Positions 1 through 64,000 of a stretch of 64,000 nt of DNA are shown here, piece after piece. The stretch comes from Spirosoma sp. KCTC 42546 (lineage in GTDB: Bacteria; Bacteroidota; Bacteroidia; Cytophagales; Spirosomataceae). Location of the stretch: NCBI RefSeq assembly GCF_006965485.1, contig NZ_CP041360.1:5560501-5624500 (forward strand), written 5' to 3'. Made by a program: the position numbers and the translations under genes. Within the stretch, counting starts at the first letter, position 1. Each line of letters begins with the position of its first letter. The notes beneath the pieces were generated by a model that was given only the letters and a program-made list of their open reading frames with translations, was not told the origin of the DNA and did not search any database.

Positions 1-71
1 AGTAGTAACAGGAATAATAGAATTCATTTTGGCCAATACCAGCTCAAACGAATCATACCCCCAACCCGCTG

Positions 72-237
72 AAGGGTAGGGCTGTTTAGTGCTAGCGTCT
101 TTACCCCCCGGCCCCCTAAAGGGGGAGCACTCCAAAGTGGATTTTCTCCCCCTTTAGGGGGCCGGGGGGGTAAAGGCAAGACAACAAAAGGAGCTGATTA
201 AGTAAAGAAAATTGAGCACTAAACAACCCTGCCCTTT
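72..237. repeat. Nested palindromic repeat (REP/MITE-like)
   Basis: Two inverted repeats are nested here. The inner arms, 99-127 and 146-175, pair over about 29 bases with one extra G on the right, and each arm contains a C5-TAAA-G5 mini-hairpin. The outer arms, 72-93 and 215-236, pair over 22 bases with two mismatches. The element lies just beyond the 3' end of the sugar dehydrogenase-like gene. No gene is seen in 1-304 apart from a possible reverse-strand start at 27 that runs off the window edge. It could be a non-autonomous mobile repeat or a strong bidirectional terminator; the compensated outer arms favour a structured element. Confidence 0.75.
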
Positions 238-304
238 TCGGAAGATTGGGGGTATACTCAACGTCGATAGTAAAATAGTCCTAATACGGCTGCCTGAAGT
301 TACG

Positions 305-1888
305 TTACAGCGCCGAAATAATACGGGCGTATATATTGTTGGTTATGTTGCTATCATAGCCATTGCTCGCATCATTCGTCACATTAACATTGATGCTGGT
401 TGTGCTGCCGGAGTTCGCGTTGGTTCGGGTAATGCTGAAGCCCAGATTTGCCATCCCTCCTGCCCCTATTAACTGACCAGCCTTCAATACCAGGGAGATT
501 TGTCGATTATCAATGGTGCTCGTTACTGTCCAGTTGGCATTGCTTACCGTTACCGGATTACTTGTACCACCCGATACGTTGATACTCGTGATAGACGGCG
601 CAAACGCGAGTGTATACCCTAGCGGAGCCGTGACGGTAATGGATACACTGGCTGGCGATGTAGGATGTCCGTTGACTTCAAAGAGGCTCACCACAAAATT
701 GCCCACGCTGCCTGATGCCGAAAAGCTGGCCTGGGGTAGCACTAAAGAAGGCGTTAAATCGGGGGTTGTTGGCGTGTAAATGATTTTATAGAGCGCACTG
801 GCATCCCGGCTCAGATAATAGAGGTTCCCATCCAGTCCCGTCGAAATAGCAAGGGAATTTCCGGGTAGGCTGGTGGCAAACGATGATCGGGTAGCGGGGT
901 TTACCGACAGGTTTATGTTGTTTATCCAGGAGCCACACAGATCCTGAAAGAAATATTTACCAATAAAACTGGAAGGATAGTTCGTTGTCGTGGGATTGAA
1001 GAATGTTCCACCTGTAATTGCGCATCCATTTCCATCGCCCGTAGGCGTATGCGGATAGCTATACACTGGATTGGTAAAAGCGACATTATTGCTTGTTCCT
1101 TCGGCAGTTGGCCAGCCAAAATTCAACCCACCCGTTGTGGCATCATTGATTTCTTCCCACGTACTCTGCCCAACATCATTGACAAAAATCCGGCCGGTTC
1201 CGGGCTGAATGGCAAGTGTATAGGGGTTGCGTAATCCATAGGCCCATACGCGTTTACGCTGTTCCGTCCCACTCGGAAAGGGGTTATCGGCGGGCGCGCT
1301 TCCATCGGCGTTAATACGAAGTATCTTCCCTAAATGGGTATCCAGGTTTTGTGCATTAGGTCCGTTGGCGTTTTCACCAACACCCACGTAAAGCTTGCCA
1401 TCAGGCCCGAAAACCATAGCGCCACCATTGTGATTGGTTGCACTACTCAACGGGTCTAAATCCAGAATCACAACTTCGCTATTGGCTAACACAACATCGC
1501 CATTTGCCGTATACCGACTAATTCGGTTGTGGGCTGGCGTACCTGGCACCGTGTGGTACAGATAAATATAGTGGTTTGTTGAGAAGGCCGGATCTAATAC
1601 GACACCGATAAGGCCCCGTTCACCGTTGTCATCTACCGTCAGGTGTACAAACGGAGTAGGCAGTAAGGCCCCGTTTTTAATAACCCGCAAATCGCCACTT
1701 TGTAAGGTTACAAAGATGCGCCCGTCTGGAGCAAACACCATGGCTGTAGGACCGCTGAGACCATTGGTTACCTGCACCTGCGTAAAACTGGCCGGATACG
1801 TTTGAGCCTGTGCAGCTCCCATCGACATGAGCAAACTACCCAAAGCGAGGAGCAACAAATTGCCCGTGCCGACAGCAGATTTGGGCAT
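305..1888 (-). CDS. Secreted PQQ-dependent sugar dehydrogenase-like protein
   Basis: The protein (527 residues from the chosen ATG; the frame is open to an ATG at 1933) resembles soluble glucose/sorbosone dehydrogenases, six-bladed beta-propellers that oxidise sugars in the periplasm. A hydrophobic stretch ending in AAQAQ is a signal peptide. Family-like motifs are HNGGAMVFGPDGKLYVG, the Arg-Asn-Pro of GLRNPYTLA, and LNFGWP. The last 130 residues or so form an added beta-rich, Ser/Thr/Asn-rich domain of the DUF11 or Ig-like kind, suggesting surface attachment. The inner start is preferred because it puts the signal peptide close to the N terminus. It appears monocistronic. The substrate cannot be told, and PQQ binding is inferred from family only. 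Confidence 0.8.
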   Translation of the reverse strand: MPKSAVGTGNLLLLALGSLLMSMGAAQAQTYPASFTQVQVTNGLSGPTAMVFAPDGRIFVTLQSGDLRVIKNGALLPTPFVHLTVDDNGERGLIGVVLDPAFSTNHYIYLYHTVPGTPAHNRISRYTANGDVVLANSEVVILDLDPLSSATNHNGGAMVFGPDGKLYVGVGENANGPNAQNLDTHLGKILRINADGSAPADNPFPSGTEQRKRVWAYGLRNPYTLAIQPGTGRIFVNDVGQSTWEEINDATTGGLNFGWPTAEGTSNNVAFTNPVYSYPHTPTGDGNGCAITGGTFFNPTTTNYPSSFIGKYFFQDLCGSWINNINLSVNPATRSSFATSLPGNSLAISTGLDGNLYYLSRDASALYKIIYTPTTPDLTPSLVLPQASFSASGSVGNFVVSLFEVNGHPTSPASVSITVTAPLGYTLAFAPSITSINVSGGTSNPVTVSNANWTVTSTIDNRQISLVLKAGQLIGAGGMANLGFSITRTNANSGSTTSINVNVTNDASNGYDSNITNNIYARIISAL

Positions 1889-2209
1889 AAAGTACTTTAC
1901 CGTATGTCCAATCAATTTGTAAAAAGTTGTCATAAAACGTTGGTATCAAGTAAATGAATCTTTAAAGTATATCGGTAAACTATACCTTTTCTCTAATGTT
2001 TGTGGATATGTAGTTTCGTAGATAAAATATATTTATAAAAAGAAATATGACACTTAATTAGAGTCTCGTAGTAAGTGTCGCTAAAGCCACCAAAATTTGA
2101 TTGATCAATAGAACAACCCTATAAAAAAAGTAGCCCAACCTAAGGCTGGGCTACTCGTAGAAATACATATGGGAATTGAAAATTCTACACTGGTTCTGTT
2201 CTCGTAAGG
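1889..2209. other. A+T-rich intergenic region
   Basis: No convincing gene. It must hold the promoter of the sugar dehydrogenase-like gene (reverse strand), but I find no perfect TAnnTTTG box. The only clear structure is the hairpin terminator at 2130-2156. Confidence 0.5.
2121..2156 (-). terminator. Intrinsic terminator of the cytochrome/HEAT gene
   Basis: A 9-base stem (AGTAGCCCA with TGGGCTACT, loop of nine) is flanked at 2121-2129 by seven A residues, which read as a U-tract on the reverse strand. It lies 50 bases past the stop codon of the gene ending at 2210. Confidence 0.8.
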
Positions 2210-5200
2210 CTACTTATCTTCTTTCAGGGTCGATAGGAAGCTAACGACATCCCGAATTTCCCGCTTTGTGAGTAGGTACTTCATTTCGGGCATACTCGAC
2301 GGGGAGTTCGTGCGTTTGGCAATCTGGTCTTTTCGAACAGCAATATCAGGTTGATCACCCACTTTTACCGACACCTCTGTAGGCGTTTCACCCTGTAAAA
2401 TACCGCTAACGGTTTTTCCATTTTTGAGCTTCAGGTTAACGGTTCCAAATCCGGGTGCCAAGCGGGCACTTGGATTAATCAGGGCTTCCAGAAGCTGTTC
2501 GCGCGTGAGTCGGCTGGCTACACCGTTCAGACGCGGGCCCGCATTGCCGCCCAGGTCATCATACGAGTGGCACCGAATACACTGAGCCGTTTGGTGGCGG
2601 AAGAAAATACGCCGACCCAGATCCGGCTCCCCACCCAGCAAGCTCCCTTTATACGAAGCCGCCAGCGCATCGGGCGATAGTTTGGCTGTAATGGCTTTAT
2701 ACCGGGCTGTCAATTGAGGAGAATGACTACTCTCAACGGCTTCTTCTAATTCCAGTTGCAATTCGGGCGACAGTGTACCTGCCGACAATTTTGTCAACAG
2801 TTGGTCGAATGCCTTCTGCGAACTGGCTGCGGGAAGTTTGCCTAGTGTGAGTAGGGCGGCCTGTTTTTCTTCGGTTGTGCGCGTGTTGATCACCTCCGTC
2901 AGCAACGTCACCATCCGATCCTTGGGCATACTCGACTTAGCCAGCAAATCCAATCCTGCTACCCGAACGCTTTTATCACTGTCGGCCATAGCTGTTTCAA
3001 TGGCTTTGCTAACCTGTTTATCGTTCATTGAAGCCAGTGCTCGCAAGGCAGCCACCCGAACAACGGCCTCTTTATCAGTCGTTAACCGGCTAAACAAAGC
3101 TTCTGACGCTTCCGTCAAGTCTAATTTGGCAATGGCTTTGATAGCGCTTAGTCTTAAGGCAAGTTCCTGATGGGTTAATAGCTTAGTGTACAGATCAGCC
3201 GTTTTGGCTTTAACAACCGCAGGGTCGCGTTCAATCACACCCCGGTAACGTCCGTCTACCCGATCCAATACTGATGGTTTCGCCCAGGTACTCAGCGCTT
3301 CCAGTGCTTCGGCCCGCATCGCCAGCGGACTACCTTCTTTTTTAGCATAGTCAATCAGCGTTTGCATGGCTTCGGGCGTACCCACCCGCAAATTTGCGTT
3401 GATAGACCGTCGAAGTAAGGCTTCATTGGTGAAGGTTGTCGTTTGCAGCACCTTTCCCAACGCTGGTAATGCGTCTGGAATAGACAGGTCATCATTAATA
3501 CCCCGAGCGGCTTCTGTCACGATAAACTCATCTTTATCAGCCAGAAAAGCGGCAATACCCGGATCGCTCATGCGACGGAGAGCCACCACAGCCGCAATCC
3601 GTACCGCCCGCGACGAGCTACTGGCCAACGCCACAACGGGTGCTGCTTTACCGATGCGAGCCAGCGCCAGACTACCTGCATGACGAATGTAAACGTCCTC
3701 ATCATTGTTGGCTTCCAGCAGTTGAATAATAGGCTGAATGGCAGGCTCATACGCGATACGACCCAGGGCTTCGGCAGCAAAGAAGCGTGCCCGTGCGTTC
3801 GCATCTTTCAGTAACGGAATCAGGGCTGCCCCTGCTTCTTTATACCGAATATCACCCAACCATTTAGCGGCCTGCGCGCGGATTTCAGGATCGGCATCCT
3901 GAAGCAACGGCATTAGTAACTGGCCGTATTGTTTATCCTTACGAGCCAGTTGGCTGATCCCCCAAATGCCATGCACACGGGCCAGTTGATTATCAGTTTG
4001 CTTAGTAGCTGCGGTAAAAATAGCTACGCCTTTGTCGCCCCGCTTCGCTAACTCAAACTGTGCTTTCTGCCGAACACGCATATCCGGATTTTTCAGTAAC
4101 TCACCCAAATCGGTTTCGGAACGAGGGCCAAATTTCTCGGCCAGCAAGGCTTTGGTACGTTGCCGATCAGCCGAGTTAGCGCCCGCTTTATCGTCTAGTT
4201 TCCAGATACGGCCGTAGTCTTTGGCATCCCAGCCATTGATCCAGTCGGCTGCATACAAAGCCCCATCGGGACCAAAGTCGATACCGGTAGCCAATACACC
4301 ACCGAGAATTTTTTTCTGCTCACCAAGTTCAAACGAAGCGCCTTTTGGCTTTAGCTTAAACGCGTGAATACCTGATTTGGCAGGGTTCCCCACAAACTCA
4401 GCAATGAAAAACGTGTTCTTGTACGCCGGGCTCAGGGCCGTTCCCGGATTGTAGCGCATACCCGCCGGGCCACTCACAAAATTGGCTAAGGTCGGCGTGA
4501 TATAAGCTGCCTGACCGGCAAAGCGAGGTTTGTACATCTGCTCGTCCATCCACACTTTGTAGGTGTTGTTGTTCGGGTCGCGGTATTTGCCGTACTGCCA
4601 GTTGCTGCGCCAGCCCGTATCGGATCCATTGACGATGTAAACCAGCCGTTCTTTCTCGCCCGGATGGTCGCCGTCATTATCCTCGCTGATCAGGTTACCA
4701 TACTCGTCAAAAACGAACTCGTGGGTATTTCGAACGCCATAGGCAAAAACCTCAAAATCGCTGCCGTCGGGATTGGAACGGACAACGACACCACTGTTGG
4801 GGTGTTCCCACTTCTTACCATCTGGTCCTTTGCCATTGAAGCCAATATCACCGATCTGCCAGTAGATTTTGCCATCGGGGCCCATCTCGATACCCGACAT
4901 GCCGTGACCACCAAAGCCAATATGAACACCGTAGCCATGCGAAATAGACGTTTTTGTTTCGGCGATACCGTCGCCATCTTTATCCTGCATGCGCCAGAGG
5001 TCAGGTGCAACGGCTACGTATAAATCATCGCCATTCGTCATAACGCCACCCGCTACGTCGGTCACTTCGTCGTGAAAATCATCGACCACCAACTGCGATA
5101 AATCAGCAACGCCATCGCCAGACGTATCTTCAATCCGATAGACATTCTCCTTTTCGACCGTCATGTCACGCCAATCGTGAGAGCCATCACCGTTCAGGTC

Positions 5201-5638
5201 TTTCAGCCATTCATTTTTCTTGCTGTTTTCGGGCGATAGTACCCGGTGCAGGAATGCTCGTTTATCTTCAATGCTTTGTAATCGGTTCGATTCGATTTCC
5301 CAATCCTGGTGGCCCCGGATGTCGAACTCCGAGTTCTTCTGCCGATTTGTCCGGGTGTAATACAGCCTGCCGTTATCATCAATATCAATGGCAATCGGGT
5401 CGGCCACCAGCGAATCCACGCCCCACAGGCTCAGGGTAAGCCCTTCGGCAAGTTCAGGCGTTACGGTGGCCTCGATGGCTTTCGCTAACTGCGCAGCCTT
5501 TTCGGGAACCATCCGCTTGATCCGGCGGTCTATCGGATCTTTCTCGTTCTGATAGCCTACTAAGCAAAGCATGGGAGCCAGCGCGCAGAGCCAGACAATC
5601 TTATTTCTTTTCAATACACTCACCTTACCTTTTTTCAT
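2210..5638 (-). CDS. PVC-type cytochrome c / HEAT-repeat / propeller dehydrogenase-like protein
   Basis: The 1142-residue exported protein has three parts. After a signal peptide (hydrophobic around residues 13-28), residues about 50-480 form a sugar-dehydrogenase-like propeller containing the segment GFGGHGMSGIEMGPDGKIYW. Residues about 500-960 are short helical HEAT-like repeats rich in Ala and Leu. The C-terminal 140 residues are a mono-heme cytochrome with CIRCH and a downstream SSMPEM whose Met could be the sixth heme ligand. This arrangement is the known Planctomycetes-Verrucomicrobia-Chlamydiae type (TIGR02603/TIGR02604 style), also common in Cytophagales, and is thought to act in periplasmic oxidation of carbohydrates. 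The substrate is unknown. A 7-of-8 match to the -7 box lies at 5705-5712 on this strand, about 65 bases upstream of the start. Confidence 0.85.
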   Translation of the reverse strand: MKKGKVSVLKRNKIVWLCALAPMLCLVGYQNEKDPIDRRIKRMVPEKAAQLAKAIEATVTPELAEGLTLSLWGVDSLVADPIAIDIDDNGRLYYTRTNRQKNSEFDIRGHQDWEIESNRLQSIEDKRAFLHRVLSPENSKKNEWLKDLNGDGSHDWRDMTVEKENVYRIEDTSGDGVADLSQLVVDDFHDEVTDVAGGVMTNGDDLYVAVAPDLWRMQDKDGDGIAETKTSISHGYGVHIGFGGHGMSGIEMGPDGKIYWQIGDIGFNGKGPDGKKWEHPNSGVVVRSNPDGSDFEVFAYGVRNTHEFVFDEYGNLISEDNDGDHPGEKERLVYIVNGSDTGWRSNWQYGKYRDPNNNTYKVWMDEQMYKPRFAGQAAYITPTLANFVSGPAGMRYNPGTALSPAYKNTFFIAEFVGNPAKSGIHAFKLKPKGASFELGEQKKILGGVLATGIDFGPDGALYAADWINGWDAKDYGRIWKLDDKAGANSADRQRTKALLAEKFGPRSETDLGELLKNPDMRVRQKAQFELAKRGDKGVAIFTAATKQTDNQLARVHGIWGISQLARKDKQYGQLLMPLLQDADPEIRAQAAKWLGDIRYKEAGAALIPLLKDANARARFFAAEALGRIAYEPAIQPIIQLLEANNDEDVYIRHAGSLALARIGKAAPVVALASSSSRAVRIAAVVALRRMSDPGIAAFLADKDEFIVTEAARGINDDLSIPDALPALGKVLQTTTFTNEALLRRSINANLRVGTPEAMQTLIDYAKKEGSPLAMRAEALEALSTWAKPSVLDRVDGRYRGVIERDPAVVKAKTADLYTKLLTHQELALRLSAIKAIAKLDLTEASEALFSRLTTDKEAVVRVAALRALASMNDKQVSKAIETAMADSDKSVRVAGLDLLAKSSMPKDRMVTLLTEVINTRTTEEKQAALLTLGKLPAASSQKAFDQLLTKLSAGTLSPELQLELEEAVESSHSPQLTARYKAITAKLSPDALAASYKGSLLGGEPDLGRRIFFRHQTAQCIRCHSYDDLGGNAGPRLNGVASRLTREQLLEALINPSARLAPGFGTVNLKLKNGKTVSGILQGETPTEVSVKVGDQPDIAVRKDQIAKRTNSPSSMPEMKYLLTKREIRDVVSFLSTLKEDK

Positions 5639-5863
5639 TCTATAGCTAGTTAACCCGTAGTATCGCTTGTGATCAATGGGTCGGATTGGGATTAGTACAC
5701 ACTACAAAGATTCTCACTAATTGGCGGTAGTAAAAGGTTTTTTTTGGCTGGCGCTACTTAATGCAACGAATATGTTTTCTCCCCTACCCTATTTAACGAA
5801 CCCAGCCCCCTCCAGTAACCATTCCACTTATTGACGGAAGGCCAGCGACTATCCTGGTAATGG

Positions 5864-5877
5864 GTGATAAATGTCAC
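5864..5877. promoter_or_regulatory. Crp/Fnr-type palindrome upstream of rhodanese gene
   Basis: GTGATAAATGTCAC fits GTGAY-N4-RTYAC, as do three other sites in this cluster. Its centre is 62 bases before the rhodanese start and 36.5 bases before the end of a -7-like box (TAGCTTTA, 5900-5907). This puts it near -42, the class II activator position. Confidence 0.65.
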
Positions 5878-5899
5878 AGACTGTCAATACCATGGAGAA

Positions 5900-5907
5900 T
5901 AGCTTTA
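5900..5907 (+). promoter_or_regulatory. Probable -7 box for rhodanese gene
   Basis: TAGCTTTA matches the Bacteroidota -7 consensus TAnnTTTG at all fixed positions but the last. No TTG element lies at -33; the palindrome at 5864-5877 occupies that region, as expected for an activator-dependent promoter. Confidence 0.5.
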
Positions 5908-5932
5908 CCTCAGCATACGAAAAACGAAGCCA

Positions 5933-6238
5933 ATGATACATCTATTGAAATCCATATTCGGCAGTGCCGATACCAGCAACATTGAGGAAGTACTCGCAAA
6001 GGGAGCTATTATTATTGACGTCCGCTCGGCCGGTGAGTTTGCCTCGGGTCACGCCAAAGGGGCTGTTAACATTCCCCTCGATCAGTTAGAGTCAAAGCTT
6101 TACAAGATCAAAAGCTACCAGAAACCACTCGTACTTTGCTGTGCTTCGGGCATGCGAAGTGCCCGAGCCAAATCGTTTCTGGCAGATCAGGGAATAGCCG
6201 ATCTGCACGATGCCGGTAGCTGGCGAAATTTGAAGTAA
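5933..6238 (+). CDS. Single-domain rhodanese (sulfurtransferase)
   Basis: A 101-residue protein with one rhodanese fold. Rhodaneses carry sulfane sulfur as a persulfide on an active-site cysteine. That residue is Cys70 in the loop CASGMRS, which fits the C-x4-R-[ST] active-site pattern, and IDVRSAGEF near residue 28 is the usual N-terminal rhodanese motif. There is no signal peptide, so it is cytoplasmic. It is the only gene of the sulfur cluster on the forward strand and faces the OsmC gene, sharing a bidirectional terminator. It likely moves sulfur between persulfide pools and the persulfide dioxygenase-like enzyme nearby. A Crp/Fnr-type site precedes it. Confidence 0.92.
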   Translation: MIHLLKSIFGSADTSNIEEVLAKGAIIIDVRSAGEFASGHAKGAVNIPLDQLESKLYKIKSYQKPLVLCCASGMRSARAKSFLADQGIADLHDAGSWRNLK

Positions 6239-6257
6239 ACAATTTCAGGTACTTATC

Positions 6258-6302
6258 ATCAACAAAAAATGCGGACTGGATTAGCCCGCATTTTTTGTTG
6301 AT
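6258..6302. terminator. Bidirectional terminator between rhodanese and OsmC genes
   Basis: Perfect 17-base arms (6258-6274 and 6286-6302) surround an 11-base loop. Each arm holds a run of six A or T, so the hairpin reads as a terminator on both strands between two convergent genes. Confidence 0.9.
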
Positions 6303-6324
6303 CGTTTCTGTGATGAAACATCCT

Positions 6325-6774
6325 CTAGTCATACTCTTTAAGGACTACCCGAATCGTAGGTTGTACGCTTACCTGCGACCGGACTGAATAACTGATCAGG
6401 CAGGCCTTTTCTGCTTTTAGTAGTACGCGATCCGCTTTTTCCACGTCGCCTTCATCAATTAATAGCAATTTCGGGAACAGCTTAATTTCCGATATCATCA
6501 GCGTATTGTCTACAGTTTCCAGTTTACCAACGGCCCGGCAATCGAAATCATCGAAGTCAAGCTTAGCGTTTTCGGCAATAGCCAGAAAGGTTGTCATGAA
6601 ACAACTCGAAACTGAAGCTACCAGCAAGTGCTCCGGCGACCAGACACCGGGCATTCCCTTCGGGAATTCAGGGGGTGTAGCCACATCAATATTTTCGTTT
6701 AAAACGGGAGAGCTTAACTGCCCCAAACGGGCATATTGCCAGCCCAAATTGACTTCATAATAGTGGGTTTCCAT
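6325..6774 (-). CDS. OsmC/Ohr family protein
   Basis: A 149-residue OsmC-fold protein. The family reduces organic hydroperoxides or acts on related thiol species using two cysteines; both are present, in the VSSCFMTTFL segment and in EKACLISYSV. The motif PEHLLVASVSSC is typical of OsmC. It lies 38 bases downstream of the persulfide dioxygenase-like gene on the same strand and is probably cotranscribed with it, suggesting a role in peroxide or reactive sulfur stress. Its length is normal for the family. Whether it is closer to OsmC or Ohr cannot be decided by eye. Confidence 0.88.
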   Translation of the reverse strand: METHYYEVNLGWQYARLGQLSSPVLNENIDVATPPEFPKGMPGVWSPEHLLVASVSSCFMTTFLAIAENAKLDFDDFDCRAVGKLETVDNTLMISEIKLFPKLLLIDEGDVEKADRVLLKAEKACLISYSVRSQVSVQPTIRVVLKEYD

Positions 6775-6812
6775 ACTATCCAGTCGTGAAGATGACTATT
6801 GCTAACTAGTTA

Positions 6813-8225
6813 CTACAGGAGGGTTGTTGGACAAACGTAATCCGTAAGCGGGAGTTTACCCGTTTGCTTGATGGCGGCAAAACCACCCGCTACATTGATC
6901 AGATTGGTGAATCCACGCGCTTTTAGGATAGATAGAGCAACCATAGAGCGATACCCACCCGCGCAATGCACATAGTATGTTTTGGTGCGGTCGATACGCG
7001 CCATGTTTTCGTTGATGAAGTCGAGCGGCAAATTCTCTACGCCTACGATATGCTCCGAATCGTACTCACTCTTCCGCCGGACATCCAATACTGGCAAGTT
7101 GGGATTCTGATTGAAAAGGGTAGCAAAGGTTTCGGCCGTTATCGACGGAATTGTATCGACCTCCCGGCCATCGGCCTGCCAGGCCGTAAACCCACCGGTC
7201 AAATAGCCAATGCAGTTATCGTAACCTACGCGTGCTAACCGCAACACGGCCTCTTCCTCTTTACCTTCGGGAGCTACAAGCAGTATAGGCTGGTTTAAAT
7301 CAGGAATCAACGTGCCGACCCAGCCCGCGAATTGCCCTTCCAGGCCAATATTTATCGCGCTGGAAATGAAGCCTTTGGCAAAGTTCTGTGTGTCCCGAAC
7401 GTCCAGAATCAGGGCATCCACTTCATTGGCTGCGGCTTCAAAAGCAGCGGGCGATAATGCCTGCGTTCCCTGTTGGATTACCTCATCAATAGCGCTATAC
7501 CCCAGTTTGTTCATCACCGCATTTTTAGGGAAATACTGCGGAGGAGGCACAAGCCCGGTGGTTACTTCGTTAATAAAGGCCTCTTTGCTTTGCGCGCGTA
7601 AGGCATAATTAAACCGCTTTTGATTACCCAGCGTGTCGGACGTTTCCTTACTCATGTTCTTGCCGCAGGCCGATCCAGCCCCATGACCGGGGTAAACAAT
7701 CACATCGTCGGGCAGGGTCATGATTTTGGTATGCAGACTATCGTAAAGATACCCGGCCAGGTCTTCGCGCGAAAGGTCAGTTTTAATGGCCAGGTCAGGT
7801 CGGCCAACATCGCCAATGAACAGGGTATCGCCCGTGAAGATGGCCGTTTCTTTACCCGCTTCATCAAGCAGTAAAAATGACGACGACTCCATGGTGTGAC
7901 CGGGCGTGTGTAGCACCCTGATTTTAACTTTTCCTACCGAAAACTCCTCACCGTCTTTGGCAACATACGCTTCATAACCCGGTTGAGCTGTAGGGCCAAA
8001 AACGATTGTTGCTCCGGTTTTTGCCGCCAGGTCCAGGTGGCCTGATACAAAATCGGCGTGGAAGTGGGTTTCAAAAACGTATTTGATGGTTGCTCCATCT
8101 TCCTTCGCCCGATCCGTGTAGGGTTTGGTTTCACGAAGCGGATCAATAATGGCAGCCTCCCCTTCCGATTCAATGTAATAGGCTGCCTCAGCCAGACATC
8201 CGGTATAAATCTGCTCGATTTTCAT
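6813..8225 (-). CDS. Persulfide dioxygenase-like MBL hydrolase fused to two rhodanese domains
   Basis: A 470-residue protein. Residues 1 to about 240 are a metallo-beta-lactamase fold of the ETHE1/persulfide dioxygenase type: HFHADFVSGH, HTPGHTMES, GDTLFIGDVGRPDL and YPGHGAGSACG supply the iron ligands and substrate pocket. Two rhodanese domains follow. The first (ILDVRDTQNF) lacks an active-site Cys, while the second has HCAGGYRS with the catalytic Cys. Such fusions oxidise persulfides to sulfite. I start at the ATG at 8225 rather than the in-frame ATG at 8255, because AAGGGGAAA stands just upstream and MKIEQIY is the usual N terminus. It probably heads an operon with OsmC. A Crp/Fnr-type site lies 65 bases upstream. 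Confidence 0.92.
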   Translation of the reverse strand: MKIEQIYTGCLAEAAYYIESEGEAAIIDPLRETKPYTDRAKEDGATIKYVFETHFHADFVSGHLDLAAKTGATIVFGPTAQPGYEAYVAKDGEEFSVGKVKIRVLHTPGHTMESSSFLLLDEAGKETAIFTGDTLFIGDVGRPDLAIKTDLSREDLAGYLYDSLHTKIMTLPDDVIVYPGHGAGSACGKNMSKETSDTLGNQKRFNYALRAQSKEAFINEVTTGLVPPPQYFPKNAVMNKLGYSAIDEVIQQGTQALSPAAFEAAANEVDALILDVRDTQNFAKGFISSAINIGLEGQFAGWVGTLIPDLNQPILLVAPEGKEEEAVLRLARVGYDNCIGYLTGGFTAWQADGREVDTIPSITAETFATLFNQNPNLPVLDVRRKSEYDSEHIVGVENLPLDFINENMARIDRTKTYYVHCAGGYRSMVALSILKARGFTNLINVAGGFAAIKQTGKLPLTDYVCPTTLL

Positions 8226-8282
8226 GACTTTCCCCTTGTTAAATTGGTAAGTCAAAATTGGAAATCTGGCCGGGGTTGTTCA

Positions 8283-8296
8283 GTGATATTTGTTAC
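8283..8296. promoter_or_regulatory. Crp/Fnr-type palindrome upstream of persulfide dioxygenase-like gene
   Basis: GTGATATTTGTTAC fits GTGAY-N4-RTYAC. Read on the reverse strand, a -7-like box CAATTTTG ends 36.5 bases from its centre, the same distance as at the rhodanese promoter. The site overlaps the last codons of the YeeE/YedE gene ending at 8293, implying a promoter within the cluster. Confidence 0.65.
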
Positions 8297-8802
8297 AAAC
8301 CGGACGTGATTATTATCAGGTTAATGCGGTAATTTTTCCATACATACCCATACACCCAGGTACCGGCAATGGCACTCAGCAGGGTAACGAGTACCACAAC
8401 GTATCCACTGCCGATCTGGGCAAACAAAGGTCCAGGACAGGCACCCGTGATCGCCCAGCCCAGGCCAAACAGCAATCCACCGTAGATTTGCCCCCGATTG
8501 AATGGTTTAGGATGAAACTCAATTGGTTCGCCTGATAAAGTTTTGATTTTAAACCGTTTGATTAACCAGACGGAGATCATGCCAACCACCACGGCCGATC
8601 CAATAACACCGTACATGTGGAAACTTTGCAGCCGGAACATCTCCTGAATCCGAAACCACGAAATGATTTCGGCTTTCACAAACACAATGCCGAACAGAAT
8701 ACCGACAATCAGGTATTTACTAGTAGCCAGGCCCGTTTCCGGCTTCTTCATGTCGTTGGGCGCATCGCACGCCACTACGTCGGGGAATTCATCTACTTGC
8801 AT
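8293..8802 (-). CDS. YeeE/YedE family half-transporter (second half)
   Basis: A 169-residue membrane protein with about four hydrophobic helices. It has the signature ITGACPGPLFAQIGSG, whose Cys is conserved in YeeE/YedE (thiosulfate/sulfur) transporters. The frame is open to 8946, but the ATG at 8802 is preferred: it leaves 11 bases after the preceding gene, whereas the longer form would overlap it and begin with an unrelated polar stretch. With the gene at 8814-9386 it forms a split YeeE/YedE unit like PmpA/PmpB. Likely role: uptake or export of sulfur species across the inner membrane. Confidence 0.85.
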   Translation of the reverse strand: MQVDEFPDVVACDAPNDMKKPETGLATSKYLIVGILFGIVFVKAEIISWFRIQEMFRLQSFHMYGVIGSAVVVGMISVWLIKRFKIKTLSGEPIEFHPKPFNRGQIYGGLLFGLGWAITGACPGPLFAQIGSGYVVVLVTLLSAIAGTWVYGYVWKNYRINLIIITSGL

Positions 8803-8813
8803 AGCCCACTCGG

Positions 8814-9386
8814 TTAAACTAATTTCATCAGATAAGGAAGAATCAACTGGGTCATGGCAAAACCGCCAATCATAAAGCAACAGGTTGCCACGAGCGACGG
8901 CCATTGCAGGTTCGACAAGCCCATAATGGAATGGCCCGAGGTGCATCCTCCCGCCCAGCGAGTACCGAAACCCACCAGAAACCCACCGACCACGAAGAAG
9001 AAGAAGCCTTTTAGGGTAAACAGGTTCTCTACGCTGAATAAATCGGCAGGCATCAGGCCCGAAAAATCATGAATACCCAAAGCCTGTAAATCCGCAACGG
9101 TGGCTGGTGCAAGCTGAATTGGATCAGGGTTGTATAAGAACTGAGTGGCCAGAAATCCACCAATGAGTATACCAGCAACGAAAATCAGGTTCCAGATCTC
9201 GTTTTTCCAGTTGTAATGAAAGAACGGAAGATTAGCGGGCAGGCAGGCGGCACATATATGCCGTAGTGATGAGGAGATACCAAATGACTTACTGCCGATC
9301 AATAATAAGGTGGGAACGGTAAGCCCAATCAGTGGTCCAGCCACATACCAGGGCCAGGGTTTTCGGATGAGGTCAATAAACTCCAT
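8814..9386 (-). CDS. YeeE/YedE family half-transporter (first half)
   Basis: A 190-residue membrane protein with several hydrophobic helices and the conserved motif WAGGCTSGHSIMGL. Its Cys corresponds to the sulfur-relay cysteines of YeeE/YedE transporters. Two further cysteines lie in HICAACLPAN near residue 44. It is followed after 11 bases by the partner half gene, so the two are almost certainly cotranscribed and assemble into one transporter. It lies 108 bases downstream of the DUF2892 gene, with no separate Crp/Fnr-type site in that gap, suggesting it belongs to that transcript. Confidence 0.87.
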   Translation of the reverse strand: MEFIDLIRKPWPWYVAGPLIGLTVPTLLLIGSKSFGISSSLRHICAACLPANLPFFHYNWKNEIWNLIFVAGILIGGFLATQFLYNPDPIQLAPATVADLQALGIHDFSGLMPADLFSVENLFTLKGFFFFVVGGFLVGFGTRWAGGCTSGHSIMGLSNLQWPSLVATCCFMIGGFAMTQLILPYLMKLV

Positions 9387-9494
9387 GCAATTGATTTATT
9401 TATACGTGCTAGCTAAGTGGTATACGTAGTTGGGCTACGCAAGATTCCATCAAACACAAGCCATTTCATTGCGCTTACTAGCTAGTGAATCCGT

Positions 9495-9701
9495 TTATTT
9501 TTTCGACCTGTTAGTTCGAATACCAAAAGGCAAATAAAGTGGGCATGTACTTACCAGGCTTGTCAGGATAAACACACCCGCCAGAACCAGACTGACAATA
9601 CCCCAAACGCCTGTTAGGACACTAGTTGCGTATAAGCCAATGAGGACACTAGCAATAACGATTCGGAGTGTCCGATCAATAGAACCCATGTTCTTTTTCA
9701 T
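9495..9701 (-). CDS. DUF2892 (YgaP-type) small membrane protein
   Basis: A 68-residue protein with two transmembrane helices. It begins MKKNMGSIDRTLRI, the typical start of DUF2892/YgaP transmembrane domains, and ends with a short inner-membrane tail. In other bacteria this domain is fused to or encoded beside rhodaneses, and its function is thought to involve sulfur or thiocyanate handling. Here it is the first gene of the transcript that probably continues into the two YeeE/YedE halves. A Crp/Fnr-type palindrome is centred 54 bases upstream of the start. Confidence 0.88.
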   Translation of the reverse strand: MKKNMGSIDRTLRIVIASVLIGLYATSVLTGVWGIVSLVLAGVFILTSLVSTCPLYLPFGIRTNRSKK

Positions 9702-9748
9702 GATGTTGGTTTTTCTGACGAAGGAACCGCTTTCTTTTGCTGAATTCA

Positions 9749-9762
9749 GTGATTTTTATCAC
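9749..9762. promoter_or_regulatory. Crp/Fnr-type palindrome upstream of DUF2892 gene
   Basis: GTGATTTTTATCAC is a perfect palindrome of form GTGAT-N4-ATCAC, the best of the four sites in this cluster. At the same distance as in the two clearest promoters lies TTCCTTCG, which keeps four of six fixed positions of the -7 box. Confidence 0.7.
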
Positions 9763-9796
9763 ATAGCACTACGATTCTGAGACAAGTACGAAATGG

Positions 9797-10600
9797 TTAG
9801 AGCAGCGTCTCCTTAAGAATAATGTATACGCCCATCACTAGCACAAAGTACCCGAAGGCTTTCTTCAGTTTGTGACTGGACACAAAGCGAGCCAGATAAG
9901 ACCCAACAAAAATTCCAACCACAGAAAGCGCCGTGAATTCGAGCAGAAATGGCCAATCGACAGCCATGTTTGACAGGTCGCCAAGAAAACCGGTTAGTGA
10001 TTTCACCGCAATAATCAGCAGGGAGGTACCCACCGCTGTTTTCATGGGCAAGCGGGCCAATAGCACCAGGGCTGGTATGATTAAAAAGCCACCGCCAGCC
10101 CCTACTAGTCCGGTGAGGGCACCTACGAACATACCTTCCAGAGCAATCAATGGCAGATTGAATTGAATCGGACCATCAGGCTTGTTGACTTCCGCTTTTT
10201 TATCCCGAATCATACTCACCGAGGCTGCCAGCATAATCAGGGCGAAGAACACCATGATGGCCACGTTTTTGCTCAGTGTAAACGTATCTGTCGAAAAAAC
10301 AGGGTCGGGGATAAGGGTCACCAGATACTTACGGGTCACATAAACGGTGAGCAGCGAAGGAATGGAAAAAACGATAGCCGCTTTGTAATTGATCTGGTGT
10401 TGCCGCATGTAATTAACCGACCCAACCAGCGAGGTCATGCCCACAACAAACAGGGAATAAGCCGTAGACAGCATGGGATTAACGCCCAACAAATAGACGA
10501 GTACGGGCAGCGTCAGAATACTACCCCCTCCACCAATCAAACCCAGACTGACCCCGATTATAATGGACGCAGAAAAGCCCGCTACTTGCAGTGAAGTCAT
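9797..10600 (-). CDS. TauE/SafE family sulfite/sulfur-anion exporter
   Basis: A 267-residue integral membrane protein with seven or eight hydrophobic helices arranged as two repeats. The glycine-rich GLIGGGGSILTLPVL in the first half is echoed by GLVGAGGGFLIIPALV in the second, the signature of TauE/SafE (DUF81) exporters. The family exports sulfite, sulfoacetate or similar anions. In this cluster it would remove the sulfite made by the persulfide dioxygenase-like enzyme. It lies directly after the Crp/Fnr gene (82 bases apart, same strand) but has its own Crp/Fnr-type site in the gap. Confidence 0.9.
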   Translation of the reverse strand: MTSLQVAGFSASIIIGVSLGLIGGGGSILTLPVLVYLLGVNPMLSTAYSLFVVGMTSLVGSVNYMRQHQINYKAAIVFSIPSLLTVYVTRKYLVTLIPDPVFSTDTFTLSKNVAIMVFFALIMLAASVSMIRDKKAEVNKPDGPIQFNLPLIALEGMFVGALTGLVGAGGGFLIIPALVLLARLPMKTAVGTSLLIIAVKSLTGFLGDLSNMAVDWPFLLEFTALSVVGIFVGSYLARFVSSHKLKKAFGYFVLVMGVYIILKETLL

Positions 10601-10649
10601 ACACGCTTACTTTTTTAAGCGAAATACGTTCTTCCCGTTTTGCTCTTCC

Positions 10650-10663
10650 GTGACAATTGTTAC
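10650..10663. promoter_or_regulatory. Crp/Fnr-type palindrome upstream of TauE/SafE gene
   Basis: GTGACAATTGTTAC fits GTGAY-N4-RTYAC; its centre is 56 bases before the start codon. A partial -7-like element, TATTTCG, lies at about the same distance as in the other promoters. The site is 20 bases from the stop of the Crp/Fnr gene. Confidence 0.6.
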
Positions 10664-10682
10664 ACAGAAAATTAATTCCTAA

Positions 10683-11321
10683 TTAGCCCAACATTGTTAT
10701 TTTATTCCGCATCAGTTGAATTTGCCCATCCTTTTCCAACTGCTTTAACAAACGGGAAATTACCTCTCGGGAGGTGGCCAGTTCCTGCGCAATCTCTTCG
10801 TGGGTAATGTTCAGTACGGTACACTGGCAACTGGCTACTTTTTTTTGAAGGTACGTGAGCAGGCGCTCATCCAGTTTATGGAAAATCACCTCGTCAATTG
10901 TCTCCAGTAGGTTATCGAACCGCTTTTGGTAGGTTTGAAACACAAACTGTTTCCAGGTTGAGTACTGGCATAACCAGGTATCCACCTTATCTACGGGCAC
11001 CGCAATCAGTTCGGTTTCCTCGTCAACAACAGCCGTAATTTCACTGCGCTTGTTGCCCAGGCAACAGGTCAGCGACATGGCACAGGCATCCAGTCCGCCC
11101 AGGTAATAGAGTAATGCCTCACGCCCTTCCTGATCAGGGCGCATAATTTTGACCGATCCCCGAATAATTATGGGTACCGAACGAATGTACTCACCCGGCC
11201 GAATCAGATAAGCGCCAACGGGTACAAGCTTGTGCTGCCCAACTTCAGTCAGTTCCTGAAGAAGCGCGTACTCAAATCGACTACCAAGTGCTTGCTGTAA
11301 ATAATCGACTGTCAGTTTCAT
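10683..11321 (-). CDS. Crp/Fnr family transcriptional regulator, cysteine-rich
   Basis: A 212-residue regulator: cyclic-nucleotide-binding-like beta-roll (about 20-115), dimer helix (about 125-160) and winged helix-turn-helix (about 171-212). The recognition helix reads SREVISRLLKQL (from residue 184); its R-E-x-x-x-R pattern matches that of E. coli CRP, which contacts GTGA half-sites. This agrees with the GTGAY-N4-RTYAC palindromes nearby. The usual cAMP-binding residues are not evident. Instead it has Cys80, Cys86 and Cys87 (DACAMSLTCC) plus Cys165 and Cys167, which could sense persulfide or redox state. It most likely activates the adjacent sulfur genes. The sensing chemistry is inference. 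Confidence 0.9.
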   Translation of the reverse strand: MKLTVDYLQQALGSRFEYALLQELTEVGQHKLVPVGAYLIRPGEYIRSVPIIIRGSVKIMRPDQEGREALLYYLGGLDACAMSLTCCLGNKRSEITAVVDEETELIAVPVDKVDTWLCQYSTWKQFVFQTYQKRFDNLLETIDEVIFHKLDERLLTYLQKKVASCQCTVLNITHEEIAQELATSREVISRLLKQLEKDGQIQLMRNKITMLG

Positions 11322-11396
11322 GGTTTATACGATGGGTCCGCTACTGGATTATTCCAGCAACATAAAATGGGCCACGCAAAGTTGCGGAGACAGAGG

Positions 11397-11978
11397 TCAA
11401 AACGTCGGGATGAGCATGGGAACCCGTTGCCGGTACTGTATATACTGACTCCCAAATTCCCGAATCAGCTTTTGTTCCTCAAAGTGAATTCCGATCCGCA
11501 GATAAGCGAACGCCAGTAAATCAAACAGGAGATGCTTCCAGTTAGGCTGGTAAATAAGCAGGCCAATCAGGATCAGAAGTATTCCCAGATAGAGCGGGTG
11601 GCGGACAAGGCGTAGCAGTCCATCTTGCCGAAATGATCCGTCTGCTGCCGACTGATGGCGAACTGGCCAGCCAATAAATTCGGCAAGATCATACTGTTTA
11701 AACGACAACAACCCAATGAGCACACCTGCGCTAATCAGGAGCCCACCCACCCAAAGCGAGCCATCCCAATTAGTAAAAAGCGGATCAATCGGGGCTGCCC
11801 GAAGCGTGAATAAAACAGGCAAAAATGTAATCAGAGAAAAACCAGTATACGCCAGTCGGTAATAGGATTTGGGGAGCCCAATTATCGTTATTACCCAATG
11901 TTTGAACCACAAGCTTGCCGTAACACTATGGAGTGTGCCAAACAAAATCCAGCTGATTGCCAGTAAACCGTAACCCAT
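11397..11978 (-). CDS. NnrU/isoprenylcysteine methyltransferase-like membrane protein
   Basis: A 193-residue protein with about five hydrophobic helices. The C-terminal motif RHPLYLGILL, followed by FEEQKLIREFGSQYIQYRQ and a final VPMLIP, is the signature of the ICMT/PEMT-like membrane methyltransferase superfamily, which includes NnrU-like proteins. Such proteins use S-adenosylmethionine to methylate lipids, thiols or prenylated substrates, but the substrate here is unknown. It lies 75 bases upstream of the Crp/Fnr gene on the same strand and 56 bases downstream of the MscS channel gene. No Crp/Fnr-type site was found before it, so membership in the sulfur regulon is uncertain. Confidence 0.75.
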   Translation of the reverse strand: MGYGLLAISWILFGTLHSVTASLWFKHWVITIIGLPKSYYRLAYTGFSLITFLPVLFTLRAAPIDPLFTNWDGSLWVGGLLISAGVLIGLLSFKQYDLAEFIGWPVRHQSAADGSFRQDGLLRLVRHPLYLGILLILIGLLIYQPNWKHLLFDLLAFAYLRIGIHFEEQKLIREFGSQYIQYRQRVPMLIPTF

Positions 11979-12034
11979 GCTCAGAAAAGCGATGTGGCAA
12001 TCCGGTTTACCTATGGTAGCCCCTAACCATACTC

Positions 12035-14377
12035 TTACAGTAGTTTAATCCCTACCTCTTTAAGCTTTATAAACAACTGCTGCAATAACTGGCTCTTTAT
12101 GCCAGCTTCACTATAAATACTTTGTATCCATATCAGTATTTTCAGCTCGACACTATCACCACCTATGGCATTGACAAGGATCTCTGGCTGCTGATTTTGC
12201 AACACGCCTTCCAACTGGATTGCGCTTTCTTTGATTAGGGTATTGATGGCTATAAGGTCTGTTTCAATACCCACTTTAATCGTCAATTCTGTTTTTATGT
12301 AGGTATCTCTGGATGTCCAGTTCACCAGTCGGTTCGATAATAAGTCTCCATTCGGAATAATCACTTCCGATCCCTGCGCCGTTATCATCCGGCTCGAACG
12401 GATGCCAATGTCGTTAATTCGCCCCTTTTTATCAGCAAGCTCTACGTAATCGCCAATACGGAACGGTTTCTCAAAAATGAGGATGATCCCTGATACAAAG
12501 TTGCTCACAATGTTTTGCATGCCTAAGCCAATACCCACGCTAAGTGCCCCCAACACGACCGTCAGTTTATCGATCGAAATTCCTGAAGCTGCCACGGCCA
12601 GCAAGACGCCCGCCACAACTATCAGCAGGCGTACCAGGGCCAATACGGAACTCATTTGATCGACCTGCCGGTCTACGCCCGGCAACCGATTCTCGCCAAA
12701 TAGCAGTCCTATATTTTTCTGTAGCAGGCTGGCCAGGTAAATAATCACCGAAAACGACAGAACATTGCCCAGTGTGAAGCTGATACTACCAAATGAGCGC
12801 GGGCGGGTGAGCAGTTGATACAGTAGACCGAATACGCCATCCGCAATGCCCAGATTTATAAAAAACACCAACAACCAGAGGGCAATGGCCACAAAAGCCA
12901 GCCCTTCTTTAAAGGAACGACGGATGTGGTTAACATTTACTCTGGAAAAAATGCCTTTCGAGCAGGCGCTTATCTTTATTTGTAGTTCCAGGGCTTCCAG
13001 CACGATTTCTATAAAAACGCCCAGACCTGTGATCTGCACCAGACCAATAACAGCGGTAATCCCGAATGTTTTAGCCAGGCTGATTCGCCCAAAAATATTC
13101 AATACAATGGCCAGCCCCTGTAGCAGTAAATAGAGCTTACTAATTGGCCTGACAATGCGAGTGCTCAGGCGTTTCTGTTGTAATCGGCGGGAAAAGAGTA
13201 GGCCCAGGTACAAAAAACCAGCATTCAGTACAATGAGCCAGAGCCGCATGAATAGCGAATCGCTCACGAGCGTGCTCGTTATAATCAGCAAAATGTAAAG
13301 AACTATGTTCAGTACCCACATCCATACATCATGCCTGGAAAGCCGCTTCCATAAATGAACGGTGAGCACCAGTAACAGGACAAACTGAGTAATTTCGATG
13401 TATAATGATGGCGATTCGGGCTCAAACAGCGGGACTAAGTTCAGCAGCAGAATCAATGAAGCCACAATAGGCACGGGTCGTAGGTTTTCTAAACGAAGAT
13501 CTCCTATCTCCTGACGTAGCTCAGGCTTACGTGCCTTTTTGAGGTTGGTAAATACCCAGAAAAAGAATAGGCCCACCACAAGAAGCAACAGAAGACGACT
13601 GTCCCAATTCGACGTAAAGAAGTATTTGAGTATTTTATCCTGCCCCTGATAATTCGAGGTAAAGATGGCCTGCAATCGGCCAATGGTAAGCGGTGCAGGC
13701 GCATCCCACAGATAAGGTGCCTCTTTTTGAAAAGCGCCTTCCGTTGACTTTTGCAACCGCTCATTAATGGTTGCCTGTAGATTACTTATGGTTAAATACG
13801 TACCCGACACATCGGCTAGTAACCGACTTACCGTATCCAGTTGGGCACTGGTGCGCGTACCTGCATCCTGAAGCTGTAACCTAAGGTCACCTAACTGATC
13901 GGCATAGAATTTTTTCTCGGTCGTATCCGTACTCACTACCGTTAGCAAGGAGTCTGTACTCAAGGCAAGTACCTGATCCATGCGACTTTGCAGATCGTTG
14001 TTGGATCTGGAAAGTAGGGTTCGCCAGTTCGTTAGTTTTTCCAGCGCATCATTCAGAATCAGGCCGTAATTGGCGAGGTTTTTTGAATCAATTGTTTTCC
14101 GATTCGTACGCAAATCTGCCGCAACGGGGGCTACGTTGCTTTTTACGGTGGCCAGCCCGCTACGGATGCGGGCAATGCCATACCCTTTTTTGTTAGCCGC
14201 TTTGATCTCGGTAATAACCGATTGTGCCTTCTGAATTTTAAATAATAAGGTATCTGGAATGGTCTGACCAGAAGACGTCGTTTTGGTTTTTGTTGTATCC
14301 TGTGCGCCTGCTGGCACTGCTGCCGTAATCAACCACAGGCTTAATATGACTAGTCTGAAAAGCATGTATGCGTACAC
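12035..14377 (-). CDS. Large MscS-family mechanosensitive channel
   Basis: A 780-residue protein with a signal peptide (ending AAVPAGAQD), a periplasmic helical region (about 30-245), eleven or so transmembrane helices and an MscS core near residues 560-760. The pore helix region contains VLGALSVGIGLGMQNIVSNF, matching the Gly/Ala-rich TM3 of MscS, followed by EKPFRIGDYVEL, the conserved start of the cytoplasmic beta domain. The architecture resembles MscK/YnaI-type large channels that release solutes on hypo-osmotic shock. It is transcribed divergently from the response regulator at 14539. Confidence 0.88.
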   Translation of the reverse strand: MYAYMLFRLVILSLWLITAAVPAGAQDTTKTKTTSSGQTIPDTLLFKIQKAQSVITEIKAANKKGYGIARIRSGLATVKSNVAPVAADLRTNRKTIDSKNLANYGLILNDALEKLTNWRTLLSRSNNDLQSRMDQVLALSTDSLLTVVSTDTTEKKFYADQLGDLRLQLQDAGTRTSAQLDTVSRLLADVSGTYLTISNLQATINERLQKSTEGAFQKEAPYLWDAPAPLTIGRLQAIFTSNYQGQDKILKYFFTSNWDSRLLLLLVVGLFFFWVFTNLKKARKPELRQEIGDLRLENLRPVPIVASLILLLNLVPLFEPESPSLYIEITQFVLLLVLTVHLWKRLSRHDVWMWVLNIVLYILLIITSTLVSDSLFMRLWLIVLNAGFLYLGLLFSRRLQQKRLSTRIVRPISKLYLLLQGLAIVLNIFGRISLAKTFGITAVIGLVQITGLGVFIEIVLEALELQIKISACSKGIFSRVNVNHIRRSFKEGLAFVAIALWLLVFFINLGIADGVFGLLYQLLTRPRSFGSISFTLGNVLSFSVIIYLASLLQKNIGLLFGENRLPGVDRQVDQMSSVLALVRLLIVVAGVLLAVAASGISIDKLTVVLGALSVGIGLGMQNIVSNFVSGIILIFEKPFRIGDYVELADKKGRINDIGIRSSRMITAQGSEVIIPNGDLLSNRLVNWTSRDTYIKTELTIKVGIETDLIAINTLIKESAIQLEGVLQNQQPEILVNAIGGDSVELKILIWIQSIYSEAGIKSQLLQQLFIKLKEVGIKLL

Positions 14378-14538
14378 GAGCAGTGTTGAGATGGTACGTC
14401 AACCCTGTTAATTATAACCTGAAAGAAAAGCGATGGTTTGGGATGAGAACCCAGGAAACTCCTGCTTACTTTGTTGAGTCGGATAGAAACGTCTACTCAT
14501 CCAGTCAAACTAACCGGCTATTCTCAGGTTCCTGATGC

Positions 14539-15216
14539 ATGAAGATATTACTCGTTGAAGATGAAGTTAGCCTGGCCTCCTTTATTCGAAAAGGGGTGGA
14601 AAGCGAAGGCTATGAAATTGACCTGGCCTACGACGGCTTGATGGGGCAGCGGTTAGCCAGCAACAATCCCTACGACGTAATTGTCTTAGACGTTAATTTG
14701 CCACATATCAACGGGTTCGACCTGTGTCGGCACATCAAGCAGGAGTCGCCCGGTCAGGCCATACTGATGCTGACCGCGCTGGATAGTTTAACCGACAAAG
14801 AAAGTGGGTTTGGAGCCGGAGCTGATGATTACCTCGTGAAACCCTTTGAGTTTCGGGAACTCATCTTACGCATCAAAGCCCTTGCCCGACGGACGAGTGA
14901 CTTTGCTGGCTTGAAAACGGTATTGCGGGTGGCCGATCTGGCACTGGACACAAAAGCGCATTCGGTTACCCGAGCCGGACGACGGATTGATCTGACCGCC
15001 CGGGAATATGCCTTGCTGGAATACCTGATGATTAACCAGGGACGAACCGTTAGCCGGGTCGATATTGCCGAGAAAGTCTGGGACTTACATTTCGACACCA
15101 ACACGAACGTCATCGATGTGTACATTAATTACCTGCGCAAAAAAATAGACAAAGAATTTAGCCCCAAACTGTTACACACCATAGTGGGTATGGGCTACGT
15201 TTTACGGGACTCATGA
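14539..15216 (+). CDS. OmpR-family response regulator
   Basis: A 225-residue regulator: receiver domain 1-115 with acidic pair Glu7-Asp8, phosphorylatable Asp51 (VIVLDVNLP) and the Lys of LVKPFE, then a winged-helix DNA-binding domain (about 130-222) with TAREYALLEYL and the terminal GMGYVL. It overlaps the kinase gene by four bases, so the pair is translationally coupled. A four-copy 10-11 bp direct repeat at 16611-16648, directly before the efflux operon, is the expected kind of site for an OmpR-type dimer. The stimulus is unknown; heavy metal or organic stress is plausible given the RND pump. Confidence 0.93.
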   Translation: MKILLVEDEVSLASFIRKGVESEGYEIDLAYDGLMGQRLASNNPYDVIVLDVNLPHINGFDLCRHIKQESPGQAILMLTALDSLTDKESGFGAGADDYLVKPFEFRELILRIKALARRTSDFAGLKTVLRVADLALDTKAHSVTRAGRRIDLTAREYALLEYLMINQGRTVSRVDIAEKVWDLHFDTNTNVIDVYINYLRKKIDKEFSPKLLHTIVGMGYVLRDS

Positions 15217-16604
15217 TGCAGATTAAACACAAGCTCATTCTGTGGTTTTCGTTACTGGTTGCCAGTATTCTGTTTATTTTTTCCGTGTATGTGTACAGCA
15301 CCTACACCAGCTTTCGGCAACGGTCTATTGAGGATCGATTGGAACGAAAGGCCCGCGTAACCGAGCAGCTCCTGACCCTCCGGGGCTCGGTGGCGGGAAG
15401 CGTCATTACATCCATGCCGGAGCAGGTTGAATTTGTTTACTCTCCTACCGATAGTCTGATTTACACCAGTCAGAAAACCAACGACTTTGTGGCTCAAAAG
15501 GCCTTCCGGGAACGGGTTCGACGGGAACGCCTGGTGCGCTTTAGTTACGAAAGCCCCGGCCATATCTACCCAAAAGATGGTGTGGCCCTCACCTACGCGG
15601 GCGTGTCGCCATCACCCGATGGGCGAGAATACGTGGCCGTCGTAACCGCGTATGATCAGGATGGCTACCAGCGCCAAAATCAACTTCGCGATCTGTTTAT
15701 TGTTGGCAATATCGTGGCCATTGGCCTAGTCGTTTTGCTGGGTTATTTCTTCTCCCGACAGGCCCTAAAGCCACTCAATAACCTGATCGACCAGATAAAC
15801 ACCCCAGCTGCCAGTACTCAGGCATTCCGGCTACGAGCCGATAATCCACAGGATGAGGTAGGCGTATTAGCGCAGGCATTTAATAACCTGCTCACGCGTC
15901 AGGAGCGGCTGGTCGATAATCAGCGTTCCTTTATTGCCCAGGCGTCGCACGAGTTACGAACCCCTTTAACCACCATTAAAGGCTGGCTGGAAACGTCCAT
16001 GCTCTACGATACCGATGCCGATACCCTAAAACGCGGCATGGCGCAGGCCGTTACTGAGCTCGACAAGTTAACCGCCTTATCCAACGGGCTTCTTCAACTA
16101 GCCCGTATTGATGGCGTAGATGCTCAACTCGATCGCCAACCCCTTGCGTTGGTCGAAATTGTACTGGATGCGGCCGATACACTTGGGCAGCAACGAGACG
16201 GCCAATCCCTGTCGGTACAGCTCAGCGATGGTGTTCTTGAACAGACAACGCCGGTGACCGTATTAGGAAACGCCTATCTGCTGAAAACTGCCTTGCTGAA
16301 TTTGTTAGATAATGCCGTCAAGTACTCCAACGGTCAGCCTGTTACGCTGCACCTGGAAATGGATACCGAAGAACGGGCACGCATCCGGATTGAAGACCGG
16401 GGTATTGGCTTGGCCCCCGGCGAGGAAGATCAGATTCTGTTACCTCTTGTGCGTGGCTCGAACGTAGCCTCAATAGCTGGATTCGGTATTGGATTGACCC
16501 TGGCTTCCCGCATTATTGCGCTGCATCAGGGACAACTATACTTACGCCCCCGCCCTGGAGGAGGTACGCTCACGGAAGTGGTGCTGCCGTTGCAGCCAGC
16601 CTGA
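15213..16604 (+). CDS. Sensor histidine kinase (HAMP, HisKA, HATPase)
   Basis: A 463-residue membrane kinase with a hydrophobic helix at about 10-30, a periplasmic domain of roughly 130 residues, a second helix near 165-185, HAMP, the H-box ASHELRTPLTT (phosphorylated His near residue 247) and an ATPase domain with N-box LLNLLDNAVKYSN, G1 EDRGIGL and G2 GFGIGLTLA. The start ATG overlaps the regulator's stop (ATGA). It phosphorylates the upstream OmpR-type regulator and is likely the sensor for the TolC/RND efflux operon that follows. Confidence 0.92.
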   Translation: MMQIKHKLILWFSLLVASILFIFSVYVYSTYTSFRQRSIEDRLERKARVTEQLLTLRGSVAGSVITSMPEQVEFVYSPTDSLIYTSQKTNDFVAQKAFRERVRRERLVRFSYESPGHIYPKDGVALTYAGVSPSPDGREYVAVVTAYDQDGYQRQNQLRDLFIVGNIVAIGLVVLLGYFFSRQALKPLNNLIDQINTPAASTQAFRLRADNPQDEVGVLAQAFNNLLTRQERLVDNQRSFIAQASHELRTPLTTIKGWLETSMLYDTDADTLKRGMAQAVTELDKLTALSNGLLQLARIDGVDAQLDRQPLALVEIVLDAADTLGQQRDGQSLSVQLSDGVLEQTTPVTVLGNAYLLKTALLNLLDNAVKYSNGQPVTLHLEMDTEERARIRIEDRGIGLAPGEEDQILLPLVRGSNVASIAGFGIGLTLASRIIALHQGQLYLRPRPGGGTLTEVVLPLQPA

Positions 16605-16610
16605 GACGAC

Positions 16611-16648
16611 TCTAATAACATCTAATATGGCTCTAATTTCGCTCTAAT
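16611..16648 (+). promoter_or_regulatory. Four-copy TCTAAT direct repeat (response-regulator site)
   Basis: TCTAAT begins at 16611, 16621, 16632 and 16643, i.e. with steps of 10, 11 and 11 bases, so all copies face the same side of the helix. Three of the four are CTCTAAT. The array ends 10 bases before a perfect -7 box. Tandem half-sites at one-turn spacing are typical of OmpR-family regulators. Confidence 0.7.
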
Positions 16649-16658
16649 CTCCTGCCCG

Positions 16659-16666
16659 TAGTTTTG
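16659..16666 (+). promoter_or_regulatory. -7 box of the efflux operon promoter
   Basis: TAGTTTTG is an exact match to TAnnTTTG. The start codon is 24 bases downstream, giving a short leader. No -33 TTG is seen; the direct repeats occupy that position. Confidence 0.65.
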
Positions 16667-16689
16667 AGGTTATCCATCGGACTACCCTC

Positions 16690-18135
16690 ATGCTCAACGG
16701 AGAAAAACGATATTTGGGCCTGGCAGTCATACTAGCCATAGCCAGCTTCTGGGCTGGGCTAGTCGCTGCTCAGTCAGTCAATTCATTACCAGCAGTTGCC
16801 AATCAGCTCAGCCTGCCCAAAGCACTGGAACTGGCTCGTACCAATTACCCAAGTCTGCGCGGCAAGCTGGCTACCATTCGGGCGGCTGAAGCAGAGGCCC
16901 AAGGTTTGCAAGTTGCGTTATTGCCGCAGGCGGGCGTTCAGGCTCAGACACTAAATGCTACCTCCAATCAGGTTCGGGGCGCGTATGTTTCCAATGGCGG
17001 ATTACTCCTGCCTATCTCGGGCGTACGCACTGATGGATTCAATAACCAGGCCACCTGGACGAGTGGAGCCTCACTGGTTGTGGACTGGGAGGCCGTTACC
17101 TTTGGGCGACGGCAAGCCCGACGCAGTCAGGCCCGACTAGCCATTGAGCAAGCCCAGGCCGATTACGAAGGCGAGTTTTTTACCCATCAGGTGCGGGTTT
17201 GTGACGCTTACTTGCTGGCGCTCAATGCCCAGAAATCGGTGGCACTGCAAACAGCTAACCTCCAGCGGGCACAGGCGTTGCAACGGGTTATCCGTGCCAG
17301 CACCGAAGGCGGGCTCCGGCCGGGTATCGACAGCGCCATTGCCAATACCGAAGTGGCCCGAGCCCGGTTACAAGTACTGGAAAGTCAGCAACTGGCGCAG
17401 CAACAGGTACTCCGGTTAACCGAACTAATCGGGCAGCCCAATCCAACGGTTCAACTGGATTCGATGGCATTTTATAATCGGCTCCCCCGTTTACTGAATA
17501 CCCAATCAGGCAGTGTAGCACTTCACCCCCAGTTGCGGGTATTTCAGAAGTCGATTGAGTTGGGAAAAGCAAACGAAGCGTTGTTAAAAGCAGCGGCCCT
17601 GCCTTCGGTATCCGTTCTGGGCTCACTCCAGGGTCGGGGCTCGGGCATCAGTGAACGAGCCCAGCCCGACGGCACCTTCCGAATCGATCCCTCTCTGGGT
17701 GCTGGCTTGCCTTTACGATCCTATAATTACATCGTAGGCGTCACAGCGATCTGGCGACCCACCGATTTATTACGATCCAAATACGCCCTATCCGCCCAAC
17801 GGGAGCGGATCAACGCCTTCCAGCAAACCTACAATCAACAGGCTCTGGGGATTCAGGCAGCCAGTCAGAATGCCAGCTTACAACTGGAACTGGCGCAGGC
17901 CAGGGCCGATCAGGCCCCTTTGCAACTGGATGCGGCTCAGCAAGCCTATACCCAATCGCAGGCACGCTACGAATCTGGTCTGGATAACATTCTGGCCCTG
18001 ACGCAAACCACTGCCCTACTCAACCGGGCCGAAGTGGATCAGGCAATCGTGACCAATAGTGTTTGGCGGGCACTGCTGCTTCGGGCCGCTACCGCTGGTG
18101 ATCTGGACTCATTCCTGCAACAAATTCCACGCTAA
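16690..18135 (+). CDS. TolC family outer-membrane efflux protein
   Basis: A 481-residue protein with an N-terminal signal peptide (hydrophobic 9-26) and the two-fold helical repeats of outer-membrane efflux proteins, rich in Gln and Ala with long coiled-coil helices (for example around residues 60-80 and 370-430). It forms the exit duct of a tripartite pump. The RND gene starts 10 bases after its stop and the adaptor gene follows, so the three form an operon in the order TolC, RND, adaptor. Regulation by the preceding two-component system is suggested by the repeat array before it. Confidence 0.92.
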   Translation: MLNGEKRYLGLAVILAIASFWAGLVAAQSVNSLPAVANQLSLPKALELARTNYPSLRGKLATIRAAEAEAQGLQVALLPQAGVQAQTLNATSNQVRGAYVSNGGLLLPISGVRTDGFNNQATWTSGASLVVDWEAVTFGRRQARRSQARLAIEQAQADYEGEFFTHQVRVCDAYLLALNAQKSVALQTANLQRAQALQRVIRASTEGGLRPGIDSAIANTEVARARLQVLESQQLAQQQVLRLTELIGQPNPTVQLDSMAFYNRLPRLLNTQSGSVALHPQLRVFQKSIELGKANEALLKAAALPSVSVLGSLQGRGSGISERAQPDGTFRIDPSLGAGLPLRSYNYIVGVTAIWRPTDLLRSKYALSAQRERINAFQQTYNQQALGIQAASQNASLQLELAQARADQAPLQLDAAQQAYTQSQARYESGLDNILALTQTTALLNRAEVDQAIVTNSVWRALLLRAATAGDLDSFLQQIPR

Positions 18136-18145
18136 CTCAACTGCC

Positions 18146-21100
18146 ATGATTAAAGCTGCCCTCGCTAAACCCATTACCGTAATTGTTGCCCTGGCGGGTA
18201 TCGTCTTGTTTGCGGTGCTGGCCCTGCTCCAGATTCCGGTAGATATTTTCCCCCGACTCAATCTGCCCACCATTTATATTGCTCAGCCTTACGGCGGCAT
18301 GACACCCGCCCAGATGGAAGGCTTCATTGCCACCCGTTATCAGAACCAGCTTCTGTATGTCTCGGGAATCAAGGCCGTTGAGGTAAAAAATATTCAGGGA
18401 CTGTGTCTGGTGAAATGTACGTTCTACGAAGACGTAAACATGGCTCAGGTATCCGGGGAAGTGGCCAATCAGGTAAGCCGGGTCATGAATTACCTCCCCC
18501 CTGGCACCGTACCGCCTACAGTAGTTCGTTTCGATGCCTCCAGTTTGCCGGTTGGCCAGTTGGTCTTCAGCAGTCGCCGGGCGTCGCTGGGCGAGATGCA
18601 GGATTTGGCCTCTACCCGAATCCGACCGTTATTTTCCCAGATTCCGGGCGCGTCGGCCCCACCGCCATTCGGTGGAAACGAACGAACCGTAGTTGTTAAT
18701 GTAAATCCCGAACGGATGCGCAGCTACGAACTCACACCCGACGAAATCGTACAGTCGGTTGTAAAAAACAACCAGATATCACCAGCGGGTAGCGTTCAGA
18801 TGGGGGATTATACGGTGATGACGCCTAGCAATACGGTGCTCGATAAAGTCAGTGAGTTTCTGAACATTCCCTTACGAAAGGGCGTGGGCCCAACCGTGTT
18901 TTTGCACGATATAGCCACGGTAGAAGATGCCACCGACATCACGGTCGGGTACGCTCTGGTCAATGGCAAACGGTCGGTTTATATCCCGGTCACGAAAAGT
19001 GCCGATGCCTCAACCATGAGCGTTGTGAACGCGCTAAAAGCCCGATTGCCCGAAATGAAAGCCCTGTTACCAGATGATGTACAGCTTTCCTACGAATTTG
19101 ACCAGTCGGTTTATGTGACGCAGGCGGTTCATAGTCTGGCCGTTGAAGGTGGGTTGGGCGCCATCCTGACGGGCTTGATGGTGCTGCTGTTTCTGGGCGA
19201 CTGGCGTAGTTCGCTGATTGTGATTCTGACCATCCCGGTTTCGATTCTGAGCGCCATTTTGTTATTGAACCTGACGGGCCAGACCATCAATATCATGACC
19301 TTGTCGGGTCTGGCACTGGCCATTGGCATTCTGGTCGATCAGGCTACGGTGGTCATTGAAAATATCCACCAGCACCTGGAAATGGGCAAACCCAAAGCCC
19401 GCGCCATTCTGGATGCCTGTCAGGAAATGTCGTTTCCATTGCTGCTCATTACGCTCTGTATTCTGGCAGTGTTTGCCCCTGCGTTCCTGATGAATGGAGT
19501 TCCGCGCGGCATGTTTCTGCCGCTGTCGTTATCAGTCGGCTTTTCCATTATCGCTTCTTACATTCTGTCGCAGGTATTTGTACCGGTTGTGGCAAACTGG
19601 TGGCTAAAAAATCATGTGCATGCGAGCCCACACGAACTAAGTATTTTGCCTGATCTGAATCAGAAACCGGAGACTCGCCAGGAACAATTCGAACAAACGC
19701 ATCCAGAAAAAGTAACTGGATTTGAACGCTTCAAACTGGGCTACCTCCGGTTGCTGGATCGGCTGATGGCCCGGCGAGCGCTGGTCATTGGGGTTTATGG
19801 GCTGCTTTGTGCTCTGCTGATTGGCATTGGATTTACCCAAACGGGCCAGGATATGATGCCTCGCCAGAACCACGCCCACCAGTTTCAGGTACGCATTGTG
19901 GGGCCGCAGGGCCTGCGAATTGAACGTACCGAAGAACTAACCAAGCAGGTTATTCAACAGATCAAAGATATCGTCGGCGCGAAGAATATCGCGATTTCAT
20001 CAGCCTTTGTGGGCATGACGCCATCCAGCTATGGCACCAGCGCGCTGTATGTATTCAACTCCGGTCCGCACGAAGCCGTTCTGCAAGTCAACCTTGCTGA
20101 CGAATACAAGGTCCAGTCGATGGATGCACTAAAGGATCAGATTCGCCGACGGGTCCGAAAAAAAATGCCCAATGTACGGCTGTCGTTTGAACCGATTGAC
20201 CTGACGGATAAGATCATGAGTCAGGGTGCCCAAACACCCATAGAGATTCTAGTCGGCGGCAAAGACCTGACCGAAGGCCAGCACTACGCCAACCGCCTGT
20301 TAACCCGGCTGCACGAAATTCCTTACCTGCGGGATCTACGGATCAATCAGCCCCTAAGTTACCCAACCGTTACGGTTCAGGTTGACCGGGAGCGGGCCGC
20401 TCAACTGGGTCTCAGTGTCGATGAGATTGCCAAATCGCTGGTGGCGGCTACATCATCGAGCCGGTTTACGGCCAAAAATCTCTGGCTTGATCAATCCAAA
20501 GGCTTTGCTTATCAGGTACAAATCCAGCTGGAGCAACAGCAGATGAAATCGGTAGCTGATATCCAGGCGATTCCACTCGTAAAAGGGCAACTTAGACCTA
20601 CGCTGGGCGATGTGGCAATCATTAAGCCAACAACCGTACCGGGTCAGTATGACCGCATTGGCCCCCGACGCATCATCACGGTATCGGCCAATATTAACAA
20701 TAAGGATTTGGGAACCGCCACGCGCGATGTTCAGGCCGCCATTGCTGCCGCCGGACAACCGCCTAAAGGATCAATCGTTGAGTTACGTGGGCTGGCGCAG
20801 TTACTTCAGGAAACACTGGGTAGCCTTCAATTTGGGCTAGGACTGGCTATTGTCGTCATATTTCTGCTACTGGCGGCCAACTATCAGTCCTTCAAAGTGG
20901 CCAGTGTTGTTCTGGTTAGTGTACCCGCCGTGCTGGCTGGCTCACTCACGCTGTTACTGATAACCGGGCAAACCCTCAACCTGCAATCGTACATGGGTAT
21001 CATTATGTCGGTGGGGGTATCAGTAGCCAACGCGTTATTGCTGGTGACCAATGCAGAAACCCTGCGCTTACGCTACCGGGATGCCCGATCCGCAGCTCGC

Positions 21101-21409
21101 GTGGCGGGTGCATCCCGATTACGGCCAATTTTAATGACTGCCCTGGCCATGATTGCCGGGATGATTCCCATGGCCAGCGGTCTGGGCGAATCGGGCGAGC
21201 AGACGGCACCACTGGGCCGGGCCGTCATTGGTGGCCTGTTCTTTTCTACCCTAGCAGCCCTGCTGGTCCTACCTGTCGTCTTCTCCGCCATTCAGCGTAA
21301 AACGACCTTCGACTCACCTTCCCTCGACCCGGATGACCCAACCAGCACGGTCTACGATGGTAGCGCAATTACGCTGATCGAACCTTCCGAAACCAGTCTT
21401 ACCTACTAA
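18146..21409 (+). CDS. RND family efflux transporter permease
   Basis: A 1087-residue inner-membrane pump with twelve hydrophobic helices and two large periplasmic loops. TM1 is followed by PVDIFPRLNLPTI, typical of RND permeases. In TM4 the proton-relay motif reads ILVDQATVVIEN: Asp398 is present, but the second position of the usual Asp-Asp pair is Gln399. The frame opens at 18059, but the ATG at 18146 is chosen: MIKAALAKPIT is the normal start, and the earlier start would overlap the TolC gene. The closest family could be HAE1-like or CzcA-like; the substrate is not clear. Confidence 0.92.
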   Translation: MIKAALAKPITVIVALAGIVLFAVLALLQIPVDIFPRLNLPTIYIAQPYGGMTPAQMEGFIATRYQNQLLYVSGIKAVEVKNIQGLCLVKCTFYEDVNMAQVSGEVANQVSRVMNYLPPGTVPPTVVRFDASSLPVGQLVFSSRRASLGEMQDLASTRIRPLFSQIPGASAPPPFGGNERTVVVNVNPERMRSYELTPDEIVQSVVKNNQISPAGSVQMGDYTVMTPSNTVLDKVSEFLNIPLRKGVGPTVFLHDIATVEDATDITVGYALVNGKRSVYIPVTKSADASTMSVVNALKARLPEMKALLPDDVQLSYEFDQSVYVTQAVHSLAVEGGLGAILTGLMVLLFLGDWRSSLIVILTIPVSILSAILLLNLTGQTINIMTLSGLALAIGILVDQATVVIENIHQHLEMGKPKARAILDACQEMSFPLLLITLCILAVFAPAFLMNGVPRGMFLPLSLSVGFSIIASYILSQVFVPVVANWWLKNHVHASPHELSILPDLNQKPETRQEQFEQTHPEKVTGFERFKLGYLRLLDRLMARRALVIGVYGLLCALLIGIGFTQTGQDMMPRQNHAHQFQVRIVGPQGLRIERTEELTKQVIQQIKDIVGAKNIAISSAFVGMTPSSYGTSALYVFNSGPHEAVLQVNLADEYKVQSMDALKDQIRRRVRKKMPNVRLSFEPIDLTDKIMSQGAQTPIEILVGGKDLTEGQHYANRLLTRLHEIPYLRDLRINQPLSYPTVTVQVDRERAAQLGLSVDEIAKSLVAATSSSRFTAKNLWLDQSKGFAYQVQIQLEQQQMKSVADIQAIPLVKGQLRPTLGDVAIIKPTTVPGQYDRIGPRRIITVSANINNKDLGTATRDVQAAIAAAGQPPKGSIVELRGLAQLLQETLGSLQFGLGLAIVVIFLLLAANYQSFKVASVVLVSVPAVLAGSLTLLLITGQTLNLQSYMGIIMSVGVSVANALLLVTNAETLRLRYRDARSAARVAGASRLRPILMTALAMIAGMIPMASGLGESGEQTAPLGRAVIGGLFFSTLAALLVLPVVFSAIQRKTTFDSPSLDPDDPTSTVYDGSAITLIEPSETSLTY

Positions 21410-21424
21410 CCAGCCTTCAATTCC

Positions 21425-22558
21425 ATGACTATATATGCTGTTCTCCGACGTGGTTTATTCCTGCTGACCATTACCAGTACGGGCTTTTTGATGAGCCAGT
21501 GCGGCAATTCGTCGGCCGAAAAGAGTCCGATGGACGAGGCTCCGGCTGACGAAGAAATTCGGTATGACGCCATCCGCGTAACTGCATCCCGCCCGGCATC
21601 GGAGCTGAATCTGCCGGGCGAACTGGAAAGTTATTACGAAACCGATCTCTACCCCCGCGTGAGTAGCTACGTAAAGGCACTGCACGTCGATATTGGCGAT
21701 CAGGTGCATAAGGGTCAGGTGCTGGCCGAGTTGGAAGCCCCCGAACTCACGGCTAATCTGACCGAAGCGTTCTCCAAAGTCAAAGCAGCCGAAGCAGTCT
21801 ATGGCGCCAGTAAAGGCACTTACCTGCGCGTGCTACGAACCAGCCGTACATTGGGTGCTATTTCGCCCGTCGACTTGGATGCTGCCCGCACCAAGGCTGT
21901 TTCAGATAGTTTAGGCGTTGTAGCCGCAAACGCCCATTATAGTTCAGTTCAGCAACTGGTGAGTTATTTAAAAATCATTGCCCCCTTTACTGGCGTGATT
22001 ACGGATCGACGGCTTTCGCCCGGTGCATTTGTGGGGCCGGGCGGGCAGAATGGTGTGCCCATGCTCAAGATCAAACAACTTGATCGACTGCGGTTACGGA
22101 TTGCCGTTCCAGAAGCCTATCTGGGCGATATTCGGCGGGGGAATCAGGTACAGTTTTCCGTACGTAGTTTTCCCAACCAAACCTTTACTGGCCGAATCAA
22201 CCGTATCGCCAATAGTGTTCGTCCTGAAACCCGTTCAGAACTGGTCGAGATTGATTTTCAGAATAAAGGCGGACTGTTAAAACCAGGTATGTTTGCCTCG
22301 GCAAGATTACCTGTTACCTCTACTCGGGAGGGCAGTTTATATGTTCCCAAATCGGCTGTAGTCAGCACCCTGGATCGCACCTTTGTTTTGAAAGTGGTTG
22401 ATGGGAAAGCCATTCGGACAACCGTGCAAAAAGGCGATGATACTGTTGGCCAGACGCAGGTTTTTGGTGATTTAAAAGCAGGTGATATTATCTTAAAAAC
22501 AGGCAGTGAAGACATTGCAGACGGGGCAGCGATCAAGACGCAGCCTGCTAAACAATAA
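21425..22558 (+). CDS. RND periplasmic adaptor (membrane fusion) lipoprotein
   Basis: A 377-residue HlyD/AcrA-type adaptor. The N terminus carries a lipobox with Cys26 (LMSQC), so it is anchored to the membrane by lipid. The lipoyl-like halves include SSYVKALHVDIGDQVHKGQVL and IIAPFTGVITDRRLSPGAFV, flanking a short helical hairpin, with beta-barrel and membrane-proximal domains after. It links the RND permease to the TolC duct. It is the last gene of the operon, 15 bases after the permease, and ends before a strong bidirectional terminator. Confidence 0.92.
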   Translation: MTIYAVLRRGLFLLTITSTGFLMSQCGNSSAEKSPMDEAPADEEIRYDAIRVTASRPASELNLPGELESYYETDLYPRVSSYVKALHVDIGDQVHKGQVLAELEAPELTANLTEAFSKVKAAEAVYGASKGTYLRVLRTSRTLGAISPVDLDAARTKAVSDSLGVVAANAHYSSVQQLVSYLKIIAPFTGVITDRRLSPGAFVGPGGQNGVPMLKIKQLDRLRLRIAVPEAYLGDIRRGNQVQFSVRSFPNQTFTGRINRIANSVRPETRSELVEIDFQNKGGLLKPGMFASARLPVTSTREGSLYVPKSAVVSTLDRTFVLKVVDGKAIRTTVQKGDDTVGQTQVFGDLKAGDIILKTGSEDIADGAAIKTQPAKQ

Positions 22559-22598
22559 GCAACATATCTCACTCACATACAAGCACTTACCAAACAAA

Positions 22599-22642
22599 AA
22601 AAAGGGATCCAGTCAGGTTTCAACCTAACTGGATCCCTTTTT
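22599..22642. terminator. Bidirectional terminator after the efflux operon
   Basis: Fifteen-base perfect arms (22599-22613 with 22628-22642), one mismatch, then a five-base inner stem with a two-base loop. Runs of A on the left and T on the right serve both convergent genes. Confidence 0.92.
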
Positions 22643-22668
22643 CAATGATAGGCTATTCATGTGCCTGA

Positions 22669-23016
22669 CTACCGTGGCGGATTGCCACTCGTAGAGGTAG
22701 ACGTTGAATCGCTATTCATGCGATTGCTATTCCGTTTCATTTTCCGGTTCATCCGGCCTTTCCCCTGGTTATCTGACTGAGTCGACATAGAGTTACTGTT
22801 CTGACCAGCAGTGCCATTAGAACTGGAATTACTGTTCATCGACCGATTACCTCTGGTACCTGACCGATTAGATCTGCCCGTCGTATCCGTTGCCCCATTT
22901 TGGGCAGCCGACCCATTCGTTCCGTTCCCCGTTCCGCTGCCCGAGGTTGTTTGTGCCTGTGCACTGAAGCTCGCTACCGCAAGAAACAGCGCTCCCATCA
23001 TAATTGCCTTTTTCAT
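22669..23016 (-). CDS. Asn/Ser/Gly-rich secreted low-complexity protein
   Basis: A 115-residue protein of unknown function. A clear signal peptide (MKKAIMMGALFLAVASFSAQAQ) is followed by a chain composed almost only of Gly, Ser, Asn, Thr, Arg and Lys, with a basic patch GRMNRKMKRN near the C terminus. It is probably exported and disordered. The frame extends to 23049, but the ATG at 23016 gives a standard signal peptide. It is convergent with the efflux operon and shares its terminator. Similar short exported proteins are common in Cytophagales; no function can be given. Confidence 0.75.
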   Translation of the reverse strand: MKKAIMMGALFLAVASFSAQAQTTSGSGTGNGTNGSAAQNGATDTTGRSNRSGTRGNRSMNSNSSSNGTAGQNSNSMSTQSDNQGKGRMNRKMKRNSNRMNSDSTSTSTSGNPPR

Positions 23017-23401
23017 AACTGTGCGTTGAGTTTGTTTATTAGTAATCAAACTCTGCCTTTAATCGCTTTGGCTAAAAGAGAAGCCATAAATGAGCATACG
23101 GTCCTAATTATAAAAAGGTGACACCAGTTTTACAAAAAGCTATAAAGACAAGACAATCCGTACTCGCTTTACCAAATAATTATAACAATTTTTTTACATG
23201 TATAAACATTTATACCCCACAAATAGTATCGTTCAGATGAGCCTACATACGTTAGGGTTAGCACTTACCATCATGATAACGGAATCAACGAGATTTTCTA
23301 TAATGGCGGGTGATTAATTAAACCCTTCTTATACCAATAAAACTCAATCATACACCTGAAAATCTGCCAATTAGCTATCTAAGCTATTCATTACCATCTG
23401 T
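23017..23401. other. Divergent A+T-rich intergenic region
   Basis: It must contain the promoters of the secreted low-complexity protein (reverse) and the PAS kinase (forward). No perfect TAnnTTTG box, repeat or RNA structure stands out. Confidence 0.4.
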
Positions 23402-24940
23402 ATGAATGTACGCTTTACCGATGAATCGTCTGAGTTACTCCAGACACTCGTAGAGACTTCACTTACAAATACCTATGTAGCCAGAGCCGTGCGCGATCCA
23501 GCTACTGGTCAGATCACCGACTTTCGCATTACGCTTGTAAATACCCAGTTTCAGAAGTGGATTGGTTCTTCGGTCGAAGAATTACAAGCGACTACCTTGC
23601 TAACGCTATTTCCTCAATTCGCCCAGCTGGTACTATTTGCCCACTACATAGAGGTGGTCGAAACCGGCCAGACGTACCAGGGTGAAGATTATCACCCCTT
23701 CCGAAACGGCAATGCTATGGACTGGTTTACCCTGTCGGTGCGTAAACAGGGCGATGGGATTATGGTCAATTTCCTCGGTATTCCAGCGGAGCAGCTGAAA
23801 CTGCAGCGACAAGCGGAACAGCTCCGTGCTACACTGGATGCATCGCTCAACAGTATTTTTTACATGAAAGCCGTTCGTGACGACCAAACCGGACAGATCA
23901 TTGATTTCCTGATTGAGTTTTCCAACCAGGCCGTTCTGAGTAGCACAAACTTAAAGCCCGAGGAAGTTATTGGTCAGCGATTGCTGGAAAAATTTCCGGG
24001 TAATAAGGAAAATGGTTTTTTCGACTCGTATGTACGCGTAGTGGAAACAGGTCAGCCGGAACAAATGACCCAACCCTACCGAGATGAGTTAGGCTTAGAG
24101 GGCTGGTTTCAAATATCGGCCGTTCGCCATGATCGGGATAATGTGGTGGTCACGTTTATGAACATTACAGAAAGTAAGCAAATTGAACAGCAACTTCGGG
24201 AGTCGAATACCAGCCTTGAGCAATTTGCCTCCGTAGCCAGCCACGATTTGCAGGAACCCCTCCGAAAAATACAGTTGTTTAGTACTGCCTTAGTCGATCA
24301 ATATGGTACTGCTCTTGGTAAAGGAGTCGACTTACTCAAGAAAATGCAATCGACAACCGAGCGTATGCAGTCACTCATTCGGGATTTATTAGACTACTCC
24401 CGGCTGTCAAAAGGTGATGACACAAGACATCAGCTAGTGGAGTTACCCAAACTTGTTGAGGAGGTTCTCATTGATCTTGAACTGGCGGTGCAGGAAAAAG
24501 GAGCATCCATAGAGGTTGGCAACCTACCCACACTGATGGGTAATGCATTGCAACTACGCCAGGTATTTCAGAATTTGATCTCCAATGGGCTAAAATTTAG
24601 CAAACCAGGCCAGGCACCGCACATCAGGATCACAAGCGAGAAAAAGGGACGAACCGAACTACCCGCCGATGTTCGGTTGCCGGGCTTACCAGGGCAATAC
24701 TATTGGCAAATTAAGGTACGTGATCAGGGAATTGGCTTTGATGAAGCGTATCGAGAGAAGATTTTCGGCGCGTTTGAACGGCTACACGGCCGTAGTAGTG
24801 CGTACAAAGGATCGGGTATTGGCCTGGCTATTGTTCGCAAAGTGATGACCAATCACCATGGCCTCGTTGTTGCCCATAGCCGCGAGGGAGCAGGAGCAAC
24901 GTTCACGTTGTACTTCCCGATCACAGAGCCGGATAGTTAA
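23402..24940 (+). CDS. Cytoplasmic PAS-PAS histidine kinase
   Basis: A 512-residue kinase with no membrane helix. Two related PAS domains (about 10-130 and 140-265) share the segment ARAVRDPATGQITDF / MKAVRDDQTGQIIDF, so one arose by duplication. Then come the H-box VASHDLQEPLRKI (His near residue 280) and an ATPase domain with FQNLISNGLKFSK, DQGIGFDEAY and GSGIGLAIV. The H-box form HDLQEPLRKI is that of phytochrome-like bacterial kinases. No response regulator is adjacent, so it is an orphan kinase. Signal unknown. Confidence 0.9.
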   Translation: MNVRFTDESSELLQTLVETSLTNTYVARAVRDPATGQITDFRITLVNTQFQKWIGSSVEELQATTLLTLFPQFAQLVLFAHYIEVVETGQTYQGEDYHPFRNGNAMDWFTLSVRKQGDGIMVNFLGIPAEQLKLQRQAEQLRATLDASLNSIFYMKAVRDDQTGQIIDFLIEFSNQAVLSSTNLKPEEVIGQRLLEKFPGNKENGFFDSYVRVVETGQPEQMTQPYRDELGLEGWFQISAVRHDRDNVVVTFMNITESKQIEQQLRESNTSLEQFASVASHDLQEPLRKIQLFSTALVDQYGTALGKGVDLLKKMQSTTERMQSLIRDLLDYSRLSKGDDTRHQLVELPKLVEEVLIDLELAVQEKGASIEVGNLPTLMGNALQLRQVFQNLISNGLKFSKPGQAPHIRITSEKKGRTELPADVRLPGLPGQYYWQIKVRDQGIGFDEAYREKIFGAFERLHGRSSAYKGSGIGLAIVRKVMTNHHGLVVAHSREGAGATFTLYFPITEPDS

Positions 24941-25041
24941 GGAGCCCCGGCAAGTAACAATAGCGGCTGACCAACTTTACCAGATGTACAACCAGGCACC
25001 TGAGTCTTGCCTATTTCAGGAGGTTTCAACCTGTACATCCA

Positions 25042-25929
25042 ATGGCTATGTCAGTTATCGACAGAAAAACATTCCTGAAAGAGATTTCCCTGCTGGCTGG
25101 CGCTTCTATGCTGGTGGGACCAACTTTTGCCAGTGAATCCACACGGGACAAATCAGGAATCAAATTGGGATTCGTCACCTATTTATGGGGTAAAGACTGG
25201 GATTTATCCACGCTGATTAAAAATTGCGCGGATACAAACATTCTCGGTGTAGAACTGCGCGTGGAGCACGCCCATAACGTCATGCCCGAGCTGAATGCAG
25301 CACAACGGCTGGAGGTCAAAAAGAAATTTACCGACAGCCCGGTTAAACTCGTTGGGCTTGGCACAAACCAGCAATTTGATTATGTAGATCAAAGCCAGCT
25401 GAACGCATCGATTGAACGGGCAAAAGAGTTTATCCGGTTGAGTGCCGATGTGGGCGGATCGGGTGTAAAAGTGAAACCCAACGCCCTTCATAAAGAGGTC
25501 CCGACCGAAAAAACGGTCGCACAAATCGGCGCATCGCTAAACGAACTGGCCCGATATGGCGCTGAATTCGGGCAGCAGATTCGGCTGGAAGTGCACGGGG
25601 AGGAGACCCAGGAACTGCCAATGACGAAACGGATTATGGATGTGGCCAACCATCCAAATGCCAGCATTTGCTGGAATTGCAACCCGCAAGACCTCAATGG
25701 TAAGGGGTTCCAATCCAACTTCAACTTAGTAAAAGATCGGCTGGGCGCTACCTGCCACGTTCGTGAACTGGACCGGACCGACTATCCCTATCAGGACCTG
25801 CTGACTAACCTGGTTCAACTGAATTATAAAGGCTGGGTACTTCTGGAATGCCATACCAATCCGGCCGATAAAGTGGCGTCTATGAAAGCACAGCGAGCCG
25901 TTTTCGACCGGATGATCACCAAAGCGTAA
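25042..25929 (+). CDS. Sugar phosphate isomerase/epimerase-like TIM-barrel protein, exported
   Basis: A 295-residue protein of the xylose isomerase-like TIM-barrel family. The N terminus holds RKTFLKEISLLAGASML and a short hydrophobic stretch ending TFAS, so it is probably exported. Metal-binding acidic and His residues typical of the family appear as LGVELRVEHAH, RLEVHGEE and VLLECHT. Two ATG codons (25042, 25048) could start it; an AGGAGG lies about 20 bases upstream, too far for a normal ribosome site. Members of this family act on sugars or inositols. It sits between unrelated genes, and the actual substrate is unknown. Confidence 0.85.
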   Translation: MAMSVIDRKTFLKEISLLAGASMLVGPTFASESTRDKSGIKLGFVTYLWGKDWDLSTLIKNCADTNILGVELRVEHAHNVMPELNAAQRLEVKKKFTDSPVKLVGLGTNQQFDYVDQSQLNASIERAKEFIRLSADVGGSGVKVKPNALHKEVPTEKTVAQIGASLNELARYGAEFGQQIRLEVHGEETQELPMTKRIMDVANHPNASICWNCNPQDLNGKGFQSNFNLVKDRLGATCHVRELDRTDYPYQDLLTNLVQLNYKGWVLLECHTNPADKVASMKAQRAVFDRMITKA

Positions 25930-25961
25930 GGGCAGCCATATAATGAGTTATTTCCTATCTT

Positions 25962-26855
25962 CTATCGGCGTTTTGCCAGTACTTCCTGAACACGAGTCCA
26001 GTGTATATCCGGGTAACGGTTGTTATCGAGCGGGTCGTTCTGGACGCTGAACATGCTGTGCATGTACTGACCCCGTTGCCAGTCCGGATACACGTCCTGT
26101 TCTCCTTCGGGATGCGCTGCCCGTTCACGTTTGTTGTAGGCCGCCAGTTCATCCCGGCTACCCATTCGCACCAACGTAAAATCCTCTCCCGTTATTTCCC
26201 TGGCAACCGCGGTCAGCTCATTGGCACTAATCTGAAAACTGGCAATGCGCAGAACTCTTGGAGTAGCAGAGTCCATCGCAGCTGCGGCCGTAAAAGCTGC
26301 GGTATTGTCCATAGTCGTAAAATCCACCCGCCAGTCGGCACGTTCCCAGTAACCAACCTGCTTTTTCTTAAAATTGAGAAATGGAATGTTGTAGGTTAAC
26401 AACTCCGCGAAAGCCCCGTTCAGAATCGATGTACCTGCTATACCCGGCTTTGTATCCAGATGCGCATTGAATTCCCGACGCAAATCGAAGTTTCGGTTGT
26501 CGCCAACGGTCAGTTTTGTAAAGTCACTTGAAAAGTCGGACGGAATGAAGCGAGGCACCCCTGCCGCCAGTGCCGCATCGAGCAGGGCAGACTGGGCATC
26601 TACGATTACGTCGCGCAAGCCCTGCAAGGCTGAAATTACACAGGAGGCCCCCACGCACGCCTGGGCAAGTCCGGCCACATCCGATAAGTCAACCCAGACA
26701 ACCTGCACACCCCGTTCCACAAGTTTTTCCACCTTCGCGGGATCGGTAGTAGAACGAACCAACGCACGCACATCGGCACCTTTATCGAGCAATGCATTAG
26801 TAATCCGACCGCCGAGATCCCCGGTTCCACCGGCCACTACAATTGTTGTTGTCAT
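25962..26855 (-). CDS. NmrA-like NAD(P)-binding family protein
   Basis: A 297-residue Rossmann-fold protein. VVAGGTGDLGGRITNALL at the N terminus is the dinucleotide-binding loop, and the middle part (PRFIPSDFSSDF) matches NmrA/isoflavone reductase-like atypical short-chain dehydrogenases. Such proteins either reduce small molecules with NADPH or sense the NADP ratio; which applies here cannot be told. It is convergent with the isomerase-like gene (32 bases between stops) and is probably monocistronic. Confidence 0.87.
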   Translation of the reverse strand: MTTTIVVAGGTGDLGGRITNALLDKGADVRALVRSTTDPAKVEKLVERGVQVVWVDLSDVAGLAQACVGASCVISALQGLRDVIVDAQSALLDAALAAGVPRFIPSDFSSDFTKLTVGDNRNFDLRREFNAHLDTKPGIAGTSILNGAFAELLTYNIPFLNFKKKQVGYWERADWRVDFTTMDNTAAFTAAAAMDSATPRVLRIASFQISANELTAVAREITGEDFTLVRMGSRDELAAYNKRERAAHPEGEQDVYPDWQRGQYMHSMFSVQNDPLDNNRYPDIHWTRVQEVLAKRR

Positions 26856-27004
26856 TTAAATGTATGAGAGAAAGTTATTGATTCATGTAGTGATTGCCAA
26901 CCTATTCACCCGGATTTAGTAACTAATACCCAATAACCAGCCTGTATCAGAACGCAATATAGACTGGCTATTGTTTTGTCGTGGCAATTTGTAGCACAGG
27001 CTAC

Positions 27005-27190
27005 TTACAACCTTCGTTTGGCCAGATACGCGAGTAAAATCTGTTCGCGGATAAACTCCGATCTGCCAATTCGTTCACTGGTTAACCGGTTTTGATCCAG
27101 ATAGCTTTTCAACCGACCAACCGTAATGTGCAATTCCTGAGCTGCTTCTGGAAGAGTATAAAATACCGTTCCTTTGATGGCTTTAGGCAT
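27005..27190 (-). CDS. Small helix-turn-helix (excisionase-like) DNA-binding protein
   Basis: A 61-residue protein that looks like one MerR/excisionase-type winged helix: YTLPEAAQELHITVGRLKSYLDQNRL, then RIGRSEFIREQILLAYL. The pattern of Ala-Ala, Arg-Leu and the Arg-x-Gly-Arg turn matches HTH_17 domains. No integrase or phage gene is nearby, so it may be a free-standing regulator or a remnant of a lost mobile element. It stands alone on the reverse strand. Confidence 0.7.
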   Translation of the reverse strand: MPKAIKGTVFYTLPEAAQELHITVGRLKSYLDQNRLTSERIGRSEFIREQILLAYLAKRRL

Positions 27191-27484
27191 GACTCAACTT
27201 GTTTGACTACTTCCTCCTGCCGGTATAGGCAGGTAATTCACTAAGATTTTGTTAAAGAAGATTGTTTCGTGTAACCCCGTCCCTGTAGAGACACTGCCTC
27301 CCGCCATTCCGGTCCCCATTTAACCCGATTGAGTAGCAGTTTTCCATATTTTGGAAAAAGATGCCACGGCATAAATGAAACCAGCACTAACCACTCCAAT
27401 ATATACTGACAATCAAACACTTAACTGATTGAAATCGTATTCGAATTCGTATTTCCCAAGCAAGCTGTTGTACGGTTTACTCGT

Positions 27485-27960
27485 ATGGAAATCATCCACC
27501 TCATTCTGGTCAAGGCTAATGCGCCCGGAATGAACGGCATCGACAACGTAGTGCATGAACTGGCGACCCAGCAGCAACAGGCAGGCCTTGCCGTTGAAGC
27601 TGGGGGATTTTCGGTCAATCTGGCGCACGATTACCCCAAACGAACCTACACGACCCAACTATTTAAAGCCAGTCGAAATCCGTTTCAGGTGGAGCCGTTA
27701 TGGACACAGGCGATCCTTGCCCGAAAGGGTAAGATTATCGTGCAAATTCATGGTGGAGTTGTACCTCGTTTCTACGCATCAGCCCGCATCCTTCAACAGC
27801 ATCAGATTCCGTACCTGACTAGCGTTTCAATCAGCTTTATCAGGCTATATGGCATGCTCACAAACAGCCGGATGGGGTCAAGTCATCACCAGACCAGTTT
27901 CCAGTTTCCAGAGAGAATTTCCATAAACTGGAACAGCCTGAGCGCGAAATTATCGAATAG
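27485..27960 (+). pseudogene. Internally deleted GT4-type glycosyltransferase remnant
   Basis: Residues 1 to about 112 read as the N-terminal domain of a family 4 glycosyltransferase: MEIIHLILVKANAPGMNG, VVHELATQQQQAG, then IIVQIHGGVVPRFYASARIL and IPYL. The frame then loses family character and runs on as a nonsense tail to 27994. In another frame, from about 27823 to the TAG ending at 27960, a hydrophilic coding-like segment starts RFNQLYQAIWHAHKQPDG, which resembles a glycosyltransferase C-terminal tail. The simplest reading is an internal deletion joining both ends out of frame near 27820. The following phosphotransferase-like gene starts 55 bases later. Confidence 0.6.
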
Positions 27961-28014
27961 AGCCCGCCAGAGGCTATTTGTAGCACTGGCATAAAACTGG
28001 TAACTCCCGACCGC

Positions 28015-29265
28015 ATGAGCACGTATGTTTACCAAGCAGATAGTCAGCGGTTGCAGACAGGTCTAGGCGCTATCGGCCTTCCAGTATCAGCAACACCTAC
28101 ACCCGACTTTACCTGTTCCATTTCCTGTTATCTGTACCGTAACCCAGATGGCAGCATTCGCTGGATCTGGCCAGTAGGTGCGGATCAGCCGGATTTTTTA
28201 CGATTTTACCAGGTTGGTAGTCAACGGGCTCAGGTATTTATCTGGCTGGTCAGACTGCTGTTCCGGCTAAAATTAGGGCGTTTGGTTGCGCAGGATCGTC
28301 TCATTCTCTACACAACTGTCGATGGCTATCAGCTTTTTCGCCGTAGCCAGCTAAACCGGTGGGCATTATTTATGGGTACGCCCAGCCCGAATCGTAAGCT
28401 TGTGCTCTGGTACAGCACCCGTTCCTCAAAAAGCTACTTTCTGAAAATCGCGCTGACTTCGCCCGCAACCAATACCCTGCGTCAGGAAGCACTGGCGCTC
28501 CGGCAGGTGCAACGGGTACCCTTCCTGGAACTGGAAACCCCACGACTGAAATCCTATTCAGGCGCTGTTCTGATTCAGGAAGATATGGGGCTGGCTGATG
28601 GTCGGCAAACAACCCAGCTGGCCGATTTCCCCAGTGGTGCCTTACAGGAACTGGTTAGCCGGAACTGGCACACCCAACTGTTACAACAGACCGATTTCTG
28701 GCTGCAAGCCCGTGAAACGGTTTCGGAATTATGGATAACCAACGATCCCCGAATTCCCGTCAGCCTGCTTATTAAACTGGAGCAGCTAATGCGCAGTATC
28801 AATGAGCAATCACCGGTTCCGCTGGCGGCTGCCCATGGCGATTTTACGCCCAGAAACGCGTTATTGATGGGAGATCGGTTGTGTGTTGTAGACTGGGCAC
28901 TCTATCAGGCGGGGTTACCGGGCCTGTATGACCTCTTTCATTTCCTCTATCAATCAACCACGCTGATTGAACACAAAGGGTATGGCGTTATCCGGCAGCA
29001 GATCGACGCTACCTTGAACCAGCCCGAATGGCAGTTATTTCGGGAGCGCCACCCAATTGATACGAACCTGTCCGAAATGCTGTATCTGGTTCATACCATC
29101 ACGCATCATCTCTCGGCCTATAGTCGTCAGGAGGAATGGCATCAGCAGACAGACTGGCAACTGACCACCTGGAACGATGCCCTGACGTACTGGCTGAATC
29201 GAACCCAAGCGGTGTCGGCCCAGAAACTACTCCTGCATGACCTTGCCTTCTGGTCAGAGGCCTGA
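28015..29265 (+). CDS. Aminoglycoside-phosphotransferase-like kinase
   Basis: A 416-residue protein whose C-terminal half is an APH/choline-kinase fold. HGDFTPRNALL (His274, Asp276, Asn281) is the catalytic loop and VVDWAL (Asp near 293) the metal-binding motif. An N-terminal region of about 130 residues has no recognised family. Such kinases phosphorylate small hydroxyl compounds and are often found in polysaccharide or lipid-linked gene clusters. The decayed glycosyltransferase just upstream suggests a former surface-polysaccharide locus. Antibiotic resistance is not implied. The last codons overlap the end of the convergent hybrid kinase by 12 bases. Confidence 0.75.
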   Translation: MSTYVYQADSQRLQTGLGAIGLPVSATPTPDFTCSISCYLYRNPDGSIRWIWPVGADQPDFLRFYQVGSQRAQVFIWLVRLLFRLKLGRLVAQDRLILYTTVDGYQLFRRSQLNRWALFMGTPSPNRKLVLWYSTRSSKSYFLKIALTSPATNTLRQEALALRQVQRVPFLELETPRLKSYSGAVLIQEDMGLADGRQTTQLADFPSGALQELVSRNWHTQLLQQTDFWLQARETVSELWITNDPRIPVSLLIKLEQLMRSINEQSPVPLAAAHGDFTPRNALLMGDRLCVVDWALYQAGLPGLYDLFHFLYQSTTLIEHKGYGVIRQQIDATLNQPEWQLFRERHPIDTNLSEMLYLVHTITHHLSAYSRQEEWHQQTDWQLTTWNDALTYWLNRTQAVSAQKLLLHDLAFWSEA

Positions 29266-32200
29266 TGTTAGGTCGTTGACAACCTTGGTAATCACCTTGT
29301 CCAGTTTATCAATCAGTTGTTCCAACTGTTCCGATGCACCATATACGTCGGCTTTTGCTTCGATGGTCCTGATTGTTTCCGTCAAGGATATAATGCCTAA
29401 ATTATCCAGCGACGGTTTCATGCGGTGGGCCGTCTTACTTATTTTTTCGAAATCGCCGATGGCATAAGCCTCTTTGATTTCGTTCACCGACTCAGGGCCA
29501 TATCCAACAAATAAGTTGATCATTTTAGTGATGAATGACTCATCCCCCCTGGCCAGGCGTTTAAGTTTAGACAGATCATATAAGGGAGCCGCTTCTAAGA
29601 CGTTACCTTCATCTTCTGGTTTCGGAGCTGGAATTTCCACTTTGCCAAGCCACTTGGCCACGACTGCAAGCAACTGAGTTTCTTCAAAGGGTTTGGATAA
29701 GTAATCACTCATACCGGCACCAATAAATTTCTGGCTATCTCCTTTCACCGCAAAAGCCGTTAAGGCAATAACCGGTAGTTGGTCACTTAAGGTGGCCCGG
29801 ATTTCATGGGTGGCTTCTACCCCATCCATCACCGGCATTTGGATATCCATCAACACAAGATCAAAATGCTGTTGCCGTATTTTCTCAACCGCTTCCCGTC
29901 CGTTCTCCGCTTCCTCAATCAGGGCACCATAGTTTTTTAATATAGTAGATGCCACCAAGCGATTCATGCCATTGTCATCGGCCATCAGAATTCGTTTTCC
30001 AGCAAGAATAGCCGTATTTGTCTCTTCAACTTCCCGTACAGGTAAGTTTTCCTGACTTCCTTTCCGAAACGGAATACGAAACGAAACCGACGTCCCTACT
30101 CCTTTTTTACTTTCCACCTGCACGGTGCCGCCCATTAGTTCAACTAAATTTTTGCTGATACTGAGACCTAAGCCAGTACCTCCAAACCGCCGGGTAACGG
30201 ACTCATCTTCCTGCCTGAAGTTCTGAAATAGATTCTGGGAGAAGGACTCATCCATGCCTATTCCGGTATCCTGAACGGTTGCTTCAATAAGCTGTTCGTC
30301 TTCATTTTCCTGAATGACCTGGCAGCGGATATCGACACTTCCTTTATGGGTAAACTTGATGGCATTGGAGATCAGATTGAGCAGAACCTGCGTAATCCGA
30401 TAAGGATCGCCAATTAAAATCGGCGACAAATGACTGTCGCAAAATGAATTCGTGAATAACAATCCCTTTTCCTGGGCCTTATGCATCATCACCTGCATGG
30501 CCTTGCTTACCACCAGTTTGGGCTCAAATCCTATTTGTTCAAGGGATAATTTACCGGCTTCAATTTTCGACAGATCAAGTATATCATTGATGATAATCAA
30601 TAGATTATCGGTGGCGGACTGGATCGTGTTCAGATAAAACAGCTGATCCGACGTCAGCGACGTTTTCGTCAACTGATTCGCCATACCCATAATAGCGTTC
30701 ATGGGTGTCCGGATTTCATGGCTCATGTTCGCCAGAAATAATTCCTTCGCTTTAGTGGATTCTTCGGCTACTTCTTTTGCGTAGGTGAGTTCTAACTCCA
30801 GCTCTTTTTGCCGGGTAATGTCAATATGGGTGCCAATTATTTTAAGCGGCTTACCCTCCTCATCCGTTTTTGTAACAACGCCCCGATCGAGTACCCAGTG
30901 AATCGTTTCATCCTTATGAATCATACGGTATTCATTGTGATGATTGGTAATCAATCCGGCTTTGTACTGCCTGTCGTTTGCTTCTAAAATCGATTTATCG
31001 TCCGGATGGACACGGCTCCACCACAAGTCTGCCACATTCGTAAACTCTTCCAGTTGAAAACCCAGCAACGTAGTACCGGGGTTGGAAAAGTAGGTTTTAC
31101 CCGTTATGAAGTCGTGTTCCCAGTAATTGTCGCCCACGTTGGTTAAGGCCATCCGTAAGCGCTCTTCGTATTCTTTCAATTTCCGCTGCACTACTTTTTC
31201 GGCGGAAATGTCTTCAATCATGGAAAAGTAGTGCGTAATTTCTCCCTGTTTATTTACCACCGGCTGCCCCTGCGTCCGGCCCCAAAACCAGGTCCCATCT
31301 TTTTTATAATGGATTCCTTCAATATCAAAGGGAAGCCCTTTATCAAACGATTCGATCATCGTTCTCAGGCTGGCACGGTCAGAAAATGGCCCTTTACAAA
31401 GCTCAATGGGTGTTTTCCCAATTATTTCGGCATTACTATAGTCGGTAAGATTACTAAATCCTTCATTGGCCCAGAAAATTTTTCGATCAAGCCCAACAAA
31501 AACGATTCCGTTCTTATTCGCACTGGCTACCATCGATAGTCGTTCCAGTTTCTCTTCCGTCTTTTTACGTTCCGATATATCCCGTATGAAGGAGCAAAAG
31601 AACTCATCGTCGCCCTGTTTAACCGGTATGATGTATAATTCAATGGGAAACGTTTTTCCCTCCCGGTTAATGGCGGGCAACTCCATTTGTTTCCCCATCA
31701 CAGGCCCGTGTCCGGTTTTTTTGTAGCGTTCCATTCCCCGCTCGTGGGCAGTTCGATGTACATCCGGGATAATGATGTCCGACAATCGTTTACCAATCAC
31801 TTCGGCGGCCTTCCAGCCAAATATATTCTCGGACTGAGGGTTCCAGAACGTAATTAGTCCGGCCCGATCAATGGTCACAATGGCATCCAGAGCCGCATTC
31901 ATAATTAAGCGATTCTTCAATTCGCTTTGCTCAAGGGCATCCTGGTTCCGTTTCCGCTCGGTAATATCAGTATAGCTCCATAGGTGACCTTTGTATTTCT
32001 GATCGATAAAAATGGGGATGTAATCCCGTTGAAGTACACTTCCGTCAACAAGCTCCAGGATCTCACCCGTCACTAACTTTTGTTGTAACAGAATGGTATT
32101 GATCCGTTCAACAAAGGCATCTGAGTTTCTGAATAGTCCTTTTGTTTGTTCAGCGGTATGGGTGCAGTCCATGCCCTGCAGTAGCTCGGGAGGAGCCGTA

Positions 32201-32652
32201 ATGCCAAACAAATCGCAAAAAACCTGATTTGTAAACGCTATTTTCCGGTTCTCATCTTCCAGCAATACCCCACTTTGCATGTTGGCAATTAAGGAGGTAA
32301 ATACCTCTTCGGCATTTTTTCGTTTGCTGACCTGCTGGCTTAGGACTCGGGCAATGCCGAGCAAATCATTGGAATCGTGGGGCGTATCAACACCGGAAAT
32401 AGTGCTAACGGCTTCTTTTAATTTTTCGACCGATCGTTTCTTCAGGTCAATTTCATGCTTGAGCTTATCATTTATCTCTACGTATTCGCACTCGCTAATG
32501 GTAAATGCACGCTCCACCAACTCCCGATCCCGTTCCAGCGCTCTATACGACTCGCTGATCACATCCAGGAATTTACCCATAGCAGGATTGCTCCGAAGTT
32601 CCTCGGGTAAATGGCGCTGGACCTGCTTCGACAATAGTTTATGGAAGTTCAT
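29254..32652 (-). CDS. Hybrid histidine kinase (four PAS, HisKA, HATPase, REC, HPt)
   Basis: A 1132-residue cytoplasmic kinase. An N-terminal coiled coil (about 40-120) precedes four PAS domains (about 125-235, 245-365, 372-490, 500-625). Then come the H-box ANMSHEIRTPMNAI, the ATPase domain (LLNLISNAIKFT, DTGIGMDES, GTGLGLSIS), a receiver (about 895-1010, LVLMDIQMPVMDG) and an HPt domain (AHRMKPSLDNLG near residue 1077). It carries out the first three steps of a phosphorelay, needing a separate final regulator; the NtrC-type protein at 34382 is the obvious candidate. Its start overlaps the end of the FIST gene by 14 bases, so the FIST protein is the likely signal input. Confidence 0.92.
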   Translation of the reverse strand: MNFHKLLSKQVQRHLPEELRSNPAMGKFLDVISESYRALERDRELVERAFTISECEYVEINDKLKHEIDLKKRSVEKLKEAVSTISGVDTPHDSNDLLGIARVLSQQVSKRKNAEEVFTSLIANMQSGVLLEDENRKIAFTNQVFCDLFGITAPPELLQGMDCTHTAEQTKGLFRNSDAFVERINTILLQQKLVTGEILELVDGSVLQRDYIPIFIDQKYKGHLWSYTDITERKRNQDALEQSELKNRLIMNAALDAIVTIDRAGLITFWNPQSENIFGWKAAEVIGKRLSDIIIPDVHRTAHERGMERYKKTGHGPVMGKQMELPAINREGKTFPIELYIIPVKQGDDEFFCSFIRDISERKKTEEKLERLSMVASANKNGIVFVGLDRKIFWANEGFSNLTDYSNAEIIGKTPIELCKGPFSDRASLRTMIESFDKGLPFDIEGIHYKKDGTWFWGRTQGQPVVNKQGEITHYFSMIEDISAEKVVQRKLKEYEERLRMALTNVGDNYWEHDFITGKTYFSNPGTTLLGFQLEEFTNVADLWWSRVHPDDKSILEANDRQYKAGLITNHHNEYRMIHKDETIHWVLDRGVVTKTDEEGKPLKIIGTHIDITRQKELELELTYAKEVAEESTKAKELFLANMSHEIRTPMNAIMGMANQLTKTSLTSDQLFYLNTIQSATDNLLIIINDILDLSKIEAGKLSLEQIGFEPKLVVSKAMQVMMHKAQEKGLLFTNSFCDSHLSPILIGDPYRITQVLLNLISNAIKFTHKGSVDIRCQVIQENEDEQLIEATVQDTGIGMDESFSQNLFQNFRQEDESVTRRFGGTGLGLSISKNLVELMGGTVQVESKKGVGTSVSFRIPFRKGSQENLPVREVEETNTAILAGKRILMADDNGMNRLVASTILKNYGALIEEAENGREAVEKIRQQHFDLVLMDIQMPVMDGVEATHEIRATLSDQLPVIALTAFAVKGDSQKFIGAGMSDYLSKPFEETQLLAVVAKWLGKVEIPAPKPEDEGNVLEAAPLYDLSKLKRLARGDESFITKMINLFVGYGPESVNEIKEAYAIGDFEKISKTAHRMKPSLDNLGIISLTETIRTIEAKADVYGASEQLEQLIDKLDKVITKVVNDLTSGL

Positions 32653-33778
32653 AAAAGGACGTAATTGTCATTGTCTGGTTGTGCAACTGACACGGGCCAC
32701 CTTCATTAAAAGGAGAAATCTCCCCGTTGGCATAAAAACCCACAAGTGGTACCTGCTTACCCAGTGTTTCGCTAACCAATTCAACTTCCTCATCAATACG
32801 TGGACCGTAAATAAGCTTTCGGCCAACACAACTAATTAATAAGGCTAAATCCGGTTTCTGCTCGTTGGGTAAGCTGGTTTGCTGAGCCGCGGTTGCAGCG
32901 GCTGCCGTGAGTTTATCAAAATTTGCTTTCATAAAGCGAACTTTAGAACCCACAGGTACATCGCCAGCGAATGTCATGCGTTTTCTGTCTTCATCAATGG
33001 AGAGAATCGTGCGAACTACGGGTTTATCGGAATCAGGGATGGTTACAGCAAGCGGAAAGTAGAAAGCCGAGCCGGGTAGGTTTTCTGCATCATCCCCCAA
33101 ATACTTTTTATAAATCCCTAAGGCATTCTCATGATCAATTTCATACAATACGTTGCTTTCTGACTGGGTTATCTCCTTTTCCAGACCAAACATAGCCCAT
33201 CCCCCTTTTGAGCCATGGGTAACCACCAGCTTTTGGCCATAGAAGCCAACTGCCACAATGGTACCCTCCGTAGGCTGTTGATTTAAGCCAACCAGCGTGG
33301 AGTTGAATTTGGCGGCATCCCCAGCCAGACCACCCGTTACTAAAACGTTTCCAGCCCCTGCCTGTAAGCCTTTTACCAGTTCACTACCATTTACCAGACC
33401 ACCATCCGACAAGACAAGCATGTAGACCAGGTCTTCTCGTACCAGTTGCTCGGTCAGCCGTTGGGCAGCGTCGAAGCTTGTATTAAAATCGCGGATATTG
33501 ACGGATGCCGTTACAATCCGGGTATCGGCAAACTGAATAGCTACGGCGATCAGCGTATTGTCCTGGACAATATCATGGTAAATTTCTCCCGCGGTACTGC
33601 ATAATGCGATGGCTGCATTAGGAAATTTAGCGCGGACTGTGTCAAATATGGAATCGGACTGTAAAATTTCTTTAGCTGCGAAGCATAAAACAAGTTGCGC
33701 TTGTGCATCCTCCAACGACTGACTAATCGTGTGTTTCGACCAGACATTTTCATTAAACTGAACAATTGAGACGATCAT
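32639..33778 (-). CDS. FIST sensory domain protein
   Basis: A 379-residue protein with FIST_N and FIST_C domains, a fold proposed to bind small ligands and feed signalling proteins. Typical features are FAAKEIL, IALCSTAGEI, LSDGGLVNGSELVKGL, VTGGLAGDAAKF and, near the C terminus, GFYANGEISPF and HNQTMTI. The frame opens at 33838, but the ATG at 33778 (MIVSIVQFNE) is preferred because the upstream residues are not family-like. It is translationally coupled to the hybrid kinase gene by a 14-base overlap. Together they form a ligand-sensing input to a phosphorelay. Confidence 0.9.
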   Translation of the reverse strand: MIVSIVQFNENVWSKHTISQSLEDAQAQLVLCFAAKEILQSDSIFDTVRAKFPNAAIALCSTAGEIYHDIVQDNTLIAVAIQFADTRIVTASVNIRDFNTSFDAAQRLTEQLVREDLVYMLVLSDGGLVNGSELVKGLQAGAGNVLVTGGLAGDAAKFNSTLVGLNQQPTEGTIVAVGFYGQKLVVTHGSKGGWAMFGLEKEITQSESNVLYEIDHENALGIYKKYLGDDAENLPGSAFYFPLAVTIPDSDKPVVRTILSIDEDRKRMTFAGDVPVGSKVRFMKANFDKLTAAAATAAQQTSLPNEQKPDLALLISCVGRKLIYGPRIDEEVELVSETLGKQVPLVGFYANGEISPFNEGGPCQLHNQTMTITSFYELP

Positions 33779-33886
33779 AGAGAAAGTTATTGGCGTGCGT
33801 TTTGCGCAAATACTGGTTACACACAAAATAGAGACCAATCAAAATCACCATGATAAGTAATTAACAATAAGCCTTTTAGCTCACAA

Positions 33887-34014
33887 TTCCAGATACACTC
33901 ATTCCACAATCTGGAAATGAAGTCTATTTTCTGGAAAAACAAAGAACCATTGAACACTGCCCATCCACGACTGCCCGTACTACACGAAATGGAAAAACTG
34001 TCCAGAATCTGGAA
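33887..34014. promoter_or_regulatory. Cluster of TTCCAGA/TCTGGAA half-sites (possible enhancer)
   Basis: Half-sites occur at 33887-33893 (TTCCAGA), 33902-33916 (TTCCA-N5-TGGAA), 33929-33936 (TTCTGGAA) and 34001-34014 (TCCAGAATCTGGAA, an odd palindrome). They lie 55-180 bases upstream of a sigma-54-like element, the usual enhancer distance for an NtrC-type activator. Confidence 0.5.
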
Positions 34015-34067
34015 ACAGGTAGTCGCAAAACCAACTTAAATAGCTTCTATGGAGCTATTTAACTAGT

Positions 34068-34083
34068 TGGCACGACTTAGGCT
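34068..34083 (+). promoter_or_regulatory. Possible sigma-54 -24/-12 promoter
   Basis: TGGCACGACTTAGGCT matches TGGCAC-N5-TTGCW except for the two T before GC; both invariant dinucleotides GG and GC are kept at the right distance. The leader to the regulator start would be about 290 bases, which is long. Confidence 0.35.
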
Positions 34084-34381
34084 GTAGAACCTGATCAAAA
34101 TCATCTGCATTGCTGGAACCAGTTTTCCTATTCACAGATTGCGTTACCAAAGGAAGTCTTTACGTCAGTTTGCCAGCGGCCTTTTTGCAAATCTACCGCC
34201 CTGGTAAAACCCTGGTAATAAAGTAACTACGGCTCATTCTATCGAATTCATGTAATTTAGTAGTTCAAATTGCCTTTTTATATAAATTGAAATTCCAATT
34301 AGTCAAATCAACATTATTATTGGTAACAATAAATATTCCCAACTTGCCAATATCTACACTAATAGTAAGCTAACTTGTACC

Positions 34382-35746
34382 ATGAATGAGCCTAATACCT
34401 ACCGTATTTTTATAGTTGAGGACGATCCCTGGTATGGTGAAGTACTTAAGTACCATCTATCCCTTAATCCTGATTATGAACTCTACCGATTTGCAACCGG
34501 GGAGGGCTGTCTGAAGTACCTCAGAACCTGTACACCCCACCTGATCACGATCGATTATTCCTTACCGGACACAAACGGAGCTGAGTTATTCCGGCGTATT
34601 CACGAACAATTACCCGATACGCCAGTGATTGTGATTAGTGGTCAGAAAGATGTTGAAACGGCGGTTAGTCTGCTCCAGGCAGGTGTTCACGATTATTTAG
34701 TGAAGGATGATCGAACAAAAGATCTGCTCTGGAACGCCATTCTTAAGATTCGGGAAAATCAAAACCTGAAGCAGGAGATTGAACAATTACGCGAAGAACT
34801 GGGGCAGAAATATGACTTCAGCTCGATTATAAAAGGAAACAGCCCAGCGATTCGGAAGGTGTTTACGCTCGTTGAAAAAGCTGTTCGAACAAACATCAAT
34901 ATATCCATTACAGGCGAAACCGGAACCGGAAAAGAACTGGTTGCCAAAGCAATTCATTATCATTCTGATCGCCGGAAAAAGCCATTTGTTGCCGTTAATA
35001 TGGCAGCTATTCCGCCCAGTTTAGCAGAAAGTGAATTATTCGGGCACGAAAAAGGGGCATTTACAGGCGCCATTTCCCGGAAAATCGGGCGGTTTGAAGA
35101 AGCCAATAAAGGGACTCTATTTCTGGATGAGATTGCCGAACTGGACCTGACCCTGCAAAGCAAGCTGCTGCGGGTGTTACAGGAACGAGAGCTTGTTCGG
35201 GTGGGGGGCAGCGAAAAAATAACGCTGGATATTCGGCTGGTGATTGCGTCTCACAAAAATTTACTGGAAGAGGTCAGGCAAGGTCGATTTCGGGAGGATT
35301 TGTACTATCGTCTTCTGGGCCTTCCTATTGCCCTGCCCCCGCTGCGCGATCGCCCAACCGATATCATGGTGTTAGCGCGCTTTTTTCTGGATGACTTTTG
35401 CAAAGCCAATAACTTCCCCTTCATGGCTATTTCTTCTCAGGCCACCGACAAATTAATGCACTATCCGTTTCCTGGTAACGTACGGGAACTGAAGTCGGTT
35501 ATGGAGTTGGCGGCTGTGCTATGCGACGGAACGGAAATCAGGCCGGAAGACATTCTGCTGGCTTCCGACACAGAGGACATCTCCTTAAACTCCGGCGATA
35601 AGACCCTGCGGGATTATACGCTACAGGTGATTAAATCCTACCTGAAAAAATACGACAACAATGTGGTGCTGGTTGCCGAGAAGCTGGATATCGGCAAATC
35701 CACCATTTACAAAATGCTTCAGACTAATGAACTCACTTTATCCTGA
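34382..35746 (+). CDS. NtrC-family sigma-54-dependent response regulator
   Basis: A 454-residue activator. The receiver (1-120) has Glu13, Asp14, Asp15 and phosphorylatable Asp58 (LITIDYSLP). The AAA+ domain (about 150-375) has Walker A GETGTGKE, the sigma-54 contact loop GAFTGA and Walker B GTLFLDEIAEL. A Fis-type helix-turn-helix ends the protein (VAEKLDIGKSTIYKML). It should drive sigma-54 promoters by ATP hydrolysis after phosphorylation. It lies between two hybrid kinases that both end in HPt domains, so it is the likely output of one or both. The half-site cluster upstream suggests autoregulation. Confidence 0.93.
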   Translation: MNEPNTYRIFIVEDDPWYGEVLKYHLSLNPDYELYRFATGEGCLKYLRTCTPHLITIDYSLPDTNGAELFRRIHEQLPDTPVIVISGQKDVETAVSLLQAGVHDYLVKDDRTKDLLWNAILKIRENQNLKQEIEQLREELGQKYDFSSIIKGNSPAIRKVFTLVEKAVRTNINISITGETGTGKELVAKAIHYHSDRRKKPFVAVNMAAIPPSLAESELFGHEKGAFTGAISRKIGRFEEANKGTLFLDEIAELDLTLQSKLLRVLQERELVRVGGSEKITLDIRLVIASHKNLLEEVRQGRFREDLYYRLLGLPIALPPLRDRPTDIMVLARFFLDDFCKANNFPFMAISSQATDKLMHYPFPGNVRELKSVMELAAVLCDGTEIRPEDILLASDTEDISLNSGDKTLRDYTLQVIKSYLKKYDNNVVLVAEKLDIGKSTIYKMLQTNELTLS

Positions 35747-35883
35747 AGCAAACCGCTAGTACTCGCCCAATTTGGTCATTTTGATTCTTTGGGTTCTCTG
35801 GATGCTGTTGTTCTGAAAAGAAAAAGTTAACTCCATAGAATCCTGAGAATCTAGTTTTAGCGGAATCTTGAATCAATATACGC

Positions 35884-38706
35884 ATGGAAAATGCCCACCC
35901 CTCTGCCCTACCCGAGCCATTGGCTTCACTAACATTACGTCAGGAAAACGAACAGCTTCGACGCGAAAAGCAACAACTGGAGGCCACGATTGCCCAACAG
36001 CAAACTGAAATGGCGCTAATTGAACAACGCTGGAAGTTTGCGCTGGAAGGCGTTGGCGACGCGATATGGGAGCTAAACCTGCAAACTGGAGCCATCTTCC
36101 GCTCGCCCAGATACCGCGAAATTCTGGGCTATAGCGTTGACGAAGTTCCCGATACAGTTCAAGGCTGGAGCGAGTTGCTACATCCGATGGACCGGGATTT
36201 GGCCCTCATTCCAGACCTGGATCAGTCCCCGCCTGACCAGTGGGCAAGCCATAGTATCGCGTATCGGCTTCTGGGTAAAGATGGATCGTACCGGTATTTT
36301 CTGGATCGGGGGCGGTTGTTTAGCTGTTCGGCAGACGGAAGACCCCTGCTGATGATTGGAACCACCACGGACATTACCGCCCAGAAACGCCGAGAGGAGG
36401 CAGTACGCTTACAGGCAAGCCGGTTAGCCAATCTAATCGCCGATTTACAGGAAGGCATTTTGCTCGAAGATGAGCACCGGACAATTGGGCTTGTCAATCA
36501 GCATTTCTGCGACCTGTTCTCGTTACCAGTAACGCCCGATCAGCTAAAAGGCATGGACTGCTCTGGAATGGCCGAACAAAGTAAGGATTTCTTCAAAAAT
36601 CCAGACTGGTTTGTAAACCGGGTAAATCAGCTCCTGGCAGATCAACAGCCGGTTATTGGCGAAGAACTGGAACTGGCGGATGGGCGCATTTTTGAGCGAG
36701 ACTATATCCCCGTTTTTACAGACGGTGTGTACGCCGGTCACCTCTGGAAATATTCAGACATTACGAAGCGGAAACGCGCCGAAGGTATTGCCGTTCACCT
36801 GAACGAAAAATACCAGCGGATTATTGAGAATATGAATCTGGGGTTGATTGAGGTTGACCTGGACGAACGCATCGTGTATACGAACCAGAGTTTCTGTACC
36901 ATGAGCGGTTATGACCCCAATGAACTGATCGGGCAGATAGCAACGGATATTTTGCTCAAAGGCCAGAATATTCAGGTCATGAAGGAAAAAAATGATAGCC
37001 GATTGAAGGGTGTCATGGATGCCTATGAAGTAGCTGTTAAAAACAAACAGGGCGAAGCCATGTGGTGGCTGGTTAGTGGAGCACCCCTGTATTCGGATAC
37101 AGGAGAAGTAATTGGCTCGACCGGCATTCACCTGGACATCACCAAGCAAAAGCAACTCGAATCCGAACTTCGGATTGCCAAGCAGGAGGCAGAACATTCA
37201 TCCCACGCAAAAGAGCTTTTTCTGGCCAACATGAGTCACGAGATTCGTACGCCAATGAACGCAATCCTGAGCCTGGGGCAACAACTGGCCAAAACAACCC
37301 TAACCGATCATCAGCAGTTTTTTTTGAGCATGATCAATACCGCGGCCAGCAATCTGCTGGTCATTATTAATGACATCTTAGACTTTTCTAAAATAGAAGC
37401 AGGCCAGCTTGCCCTGGAGCATATCGATTTTGATCTGGCCGATTTACTACAGCGTGCGGCACTGGTTATGACCCAGAATGCAACCGAAAAAGGCCTCCAA
37501 TTACTAACAACCATTGATCCTGACCTGGCACCTGTGCTTATCGGCGATCCCTACCGACTGAATCAGATCTTGCTTAATCTGATTGGGAATGCGATCAAGT
37601 TTACGGATCACGGACGTGTACATGTACAGTGTGACTGCCTCACCATTGGGAACCAACAGGCCATTCACCTTATCGTAGCCGATACAGGTATTGGCATGGA
37701 GCCTGATTTTCAGCAGAATTTGTTCACAAAATTCACCCAGGAAGACGAGAGTATTGGGCGCCGGTACGGCGGAACAGGCCTGGGAATGAGTATTACCAAG
37801 CAGTTAGTTGAATTGATGGGTGGAGAGATTCGGGTGGAGAGCGTAAAACACAAAGGAACTACCGTAAGCGTATATGTATCCCTTCCAATTGGTGATCCGG
37901 AAAACCTTTTGGTGGATGAACAGGGGGTTCAGAATGACGACGCTCTACAGTCGAAACGCGTTTTGTTAGTCGAGGATAATGAGATGAATCGACTAATTGT
38001 CAGAACTATTCTTGACCCCTACGGAATTGATCTGGTTGAGGTTACAAACGGATTGACTGCTGTAGAGACCCTTAGAACCGACTCGTTTGATCTCGTACTC
38101 ATGGATGTGCAAATGCCCGTTATGGATGGCCTGGAAGCAACCCGTATTATTCGACGAGAAATAAGCACCACTATTCCAATTATAGCACTAACGGCTAGTG
38201 CTATACGCAACGAAAAAGAGGCCTGCTATTCCGCTGGGATGAATGACTTTTTAGCAAAGCCGTTCGAGGAGAAAAGTCTGATTGAAAAACTAACGAAATG
38301 GCTGGTGGGAATAGACACGGTAACCGGATTAACTGCTACCAGCCCGGACAAGCCACTCTATAATTTAACGAAGCTGGAAGCCATCAGCCGGGGCGACGAA
38401 GAGTTTACACTAAAAATGATTCAACTGTTTTGTACAGAGGTGCCCATTGCTGCCACTGAGATCCGAGAAGCGTATGAATCAAAAGAGTATGCAAAAGCGA
38501 AATATGTGGCCCACCGAATAAAACCCTCCGTTGATATTATGGGACTACAGGCTCAGCTCGATGAGCTTCAACGCATTGAGGAATTGGCAGGCAATAAAAC
38601 TAGTTCGCCGGAACTTGGTGAACTGATTATCAACTTTGAGCAGGAAATTAAGACGGCGGTTGACCACATGAAGGCTATGTATCTAACCGGAAATGAACTC
38701 AGCTAG
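35884..38706 (+). CDS. Hybrid histidine kinase (three PAS, HisKA, HATPase, REC, HPt)
   Basis: A 940-residue cytoplasmic kinase. An N-terminal coiled coil (about 15-45) leads to three PAS domains (about 45-165, 175-290, 305-420), then the H-box ANMSHEIRTPMNAI, ATPase motifs LLNLIGNAIKFT, DTGIGMEPD and GTGLGMSIT, a receiver with LVLMDVQMPVMDG and an HPt domain with AHRIKPSVDIMG. The second PAS is clearly paralogous to the first PAS of the kinase at 29254 (shared pattern: GxLLEDE, NQxFCDLF, GMDC, RDYIPxF, HLW). It follows the NtrC-type gene by 137 bases on the same strand and may share its transcript. Confidence 0.92.
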   Translation: MENAHPSALPEPLASLTLRQENEQLRREKQQLEATIAQQQTEMALIEQRWKFALEGVGDAIWELNLQTGAIFRSPRYREILGYSVDEVPDTVQGWSELLHPMDRDLALIPDLDQSPPDQWASHSIAYRLLGKDGSYRYFLDRGRLFSCSADGRPLLMIGTTTDITAQKRREEAVRLQASRLANLIADLQEGILLEDEHRTIGLVNQHFCDLFSLPVTPDQLKGMDCSGMAEQSKDFFKNPDWFVNRVNQLLADQQPVIGEELELADGRIFERDYIPVFTDGVYAGHLWKYSDITKRKRAEGIAVHLNEKYQRIIENMNLGLIEVDLDERIVYTNQSFCTMSGYDPNELIGQIATDILLKGQNIQVMKEKNDSRLKGVMDAYEVAVKNKQGEAMWWLVSGAPLYSDTGEVIGSTGIHLDITKQKQLESELRIAKQEAEHSSHAKELFLANMSHEIRTPMNAILSLGQQLAKTTLTDHQQFFLSMINTAASNLLVIINDILDFSKIEAGQLALEHIDFDLADLLQRAALVMTQNATEKGLQLLTTIDPDLAPVLIGDPYRLNQILLNLIGNAIKFTDHGRVHVQCDCLTIGNQQAIHLIVADTGIGMEPDFQQNLFTKFTQEDESIGRRYGGTGLGMSITKQLVELMGGEIRVESVKHKGTTVSVYVSLPIGDPENLLVDEQGVQNDDALQSKRVLLVEDNEMNRLIVRTILDPYGIDLVEVTNGLTAVETLRTDSFDLVLMDVQMPVMDGLEATRIIRREISTTIPIIALTASAIRNEKEACYSAGMNDFLAKPFEEKSLIEKLTKWLVGIDTVTGLTATSPDKPLYNLTKLEAISRGDEEFTLKMIQLFCTEVPIAATEIREAYESKEYAKAKYVAHRIKPSVDIMGLQAQLDELQRIEELAGNKTSSPELGELIINFEQEIKTAVDHMKAMYLTGNELS

Positions 38707-38855
38707 CGCACAACTCGTAGTGTACAAACCCAAATAGCTCCTCGAACATAAAATCATTTAGCCCGTTTGGAAGTTTATAACAGAACCTATTAACACGACC
38801 GCCAGAATTGGGCTACTGATTCGTACCAGCGGCACTAAACCCTAGTTTTACAACT

Positions 38856-39047
38856 ATGGAGGGACTATCTGATCAACTACCACCTAACGAGGATCAACCC
38901 TCTGCTCAGCAAGGAAATGTTGATGCCGCCAACGATTTTCTGTCCACCTGCGACCGGTTGTCAACGGGTTACGATAGTGGATTTTACTGGGAGGACGTGC
39001 AACGGGCTTTACGCATTGCCTCAGGTTTAGAGAAATGGCCTGATTGA
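38856..39047 (+). CDS. Small hypothetical acidic protein
   Basis: A 63-residue soluble protein of unknown function, with a polar, Gln- and Pro-rich N terminus and a C-terminal part (FYWEDVQRALRIASGLEKWPD) that could form one amphipathic helix. No signal peptide, metal motif or known family. It starts 150 bases after the hybrid kinase on the same strand. The amino-acid composition is protein-like, but it has no other support. Confidence 0.5.
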   Translation: MEGLSDQLPPNEDQPSAQQGNVDAANDFLSTCDRLSTGYDSGFYWEDVQRALRIASGLEKWPD

Positions 39048-39107
39048 TATCTGCAAAATCTATCCCTGACAGGGCATTGCCACTGTGCTTGTTTATACTA
39101 ACTCAAC

Positions 39108-39656
39108 ATGCAAACTGCTTACGTACGATTACTTAGTGTACTCTTAGTAGTACTAACTGCTGTCGGCCAACTTATGGCTCAGCAGACAACCGATGTACGC
39201 CAGGTTCGCTGGGGCTTTTCACCAAAGCAAGTCAAGCAATCCGAATCCGTAAAACCTACCTCCATAAAGCGTGACAAAGTCGTTTATTCGCGCGTACCCT
39301 TGGCTAATCGGACAGTTGGCCTTGAGTATGAGTTCAACGGAGATTCGCTACTGTCCGCTACGTATTATTATTACACAACCCCTGCCATTACCGAGGCAGA
39401 TGTACAAGCCGCGTCGGCTGAATTAGAAGCTTTGTTAACAGAAAAATATGGTCCTGGAAAAGTAGCTCAGGTGGGTGAACTCAGAACCGTAAACTGGCTG
39501 ACACCAAGAACGCAAATTCGCCTGGCACTTGGCAATATAGACAGGGGCTGGTCTTTAGAAATCGGGTACCTATGTCGGGTTTGTGCGGGAGATCCCAAAA
39601 CAACTGTACAACAGAAAGTCCCCTGGAAAGCCCGAAAAGACATTAAGGATTTATAA
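39108..39656 (+). CDS. Hypothetical exported protein
   Basis: A 182-residue protein with a signal peptide (hydrophobic from residue 7, ending GQLMAQQ). The mature part is beta-strand rich and includes GLEYEFNGDSLLSATYYY, AELEALLTEKYGPG and a pair of cysteines in YLCRVCAGDP. The pattern suggests a small periplasmic or surface protein of a Cytophagales-specific family. No function can be assigned. It is probably monocistronic; the upstream gap of 60 bases has no clear -7 box. Confidence 0.7.
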   Translation: MQTAYVRLLSVLLVVLTAVGQLMAQQTTDVRQVRWGFSPKQVKQSESVKPTSIKRDKVVYSRVPLANRTVGLEYEFNGDSLLSATYYYYTTPAITEADVQAASAELEALLTEKYGPGKVAQVGELRTVNWLTPRTQIRLALGNIDRGWSLEIGYLCRVCAGDPKTTVQQKVPWKARKDIKDL

Positions 39657-39707
39657 CCGATCCTCCAGGCGATAACGCATAAAAACCGCTTACTAAAAAA
39701 AGGCTAA

Positions 39708-39851
39708 TCAACTAGTTTCGGTATCTCCAGACATCCATTCAACCAGAGGTTTAACATGAGCGGGTAGGTTACTATCCATGCCAATTAATTTATCCACTAT
39801 CTCCAAAGCCAGGTTAGTTGGAATTGCTGAATAAAGATTACTAATTTCCAT
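39708..39851 (-). CDS. Possible 47-residue hypothetical protein
   Basis: An ATG at 39851 opens a 47-residue frame on the reverse strand: MEISNLYSAIPTNLALEIVD, then a Lys-Leu-rich segment and VEWMSGDTETS. The composition is protein-like and the ATG is preceded by AGGGT. No family is recognised, and the remaining part of 39657-40164 holds nothing else I can support. It could be a chance frame. Confidence 0.4.
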   Translation of the reverse strand: MEISNLYSAIPTNLALEIVDKLIGMDSNLPAHVKPLVEWMSGDTETS

Positions 39852-40164
39852 ACCCTAAAAAAATCTTAGTAGCTCAGGTAAATTTACAACAGATAGGCAC
39901 ATAGTACATGTACCTTAACTCCTTCAATTCTGTAGAAAATAGTACCCACATGCTAAGCGAAGCATGATAGGCTAGCTGATTTTCAATAAATCGTGAGGCC
40001 ACCCACATTAACTCGAAAAGTGGCTATACACTGCACAGACGCCCATTAGGCTCCATACAAGCGTAGCAAGTTAACTCGTGTAGCCATCTACGTATTCCTT
40101 TGGCAAACAAATTGTCTATACAGATCGATACCACCCCGCTCGATACGGCCAAACCTATACTTCA

Positions 40165-40398
40165 ATGAAGCCTACCACCCTTAAAACGCATATGCGGCAG
40201 CCAGTACTTATTCTTAGCATCCTTGTCGGAAGTCTGATCGGTTTGTTTTTATACTGCGCAGCGCTAATTGACTGGGTACAGGATTACAAAACAGGGATTT
40301 ACGCCCAAAACCAGCTCGAAGCGATACTCGAAACATCGGGTGTTCTGCTGTACTCCTACGCTGGTTTTCGATTTCTTCAATGGAGAGTACGATTATAA
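40165..40398 (+). CDS. Small hypothetical membrane protein
   Basis: A 77-residue protein with one strong transmembrane helix (VLILSILVGSLIGLFLYCAA) and a weaker hydrophobic segment near residues 58-70. A second ATG at 40192 (MRQPVLIL) gives a cleaner membrane-protein start. No known family. It belongs to the string of small unknown proteins between 38.7 and 43.7 kb. Confidence 0.5.
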   Translation: MKPTTLKTHMRQPVLILSILVGSLIGLFLYCAALIDWVQDYKTGIYAQNQLEAILETSGVLLYSYAGFRFLQWRVRL

Positions 40399-40482
40399 GG
40401 CTACCCAATCAAGCGAATTAACCCGGCTCAAGGATCAAAGTAATGGGCTAATTACCAGGCATTCTGGTTCCCGATTCTATCT

Positions 40483-40522
40483 ATTCTATGTGATGAAATA
40501 CGATTCTATGTGATGAAACACG
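40483..40522 (+). repeat. 20-base tandem duplication over a start region
   Basis: Two adjacent 20-base units (40483-40502, 40503-40522) differ at one base (ATACG versus ACACG). Each carries TATGTGATGAAA, so the second copy supplies the start codon of the exported protein at 40513 and the first a dead-end alternative. Confidence 0.85.
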
Positions 40523-41007
40523 ATTTACGCACACTAACCCTTTTTCTAGTTACCTTACTATTGTGCACGTTTACTCGCGCTAAAGGACAGTCTCTTCCAG
40601 TTTCTGAAGCCCATACAATCTTCATAACTACGAATTTAGCTGACAATCAGGCTTACATCGCCATTGGGAAGGTGCTGACAGAGCAATCTATCTTATTTTC
40701 AGTCACTAGCGATGGCATATTAATTAGTTCGCAGGGGAATACGTTTACTGATAACCAGGACGCCATTTTTGTTGGTCAATTAACGGTTACAGGCGGATTG
40801 GTAAAGCTAACCGGTCAAATGCGTACACCTTCAAAAGCCAATAGTAATGACCCAAGTGATAGTAAAGTCGTACCTATTGGGTATCAGAAAAGCAAAACCT
40901 CGGTATCAAAAGCAGGATTTATTTACATGAATGAATTGGCAAAAAAGTTAAAACCCGTTCTTCATGGCGTAATTCGTTATAAAGCCCAGAAAGGTACTAT
41001 GTCTTGA
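40513..41007 (+). CDS. Hypothetical exported protein
   Basis: A 164-residue protein with a signal peptide (hydrophobic 9-19, probable cleavage near residue 25). The mature region is polar, with beta-like segments such as AHTIFITTNLADNQAYIAIG and a basic C terminus. No family is recognised. The ATG at 40513 is chosen over a GTG immediately before it. The start lies in a 20-base tandem duplication. Two giant hairpins follow the stop codon. Confidence 0.6.
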   Translation: MKHDLRTLTLFLVTLLLCTFTRAKGQSLPVSEAHTIFITTNLADNQAYIAIGKVLTEQSILFSVTSDGILISSQGNTFTDNQDAIFVGQLTVTGGLVKLTGQMRTPSKANSNDPSDSKVVPIGYQKSKTSVSKAGFIYMNELAKKLKPVLHGVIRYKAQKGTMS

Positions 41008-41054
41008 AAAATAAGTTAGTTGCTTACTAAAACAGGCGAATAATCTTGTAGTTA

Positions 41055-41139
41055 TCTGGCTATATTCATAGAATTAGGGGGTTGTATTTTATAAATTAGT
41101 TATAAAATACAACCCCCTAATTCTATGAATATAGCCAGA
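41055..41139. repeat. Perfect 40-base-arm palindrome
   Basis: Arms 41055-41094 and 41100-41139 are perfectly complementary over 40 bases, with a 5-base loop (ATTAG). The stem includes a G5/C5 block. It follows the exported protein gene by about 50 bases and abuts a second palindrome. No T-run follows the stem, so it is not a standard terminator. Confidence 0.93.
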
Positions 41140-41204
41140 AGTTCATCAATAAAAAAGTCACCGTCGGTATGGTTACCGACGGTGACTTTTTTATTGATGA
41201 ACTT
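41139..41204. repeat. Perfect 31-base-arm palindrome
   Basis: Arms 41139-41169 and 41174-41204 pair over 31 bases with loop TGGT. The inner part is G+C-rich (GTCACCGTCGGTA) and flanked by A6/T6, so the core alone would work as a bidirectional terminator for the two convergent genes. The outer arms extend it well past that need. Confidence 0.93.
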
Positions 41205-41229
41205 AATAATTCTTCGAAAGCATCATACG

Positions 41230-41391
41230 TTATACGCTTCTGCCCTGAATCAGACGCAAAATTATTGCAATAACTGCAATAACTAGCAGGATGTGAATTA
41301 TGCCACCCATGCCGAAGCTATTAAAGCCTAAAAAACCTAGTAGCCAAATGATGATAAGTACCACCGCAATGGTGTATAATAGATTGCCCAT
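41230..41391 (-). CDS. Lmo0937-type small membrane protein
   Basis: A 53-residue protein: MGNLLYTIAVVLIIIWLLGF, then GFNSFGMGGIIHILLVIAVI and a basic tail ending LIQGRSV. Two transmembrane helices are separated by a Gly-rich turn. This matches the widely distributed lmo0937 family of stress-associated short membrane proteins, whose function is not known. It ends 25 bases from the hairpin pair and is convergent with the exported protein gene. Confidence 0.85.
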   Translation of the reverse strand: MGNLLYTIAVVLIIIWLLGFLGFNSFGMGGIIHILLVIAVIAIILRLIQGRSV

Positions 41392-41795
41392 GTGTTTATT
41401 ACTTTTAATGATAAATTAACTTCAACTTATAGCATAAACTATCCTTATTTGAATATGTTATAAAAATTAGTAATTCTATTGTCTGAACTCAATTAAAAAA
41501 CAAATATTTTGTACAGAACAGTGCATTTAAGTAGCTGCCAGCACGAATACATAGCATCATTAATAAACAAATATAAATTCATTAACATTTTCTCATATTA
41601 CTTTTTACAATTATCTGTTTTAGCAGGTAATTAAACTAAATAAGCTACATCTACTCTACTTCTGTCTTTATAGGCTATAATCATGGCACAAATCCTTTTT
41701 AATTAACTTTTTTTTCTGTTTTTAGCTAACAAACTAACCAGTTTGCTGTTACTACCAATAGTAACTTTTTTATTCATTAAAAAAAATCATTTACT
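41392..41795. other. A+T-rich divergent intergenic region
   Basis: Very A+T-rich with runs of T and A. It should hold promoters for the lmo0937-type gene and the lipoprotein gene. The only structures noted are two small hairpins in 41731-41771. Confidence 0.4.
41748..41771 (+). terminator. Terminator-like hairpin in a leader
   Basis: GTTACT (41748-41753) pairs with AGTAAC (41760-41765), followed by six T, only 24 bases before the lipoprotein start. Just before it, CAAACT and AGTTTG can form another hairpin. This may be a leader attenuator or the terminator of a short transcript; the stem is weak. Confidence 0.4.
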
Positions 41796-42407
41796 ATGAG
41801 AATGTTCTCCAAACTTCTGGTAGCAACTCTTATGAGCACAGCTATCTTTTCGTCTTGCAGCCGTCCTGTTGCTTATTTTCAACCTACCGCACGTGAACAA
41901 TTTAAATCGGCTCAAACCAATGTAGCGGCACCATCAGTTGAAGTAACTCAGCCAGTCTTAGCACAAGAATCAGTAACTACACAACCTGTTGTCTCAGCTC
42001 AGGAAGTGGCAGCTCCCCAACAAATTTCACAAGCGAAACAGGCTGTTAGTCAGTTAGAAACGTATGTTCGAAACGACAATACACTGGCATCAAACAAGAA
42101 ATTAGTTAAGCGAATGAATCGGGTGAATGAATTATTGTCATCATCTAAAGCTCAGACTGCTTTATCATCAAAGACTGCCTCTGCGCAAAAAACAACACTC
42201 ATGCAGCGCGTGATGTTGAAGCAATTAGATAAGAAGATAAAAAATCATTTGTCTCCTGAGAAAACAATGGCCAAATCTGTTCTGACAATTGGCTTAATTG
42301 TTGCGATCATTGGCCTAATACTTTTACTTCTTAACGTTGCTACGCCACTTGGTTTAATTGCTTTAATTGTAGGTTTAGCCCTTGTTCTCGTTGATCTTCT
42401 TCGATAA
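41796..42407 (+). CDS. Lipoprotein with C-terminal membrane helices
   Basis: A 203-residue protein of unknown function. A lipobox gives Cys21 (FSSCSRP). Residues 25-150 are Gln/Ala/Ser/Thr/Lys-rich and probably extended or helical, and the C-terminal 45 residues form two Gly- and Leu-rich transmembrane helices (TIGLIVAIIGLILLLL, LGLIALIVGLALVLV). Having both a lipid anchor and membrane helices is unusual but recurs in Bacteroidota small envelope proteins. A perfect palindrome follows the stop. Confidence 0.7.
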   Translation: MRMFSKLLVATLMSTAIFSSCSRPVAYFQPTAREQFKSAQTNVAAPSVEVTQPVLAQESVTTQPVVSAQEVAAPQQISQAKQAVSQLETYVRNDNTLASNKKLVKRMNRVNELLSSSKAQTALSSKTASAQKTTLMQRVMLKQLDKKIKNHLSPEKTMAKSVLTIGLIVAIIGLILLLLNVATPLGLIALIVGLALVLVDLLR

Positions 42408-42427
42408 TCAACGGAGTTAAATTACTG

Positions 42428-42479
42428 CTATAATTAAATAGGCGTAGAAAGCTAGCTTTCTACGCCTATTTAATTATAG
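42428..42479. repeat. Perfect loopless 52-base palindrome
   Basis: 42428-42479 equals its own reverse complement over all 52 bases, with centre AGCT and no loop. It sits 20 bases past the lipoprotein stop. As RNA it could form a hairpin with a minimal loop; there is no T-run, so it is not a typical terminator. Confidence 0.95.
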
Positions 42480-43499
42480 GCCAGCTATGGTAAAAAGCGT
42501 ATTTACTTTAAAGACAAATCCAGGAGTTAGCTAAATCTTGCAATAGACAATATCTATACAGTTTACCTTTCTTATTCAGCAATTAGTCAGGTTGATAGAC
42601 GAGTAAGTCAACGACAAAATAAGCTATAGCCTATACTATATAATACGCATAGTCTGTATACTATTATTTATACAGACTAATTATATATAAGAATAGAAAT
42701 TGCGTAGAGTACCGTCTGCTAGCTTCCACTTTCCTGATCAGTAGCGTTAATCCGGTACTGCCTAAACTAGCCTATTTTAGAAGGTATTTATATAGTTTCC
42801 CTGTTATTTATACTTCGTTTTAGCGTAATAAGTTGGTGAAATTGATTTTCTTATAACAGTAATTGACAAAACAAATACCTAAATAGTTGAGCTTCAGGGC
42901 TGGCCTTACAGAAGCAAAGTAAATAAGAATGAAAAACGAATTTCTTTGTACTGAACTACCAGAAATCACTTTATTGAAATAGTGCTCAACGTGACAAATA
43001 AAGCCGGATAAACTCTCAAGCTGTCCCTGATTTATAGTAAAATTTCTTATGAAACACTGATCTAGTAAACTAACGATAGAAAACAACGCAGCTCTATAGA
43101 ATTTCAACTAATTGACAAGACGAGTTTACCTGATTGTTCCTTCGCAACTAAACAAGGCAATTGACCCGCGGCTTTCTACACAACTAACGTCTCTGCGCTA
43201 TTTCATTCTTTATAGGAGAGCCATATAGTGTAATCTGGCCGCTAGCTAAAATCAGGCCACTTTAACTTTCATGGGCTGCTGTAGCAGTATCCTATAGGAG
43301 AGCTTCTGTCTGGCATTTCCTTCCCAACCTAGCCCAATAGCCTTAAAAACGCCTTAATTCATATGATTGAGCCGTCAATTGGTTAGCTAAACCGGTCAGA
43401 ATCAACTGGACGGTCATTTTTAAGAAAAAAAACAAAATTATTTTCCTTAAAGTGGCGTAGATTTTGTGATGGAGTATATACTATTCATCAGGAGAGACT
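42480..43499. other. Gene-poor A+T-rich stretch
   Basis: About 1 kb with no gene I can support. A reverse-strand frame at 42820-43107 (95 codons) has no family features. One hairpin stands out: TAGTCTGTATA (42650-42660) pairs with 42669-42679 around an 8-base loop. The string TATAGGAGAGC occurs twice (about 43212 and 43293), and a related CAGGAGAGA precedes the gene at 43500; these may be ribosome sites left from decayed small genes. Confidence 0.45.
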
Positions 43500-43706
43500 A
43501 TGGACATTCACGCCTACCAGCGCCTTAATTTTAGAGAAGAGAGTTCATTTACGTATCGCCGTCGGCTTCAGGCTTTTGCTATTGCCAATCGCTTCCCCAG
43601 AGCAAGTAATTATATCTATGTAGCCGATCAAATAGTACATCTTGGCTTAATCAGCGAGTTTAAACAGTTTAATCCGGCTTCGGAGATTAAACAATGGGAT
43701 GAGTAA
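43500..43706 (+). CDS. Small hypothetical protein
   Basis: A 68-residue basic, soluble protein: MDIHAYQRLNFREESSF, RRRLQAFAIANRFPRA, then a segment YVADQIVHLGLISEF. A strong AGGAGA ribosome site lies six bases before the ATG, the best in this region, which supports translation. No family is recognised and there is no signal peptide. Confidence 0.6.
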   Translation: MDIHAYQRLNFREESSFTYRRRLQAFAIANRFPRASNYIYVADQIVHLGLISEFKQFNPASEIKQWDE

Positions 43707-44185
43707 TCAAAACTCGTTCGTTTTCTGATACCTGGTAGATGAGTCATCAATCCAGATAGTAATTAAACAGCTTGAAAAAGGCTTTCGGAAATCTCACTCC
43801 TAAACGGGATTCATAAATCAGTTGCAATTTGTGGTTAACAACTCAAAGGCATTGCAATAGCCTAGTTCGTAGACTCCCTCCCAATACCGCTTCCAGGGAT
43901 TAGTTGGCTACTCCTCCAGTTTCTACTGATAAGACAGCCCACAAAAGGGTTAGCTTATTTCGGTGGGGTCATTTGGTCATACACTACTACAGACACAATC
44001 CGACCAGCAGGATATCTGCCAGGTGATAGGTACATTTGCCAACTTGATGAAAGCCTCCAACTTGCAAAAAGTGGTCATGGATAGTTTGGTTCATAGACAC
44101 CAAATTAACTACATCAATCATCAGCCCGGTTCATGCAGTTGCCCTGTCTGTTATTTATTGATCGCTCGAATTCTGTTTTTTACGT
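43707..44185. other. Gap without a supported gene
   Basis: A forward frame within 43963-44229 has protein-like composition (FANLMKASNLQKVVMDSLVH and a CSCPVC motif) but no good start and runs into the lipoprotein gene in another frame. A reverse-strand fragment near 43840-43920 (NPWKRYWEGVYELGYCNAFE) also looks coding-like but is broken by stops. These may be gene debris. Confidence 0.35.
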
Positions 44186-45760
44186 ATGAGACCACTGATC
44201 CCATTTTGTATCTTACTATACCTGCTTAGTTCATGTACGGAAAAAAAGCAAAATGAAAAACCTGAATTTACCGATATACCTGCTTCGCAACTCGCTGGAA
44301 AAGAGCTGTCGATAGCGCACTGCAGCCGGTGTCATGCGTATGTGAGCCCCGAATTACTAGCAAAATCGAATTGGAGAGATGTGCTTCCTGCTATGGGCCA
44401 TCGGATGGGCATATACAGTGGCGGAATCAGACCCGACAGTTTGTTTGATGAGGGCGAAAGCGGCTCTATTGTGCGTGATGCCAATATCTTTCCAGAAAGG
44501 CCAGTTCTGGCAAAAGAAGATTGGCGTAAACTAGTGGACTATTACATTGAGCATGCACCAGACACCCTCTTACCTCCCCTTCGCAATCATAAGATCAAGT
44601 TAGGACTAAAGCATTTCAGCTACAAAGAAACCTCCTTCTCCAATCAGCCAGCATTGACCACACTGGTCAAAATTCTTCCTGATAATCGAGGTATCGTGTT
44701 TGGTGATGGCAAAAGTAGACGCAATAACTTAACAGTTCTAACCCCCGATCTTCAGGAGAATTATAGTATCAGGTTGCCCTCAACACCTATTCATTTTTAT
44801 GAGAAATCAAACGAGTTATACCTGACTACGATTGGGAAGGGCGTTTTTCCAACCGATGCAGCGAATGGAGCCATGCAACGATGGGTGAAAAGTGGAGCGG
44901 AGCCAGGCTATAAACTAGAGAGTATTGCTATTCCAACGTTACGTCGGCCCGTTTTTATGGCATACGGTGATTTGAATAAAGATGGATTTGAGGATGTAGT
45001 GGCCTGTGAATTTGGCAATCAAACCGGGCAATTGGCCTGGTACGAAAATAACGGGAAAGGGGGGTATGAAACAAAAATTCTGCGTGCAAAACCCGGTGCG
45101 AGCACTGCGATAATTAAGGACGCCAATAACGATGGGCTACTGGATATTTATGTGCTCATGGCGCAGGGCGATGAGGGTATTTTTCTTTATGAAAATCAAG
45201 GATCGGGCAAATTCAAGGAAAAACGATTGCTATCTTTCTTACCCCTAAATGGGTCTCAACACATTGAATTGGCCGATTTTAATAAAGATGGGTTTGATGA
45301 TATCGTATATACGTGTGGAGACAATGCAGACAAAACACCGATATTAAAGAAGTATCACGGTATTTATATTTTTCTGAATGACGGGAAATCCAACTTCAAC
45401 CAATCGTACTTCTACCCATTGAATGGCGCCTATAAGGCAATGGTGCGAGATTATGATTTGGATGGTGACCTGGATATAGCGGCTATTTCGTTTTTCCCAG
45501 ACTACCTGCGCTATCCAGAGGAAAGTTTTATCTATTTGGAAAATAAAGGGAAATTAAAATTTGACGATTACTCATTTCCCGAAGCCTCGAAGGGAAGATG
45601 GGTCGTAATGGATGCGGGCGATATGGATGCCGATGGAGATATTGACCTTGTGTTGGGGTCGTTTGTCTATTTTATACCACAAGGGGATACCACTGGACTC
45701 GGCAAAAAATGGCTATCAACCGGCCCCTCTGTCATTGTTTTGAAAAACACCATTCGGTAG
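44186..45760 (+). CDS. CxxCH-containing FG-GAP/VCBS lipoprotein
   Basis: A 524-residue lipoprotein (lipobox Cys17, LLSSC). Near the N terminus HCSRCH (Cys46, Cys49, His50) is a c-type heme site, followed by a helical region to about residue 130. Residues about 150-500 hold FG-GAP/VCBS repeats with calcium-binding loops: DLNKDGFEDVV, DANNDGLLDIY, DFNKDGFDDIV, DYDLDGDLDIA and DMDADGDIDLV. The protein likely sits on the outer membrane as a beta-propeller with an attached cytochrome. The role is unknown; a redox partner for a surface oxidoreductase is possible. It is convergent with the GH43 gene. Confidence 0.85.
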   Translation: MRPLIPFCILLYLLSSCTEKKQNEKPEFTDIPASQLAGKELSIAHCSRCHAYVSPELLAKSNWRDVLPAMGHRMGIYSGGIRPDSLFDEGESGSIVRDANIFPERPVLAKEDWRKLVDYYIEHAPDTLLPPLRNHKIKLGLKHFSYKETSFSNQPALTTLVKILPDNRGIVFGDGKSRRNNLTVLTPDLQENYSIRLPSTPIHFYEKSNELYLTTIGKGVFPTDAANGAMQRWVKSGAEPGYKLESIAIPTLRRPVFMAYGDLNKDGFEDVVACEFGNQTGQLAWYENNGKGGYETKILRAKPGASTAIIKDANNDGLLDIYVLMAQGDEGIFLYENQGSGKFKEKRLLSFLPLNGSQHIELADFNKDGFDDIVYTCGDNADKTPILKKYHGIYIFLNDGKSNFNQSYFYPLNGAYKAMVRDYDLDGDLDIAAISFFPDYLRYPEESFIYLENKGKLKFDDYSFPEASKGRWVVMDAGDMDADGDIDLVLGSFVYFIPQGDTTGLGKKWLSTGPSVIVLKNTIR

Positions 45761-45783
45761 TTCTGACGCAACTCCCACCGTCA

Positions 45784-46950
45784 TCAATGGGTATTAGCTA
45801 CGGCCGATACGCCGGAAGGCAGTTTTTGAGGTGTAGTAGTAGGGCCTAGGATCGTGATACGTCCGTTTTTCACCTGCATACGATCAATACATACAACCCG
45901 TTCGGTGCCGGATTTGGCAGTTCTTGCGTGGTAGACGCAGAACATTTCTTTGCCGTCTGGCGAGTAAGCAATGCTGTTATGACCCGTGCCTGTTACGGAG
46001 CCCCCTTGATCGGTATTTTTTTGCAATACCGGATTATTAGCCGCTTTCTTGTAAGGCCCTAATGGCGAGCTGGACGTAGCGTACCCAATGGCGTAATACT
46101 GACCGCCGAAGTGATTAGCCGAGTACATCATGTAATACGTGTTGTCTTTTTTAAATGCAACCGACCCTTCCGTCCAACGGCGGTTCACTTCGCGCGACGT
46201 AACGGACCGACTTTCCCATTCGGCCTGTTTATCGCTAAGGCCAACGGGTGGTCTCAATAGTAAAACCGGCTCACCAATGACTCCTGAAAAATCTGGTTTG
46301 AGTTCGATGCCGTACACCCAACTCTCTTCAATTTCGTTGAACCATCCTTTTTGCCGGGCTAGATCGGCCACTTCACTTTTTACCGGATGTTTGTAGCAGC
46401 AACGCGAAAAATACAAATACGCTTTGCCATTGGTATCAAAAAAAACATTGGCATCAATGATAGGATAGCCAGGATCAAAAATTGGTTTGTTAGTCAGATC
46501 AATAAACGGGCCGGTAGGCTTGTCGGCCACGGCCACGCCAATACGGAAATTTTCCACTTCCTGAGTCGGATTTACCTGCCATTGTGCACTGTAAAACAGG
46601 TAATATTTCCCCTTTACTTCATACACCTCGGGTGCCCAATAAGCACCGCCCCACTTCGCTTTTGGGTCGCTCCAGCCATTTCGGTTATTATGAAAATACA
46701 CCTGCCCCTCTGCCTTCCAGTTCACCATATCTATTGATGAATAAGCAGCAAACCCTTTATCTGCACCACCGCCCGTTCCATACATGTAGTAGGTACCCTT
46801 GGTGTATAAAACGTAAGGATCACCAAATTGGACTGCTAGAGGGTTGGCATAAGTGGCTTTGTTCGTGGTAATGCCTTGTACTGTCTGAGCCCTTGATTGG
46901 GTTAAAAACAAAGAAATGAATAAGCAAAACAGCAGCAATATTTTTTTCAT
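45784..46950 (-). CDS. Glycoside hydrolase family 43 enzyme, secreted
   Basis: A 388-residue secreted enzyme with a signal peptide (ending TQSRAQ) and a five-bladed propeller of GH43 type. The expected catalytic triad is visible: Asp44 in FGDPYVLY (base), Asp166 in PIIDANVFFD (pKa modulator) and Glu261 in RRWTEGSVAF (acid). GH43 enzymes release arabinose or xylose from plant hemicellulose. WAPEVYEVKGKYYLFYSA is also typical. It is a single gene without a SusC/SusD pair nearby, so it is not part of a full utilisation locus in this window. Confidence 0.9.
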   Translation of the reverse strand: MKKILLLFCLFISLFLTQSRAQTVQGITTNKATYANPLAVQFGDPYVLYTKGTYYMYGTGGGADKGFAAYSSIDMVNWKAEGQVYFHNNRNGWSDPKAKWGGAYWAPEVYEVKGKYYLFYSAQWQVNPTQEVENFRIGVAVADKPTGPFIDLTNKPIFDPGYPIIDANVFFDTNGKAYLYFSRCCYKHPVKSEVADLARQKGWFNEIEESWVYGIELKPDFSGVIGEPVLLLRPPVGLSDKQAEWESRSVTSREVNRRWTEGSVAFKKDNTYYMMYSANHFGGQYYAIGYATSSSPLGPYKKAANNPVLQKNTDQGGSVTGTGHNSIAYSPDGKEMFCVYHARTAKSGTERVVCIDRMQVKNGRITILGPTTTPQKLPSGVSAVANTH

Positions 46951-47057
46951 GGTAACGATCTTTTTGAACTTGAGCCACCCGTCAAACGCCTTCTTGATAG
47001 GCTCGTCTGACCAGGAAAGGCATTAATGGGTTGTAGGCTACTAATTAAAAGTTGGGC

Positions 47058-47270
47058 CTAGTTTAAAACGTTCACATCTGCCCTACCTGAGTGCCCTGAA
47101 TCCGCCGATGCAATCTGGAAAATCGATTTTAATTTCCAATACCCGTCCACTGAAATCTGTACCATACGGGCCTTTCCTACGGTTTCGGATGGGAATTGAG
47201 CAAGTCCATTATGCTTAAAACCGCCCATAGTGTCGTTATCAAGCATGCGTCCGGCGAAAAGGCCAGCCAT
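47058..47270 (-). CDS. Possible small protein coupled to the thioesterase
   Basis: An ATG at 47270 overlaps the thioesterase stop (TGATG). The 70-residue product reads MAGLFAGRMLDNDTMGGF, FPSETVGKARMVQISVDGYW, then KLKSIFQIASADSG. It looks protein-like and the coupling favours translation, but no family is recognised. It may be the remnant of a larger gene. Confidence 0.4.
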   Translation of the reverse strand: MAGLFAGRMLDNDTMGGFKHNGLAQFPSETVGKARMVQISVDGYWKLKSIFQIASADSGHSGRADVNVLN

Positions 47271-47701
47271 CAACCAAGAATGGTCTGTAATATATTCCGG
47301 AGCGGTTCTGGCAAGGGAGTAGGACGACGGGTATTACGATCCACATACACATGGACGAAGTGGCCCTGAGCGGTTGCATAATCCTGGTCATTTTTAAAAA
47401 TAGCCAGTTCATACCGTACACTGGAATTGCCGATATGAGTAACCGCCAGTCCAACTGTTATAGCTTCTGGGAAGGAAACAGAACTGAAATAAGAACACTG
47501 AGTTTCGACTACTAACCCAATAACAGGGCCTGCTTGTATATCAAGAGCCTGATTTACGATTAGAAACTGATTGACAACGGTATCAAACCAGCTATAATAA
47601 ACAACATTATTGACGTGTCCATACACATCATTGTCCATCCATCGAGTCATAATGGATTGAAAGTAGTAGAATTCACTACGGGTTTTGGCTAGGGTACGCA
47701 T
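47270..47701 (-). CDS. Hotdog-fold acyl-CoA thioesterase
   Basis: A 143-residue 4HBT-type thioesterase. TRWMDNDVYGHVNNVVYYSWFDT is the conserved active-site region of 4-hydroxybenzoyl-CoA/FadM-like thioesterases, with the catalytic Asp in DNDVYGHVNN. It hydrolyses acyl-CoA in the cytoplasm. The frame opens at 47788, but the ATG at 47701 (MRTLAKTRSEF) gives the usual family length and N terminus. A possible small gene overlaps its stop. Confidence 0.88.
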   Translation of the reverse strand: MRTLAKTRSEFYYFQSIMTRWMDNDVYGHVNNVVYYSWFDTVVNQFLIVNQALDIQAGPVIGLVVETQCSYFSSVSFPEAITVGLAVTHIGNSSVRYELAIFKNDQDYATAQGHFVHVYVDRNTRRPTPLPEPLRNILQTILG

Positions 47702-47929
47702 CGGTTCAACGCTGGAATTACAAGAGTTAGGCAACCGGTCAACATGCGACCAGCTTTGGTCTAATGTTACAAAAAAGACGTCATCCAACTATAATTTTAT
47801 CATGCAGACACTGCCCGTCGTTCCGTCCAGTGTAGTCTACCCACTACTAAAGTGGAAAATAATGCCACTTCTGTTACAGCCTGCACAATAAAGAGGCCAT
47901 ACCTACGTTTTTAAATTGTTATGTTTCTT

Positions 47930-47963
47930 AAGCCTCAGCCGTTGAACCGCTGAGGCTTTTTTT
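47930..47963 (+). terminator. Forward-strand terminator with no clear gene before it
   Basis: AAGCCTCAGC (47930-47939) pairs with GCTGAGGCTT (47949-47958), followed by seven T on the forward strand. The neighbouring genes are all on the reverse strand. Either a short transcript runs forward in 47700-47930 or the hairpin works weakly in reverse. Confidence 0.75.
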
Positions 47964-48037
47964 GTTCATAAAGCTAGATTCTGCTCATTGAGGGTAACGC
48001 TTACACGTAATCATTTTTTAAAATCTGCCGATACTCC

Positions 48038-48430
48038 TTATGAACTAGAGAGCGAAAGCAAATGAAGCCGCGATTGTGCCTGATTGTTTAATTGATTTAT
48101 CCGTAACGTATGATGAGCCAGTTTTCTGTACTGCTCCTTCGTTGTCTGTTTCTGGGCTTTATCTCCCTGACTTACATCCAGAAACAGTTCTTCTAAAGTT
48201 GCCTGCATAGCAGAAACCAAATCAACTAATTGATTTACAGGACATTGCCCTAAATACATAGCACCTGCCTCAGTCAATTGGTCAGGATCTGTCGCTTGGT
48301 GAATATAGGCAGATAACTCTCGGTAATTAGTATATAGATTGGCAACTGCTTCTGTCCACTCAGTTACTACCTGCTCAGGGTTGAAATCATCGGATGAACT
48401 TAAATCATCTCCGGATAGATGATTAGTCAT
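48038..48430 (-). CDS. Hypothetical helical protein
   Basis: A 130-residue soluble, acidic protein predicted to be almost all helical, with Gln-rich stretches (QKQTTKEQYRKLAHHTLRIN). No signal peptide and no recognised family. It is on the same strand as the six-PAS kinase at 48622, 192 bases downstream of that gene's stop, so cotranscription is uncertain. The Ser-rich ends (LSSSDD, LLSLSSS) suggest flexible tails. Confidence 0.6.
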   Translation of the reverse strand: MTNHLSGDDLSSSDDFNPEQVVTEWTEAVANLYTNYRELSAYIHQATDPDQLTEAGAMYLGQCPVNQLVDLVSAMQATLEELFLDVSQGDKAQKQTTKEQYRKLAHHTLRINQLNNQAQSRLHLLSLSSS

Positions 48431-48621
48431 TTTGAACGTTTGTTTAACTCTTAGCTATATATAATGGCCAAAAGTTAAACATAAAATTGACTTAATCAAT
48501 CCATAATGCATTCTAATCAGTTTTTTTGTTCCTTTTAAGACGCACTTTGGTTATCTATAATTAGCTCCTCAACCTAGCTTTGTTACCTACGTTATTTGTA
48601 GTGATGGTCACTAACTACCTC

Positions 48622-51600
48622 TTATACCGGCAAATAGATGCTGAATGTAGCACCCCGACCAGGCTGACTCGTAGCCGTAATAGCGCCACCATGATTAGCA
48701 GCCACTTTTTCACAGATAGCCAGCCCAATACCTGTCCCTTCAAACTCTCTTTTGCTGTGTAACCGTTGGAAGACCTGAAAGATGCGGTCGACATACTTTT
48801 GGTCAAACCCAATTCCGTTATCGGATACATCAATACGATGATAGGTAGATGTAATCCGGGTTGGCTTAACTAATGCGGGCAAATTTAACGCGCTCACTCG
48901 CTCCGTTGATACCCGAATTATAGGCGTGAGGTCTGGCTGGCGAAACTTCAGTGCGTTACTCAATAGGTTCTGGAACAACTGCCCTAGCTGCGAGGAGTCG
49001 CCCGAAATAGTGGGCAGAGGATCTACCATGACTACGGCACCCGTTTCCTGTATTCGAAGATCTAAGTCCGTCAGAACCGAGTGGAGTACATCAGACAGAG
49101 ATACCCGTCCACTGGCGTCACGCTGGGTTGAAATGCGGGAGAAGCTCAGCAAATCCCGAATTAATCTCGACATCCGGCTAGCAGCCGACTGCATGCGCTC
49201 CAGATAAACGCCTTCATCGCCCGATAGACCCGTATAACGTGTCTTCAACAAATCACCGAATTGCTGAATCTTACGCAAGGGCTCCTGTAAGTCATGACTT
49301 GCGATATAAGCAAACTTCTCCAGGTTTTCATTCGAACGTTTTAGATCCTGGATAGAATCTTGCAATTGCTGGGTTCGCTCCTGAACCTGGGCATCTAATT
49401 CAGCGGATAGTATTCGATAGCGTTCCTCGCTTTCTTCTATTTTTTGTCTTGCCAACACCTGCTGGGTAACATCAGTAGCAACCACTAGTACGCCCACAAT
49501 ATCCTTTTTATCAGCCACTCCATTGAACTCTACCAAAGCGTCATGGCTAACATTATCCTGAGGCTGGTAGGTTAGATCTACATATATAGTTTCTAATTGA
49601 TTCTGGCGGACAATTTCTACGGCAACTTCCTTAGCTACATAAGGGACTCCAGTAGCCATTACCTGGTTGAGCAACTGGTCGAAACCTTGCCCAACCAGTT
49701 CCGGTAAGGCTTCCAGCAAGGGTTTGCCAATCAACTCTTTGGGCTTCCGGCCAACTAACTCCCCATAAAAGGGATTAGCCAGGCGAAAGCGAAGGTCATC
49801 ACCACTAATGATCGCAATAGCCACTGGCGATTGCTCAAAAGAAGCCAGCATCTGTCGCTGGCTTTCCTCAATTTGCTGCTGGGCAAGAACTTGCCGGGTC
49901 ACATCAACAGCCATATCCATGATGCCATAGACTTCACCAGTCGTATTACGTAATGGTTTATACGTAAAATCGAAATAATAAGTATCCACCACTCCATCGA
50001 CCGCCAATTCGGCACGTGCTCCTTTTTCTTCGTAGGTCTTGCCGCTGGTGAATACCTCGTCAAGTATCCTTAAAAAAGGTTGGCCTACTAACTCAGGAAC
50101 AGCTTCTCGTAAAGGGTAGCCTAGTGCAGACTGACTCTTTCCCCAGTAACCGAGCATAATTTCATTTGCCACCTCTATCCGCATATCCCGACCCACAAAT
50201 AGACAGGTAGCAATGGGAGCTTCTTCAATTAACGCACGGAATCTGGCTTCACTTTGTTGCAACGCTTCACGACCAGCCACCAGTTCTTCAATATCAAGAC
50301 AGAATCCTGCGTAACCCGCATAGCTACCATCATCCTGATAATAAGGGTCACCGGCTGCCTGGCACCAGACAACGCGTCCATCCCCTTTTTTAATTCGGAA
50401 CAAAACATCGTAATGCGCCCGTGTTCGAATAGCGGCTAAAAATGCATCAATACTTCGCTGTCGGTCTTCATCAATAATTACGTTGGTCCAACCTGCCCCC
50501 AAGAGGTCATTGTAGGGCATACCCGTCCAGTCAACCAAAGTTTTATTCAGGTAGGTAACTCCCCCTGCTTCATCCGATAGCCACAGACCAGTTGGTGAAC
50601 TGTTGGTTACGTTACGAAATAACGTATCGCTCTGGTGTTGCGCCTGCGCAAACCGTTCTTCGGCTTCCAGAAGTGCCTGACGTTGCTTTTCCTGTTCCGT
50701 AATGTCGCGTACCGTCCCCGAGTAAGTGATGGGATTTCCCACTTCATCGTACTCCAATCCACCCATTACACTGACATGGTGAACCGACCCATCCTCCCAA
50801 ATAACCCGGATTTGGTAATAGAAGTCGCCCGTTTGCGCCCCCAATTTATTAGCGACTTCTCTTAACGGTAGATCGTCAGTATGCACATAATTGGTAAAGT
50901 CTTGTCGGGTAAATCCTTTTTTCGTGGCATCGCCCGTTATAATAGCGGCATAAGCGGGCGAATACGCTATTTTCCCAGTTGCTAAATCAACGCGAAAAAG
51001 GCCAATACCTGCGCTTTTTATAGCAAGTTCGGCCAGTTGTTCAGCAGTTGCGGTTTCTTCCTGTGCTTTTCGTTCGCTGGTTATATCCTGCAAAGTGCCG
51101 TTAAATCGGTATGCTATCTTCTGCTCTGTAAACCAGGTTTTTCCTTTTGCCCGAACAATTCGCTCGCTTCCGTTCACAGGATGCACGATGGTATAGTCAA
51201 TCGCATAGCGCCCCCCCGATCTATAATCTAATGCCTGCTCAATCGCCTTAATCACCCGTGGGCGATCTTTGTCGGCAATAACTTCTGTTGCTTTTGACAG
51301 GAGCACTTCATCGTCTGGTAAAAGACCAAACCAATCTTTCAACCGAGCATTTGCGGTAAACTTATTTGTCAATGGATTCAAATCCCAGGTACCTAACTCG
51401 GTGGCCTCAATGGCAAACTCTAACAGGTCTTTACTTTCCTGCAAATGCTGAACACTAACTATTTTTTCTGTTGTTTCTGTACAAGTAACCAAAACCCCGG
51501 TCGGTTGGCCGGACTCATCTTTTACAGGGCTGTAACTAAAGGTCCAATAAACGTCTTCTAACTGGCCATTGCGATAAATAGGTATGAGTTGGTCTTCACT

Positions 51601-51948
51601 CCAGGTAGCTTCTCCTCCGGCCAGTACCTGATCAATTAAAGGCTTAATGGTAGGCCATATTTCTGGCCAGCATTCGGCTCCGGATTGCCCAAGCGCTTTA
51701 GGGTGTTTTCCATTGTTTCCCAGACTAGGGCGGTAGGCATCGTTATAAAACTGAATAAGCTCAGGCCCCCACCATAGGAACATGGGAAACTTTGAGGTAA
51801 GTAATATACTCACCGTAGTCCGCAGGCTTTGTGGCCAATGGTCAGGAGAACCCAGTACTGTGGTTGACCAATCGTAACGACGGGTAAGTTCGCCCATCTC
51901 CCCACCTGCCTGTAAAAAAGGGTAATGATTCGCCGTAGAGGTATTCAA
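48622..51948 (-). CDS. Six-PAS sensor histidine kinase
   Basis: A 1108-residue cytoplasmic kinase with six PAS domains (about 15-155, 165-290, 300-415, 425-555, 565-690, 695-830), a coiled coil, the H-box IASHDLQEPLRKI (His near residue 888) and an ATPase domain with FQNLLSNALKFRQ, DNGIGFDQKY and GTGIGLAIC. The first PAS has the LTRRYDWSTTVLGSPDHWPQ start typical of large Bacteroidota kinases. No receiver or regulator is adjacent. The H-box type is the same as in the kinase at 23402, so the two belong to one subfamily. Signals unknown. Confidence 0.92.
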   Translation of the reverse strand: MNTSTANHYPFLQAGGEMGELTRRYDWSTTVLGSPDHWPQSLRTTVSILLTSKFPMFLWWGPELIQFYNDAYRPSLGNNGKHPKALGQSGAECWPEIWPTIKPLIDQVLAGGEATWSEDQLIPIYRNGQLEDVYWTFSYSPVKDESGQPTGVLVTCTETTEKIVSVQHLQESKDLLEFAIEATELGTWDLNPLTNKFTANARLKDWFGLLPDDEVLLSKATEVIADKDRPRVIKAIEQALDYRSGGRYAIDYTIVHPVNGSERIVRAKGKTWFTEQKIAYRFNGTLQDITSERKAQEETATAEQLAELAIKSAGIGLFRVDLATGKIAYSPAYAAIITGDATKKGFTRQDFTNYVHTDDLPLREVANKLGAQTGDFYYQIRVIWEDGSVHHVSVMGGLEYDEVGNPITYSGTVRDITEQEKQRQALLEAEERFAQAQHQSDTLFRNVTNSSPTGLWLSDEAGGVTYLNKTLVDWTGMPYNDLLGAGWTNVIIDEDRQRSIDAFLAAIRTRAHYDVLFRIKKGDGRVVWCQAAGDPYYQDDGSYAGYAGFCLDIEELVAGREALQQSEARFRALIEEAPIATCLFVGRDMRIEVANEIMLGYWGKSQSALGYPLREAVPELVGQPFLRILDEVFTSGKTYEEKGARAELAVDGVVDTYYFDFTYKPLRNTTGEVYGIMDMAVDVTRQVLAQQQIEESQRQMLASFEQSPVAIAIISGDDLRFRLANPFYGELVGRKPKELIGKPLLEALPELVGQGFDQLLNQVMATGVPYVAKEVAVEIVRQNQLETIYVDLTYQPQDNVSHDALVEFNGVADKKDIVGVLVVATDVTQQVLARQKIEESEERYRILSAELDAQVQERTQQLQDSIQDLKRSNENLEKFAYIASHDLQEPLRKIQQFGDLLKTRYTGLSGDEGVYLERMQSAASRMSRLIRDLLSFSRISTQRDASGRVSLSDVLHSVLTDLDLRIQETGAVVMVDPLPTISGDSSQLGQLFQNLLSNALKFRQPDLTPIIRVSTERVSALNLPALVKPTRITSTYHRIDVSDNGIGFDQKYVDRIFQVFQRLHSKREFEGTGIGLAICEKVAANHGGAITATSQPGRGATFSIYLPV

Positions 51949-52201
51949 TACGAAAAAGTTAATGATTACTGCAAGTTAACCAGATAGCTTCATCAAGGTT
52001 CTAAATATGCCCAAAAAGCTCTTATCGGCCAAAGATGTATGAACAGGAGATTCGGTGTATTGCCGTTGGCACGGCTTATGTAAGCCCAGTAACGAATAAG
52101 GGGTGGAACAATGTCCACCCCAATCAGCTGTTTTCTGAACTAGTTTAACAGTAAAACGGCTCAATTTCATGAGCCTAACATAGGTTTTATTCTACCCTAT
52201 A

Positions 52202-52579
52202 TTACCTCTCTTCCAGTACCGACAAAATGTTTCCGGCGGGGTCCTTGAACCAGGCAATAGTAGGGCCGTATCCGCGAGAAATCCCTTTTTCATCTGTTTT
52301 GATTTCGCCCTCGTAGTGCTCAAACTGAACGCCGAGCGCTGTCAGTTCATCAACTGTTTTGTCAACATCTGCCACGGGGAAATTAAGAATGGTAAAAGTA
52401 GCAGGGGTGTGATTGGGCTTTGGATAGATCAGAATAGTAGTCCCCCCACTGATATGTAGCGATAGCAAACCCATCGCTTCCTCGGTTACCTTCAGCCCCA
52501 GAGTTTGTTGATAAAACGCTTTTGCCTTTTGCAGATCATCTACCGAAAACCCACTGAACGCTTTGGTGTTCTCAAACAT
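52202..52579 (-). CDS. VOC (glyoxalase/bleomycin resistance) family protein
   Basis: A 125-residue protein with two beta-alpha-beta-beta-beta modules. [21 protein letters not shown] opens module one, and [20 protein letters not shown] closes module two with the terminal Glu that often binds metal. The family covers glyoxalases, dioxygenases and binding proteins, so the reaction is not known. It stands alone on the reverse strand between the GH32 and kinase genes. Confidence 0.9.
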
Positions 52580-52783
52580 AGTTTTGTTAGTTAAACGTTG
52601 ATAGATAGCCGATTTCGCTCATTACGCCAGATAGATCAAGCGTCGGCAACTCACGTTTATCGGCTAACAAATCTAGCTGTTTCAATCTAACAACAGCGGG
52701 GGTAAACACGTCAATTGCCGGTCTAATTGCGACAAGTTTTCTGTGTTACGAACGCAAATTCAACCCCTTTATCGAACGCTTTT

Positions 52784-54316
52784 TTAGAGACCACTCTTAC
52801 CAGATGAGTTCAATTTGGTATAGATCAAATTTGTTAACGAAATGCCCTTAGTCGATTTAATAGACAGTTTATTCAGCTCCTTATCCGAAAAAAAGATATC
52901 GGTCATCACCGTAAGGCCACTATCAGCAAATAATTCAACAGAGGCCACATCAGCCAGAAGGGTAAGTGATACTTTACTAGCTGACGACAAACGCGGAGCC
53001 GTATGACGCTTCCCAAACCCTTTTTCAAAGTCCGTTTTTCCGGAATGGCTGCGGTCGATATAATAAACATTGGCTCCTTTATCGTAGCCAATAGTCAATT
53101 CATTACCCTGTTCATTAGTCAACACAATGGAAAAATCATTTGTGTTTTGCGTAGACAAATCCAGCTTGAATAAGCCCGTCTCATTTTTGGTTTTAGCCGT
53201 CAGGTCATACTGTCCTTTTACGGTCTGATTTTTCAACACAAAACGTTGGCCACTAAGTGCATCCAGTTCGTTTACAGGTTTGGATGTCAGGAATAGCTCC
53301 TTATTAACTTCGTTCAGACCAAGTTCACGGGGCACTGTATTGGCACTGCGCCAGGAGGAAGTAGGTACTACGGTTGCGTACTGCCAGTTACTCATCCAGC
53401 CCATAAGAATGGTACGATCACCCGTATTAGCGAACGTGACGCCAGCATAATTATCGGCTCCGAAATCCATCCATTTCGTGTCTTTGGAGTAGGGTTTAAA
53501 CGTTGAACCGTCGAAGTCGCCGACAAAATATTGCGTAGCTGAGCCACCATTGGGGCCGCCAGGGTTGATGCTAACCAGTAACACCCACGTTTTCTTGCCG
53601 TTATGATCCAGCGGGAACAAGTCCGGGCATTCCCAAACGCCCCCGTGCGCGCCCAGATCATGGCCAAACTCGCTTTCCTTCGTCCATGTTTTCAGATTAG
53701 GCGAGGAATAAAACGTGACCCGATCTTTGGTGGCCAGCGTCATAACCCACTTTTTCTGAGGAGCAAACCAACGCACCTTTGGGTCACGGAAATCGGTAAT
53801 GCCGGGATTCGGCAACACCGGATTACCAGCGTATTTCGTCCAAGTTTTCCCCTCATCGAGGCTATAAGCCAGACTTTGGTACTGAAACCTATCTGACTTC
53901 TGCTTCTCTCCTTTAGGATCGTGGTGCGTAAATATGGCGACTAACGGTATTTGCCCATTCTTGCCAAAGCCGCTGGTGTTGTTCACATCCACAACGGCAC
54001 TGCCCGAAAAAATATACCCTAAACTATCCGGATAGAGAGCAATGGGTTGCTCCTGCCAGTGAACCATATCTTTACTGGTAGCATGCCCCCAATGCATCGG
54101 GCCCCATACCGTGGCGTCAGGATAGTATTGAAAAAACAGGTGATAGGTACCCTTGTAATACACCATCCCGTTCGGATCGTTCATCCAATGCGCTTTGGGC
54201 GTAAAATGATACTGGGGACGATGGGGCTCGGCATTCGTGGTGGCACGCGTCTGCTGCCCAACCGAATCAAAACCAAGATGGAGCAACAAAATAACGCCAG
54301 CGAGCAGCTTATGCAT
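52784..54316 (-). CDS. Glycoside hydrolase family 32 enzyme (levanase/invertase), secreted
   Basis: A 510-residue enzyme with a signal peptide, a GH32 five-bladed propeller and a C-terminal beta-sandwich. Catalytic residues are Asp47 in WMNDPNG (nucleophile), Asp178 in FRDPK (transition-state stabiliser) and Glu229 in WECPDLF (acid/base). It cleaves beta-fructosides such as levan, inulin or sucrose outside the inner membrane. It starts 18 bases after the fructokinase stop, so the two form an operon: release of fructose, then phosphorylation. No SusC/D transporter lies in the window. Confidence 0.92.
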   Translation of the reverse strand: MHKLLAGVILLLHLGFDSVGQQTRATTNAEPHRPQYHFTPKAHWMNDPNGMVYYKGTYHLFFQYYPDATVWGPMHWGHATSKDMVHWQEQPIALYPDSLGYIFSGSAVVDVNNTSGFGKNGQIPLVAIFTHHDPKGEKQKSDRFQYQSLAYSLDEGKTWTKYAGNPVLPNPGITDFRDPKVRWFAPQKKWVMTLATKDRVTFYSSPNLKTWTKESEFGHDLGAHGGVWECPDLFPLDHNGKKTWVLLVSINPGGPNGGSATQYFVGDFDGSTFKPYSKDTKWMDFGADNYAGVTFANTGDRTILMGWMSNWQYATVVPTSSWRSANTVPRELGLNEVNKELFLTSKPVNELDALSGQRFVLKNQTVKGQYDLTAKTKNETGLFKLDLSTQNTNDFSIVLTNEQGNELTIGYDKGANVYYIDRSHSGKTDFEKGFGKRHTAPRLSSASKVSLTLLADVASVELFADSGLTVMTDIFFSDKELNKLSIKSTKGISLTNLIYTKLNSSGKSGL

Positions 54317-54334
54317 AAAACAGGAAGTAAAGCA

Positions 54335-55231
54335 TTAAACAGAAAGTGAGGTCTTTTTCAGGAAATCCTGAATGGTAGCTTCCGAAAACAAAGGAGTTGC
54401 CCCTCGCTGGGTTGCTACGTAGGCACCCGTGGCACAGGAAAACTCTAGCGTCTTTTGAGGACTTTCGCCCTGTAGCGTTTTGTAAAGGAAAGCAGCCAGA
54501 AAGGCATCCCCACTCCCAATGGTGTCCTCAACCTCGACCGGAAAACCGGCCTGCTGAATGAAATCTGCTTTGTCCAGAAGAGCCGCTCCTTTTTCGCCGA
54601 GGGTTACGCAAAGCGTTTCCAACTGGTAGCGCTCGCATAATTGGTACATGGCCTTTTGAAGATCAGACTCTTGTCCATACCAATCCGACAATTCAATCAG
54701 TTCATGCTCGTTCAGTTTGGCAATATCGGCCTGATGCAACAATTCTTCTACCGTAGTTCGCTCGTAGTGGGGTGCCCGCAGGTTCACATCGAACACTTTA
54801 CGCGGTGCCACTTCCAGCAAAGCCAATAATGTTTCGTGCGTTTGTGGACTACGGGCCGCCAGACTCCCGTAAACAAATACATCGCTTTTCCTGACCGCTT
54901 CGAGCAGCATGGGCTCCAGAAAAATATAATCCCAGGCTACAGGCTGTACAATTTTATAGGTCACCTCGTTGGTATCCGATAAGTTGGCTTTGGCAATCCC
55001 AGTCAGGTGAGTTTGGCCGATCTGGACCAGATCGAGCGGGAGCTGTTTTTCGGCTAAAAAATTCAGGAGTTCCTGTCCTAAATCGTCACTACCAACTCGA
55101 CTGATAAGTTGTGCATTCAATCCGAAATTGCGGAGGTCGGCAGCCACATTCATAGGAGCACCGCCGGGTTGCCGACTGGTAGGTAGTACATCCCAAAGTA
55201 TTTCGCCGAAACAGGTTATTGTTGATGTCAT
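54335..55231 (-). CDS. PfkB-family fructokinase
   Basis: A 298-residue ribokinase-fold sugar kinase. The N-terminal Gly-Gly of QPGGAPMNVAADL binds sugar, and VEDTIGSGDAFLAAFL near residue 240 carries the catalytic Asp and anion hole (GSGD variant of GAGD). The GH32 partner gene 18 bases downstream indicates fructose as substrate. It is the first gene of the two-gene operon; a 7-of-8 -7-like box (CAAAAATT as seen on the forward strand) lies near 55254-55261. Confidence 0.9.
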   Translation of the reverse strand: MTSTITCFGEILWDVLPTSRQPGGAPMNVAADLRNFGLNAQLISRVGSDDLGQELLNFLAEKQLPLDLVQIGQTHLTGIAKANLSDTNEVTYKIVQPVAWDYIFLEPMLLEAVRKSDVFVYGSLAARSPQTHETLLALLEVAPRKVFDVNLRAPHYERTTVEELLHQADIAKLNEHELIELSDWYGQESDLQKAMYQLCERYQLETLCVTLGEKGAALLDKADFIQQAGFPVEVEDTIGSGDAFLAAFLYKTLQGESPQKTLEFSCATGAYVATQRGATPLFSEATIQDFLKKTSLSV

Positions 55232-55578
55232 AATAAGGCTGGTTTAGTAAAGACAAAAATTAAGTTAGGCAATTGTTTACTCATGGCTGAGTCAACACCA
55301 GTCGGCAGGCGATTGATTTCCAGTCAAACTTAAGCCCTATACACGGCCAACAAACTTCGAGAATCGTTCAAATTCTTTTGCTTGTGCACAGACCCACAGT
55401 ACGCTATCAATCAGGCAATTGCCTAATGGCGGCTTCATCCCACTTTCGATTTTGTTCTATAAAATTTCAATTATGTCTCAGTTGTTTAGTAAAGTTCCGA
55501 CGTTCTATTCCTGCTACCCGATAAAGGTCGTTACTTTTGCAAAAGCCCTGTTAGCAGTTATCCAGGCAAGTCTATACC
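55232..55578. other. Divergent intergenic region
   Basis: It separates the fructokinase and Nif3-like genes. It holds a forward -7 box at 55532-55539 and the putative reverse promoter of the fructokinase. No small gene or RNA is seen. Confidence 0.45.
55532..55539 (+). promoter_or_regulatory. -7 box of the Nif3-like gene
   Basis: TACTTTTG is an exact TAnnTTTG match, with a leader of about 40 bases to the start codon. No clear -33 TTG is found. Confidence 0.55.
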
Positions 55579-55584
55579 GTGAAC

Positions 55585-56682
55585 ATGACCACAATCCGCC
55601 ATCTTACTTCATACCTCGAATCCGTTGCCCCCCTCGCCTACCAGGAATCTTACGATAATTCAGGCTTGATCGTAGGCGATCCATCTACCGAAATTACGGG
55701 CGTGCTGGTGACGCTGGATACTACCGAGGCCGTTGTGGACGAAGCCATTGCCAAAGGCTGTAATGTGATTGTAGCCCACCACCCGATCGTATTTAAAGGG
55801 TTAAAAAAACTGAATGGCAAAACCTATGTGGAGCGAACCATTATTAAAGCCATCAAGCATGACGTAGCCATTTATGCCGCGCATACCAACCTAGACAATG
55901 TAACAGGGGGCGTTAATTTTAAAATTGCAGAGAAACTTAAGCTACAGAACGTTCGTGTGCTGGCCCCTAAAATACAGGTGTTAACTAAACTGGTCACCTT
56001 TGTTCCGGTAGCCGATACCCAGCGCGTACTGGATGCACTCTATGCAGCAGGGGCCGGTCAACTGGGCGATTATAAGAACTGTAGTTTTCGGGTCGGGGGA
56101 ACTGGCACATTTCAACCTGGTGAAGGCGCTCAACCGGCTATTGGTACCGTAGGTGAATACCACGAAGAAGCCGAAAATCGAATCGAAGTTATCCTGCCTA
56201 CTTATTTACAAGGACAACTTCTGGCAGGGCTGCGACAGGCCCACCCCTACGAAGAAGTAGCCTATTACCTGACTCCCTTAGATAATCAAAACCAGGAAGT
56301 TGGCTCAGGAGCGGTGGGGGAACTGGCCGAACCAATGGATAGTTCCTTGTGGCTTTCGTACCTAAAAGAACAAATGCAATTAAACCTGATCCGGTACACA
56401 CCCCTGCCTGATCACCCGATCAAACGCGTGGCGGTATGCGGGGGTGTTGGCAGCTTTTTGTTACCCGATGCCCTCCGTGTCGGAGCGGATGTATTTGTCA
56501 CCGCCGACTATAAATACCATGAGTTTTTTGATGCCGACGGGCGCATTAGCATTTGCGATATTGGACACTATGAAAGCGAGGTCTTTACGAAAGAATTGAT
56601 TTGCGGGCATTTGGCAAAAAAATTCACTACTTTTGCGGTAATTTTATCTGAAACGGACACGAATCCCGTTCGATATTTTTAA
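55585..56682 (+). CDS. Nif3-like dinuclear metal centre protein
   Basis: A 365-residue member of the Nif3/YqfO (DUF34) family, hexameric proteins with a two-metal site; some are linked to GTP cyclohydrolase or cofactor repair, but the function is unsettled. Metal ligands are in VAHHPIVFKG, AAHTNLDNV and ICDIGHYESE. The length shows the long form with a PII-like domain inserted in the middle. The ATG at 55585 is preferred over a GTG at 55579. The zinc-ribbon gene follows 115 bases downstream. Confidence 0.9.
   Translation: MTTIRHLTSYLESVAPLAYQESYDNSGLIVGDPSTEITGVLVTLDTTEAVVDEAIAKGCNVIVAHHPIVFKGLKKLNGKTYVERTIIKAIKHDVAIYAAHTNLDNVTGGVNFKIAEKLKLQNVRVLAPKIQVLTKLVTFVPVADTQRVLDALYAAGAGQLGDYKNCSFRVGGTGTFQPGEGAQPAIGTVGEYHEEAENRIEVILPTYLQGQLLAGLRQAHPYEEVAYYLTPLDNQNQEVGSGAVGELAEPMDSSLWLSYLKEQMQLNLIRYTPLPDHPIKRVAVCGGVGSFLLPDALRVGADVFVTADYKYHEFFDADGRISICDIGHYESEVFTKELICGHLAKKFTTFAVILSETDTNPVRYF
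56628..56635 (+). promoter_or_regulatory. Possible -7 box for the zinc-ribbon gene
   Basis: TACTTTTG lies inside the end of the Nif3-like gene, identical to the -7 box of that gene. A TTG lies 14 bases and another 24 bases upstream, neither at the ideal distance. The leader would be about 155 bases. Confidence 0.4.
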
Positions 56683-56687
56683 TGAAT

Positions 56688-56780
56688 AATGTATAGTGAA
56701 TAATGTAAACCCTGAATTCATTAACTTTCAGATAGTTAGCATAAATCTCATTATACATTAAACATTATTCATTATACATT
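56688..56780. repeat. A+T-rich inverted repeat
   Basis: A 19-base arm at 56688-56706 pairs with 56762-56780 with one mismatch; a further partial copy (CATTATACATTA) begins at 56749. Strings of the type TTAATGTATAATG are frequent in Bacteroidota spacers. Confidence 0.7.
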
Positions 56781-56797
56781 AAAACACAAATCTCCGA

Positions 56798-57553
56798 ATG
56801 GAACTGACGATTGCGCAAAAATTAGACGCTCTCCTGAAACTACAATCTCTTGATTCTCAACTGGATGAACTAATCAAAATTCGCGGTGGATTGCCTGAAG
56901 AGGTCCGTGATCTGGAAGATGACATCGCTGGCTTCGAAACCCGGATTGGTAAGTTTCAGAGCGAAATCAAGACATTAGAAGAAGAAATTGAGCGCAATCG
57001 CGTTGCTAAAAAAGATGCCGAAAAGCTGATCACCAAGTATAAAGATCAGCAAATGAACGTTCGGAACAACCGCGAGTTCGACGCTATCTCCAAAGAAATT
57101 GAGCTTCAATCGCTTGAAATCGAATTGGTTGAAAAGCGGGCAAACGAAGCACAGTTCCGTGTTCGGGGCAAAGAAGAAGAAATCAAAACGACTCAGGCTG
57201 CCCTGAACGAACGAAAAGAAGACCTGAAAGCAAAAAAACAGGAACTCGATCAGATCACTTCAGAAAGCCAGGAAGAAGAGAAAGAGATCATTAAGCAACG
57301 CGATCATCAGGCGACGACCATTGAGCCACGTCTCCTGAATTCATACAACAAAATTCGCGGTAACGCCCTCAATGGTCTGGCCGTTGTGATGGTAAAACGC
57401 GGTGCCTGCGGTGGCTGTTTCAACGTGGTGCCTCCCCAACGTCAGGCAGACATTAAAGACAAGAAGAAAATTATCGTCTGCGAACATTGCGGCCGTATCT
57501 TCGCCGATGTTGAAGGCGTTCCCGAGCCTGCTCCAACGGGCCGTGGTCGGTAG
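56798..57553 (+). CDS. Coiled-coil C4 zinc-ribbon protein
   Basis: A 251-residue protein: a long charged coiled coil (about 10-185) and a C-terminal zinc ribbon with two Cys pairs, CGGC and CEHC, followed by GRIFADVEG. This is the DUF164/CdsZ-like family, in which the coiled coil has been linked to nucleic acid or ribosome-associated roles. The gene follows the Nif3-like gene in many Bacteroidota, a conserved pairing. A terminator follows 20 bases after the stop. Confidence 0.9.
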   Translation: MELTIAQKLDALLKLQSLDSQLDELIKIRGGLPEEVRDLEDDIAGFETRIGKFQSEIKTLEEEIERNRVAKKDAEKLITKYKDQQMNVRNNREFDAISKEIELQSLEIELVEKRANEAQFRVRGKEEEIKTTQAALNERKEDLKAKKQELDQITSESQEEEKEIIKQRDHQATTIEPRLLNSYNKIRGNALNGLAVVMVKRGACGGCFNVVPPQRQADIKDKKKIIVCEHCGRIFADVEGVPEPAPTGRGR

Positions 57554-57573
57554 ATTCACGATGTCATTACGTG

Positions 57574-57602
57574 AAAAAGGTCGTCAGTTGGCGACCTTTT
57601 TT
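57574..57602 (+). terminator. Terminator after the zinc-ribbon gene
   Basis: AAAAAGGTCG (57574-57583) pairs with CGACCTTTTT (57592-57601), loop of eight, ending in six T. This is a standard intrinsic terminator. Confidence 0.88.
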
Positions 57603-57641
57603 GCTTTTCTGTAGTGTTTAGGGCTCGAACCACCCGGTACG

Positions 57642-59105
57642 ATGCGTTATTTATTCATTTTTCTGCTGTCAATCAGTACCGCCAGTGCCCAGAACTTTAC
57701 ATGGACACCCGGTATGCAACGTGCCTATGCCGAGCTGCAAAAACTAAAAGTCAAATCGGCCCAACAAACGCTGGCAACTGAGCCAGTACATAACGGTGTC
57801 CGTATTTTCCTGGACGATTATACCGATATGCTTATCCTGGCTACCTCCGATGATGACCAGGCTTTTTCTACCCTAAGCGATCGCGAAGACGAGCGTCTGG
57901 ATGCCCTAAAGGACTTAGACGATACTTCGCCCTGGCAACGGGTATTGTTGGCCGAGGTACGTTTACACTGGGCCTTTGTAAAACTTAAATTTGGCAAAGA
58001 ACTGAGTGCCAGCTGGGATGTTATTCGGGCGTATAAGCTGCTTAAGGAAAACCAGAAACGTTTCCCCAATTTCCTGCCAACTTACAAATCGCTGGGTACG
58101 CTGCATGTGATGATTGGCTCCGTACCCGATAATTACGTTTGGGTGGCTAACCTACTGGGCTTACACGGTAATGTTAAACAAGGACAGCAGGAATTACTGC
58201 GGGCGCAACAGGACCCCACTTTCCGGCTCGAAGCCCGACTCATAGACCTCATGGTACGGGCTTATGTGCTAAAACTTACGGATGCCGATGGGCAGACCTT
58301 GAACCGATTAGTGAATGATAACGAGGACAACCTTCTTCTTCACTTTTTCGGGGCTACGATCGAACAGAAAAGCGGACATAGTGAGCAGGCGCTGGCTTAT
58401 CTGACGAAACGGCCTACAGGACCGGCCTATCAACCTCTGCCCGTTATTGACAATATTCTGGGCGACATCTATATTCAAAAAAGTGATTATGCAACGGCAA
58501 CGGCTCATTTTAAGCAGTTCCTCGCAGCCTACAAAGGCCAGAATTTCCTCAAGGATACCTATTACAAACTATTCCTCTGCCAATGGTTAGCCAGCGACAA
58601 AACCGATGCACAAACCCGCCCGCTTCTCCAAAAAGTCCTGACCGTCGGCCGTACTACGGTCGAGTCTGACAAAGCGGCCCAGAAGTTTGCCGAAGCCTAT
58701 CTCAAAAAGGGAACATCGCCCAATCAAAAAATTCTGATGCGGGCACGGCTGGCTTCGGATGGTGGCTTTACCGATAGTGCGCTGGCTTACCTTCACCCGT
58801 TCAACGACGCCAGATTTCCAATAACGACTGAAAAAGCCGAGTACAATTACCGGATGGGGCGTATCTATCAACGCCGAAACGAACCCGATACAGCTATCCC
58901 CTACCTTACTCGTGCCCTGACGCTCAGCGAACCCGATCAATTATCCTTCGGGGCAACAGCGGCTTTGCAATTGGGTTATATCTATCAACAAAAAAACGAC
59001 CGAGCGCACGCCCGATCGTTTTTCCAGAAAGCCCTTGGTTTTAAGCACCACGAGTATAAAAACAGCGTGGATAATAAAGCGAGAGCGGGGTTAAGTAGTT
59101 TGTAG
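57642..59105 (+). CDS. Exported tetratricopeptide-repeat protein
   Basis: A 487-residue protein with a signal peptide (ending STASAQ) and several TPR-like helical repeats, for example FLPTYKSLGTLHVMIGS, the PLPVIDNILGDIYIQKSDYA region and TAALQLGYIYQQKNDRAHA. TPR proteins serve as scaffolds; the partner is unknown. The last five codons and the stop lie inside the long palindrome at 59090-59173, so the natural C terminus may have been altered when the palindrome formed. Confidence 0.85.
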   Translation: MRYLFIFLLSISTASAQNFTWTPGMQRAYAELQKLKVKSAQQTLATEPVHNGVRIFLDDYTDMLILATSDDDQAFSTLSDREDERLDALKDLDDTSPWQRVLLAEVRLHWAFVKLKFGKELSASWDVIRAYKLLKENQKRFPNFLPTYKSLGTLHVMIGSVPDNYVWVANLLGLHGNVKQGQQELLRAQQDPTFRLEARLIDLMVRAYVLKLTDADGQTLNRLVNDNEDNLLLHFFGATIEQKSGHSEQALAYLTKRPTGPAYQPLPVIDNILGDIYIQKSDYATATAHFKQFLAAYKGQNFLKDTYYKLFLCQWLASDKTDAQTRPLLQKVLTVGRTTVESDKAAQKFAEAYLKKGTSPNQKILMRARLASDGGFTDSALAYLHPFNDARFPITTEKAEYNYRMGRIYQRRNEPDTAIPYLTRALTLSEPDQLSFGATAALQLGYIYQQKNDRAHARSFFQKALGFKHHEYKNSVDNKARAGLSSL

Positions 59106-59173
59106 AAACGCAATACATACGCCATATCTCTGAAGATATGGCGTATGTATTGCGTTTCTACAAACTACTTAAC
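59090..59173. repeat. Perfect 40-base-arm palindrome, left flank of the transposase
   Basis: Arms 59090-59129 and 59134-59173 pair over 40 bases with no mismatch, loop CTGA. The central 34 bases (59115-59148) are identical to those of the palindrome at 59831-59918; the outer arms are not. The left arm contains the end and stop of the TPR gene, and the right arm contains the stop of the transposase. Confidence 0.95.
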
Positions 59174-59861
59174 TTTCAATAATCAAATCACTAATCGACC
59201 TTGATTCATAGGCATTTTGATGAAAATATTGATAAGCTTCATTCCCGCCAAACCAGTCAAGTACCTGACGTTTCATTAATCGAGTTGGCGTAGGATTCAT
59301 CATTTTCTGATATGAACTATACGGGTAATCTGTGAAATCTGTACAAATGCCATGAGTTTGTGGATTTTGATGAATATAGGCAATTAACGTAGTCAGGTAT
59401 TCATCTGAATCAACCTGTTTGCGTCTAAAATTCTTCTGAAATAAGCTACCGGTGCCTTCTTGCTGAACTTTAACCGATTTGGCATAAGACACAAAAAAAC
59501 GCCGAAATTGCTCACTAATAATGCGTTCTGGCGATGTGATCAGCTCTGTACCATGCTGGAGCGTTTGGTCTGTCTTAGGTAAATCTGTAAAATTTCTAAT
59601 CCGCACTAACAAGTGAAAATGGTTCGGCAACAGGCAAAACGTATACGTCTCCAAATAAGCACTAAGGTATAAATCGTATTTCTGTAGAAAGTATAGATAA
59701 TTACGATGTTGAAAAAAGAGATTATCCCCGTTGTTGCCACGGTTATAAATATGATAAAAACAGTCTTCCAATAAGGGCGGATAATATTCCTGACGATGAG
59801 ATGACACAGCAGCATATTTTGTCTGCAAACTATAAAAAATAGAGACATAAGACAAAAACAT
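59169..59861 (-). CDS. REP-associated tyrosine transposase (IS200-like, Y1_Tnp)
   Basis: A single-domain HUH transposase of the RAYT type. CFYHIYNRGNNGDNLF opens the fold, LLPNHFHLLVRI gives the HUH metal-binding pair (His81, His83), FFVSYAKSVK offers the catalytic Tyr (126) and YIHQNP is a common family motif. RAYTs cut and join single-stranded DNA at REP hairpins. The frame begins at ATG 59861, but the first ten residues are encoded by a palindrome arm; a GTG at 59807 (followed by SSHRQEYYPPLLED) is the more natural start. Two large hairpins bound the gene. The reading frame is intact, so it may be active. Confidence 0.9.
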   Translation of the reverse strand: MFLSYVSIFYSLQTKYAAVSSHRQEYYPPLLEDCFYHIYNRGNNGDNLFFQHRNYLYFLQKYDLYLSAYLETYTFCLLPNHFHLLVRIRNFTDLPKTDQTLQHGTELITSPERIISEQFRRFFVSYAKSVKVQQEGTGSLFQKNFRRKQVDSDEYLTTLIAYIHQNPQTHGICTDFTDYPYSSYQKMMNPTPTRLMKRQVLDWFGGNEAYQYFHQNAYESRSISDLIIES

Positions 59862-59918
59862 ACGCCATATCTCTGAAGATATGGCGTATGTTTTTGTCTT
59901 ATGTCTCTATTTTTTATA
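59831..59918. repeat. Perfect 42-base-arm palindrome, right flank of the transposase
   Basis: Arms 59831-59872 and 59877-59918 pair over 42 bases, loop CTGA. It shares a 34-base core (59858-59891) with 59115-59148 in the same orientation. The left arm covers the upstream ATG of the transposase frame; the right arm ends six bases from the phosphoglycerate kinase stop. The A-T-rich ends would also let it terminate kinase transcription. Confidence 0.95.
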
Positions 59919-59923
59919 AGCAA

Positions 59924-61111
59924 CTACTCCAGTGCCGCTACACCCGGCAGCACTTTGCCTTCCATATACTCTAGTAAGGCACCTCCACCCGTAGACACAT
60001 AGCTAACACGGTCTCCGTAACCAGCCTGATTAACGGCAGCCGCAGAGTCGCCACCACCAATGAGCGAGAACGCTCCGTTTTCTTCAGTTGCCTTCACGAC
60101 AGCCTCAGCAATAGCATTGGTGCCTTTCGCAAAGTTCTCAAACTCAAATACGCCCATTGGACCATTCCAGAGAACCGTTTTTGACTTTGACACAACATCC
60201 TTGAATAACTCAATCGTTTTAGGACCAATGTCCAGTCCCTGCCAGCCATCCGGAATCTGACCCGTATCTACCACCTGCCGGTTGGCATCGTTCGAGAACG
60301 AATCAGCGCAGAGGTTATCAAGTGGCATGTAAATTTTCACGCCTTTCTCTTCCGCCTTTTTTAACAACTCAAGTGCTAGTTCCTGCTTATCAGCTTCGAG
60401 TAGCGAGTTCCCGATCTGGCCACCCTTGGCTTTTGTGAAGGTGTACGTCATACCACCACCAATAATGAGGTTGTCGACGTTGTCGAGCAACTTCTCGATA
60501 ATCAGGATCTTATCCGAAATTTTAGCCCCACCCATGATTGCCGTAAATGGACGCTCGGCATTGCCCAGCACTTTTTTGGCGTTCTCCAATTCGGCTTCCA
60601 TGACGTAACCAGCTACGCGATCAGTAAAAAACTGACCCATTACCGCAGTACTGGCGTGGGCACGGTGCGCTGTGCCGAAGGCATCATTGACCCAAACATC
60701 GCCCAGGCTGGCGAGTTTTTTAGCGAACTCTACATCGCCCTTTTCTTCTTCTTTATAAAAACGAAGGTTTTCGAGCAGCAGGATTTCTCCAGGTTTCAGA
60801 CTGGCCGCCAGCTCAGTAGCCGATTGCCCAATGCAATCGTCGGCAAATTTTACCTCCCGGCCAAACGCTTCTTTCAACGCAGGCAGCAAATGTTTGAGCG
60901 AATATTTCTCTTCAGGACCACCTTTTGGCCGACCCAGGTGCGACATCAGAATGGCCGAGCCACCATCGTTCACAATTTTCAGAACGGTTGGAATGGTGGC
61001 TTTAATACGAGTGTCGTCGGTGATATTGTACGCCTTATCAAGGGGCACGTTGAAATCTACCCGAACGAGGGCTTTCTTACCAGCAAAATTGTAGGAATCT
61101 ACGGTTTTCAT
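59924..61111 (-). CDS. pgk: Phosphoglycerate kinase
   Basis: A 395-residue glycolytic enzyme that transfers phosphate from 1,3-bisphosphoglycerate to ADP. Conserved segments are [67 protein letters not shown] [12 protein letters not shown] and [11 protein letters not shown], ending in the glycine-rich [10 protein letters not shown] nucleotide region and [13 protein letters not shown]. Length is normal. A -7 box precedes it by about 32 bases. A long palindrome abuts its stop, separating it from the transposase on the same strand. Confidence 0.97.
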
Positions 61112-61142
61112 GCGACTGCGTATGGTCGTTGGTTTTCGATGC

Positions 61143-61150
61143 CAAACTTA
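61143..61150 (-). promoter_or_regulatory. -7 box of pgk
   Basis: On the reverse strand this reads TAAGTTTG, an exact TAnnTTTG match. The leader would be about 25 bases. Confidence 0.6.
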
Positions 61151-61192
61151 GCGGTTTTTCGGCAGACGCGAGTGGGAAGTTTATGATTACGC

Positions 61193-61588
61193 CTACGCGT
61201 TGGCAATACGTAATGCGGTAAAGCGCGCGATTTGGTCAAAGTCGATATCGTTATGCAGAACAGGAATATCGTAGAATATGGCGTAATGAGCAATCAAACA
61301 ATCGTTGGGTTTACGAATCGTTACCCCTTTTTTGCGAAGAGTTCGGTATAACGTTGCCGCTTCAATAGCGGCTTTAACAGGGTCAATCTGTAACATGCGA
61401 CAGGCTAATAGGTCGGTTTTTATTCGTTCAAAATGATTATCAGCATGTACTCCCTGTAAGACTTCCTGCAGTATCGTAGGTGTAATACACAGCCTCTCCT
61501 TCGCAAGCAGGAGTTCGACTAATAAATCTGTCTGCGCACTCTGAACATCCCTAAAAAAATCTATCCAAACGGATGTATCAATAATCAT
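61193..61588 (-). CDS. vapC: VapC-type PIN-domain toxin
   Basis: A 131-residue PIN ribonuclease. The acidic active site is complete: Asp4 (MIIDTSVW), Glu42 (ILQEVLQG), Asp96 (RKPNDCLIA) and Asp114/Asp116 (HNDIDF). VapC toxins cut tRNA or rRNA when freed from VapB. Its start overlaps the antitoxin stop by four bases (ATGA), the usual coupling. It should be active as a toxin unless neutralised. Confidence 0.92.
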   Translation of the reverse strand: MIIDTSVWIDFFRDVQSAQTDLLVELLLAKERLCITPTILQEVLQGVHADNHFERIKTDLLACRMLQIDPVKAAIEAATLYRTLRKKGVTIRKPNDCLIAHYAIFYDIPVLHNDIDFDQIARFTALRIANA

Positions 61589-61800
61589 TTATCCCAATCA
61601 GTTGGTGTGTTATCGGTTCGCATCTGGTCTAAATCACCATCCCATTGAACTTTCCCACGTAAAGACAACAAATCTTTACGGCGCATCATGTTGATATACT
61701 CCTGCAAAGCCAATTCTACGATCGCTTTTTTTGTTTTTAGGTGACTAATTTCCATAGCTACTTGAAGCAGCTCATCATTGATGTCAATATTTGTTCTCAT
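61585..61800 (-). CDS. vapB: VapB-type antitoxin
   Basis: A 71-residue antitoxin of the type II VapB (ribbon-helix-helix, DUF2191-like) family. MRTNIDINDELLQVAMEI supplies the DNA-binding strand and first helix, KTKKAIVELALQEYI the second helix, and the C-terminal segment (LRGKVQWDGDLDQMR) is the part that wraps VapC. It probably represses its own promoter at the repeats 13-43 bases upstream. Confidence 0.9.
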   Translation of the reverse strand: MRTNIDINDELLQVAMEISHLKTKKAIVELALQEYINMMRRKDLLSLRGKVQWDGDLDQMRTDNTPTDWDK

Positions 61801-61812
61801 CTCTTTCTGAGT

Positions 61813-61847
61813 CTATACACAAATATATCATTTTCTATACACATCAA
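61813..61847 (-). promoter_or_regulatory. vapBC promoter with direct-repeat operator
   Basis: Read on the reverse strand, TTG (61847-61845), a 17-base spacer and TATATTTG (61827-61820) make a full-consensus Bacteroidota promoter, the best in the window. The 9-base string CTATACACA occurs at 61813-61821 and 61835-61843, 22 bases apart (two helical turns), overlapping the promoter as expected of a VapB operator. Confidence 0.75.
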
Positions 61848-63034
61848 TACTTCCCTTCACTTCCGGCCCCGCCAAAGTCACCATCGCCAAACCGAAGATC
61901 GCCTTTGGGCGCAGGGTGTATCGAACCCGTTGCCTGAACGACAGCCACAGTGGCGGCATTCATAAAGAACTCATTGGGTGAATCGTCGTCGGGAGCATCT
62001 GTAAACCCATGTTTTAGTTGGCGAAGGAATCGGATACTGAGTACGGCAATACCAATTAAAAGTAACCCACCTATCGTCAAAGCTACATTAAGGGGCACCA
62101 GAGCCGTGTACTCATGTACGGTCATCACGGCAGCAATCAATCCAAGCATTCCCAATATAATTAACATCCTATTTTTCTTGGCTAGCCCCTGCCACAAGTA
62201 TACGGCCGGAATGCCAAACGTCAGGAACCAGAACAGCCAGGGTAGTCCGATTTCGGGAGCATCCATATGCCGGGAACTGATAAAGCTGGTTTTAAGCAAG
62301 AGTCCGTTCAGTTCACGCACCACAAAATAGTTACTACTAGCCGCTAACACAATCAGGGAAACCCACTGGACGAGGTTCAGTGGATCAGTATAATACACCT
62401 GCTTTGGATTTCTTTTGACAAGCTGAGTAACCACTACATACAAAAGAAGTGAAACACCCATCATCACAAACGGCAACGCATCTTTCCCCCAGTCATACTT
62501 GATAAGACCATCAAATACAGCGGTGTAGAATGTGGCAAGGGTAAAAAACGCAATAAGCGTGTCGCCATAATACCAGAGAATGAGCAGCAGTAACGGCAAA
62601 GTCAGAAAACAGTGTTCAGCAAGCGAAAGGCCATCGGGTAGAAATTGATTGTAGCCAAATGCCAAAAAACCAGCCATTGTTACCACAAAAGCATTATCGA
62701 CCCCGTTCCGGTACAACAGACGCCGATTAATGAGTAACCACCCAACCACCCCAACTGCAACGCCAAATACGATGTTAAATACGCCATAGGTCGTCGACGA
62801 CTCTGAGAATATAGAGAACATACTTGCAGGAAGCAGGTAACAGGCCAGAATGGCAACCGTTGTGAAGAGAAATAAGCCGATTTCTAGGAAGCCGTTCGTC
62901 TGTCGAAACTCTACCGGATAAGCTTTCCGCACAAGGGTCATCTGCTCATCGGATAGTAACTTTTGCTGATGCCATCGCTCGGCCTGCTCCAGAATGTTAC
63001 GATTATAAATCCACTGTTCGTTATACGCTTTCAT
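61844..63034 (-). CDS. DUF2157-like polytopic membrane protein (second of pair)
   Basis: A 396-residue membrane protein. A soluble N-terminal helical part (about 1-45, NRNILEQAERWHQQKLLSDEQ) is followed by about ten transmembrane helices and a Gly/Asp-rich cytoplasmic tail. It resembles DUF2157 or DUF4401-type membrane proteins, whose function is unknown. Its start overlaps the upstream gene's end by 14 bases, so the two are coupled and may assemble together. The tail ends in GDFGGAGSEGKY. Confidence 0.7.
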   Translation of the reverse strand: MKAYNEQWIYNRNILEQAERWHQQKLLSDEQMTLVRKAYPVEFRQTNGFLEIGLFLFTTVAILACYLLPASMFSIFSESSTTYGVFNIVFGVAVGVVGWLLINRRLLYRNGVDNAFVVTMAGFLAFGYNQFLPDGLSLAEHCFLTLPLLLLILWYYGDTLIAFFTLATFYTAVFDGLIKYDWGKDALPFVMMGVSLLLYVVVTQLVKRNPKQVYYTDPLNLVQWVSLIVLAASSNYFVVRELNGLLLKTSFISSRHMDAPEIGLPWLFWFLTFGIPAVYLWQGLAKKNRMLIILGMLGLIAAVMTVHEYTALVPLNVALTIGGLLLIGIAVLSIRFLRQLKHGFTDAPDDDSPNEFFMNAATVAVVQATGSIHPAPKGDLRFGDGDFGGAGSEGKY

Positions 63035-63998
63035 TCGTGCGGATTCGTTTGGTGAACTGGTTCATCAGATAATAGACGACCGCAATGCCTGTCAGGATAA
63101 AATACCAGAAATAGGGGTCGTCGCTACTGAAATCCATATAATGAAAAAACAGATAGGTAACTCCGATGTACCCATAGACCACACCCATCAGCAAAAACAA
63201 GAAGGAATTATCTCGTTTCGCATATCGGTCGAGGACGAAACAGGCTATCGCCAATCCCAGTCCAAACCACAACCGGCTATCTTCAAAGTTAAATAACCCA
63301 CCCAACAACGCCACCATCAGCAAGTTTCCGGCCATTGTCAGGTAGGTATAAGTGAAATGCGGTTTAATGCGTTTTCGATCAAGCAACATGGCCGCGCCAA
63401 TCAGAACAAGCGCTAGAATAATGGCCGAAAAGACGGTATCCTGATCAAAAAAATTGGTTTTAAAATACAGTTCAAGCGGCCGTACTGTTACACCCACCCA
63501 CGAAATCAGGGCTGTTAACGCCATACCCAGTATACCTCGGTGATCGAACCGATAGGCAAGCGGTAAAAACAGCAAAGCAGGCAGTAGGGTTACGAGCCCA
63601 TACCGGGTGCCAAACACGTTGTACGCATACTGAGCATATCCTTCGAGCGTAAGGAATAACAGACAGGCCAGAATCAGGGCATAATCACCGAACGTGGAAC
63701 GGCTTTTGGTTTCAGCGGGTGTCCAGTCGGGCCGATAACGCCAGGCGAAGAAAAAACACCCAACGCATGCCAGCGCGATAGCTGCCAGCAAGGCCCCATG
63801 TCCAATCTGATCAAAGTTGTCATAAACCAGTAACCCTAGTCCTGAGCTTAACAGAAGTATACCGATGTATAGCATCGATCGAAGTTCCCAATGAAGCGAA
63901 AACGGTCTTTTCTGCTCTATAACGGCAATTTCCGTCTGCTGCTTAGGCGGCAAAATACCTTGTTTATTGAGTTCATTCAGAACATCCGTTGGGGACAT
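63021..63998 (-). CDS. DUF2157-like polytopic membrane protein (first of pair)
   Basis: A 325-residue membrane protein: a short soluble N terminus (VLNELNKQGILPPKQQTEIAV), then about ten transmembrane helices. The N-terminal part plus the first helices (LYIGILLLSSGLGLLVYDNF) match DUF2157-like proteins of unknown function. The ATG lies two bases from the window end, so its promoter is outside; an upstream in-frame start outside the window cannot be ruled out. It overlaps the next gene by 14 bases. Confidence 0.7.
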   Translation of the reverse strand: MSPTDVLNELNKQGILPPKQQTEIAVIEQKRPFSLHWELRSMLYIGILLLSSGLGLLVYDNFDQIGHGALLAAIALACVGCFFFAWRYRPDWTPAETKSRSTFGDYALILACLLFLTLEGYAQYAYNVFGTRYGLVTLLPALLFLPLAYRFDHRGILGMALTALISWVGVTVRPLELYFKTNFFDQDTVFSAIILALVLIGAAMLLDRKRIKPHFTYTYLTMAGNLLMVALLGGLFNFEDSRLWFGLGLAIACFVLDRYAKRDNSFLFLLMGVVYGYIGVTYLFFHYMDFSSDDPYFWYFILTGIAVVYYLMNQFTKRIRTNESV

Positions 63999-64000
63999 AA

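What the first reader, a model, noticed from the sequence alone, without database searches (positions are those of the whole stretch)
5864..10663. A four-site Crp/Fnr regulon for sulfur genes, with the regulator in the same cluster
Sites at 5864, 8283, 9749 and 10650 all fit GTGAY-WWWT-RTYACANA. Each centre is 54-65 bases before a start codon. In the two clearest cases (rhodanese, persulfide dioxygenase-like gene) the centre is exactly 36.5 bases from the end of a -7-like box, i.e. near -42, and the other two keep partial boxes at about the same phase. The Crp/Fnr protein encoded beside them has the helix SREVISR, which matches the CRP type that reads GTGA. Together this predicts a class II activator controlling four promoters.
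Basis: partly seen in the sequence, partly recalled or inferred. Interest (0 to 1): 0.8.

Follow-up and report, generated by a model that had tools for sequence, protein, structure and literature searches.

The report
Sulfur-gene activator and its regulon
A bacterial gene switch of the CRP type sits beside sulfur-handling genes that it very probably turns on through four matching DNA sites; the same switch, sites and spacing recur in many relatives, and the sites change when the DNA-reading part of the switch changes.

Summary
The 17-base motif has four exact matches in the 8.66-Mb genome, all in this cluster; it was drawn from those four, so relatives are the real test. In 80 hand-picked family neighbourhoods plus the window the palindrome occurs 156 times, against 8 for the reversed pattern in the 80. 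A TAnnTTTG -7 box ends 36.5 bp from the centre in 61 of 92 de-duplicated sites (300 shuffles: at most 5 at any offset). This puts the centre at -41.5: class II geometry. Regulator and site co-vary: with Glu at the CRP-181 position the sites read RTCAC (58 of 62 loci), with Val RTTAC/RTARC-like (25 of 26). In Alphaproteobacteria, related regulators, many beside similar sulfur genes, have a site one base pair shorter (69 copies in 80 loci), with the RNA-polymerase-side half in the same register. Cys80 is invariant in 121 of 121 Bacteroidota regulators aligned. DNA binding, activation and a persulfide signal are inferred, not shown. Ten paper searches found no such CRP/FNR sulfur regulon, but the library omits most subscription journals.

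The parts
10683..11321 (-). Crp/Fnr-family regulator, 212 aa; recognition helix SREVISR; Cys80, Cys86, Cys87
   Evidence: Pfam cNMP_binding and HTH_Crp_2 above cut-off; alignment of 121 homologues; AF2 model pLDDT 88.7
10650..10663 (-). site before tauE, centre 10656.5, 56.5 bp from the start codon
10620..10627 (-). partial -7 box GTATTTCG in register
   Evidence: read
9797..10600 (-). TauE/SafE family membrane protein
   Evidence: Pfam TauE
9749..9762 (-). site before the YgaP-TM gene, centre 9755.5, 54.5 bp from the start codon
9719..9726 (-). partial -7 box TTCCTTCG in register
   Evidence: read
9495..9701 (-). YgaP-like transmembrane protein (DUF2892 type)
   Evidence: Pfam YgaP-like_TM
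8814..9386 (-). YeeE/YedE-type sulfur transport protein, one half
   Evidence: Pfam Sulf_transp
8293..8799 (-). YeeE/YedE-type sulfur transport protein, other half (DUF6691)
   Evidence: Pfam Sulf_transp, DUF6691
8283..8296 (-). site before the PDO-type gene, centre 8289.5, 64.5 bp from ATG 8225; overlaps the 3' end of the YeeE gene
8253..8260 (-). -7 box CAATTTTG
   Evidence: read
6813..8225 (-). persulfide-dioxygenase-type protein (metallo-beta-lactamase plus two rhodanese stretches)
   Evidence: Pfam Lactamase_B and Rhodanese; NCBIfam bifunctional ST/SDO match far below its cut-off, so the name rests on architecture
6325..6774 (-). OsmC-family protein
   Evidence: Pfam OsmC
5864..5877 (+). 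site before the rhodanese gene, centre 5870.5, 62.5 bp from the start codon
5900..5907 (+). -7 box TAGCTTTA
   Evidence: read
5933..6238 (+). single-domain rhodanese
   Evidence: Pfam Rhodanese

Best explanation
The Crp/Fnr protein at 10683-11321 is the local activator of a sulfane-sulfur handling regulon. As a dimer it binds the 14-bp palindrome GTRAY-N4-RTYAC, centred at -41.5 of four promoters (tauE; YgaP-TM with, probably, the two YeeE halves; PDO with, probably, OsmC; rhodanese), takes the place of the missing -33 element and recruits sigmaA RNA polymerase to the -7 box (class II). The half-site on the RNA-polymerase side (RTCACnGA) is the well-kept one. The signal is most likely persulfide or polysulfide reacting at Cys80, in most members together with a second Cys six or seven residues further on. 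Shown by sequence comparison: sites, fixed promoter geometry, co-variation of helix and site, invariant Cys80. Inferred: direct binding, activation rather than repression, operon membership, the sulfur signal and the Cys chemistry.
For: Only exact genome matches are these four. Strict palindrome 156 in 81 sequences against 8 for the reversed pattern in 80 loci. -7 box ends at +36.5 in 61 of 92 sites with <=1 mismatch, 21 exact, <=3 at any other offset; 300 shuffles gave at most 5; sigmaA -7 box is -12 to -5 (PMC9723704). Half-site spacing N4: 89 against <=7 at the ten other spacings (0-10) in 87 Glu-type loci. Glu/Val-site co-variation: gene-linked sites have C at the tested pair in 102 of 109 (Glu) and A/T in 27 of 30 (Val); by locus 58 of 62 and 25 of 26. 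CRP Glu181 contacts that base pair (PMC11253593, passages). Own genome has no other homologue at E<=0.001. Genes after sites in relatives are mainly PDO/rhodanese, TauE, YgaP-TM, with SoxA/TsdA-type cytochrome, SQR-like, SulP, DsrE. Cys80 in 121 of 121.
Against: No experiment. Two of the window's own four -7 boxes have 2 and 3 mismatches. 60 of 200 family genomes have no homologue at E<=1e-20. 20 of 87 Glu loci and 4 of 32 Val loci have no site with a -7 box of <=1 mismatch. 4 of 62 Glu loci and 1 of 26 Val loci go against the co-variation, and only 2 pairs on well-supported branches are independent. 17 of 121 regulators have no Cys at 86 or 87 although several lie by sulfur genes, so a dithiol mechanism cannot hold for all. 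Some site-linked genes have no evident sulfur role (DUF983, a porin-like and a TolC-like protein).
Confidence: 0.8

Rival explanations
1. Same regulator, sites and class II mechanism, but the signal is not sulfane sulfur: oxygen, general thiol or redox stress, a metal or a nucleotide, with sulfur genes as the main targets.
For: CRP/FNR proteins sense many signals (general knowledge). 17 of 121 lack a Cys at 86/87. Some site-linked genes have no evident sulfur role.
Against: Site-linked genes are mostly sulfur genes and the regulator is beside such genes in two phyla. Cys80 invariant in 121 of 121 is suggestive only. No N-terminal FNR-type Cys set before Cys80 (sequence).
Confidence: 0.3
2. The sites belong to another CRP/FNR protein of the same cell and the neighbouring regulator is a bystander.
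For: Other Crp/Fnr-like genes exist, e.g. beside the 1-mismatch place at L065. GTGA/TCAC is the general CRP site.
Against: The base at the contacted pair follows the helix residue of the neighbouring regulator; the sites cluster beside it; no second close homologue in the genome.
Confidence: 0.05
3. The regulator represses (or both represses and activates) from these sites.
For: CRP/FNR proteins can repress (general knowledge).
Against: One fixed distance to the -7 box and no -33 TTG, and the same register to the -10 box in Alphaproteobacteria, fit class II activation; sites of repressors usually vary in position (general knowledge).
Confidence: 0.1
4. The four sites are a chance pattern picked by eye.
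For: The consensus was made from the sites; at 2 mismatches it is at background genome-wide, as is the core.
Against: Spacing peak, promoter register and helix-site co-variation in relatives.
Confidence: 0.01

Closest known systems
E. coli CRP (CAP) at class II promoters
   Same: Fold (Foldseek hits with TM-score about 0.8), helix R-E-x-x-x-R, GTGA/TCAC half-sites with the CRP spacing, centre at -41.5 (class II position of CRP recalled)
   Different: Local sulfur regulon; Cys in the effector domain where CRP binds cAMP (recalled); Bacteroidota -7 box instead of -10; asymmetric site with a weak far half
FisR (sigma54 activator) and BigR/SqrR (ArsR repressors), CstR (CsoR type)
   Same: Control similar genes (PDO, SQR, TauE, YeeE/YedE) in response to persulfide (PMC7315123 passages; PMC9774590 passages)
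   Different: Unrelated protein families; the ArsR and CsoR ones are repressors
Acinetobacter baumannii Crp, reported as a persulfidation target
   Same: A CRP-type protein carrying persulfide (PMC7315123 abstract passage)
   Different: Reported as a modified global regulator, not as the regulator of the sulfide genes
RedB of Rhodobacter capsulatus
   Same: A recently characterised CRP/FNR subgroup from Alphaproteobacteria
   Different: 12-bp non-palindromic AT-rich motif and a global energy regulon (PMC9603854: abstract, section 5 and passages). Sequence not compared here
Eubacterium rectale EUBREC_1222 (PDB 3dv8)
   Same: Best solved relative by sequence (E 5e-20) and fold; also has C-x5-C at this place (alignment)
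   Different: Structural-genomics entry by its title; I saw no function for it

Membership tests
CRP/FNR superfamily | N-terminal cNMP-type effector domain plus C-terminal Crp-type helix-turn-helix | tested here: met
   Pfam cNMP_binding, HTH_Crp_2 and Crp above cut-off; fold search
Class II CRP/FNR-dependent promoters | Palindromic site centred at about -41.5 with the core promoter box in fixed register | tested here: met
   +36.5 register in 61 of 92 sites with the -7 box at -12 to -5; transcription starts not mapped in this genome
Class II CRP/FNR-dependent promoters | Transcription activated by the bound regulator | not testable with these tools
   needs expression data
cAMP-CRP (E. coli type) | Effector is cAMP | not tested
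   match to NCBIfam CRP equivalog 50 bits against a cut-off of 266; the ligand pocket was not examined
FNR (Fe-S oxygen sensor) | N-terminal cluster of Cys ligands | tested here: not met
   no Cys before residue 80 (sequence)
Persulfide-sensing SqrR/BigR/CstR | ArsR or CsoR fold | tested here: not met
   Pfam and fold are CRP/FNR
Persulfide-responsive regulators (functional class) | Response to persulfide or polysulfide through Cys | not testable with these tools
   only Cys80 conservation, 121 of 121

The most novel reading that the evidence does not exclude
A cross-phylum CRP/FNR subfamily is the main local activator of sulfane-sulfur handling in Bacteroidota and Alphaproteobacteria, and it holds two natural experiments. 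A Glu-to-Val change at the CRP-181 position re-specifies the regulon from GTGAY/RTCAC to GTAAC/GTTAC-like sites. And the half-site spacing is one base pair shorter in Alphaproteobacteria (N3) than in Bacteroidota (N4) with the same recognition helix, while the RNA-polymerase-side half stays at -39 to -35 in both.
Probability: 0.6. Interest if true: 0.75.

Novelty: new variant of a known kind. Interest (0 to 1): 0.62.

Why it matters
It offers a candidate sulfide/persulfide regulator for Bacteroidota, where the regulators of such genes that I saw in print are ArsR, CsoR or sigma54 proteins of other bacteria. It fixes a class II activator geometry on the unusual Bacteroidota promoter. It is also a natural, testable case of a CRP-type protein and its regulon changing DNA specificity, and half-site spacing, together.

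Tried and rejected
First window scan used a wrong 19-base pattern; replaced by the 17-mer. One-mismatch genome places as further regulon members: among the listed ORFs of L062, L065 and L066 I recognised no sulfur gene by eye; L063 and L067 were seen only as 160 bases each. Autoregulation: I see no site in the 199 bases before the regulator's start (printed). RedB as a name for this family: motif and regulon differ. Ten answered paper searches (cap reached) found no CRP/FNR sulfur regulon of this kind; the term 'Crp/Fnr' with its slash cannot be searched and most subscription papers are missing, so this absence is weak. Two papers on CRP regulators and evolution were not held. The AF2 model gave no Cys-Cys distances and is least confident at residues 81-90. 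A PHROGs scan gave one weak match of unknown function.

Selection to keep in mind. The 80 family loci (of 140 genomes with a match) and 40 phylum loci (of 154 genomes) were picked by hand from the listings, mostly best-scoring plus some distant ones. Sites fell from 156 to 124 that could be oriented to 92 after a 70% identity filter, and the window's own sites went into that set. The Glu/Val test used one degenerate pattern with a -7 box of <=2 mismatches: 232 sites in 120 loci (174 Glu, 55 Val, 3 Ala), reversed-pattern control 26, 9 and 0. The by-locus table leaves out loci with no site or a tie; the window was entered by hand as Glu with C, so the call shows 59 of 63 where I give 58 of 62. 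One search ended with an error in its last listing loop, after the counts I use had been printed. In one search, 3 of 80 loci gave no regulator frame and 17 of 77 no N3 site within 330 bases of the stop. The -10 weights are recalled.
Full report
What is there. On the minus strand the cluster holds a Crp/Fnr gene (10683-11321), TauE/SafE (9797-10600), a YgaP-like TM protein (9495-9701), two YeeE/YedE-type halves (8814-9386, 8293-8799), a metallo-beta-lactamase plus double-rhodanese protein of persulfide-dioxygenase type (6813-8225) and an OsmC protein (6325-6774); a rhodanese gene (5933-6238) lies on the plus strand. The window is part of a single-contig 8.66-Mb genome. A same-genus genome, G167, has a regulator copy on a 146,936-base contig at the coordinates of plasmid pSLIN02 of Spirosoma linguale DSM 74, so the window is most likely from Spirosoma (inference).

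Observation. At 2 mismatches, and for the bare core GTGAYN4RTYAC, the genome is at background. Because the consensus came from these sites, I turned to relatives.

Relatives. A homologue at E<=1e-20 is in 140 of 200 family genomes, and at E<=1e-15 in 154 of 395 genomes drawn from the phylum. I read 80 family neighbourhoods, chosen by hand. Sulfur genes recur beside the regulator in many but not all of them; 20 of the 80 showed no other cluster gene in the listing. GTGAYN4RTCAC with at most one mismatch occurs 284 times against 81 for the reversed pattern in 1.55 Mb; the stricter form 156 times (window included) against 8. 124 could be oriented to a start codon and 92 stayed after removing near-duplicates.

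Promoter geometry. In the 92, the strongest signal outside the site is a TAnnTTTG-like box whose last base is 36.5 bp from the site centre: 61 with at most one mismatch (21 exact), no more than 3 at any other offset; 300 shuffles gave at most 5. TTG shows no peak at the -33 distance. The sigmaA -7 box of Flavobacterium psychrophilum is at -12 to -5 (PMC9723704, passages), which puts the centre at -41.5. The start codon is a median 64.5 bp away. The half on the polymerase side, RTCACnGA, is nearly invariant; the far half is GTAA in 40 and GTGA in 52 of the 92.

Which protein binds. Residue 186 aligns, by the R-E-x-x-x-R motif, with CRP Glu181, which contacts the C of the second G:C pair of TGTGA (PMC11253593, passages). 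Of 121 regulators 88 have Glu, 32 Val and 1 Ala there. With one common pattern and box rule, gene-linked sites have C at that pair in 102 of 109 (Glu) and A or T in 27 of 30 (Val). By locus it is 58 of 62 and 25 of 26 (window left out). Without any box rule, GTGAY-N4-RTCAC occurs 89 times in 87 Glu loci and 6 times in 32 Val loci; GTAAY-N4-RTTAC 40 times in Val loci and 14 times in Glu loci. The single Ala locus has mixed GTGAC/GTAGC sites. The tree, built without the helix columns, needs 5 Glu/Val changes, at least 2 on well-supported branches; the 2 independent pairs agree, too few for significance. I recall that CAP mutants at residue 181 showed the same specificity change; I could not check this in held papers. 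This co-variation is my main reason to think that this protein uses these sites.

Targets and signal. Mechanically chosen reading frames after 201 of 232 sites fall into groups by BLAST: PDO/rhodanese 68, TauE 40, YgaP-TM 23, SoxA/TsdA-type cytochrome c 9, DUF983 8, a porin-like protein 7 (not scanned), the regulator itself 6, SQR-like 4, SulP 4, DsrE 4, YeeE 3, a TolC-like protein 3 (not scanned), SorA-like 2, OsmC 1, and singletons. Six groups were named from one representative each; SulP, DsrE, DUF983 and the SoxA/TsdA domain pass a curated cut-off, SQR and SorA do not. Cys80 is invariant in 121 of 121; 104 have a second Cys at 86 or 87 and 17 do not. In the AlphaFold2 model Cys80 stands just before a helix (81-89), in the least confident stretch (mean pLDDT 65). 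A sulfane-sulfur signal is my inference.

Beyond Bacteroidota. Plasmid-borne homologues of 27-32% identity and their kin lie beside DUF2892 genes: of 11 loci that I fetched, 11 have DUF2892 downstream and 8 an MBL-fold (PDO-like) gene, most with YeeE, DUF6691, a sulfur transferase/FAD oxidoreductase and SulP; Thiothrix and Azospirillum lack these in the stretch seen. All 11 have GTRAY-N3-RTYAC within 110 bases before DUF2892, one base pair shorter than in Bacteroidota. In 80 further loci, Alphaproteobacterial by their titles, GTGAY-N3-RTCAC occurs 69 times, N4 5 times, N10 14 times and the other spacings at most 5 times. Of 77 readable regulators 60 have an N3 site within 330 bases of the stop, 4 an N4 one; 76 keep C-x5-C and 77 Glu-Val, the helix and first Cys being partly selected by the search patterns. 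The -10 hexamer starts 29 bases from the centre: score 22.7 against none of 2000 shuffles in the 11, 111.7 against a shuffle maximum of 76.9 in 500 for 53 de-duplicated loci. So the centre is at -41 and the polymerase-side half at -39 to -35, as in Bacteroidota; the far half has moved by one base pair. I know of no CRP/FNR protein described with that spacing (recalled, not searched).

Literature. A review of bacterial reactive-sulfur regulators names CstR, SqrR and BigR; FNR does not occur in it and Crp only in two references (PMC9774590, passages). Acinetobacter uses FisR and BigR for such genes and lists its Crp among persulfidated proteins (PMC7315123, passages). RedB is another CRP/FNR subgroup with a different motif (PMC9603854). 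A 2025 study of CRP/FNR DNA-binding domains finds base-contacting residues largely conserved (PMC12531629, abstract and passages). Ten paper searches did not find this regulon; coverage is limited.

Verdict. The finding is real and its interpretation well supported. The most interesting parts lie outside its coordinates: the natural specificity change and the one-base spacing shift.

Noticed in passing
L237-L239, L242-L249 and L250-L329 (Proteobacteria): Related regulators have a 13-bp site (N3) instead of the 14-bp Bacteroidota site (N4), with the polymerase-side half in the same promoter register.
   Followed up: partly
L149-L155, L162 and Val-type loci among L197-L236: Regulators with ARVVVSR/SRVVISR-type helices go with GTAAC-N4-GTTAC-like sites.
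   Followed up: yes
window 11397-11978, minus strand: A PEMT/NnrU-like membrane methyltransferase lies just upstream of the regulator; its best NCBIfam match is methanethiol S-methyltransferase MddA, far below the cut-off (74.5 against 270 bits). It recurs beside the regulator in some relatives.
   Followed up: no
L065 (G000:C1, about 6287200): Beside another Crp-like ORF stands TTGACTTTTGTCAC with a TACTTTTG box one base off the register; the gene after it is not an evident sulfur gene.
   Followed up: no
L240 (Spirosoma linguale pSLIN02): A full copy of the regulator-TauE-PDO-YeeE cluster lies on a plasmid labelled mobilizable, next to a Tn3-family transposase gene; G039 has three regulator copies.
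   Followed up: no
relatives, e.g. L103:7146 and L099:12798: A small DUF983 membrane protein is a recurrent site-linked gene (group of 8; Pfam), a possible further member of the response with unknown role.
   Followed up: no
window 23682-23695: A one-mismatch palindrome GTGAAGATTATCAC; its surroundings were not looked at.
   Followed up: no
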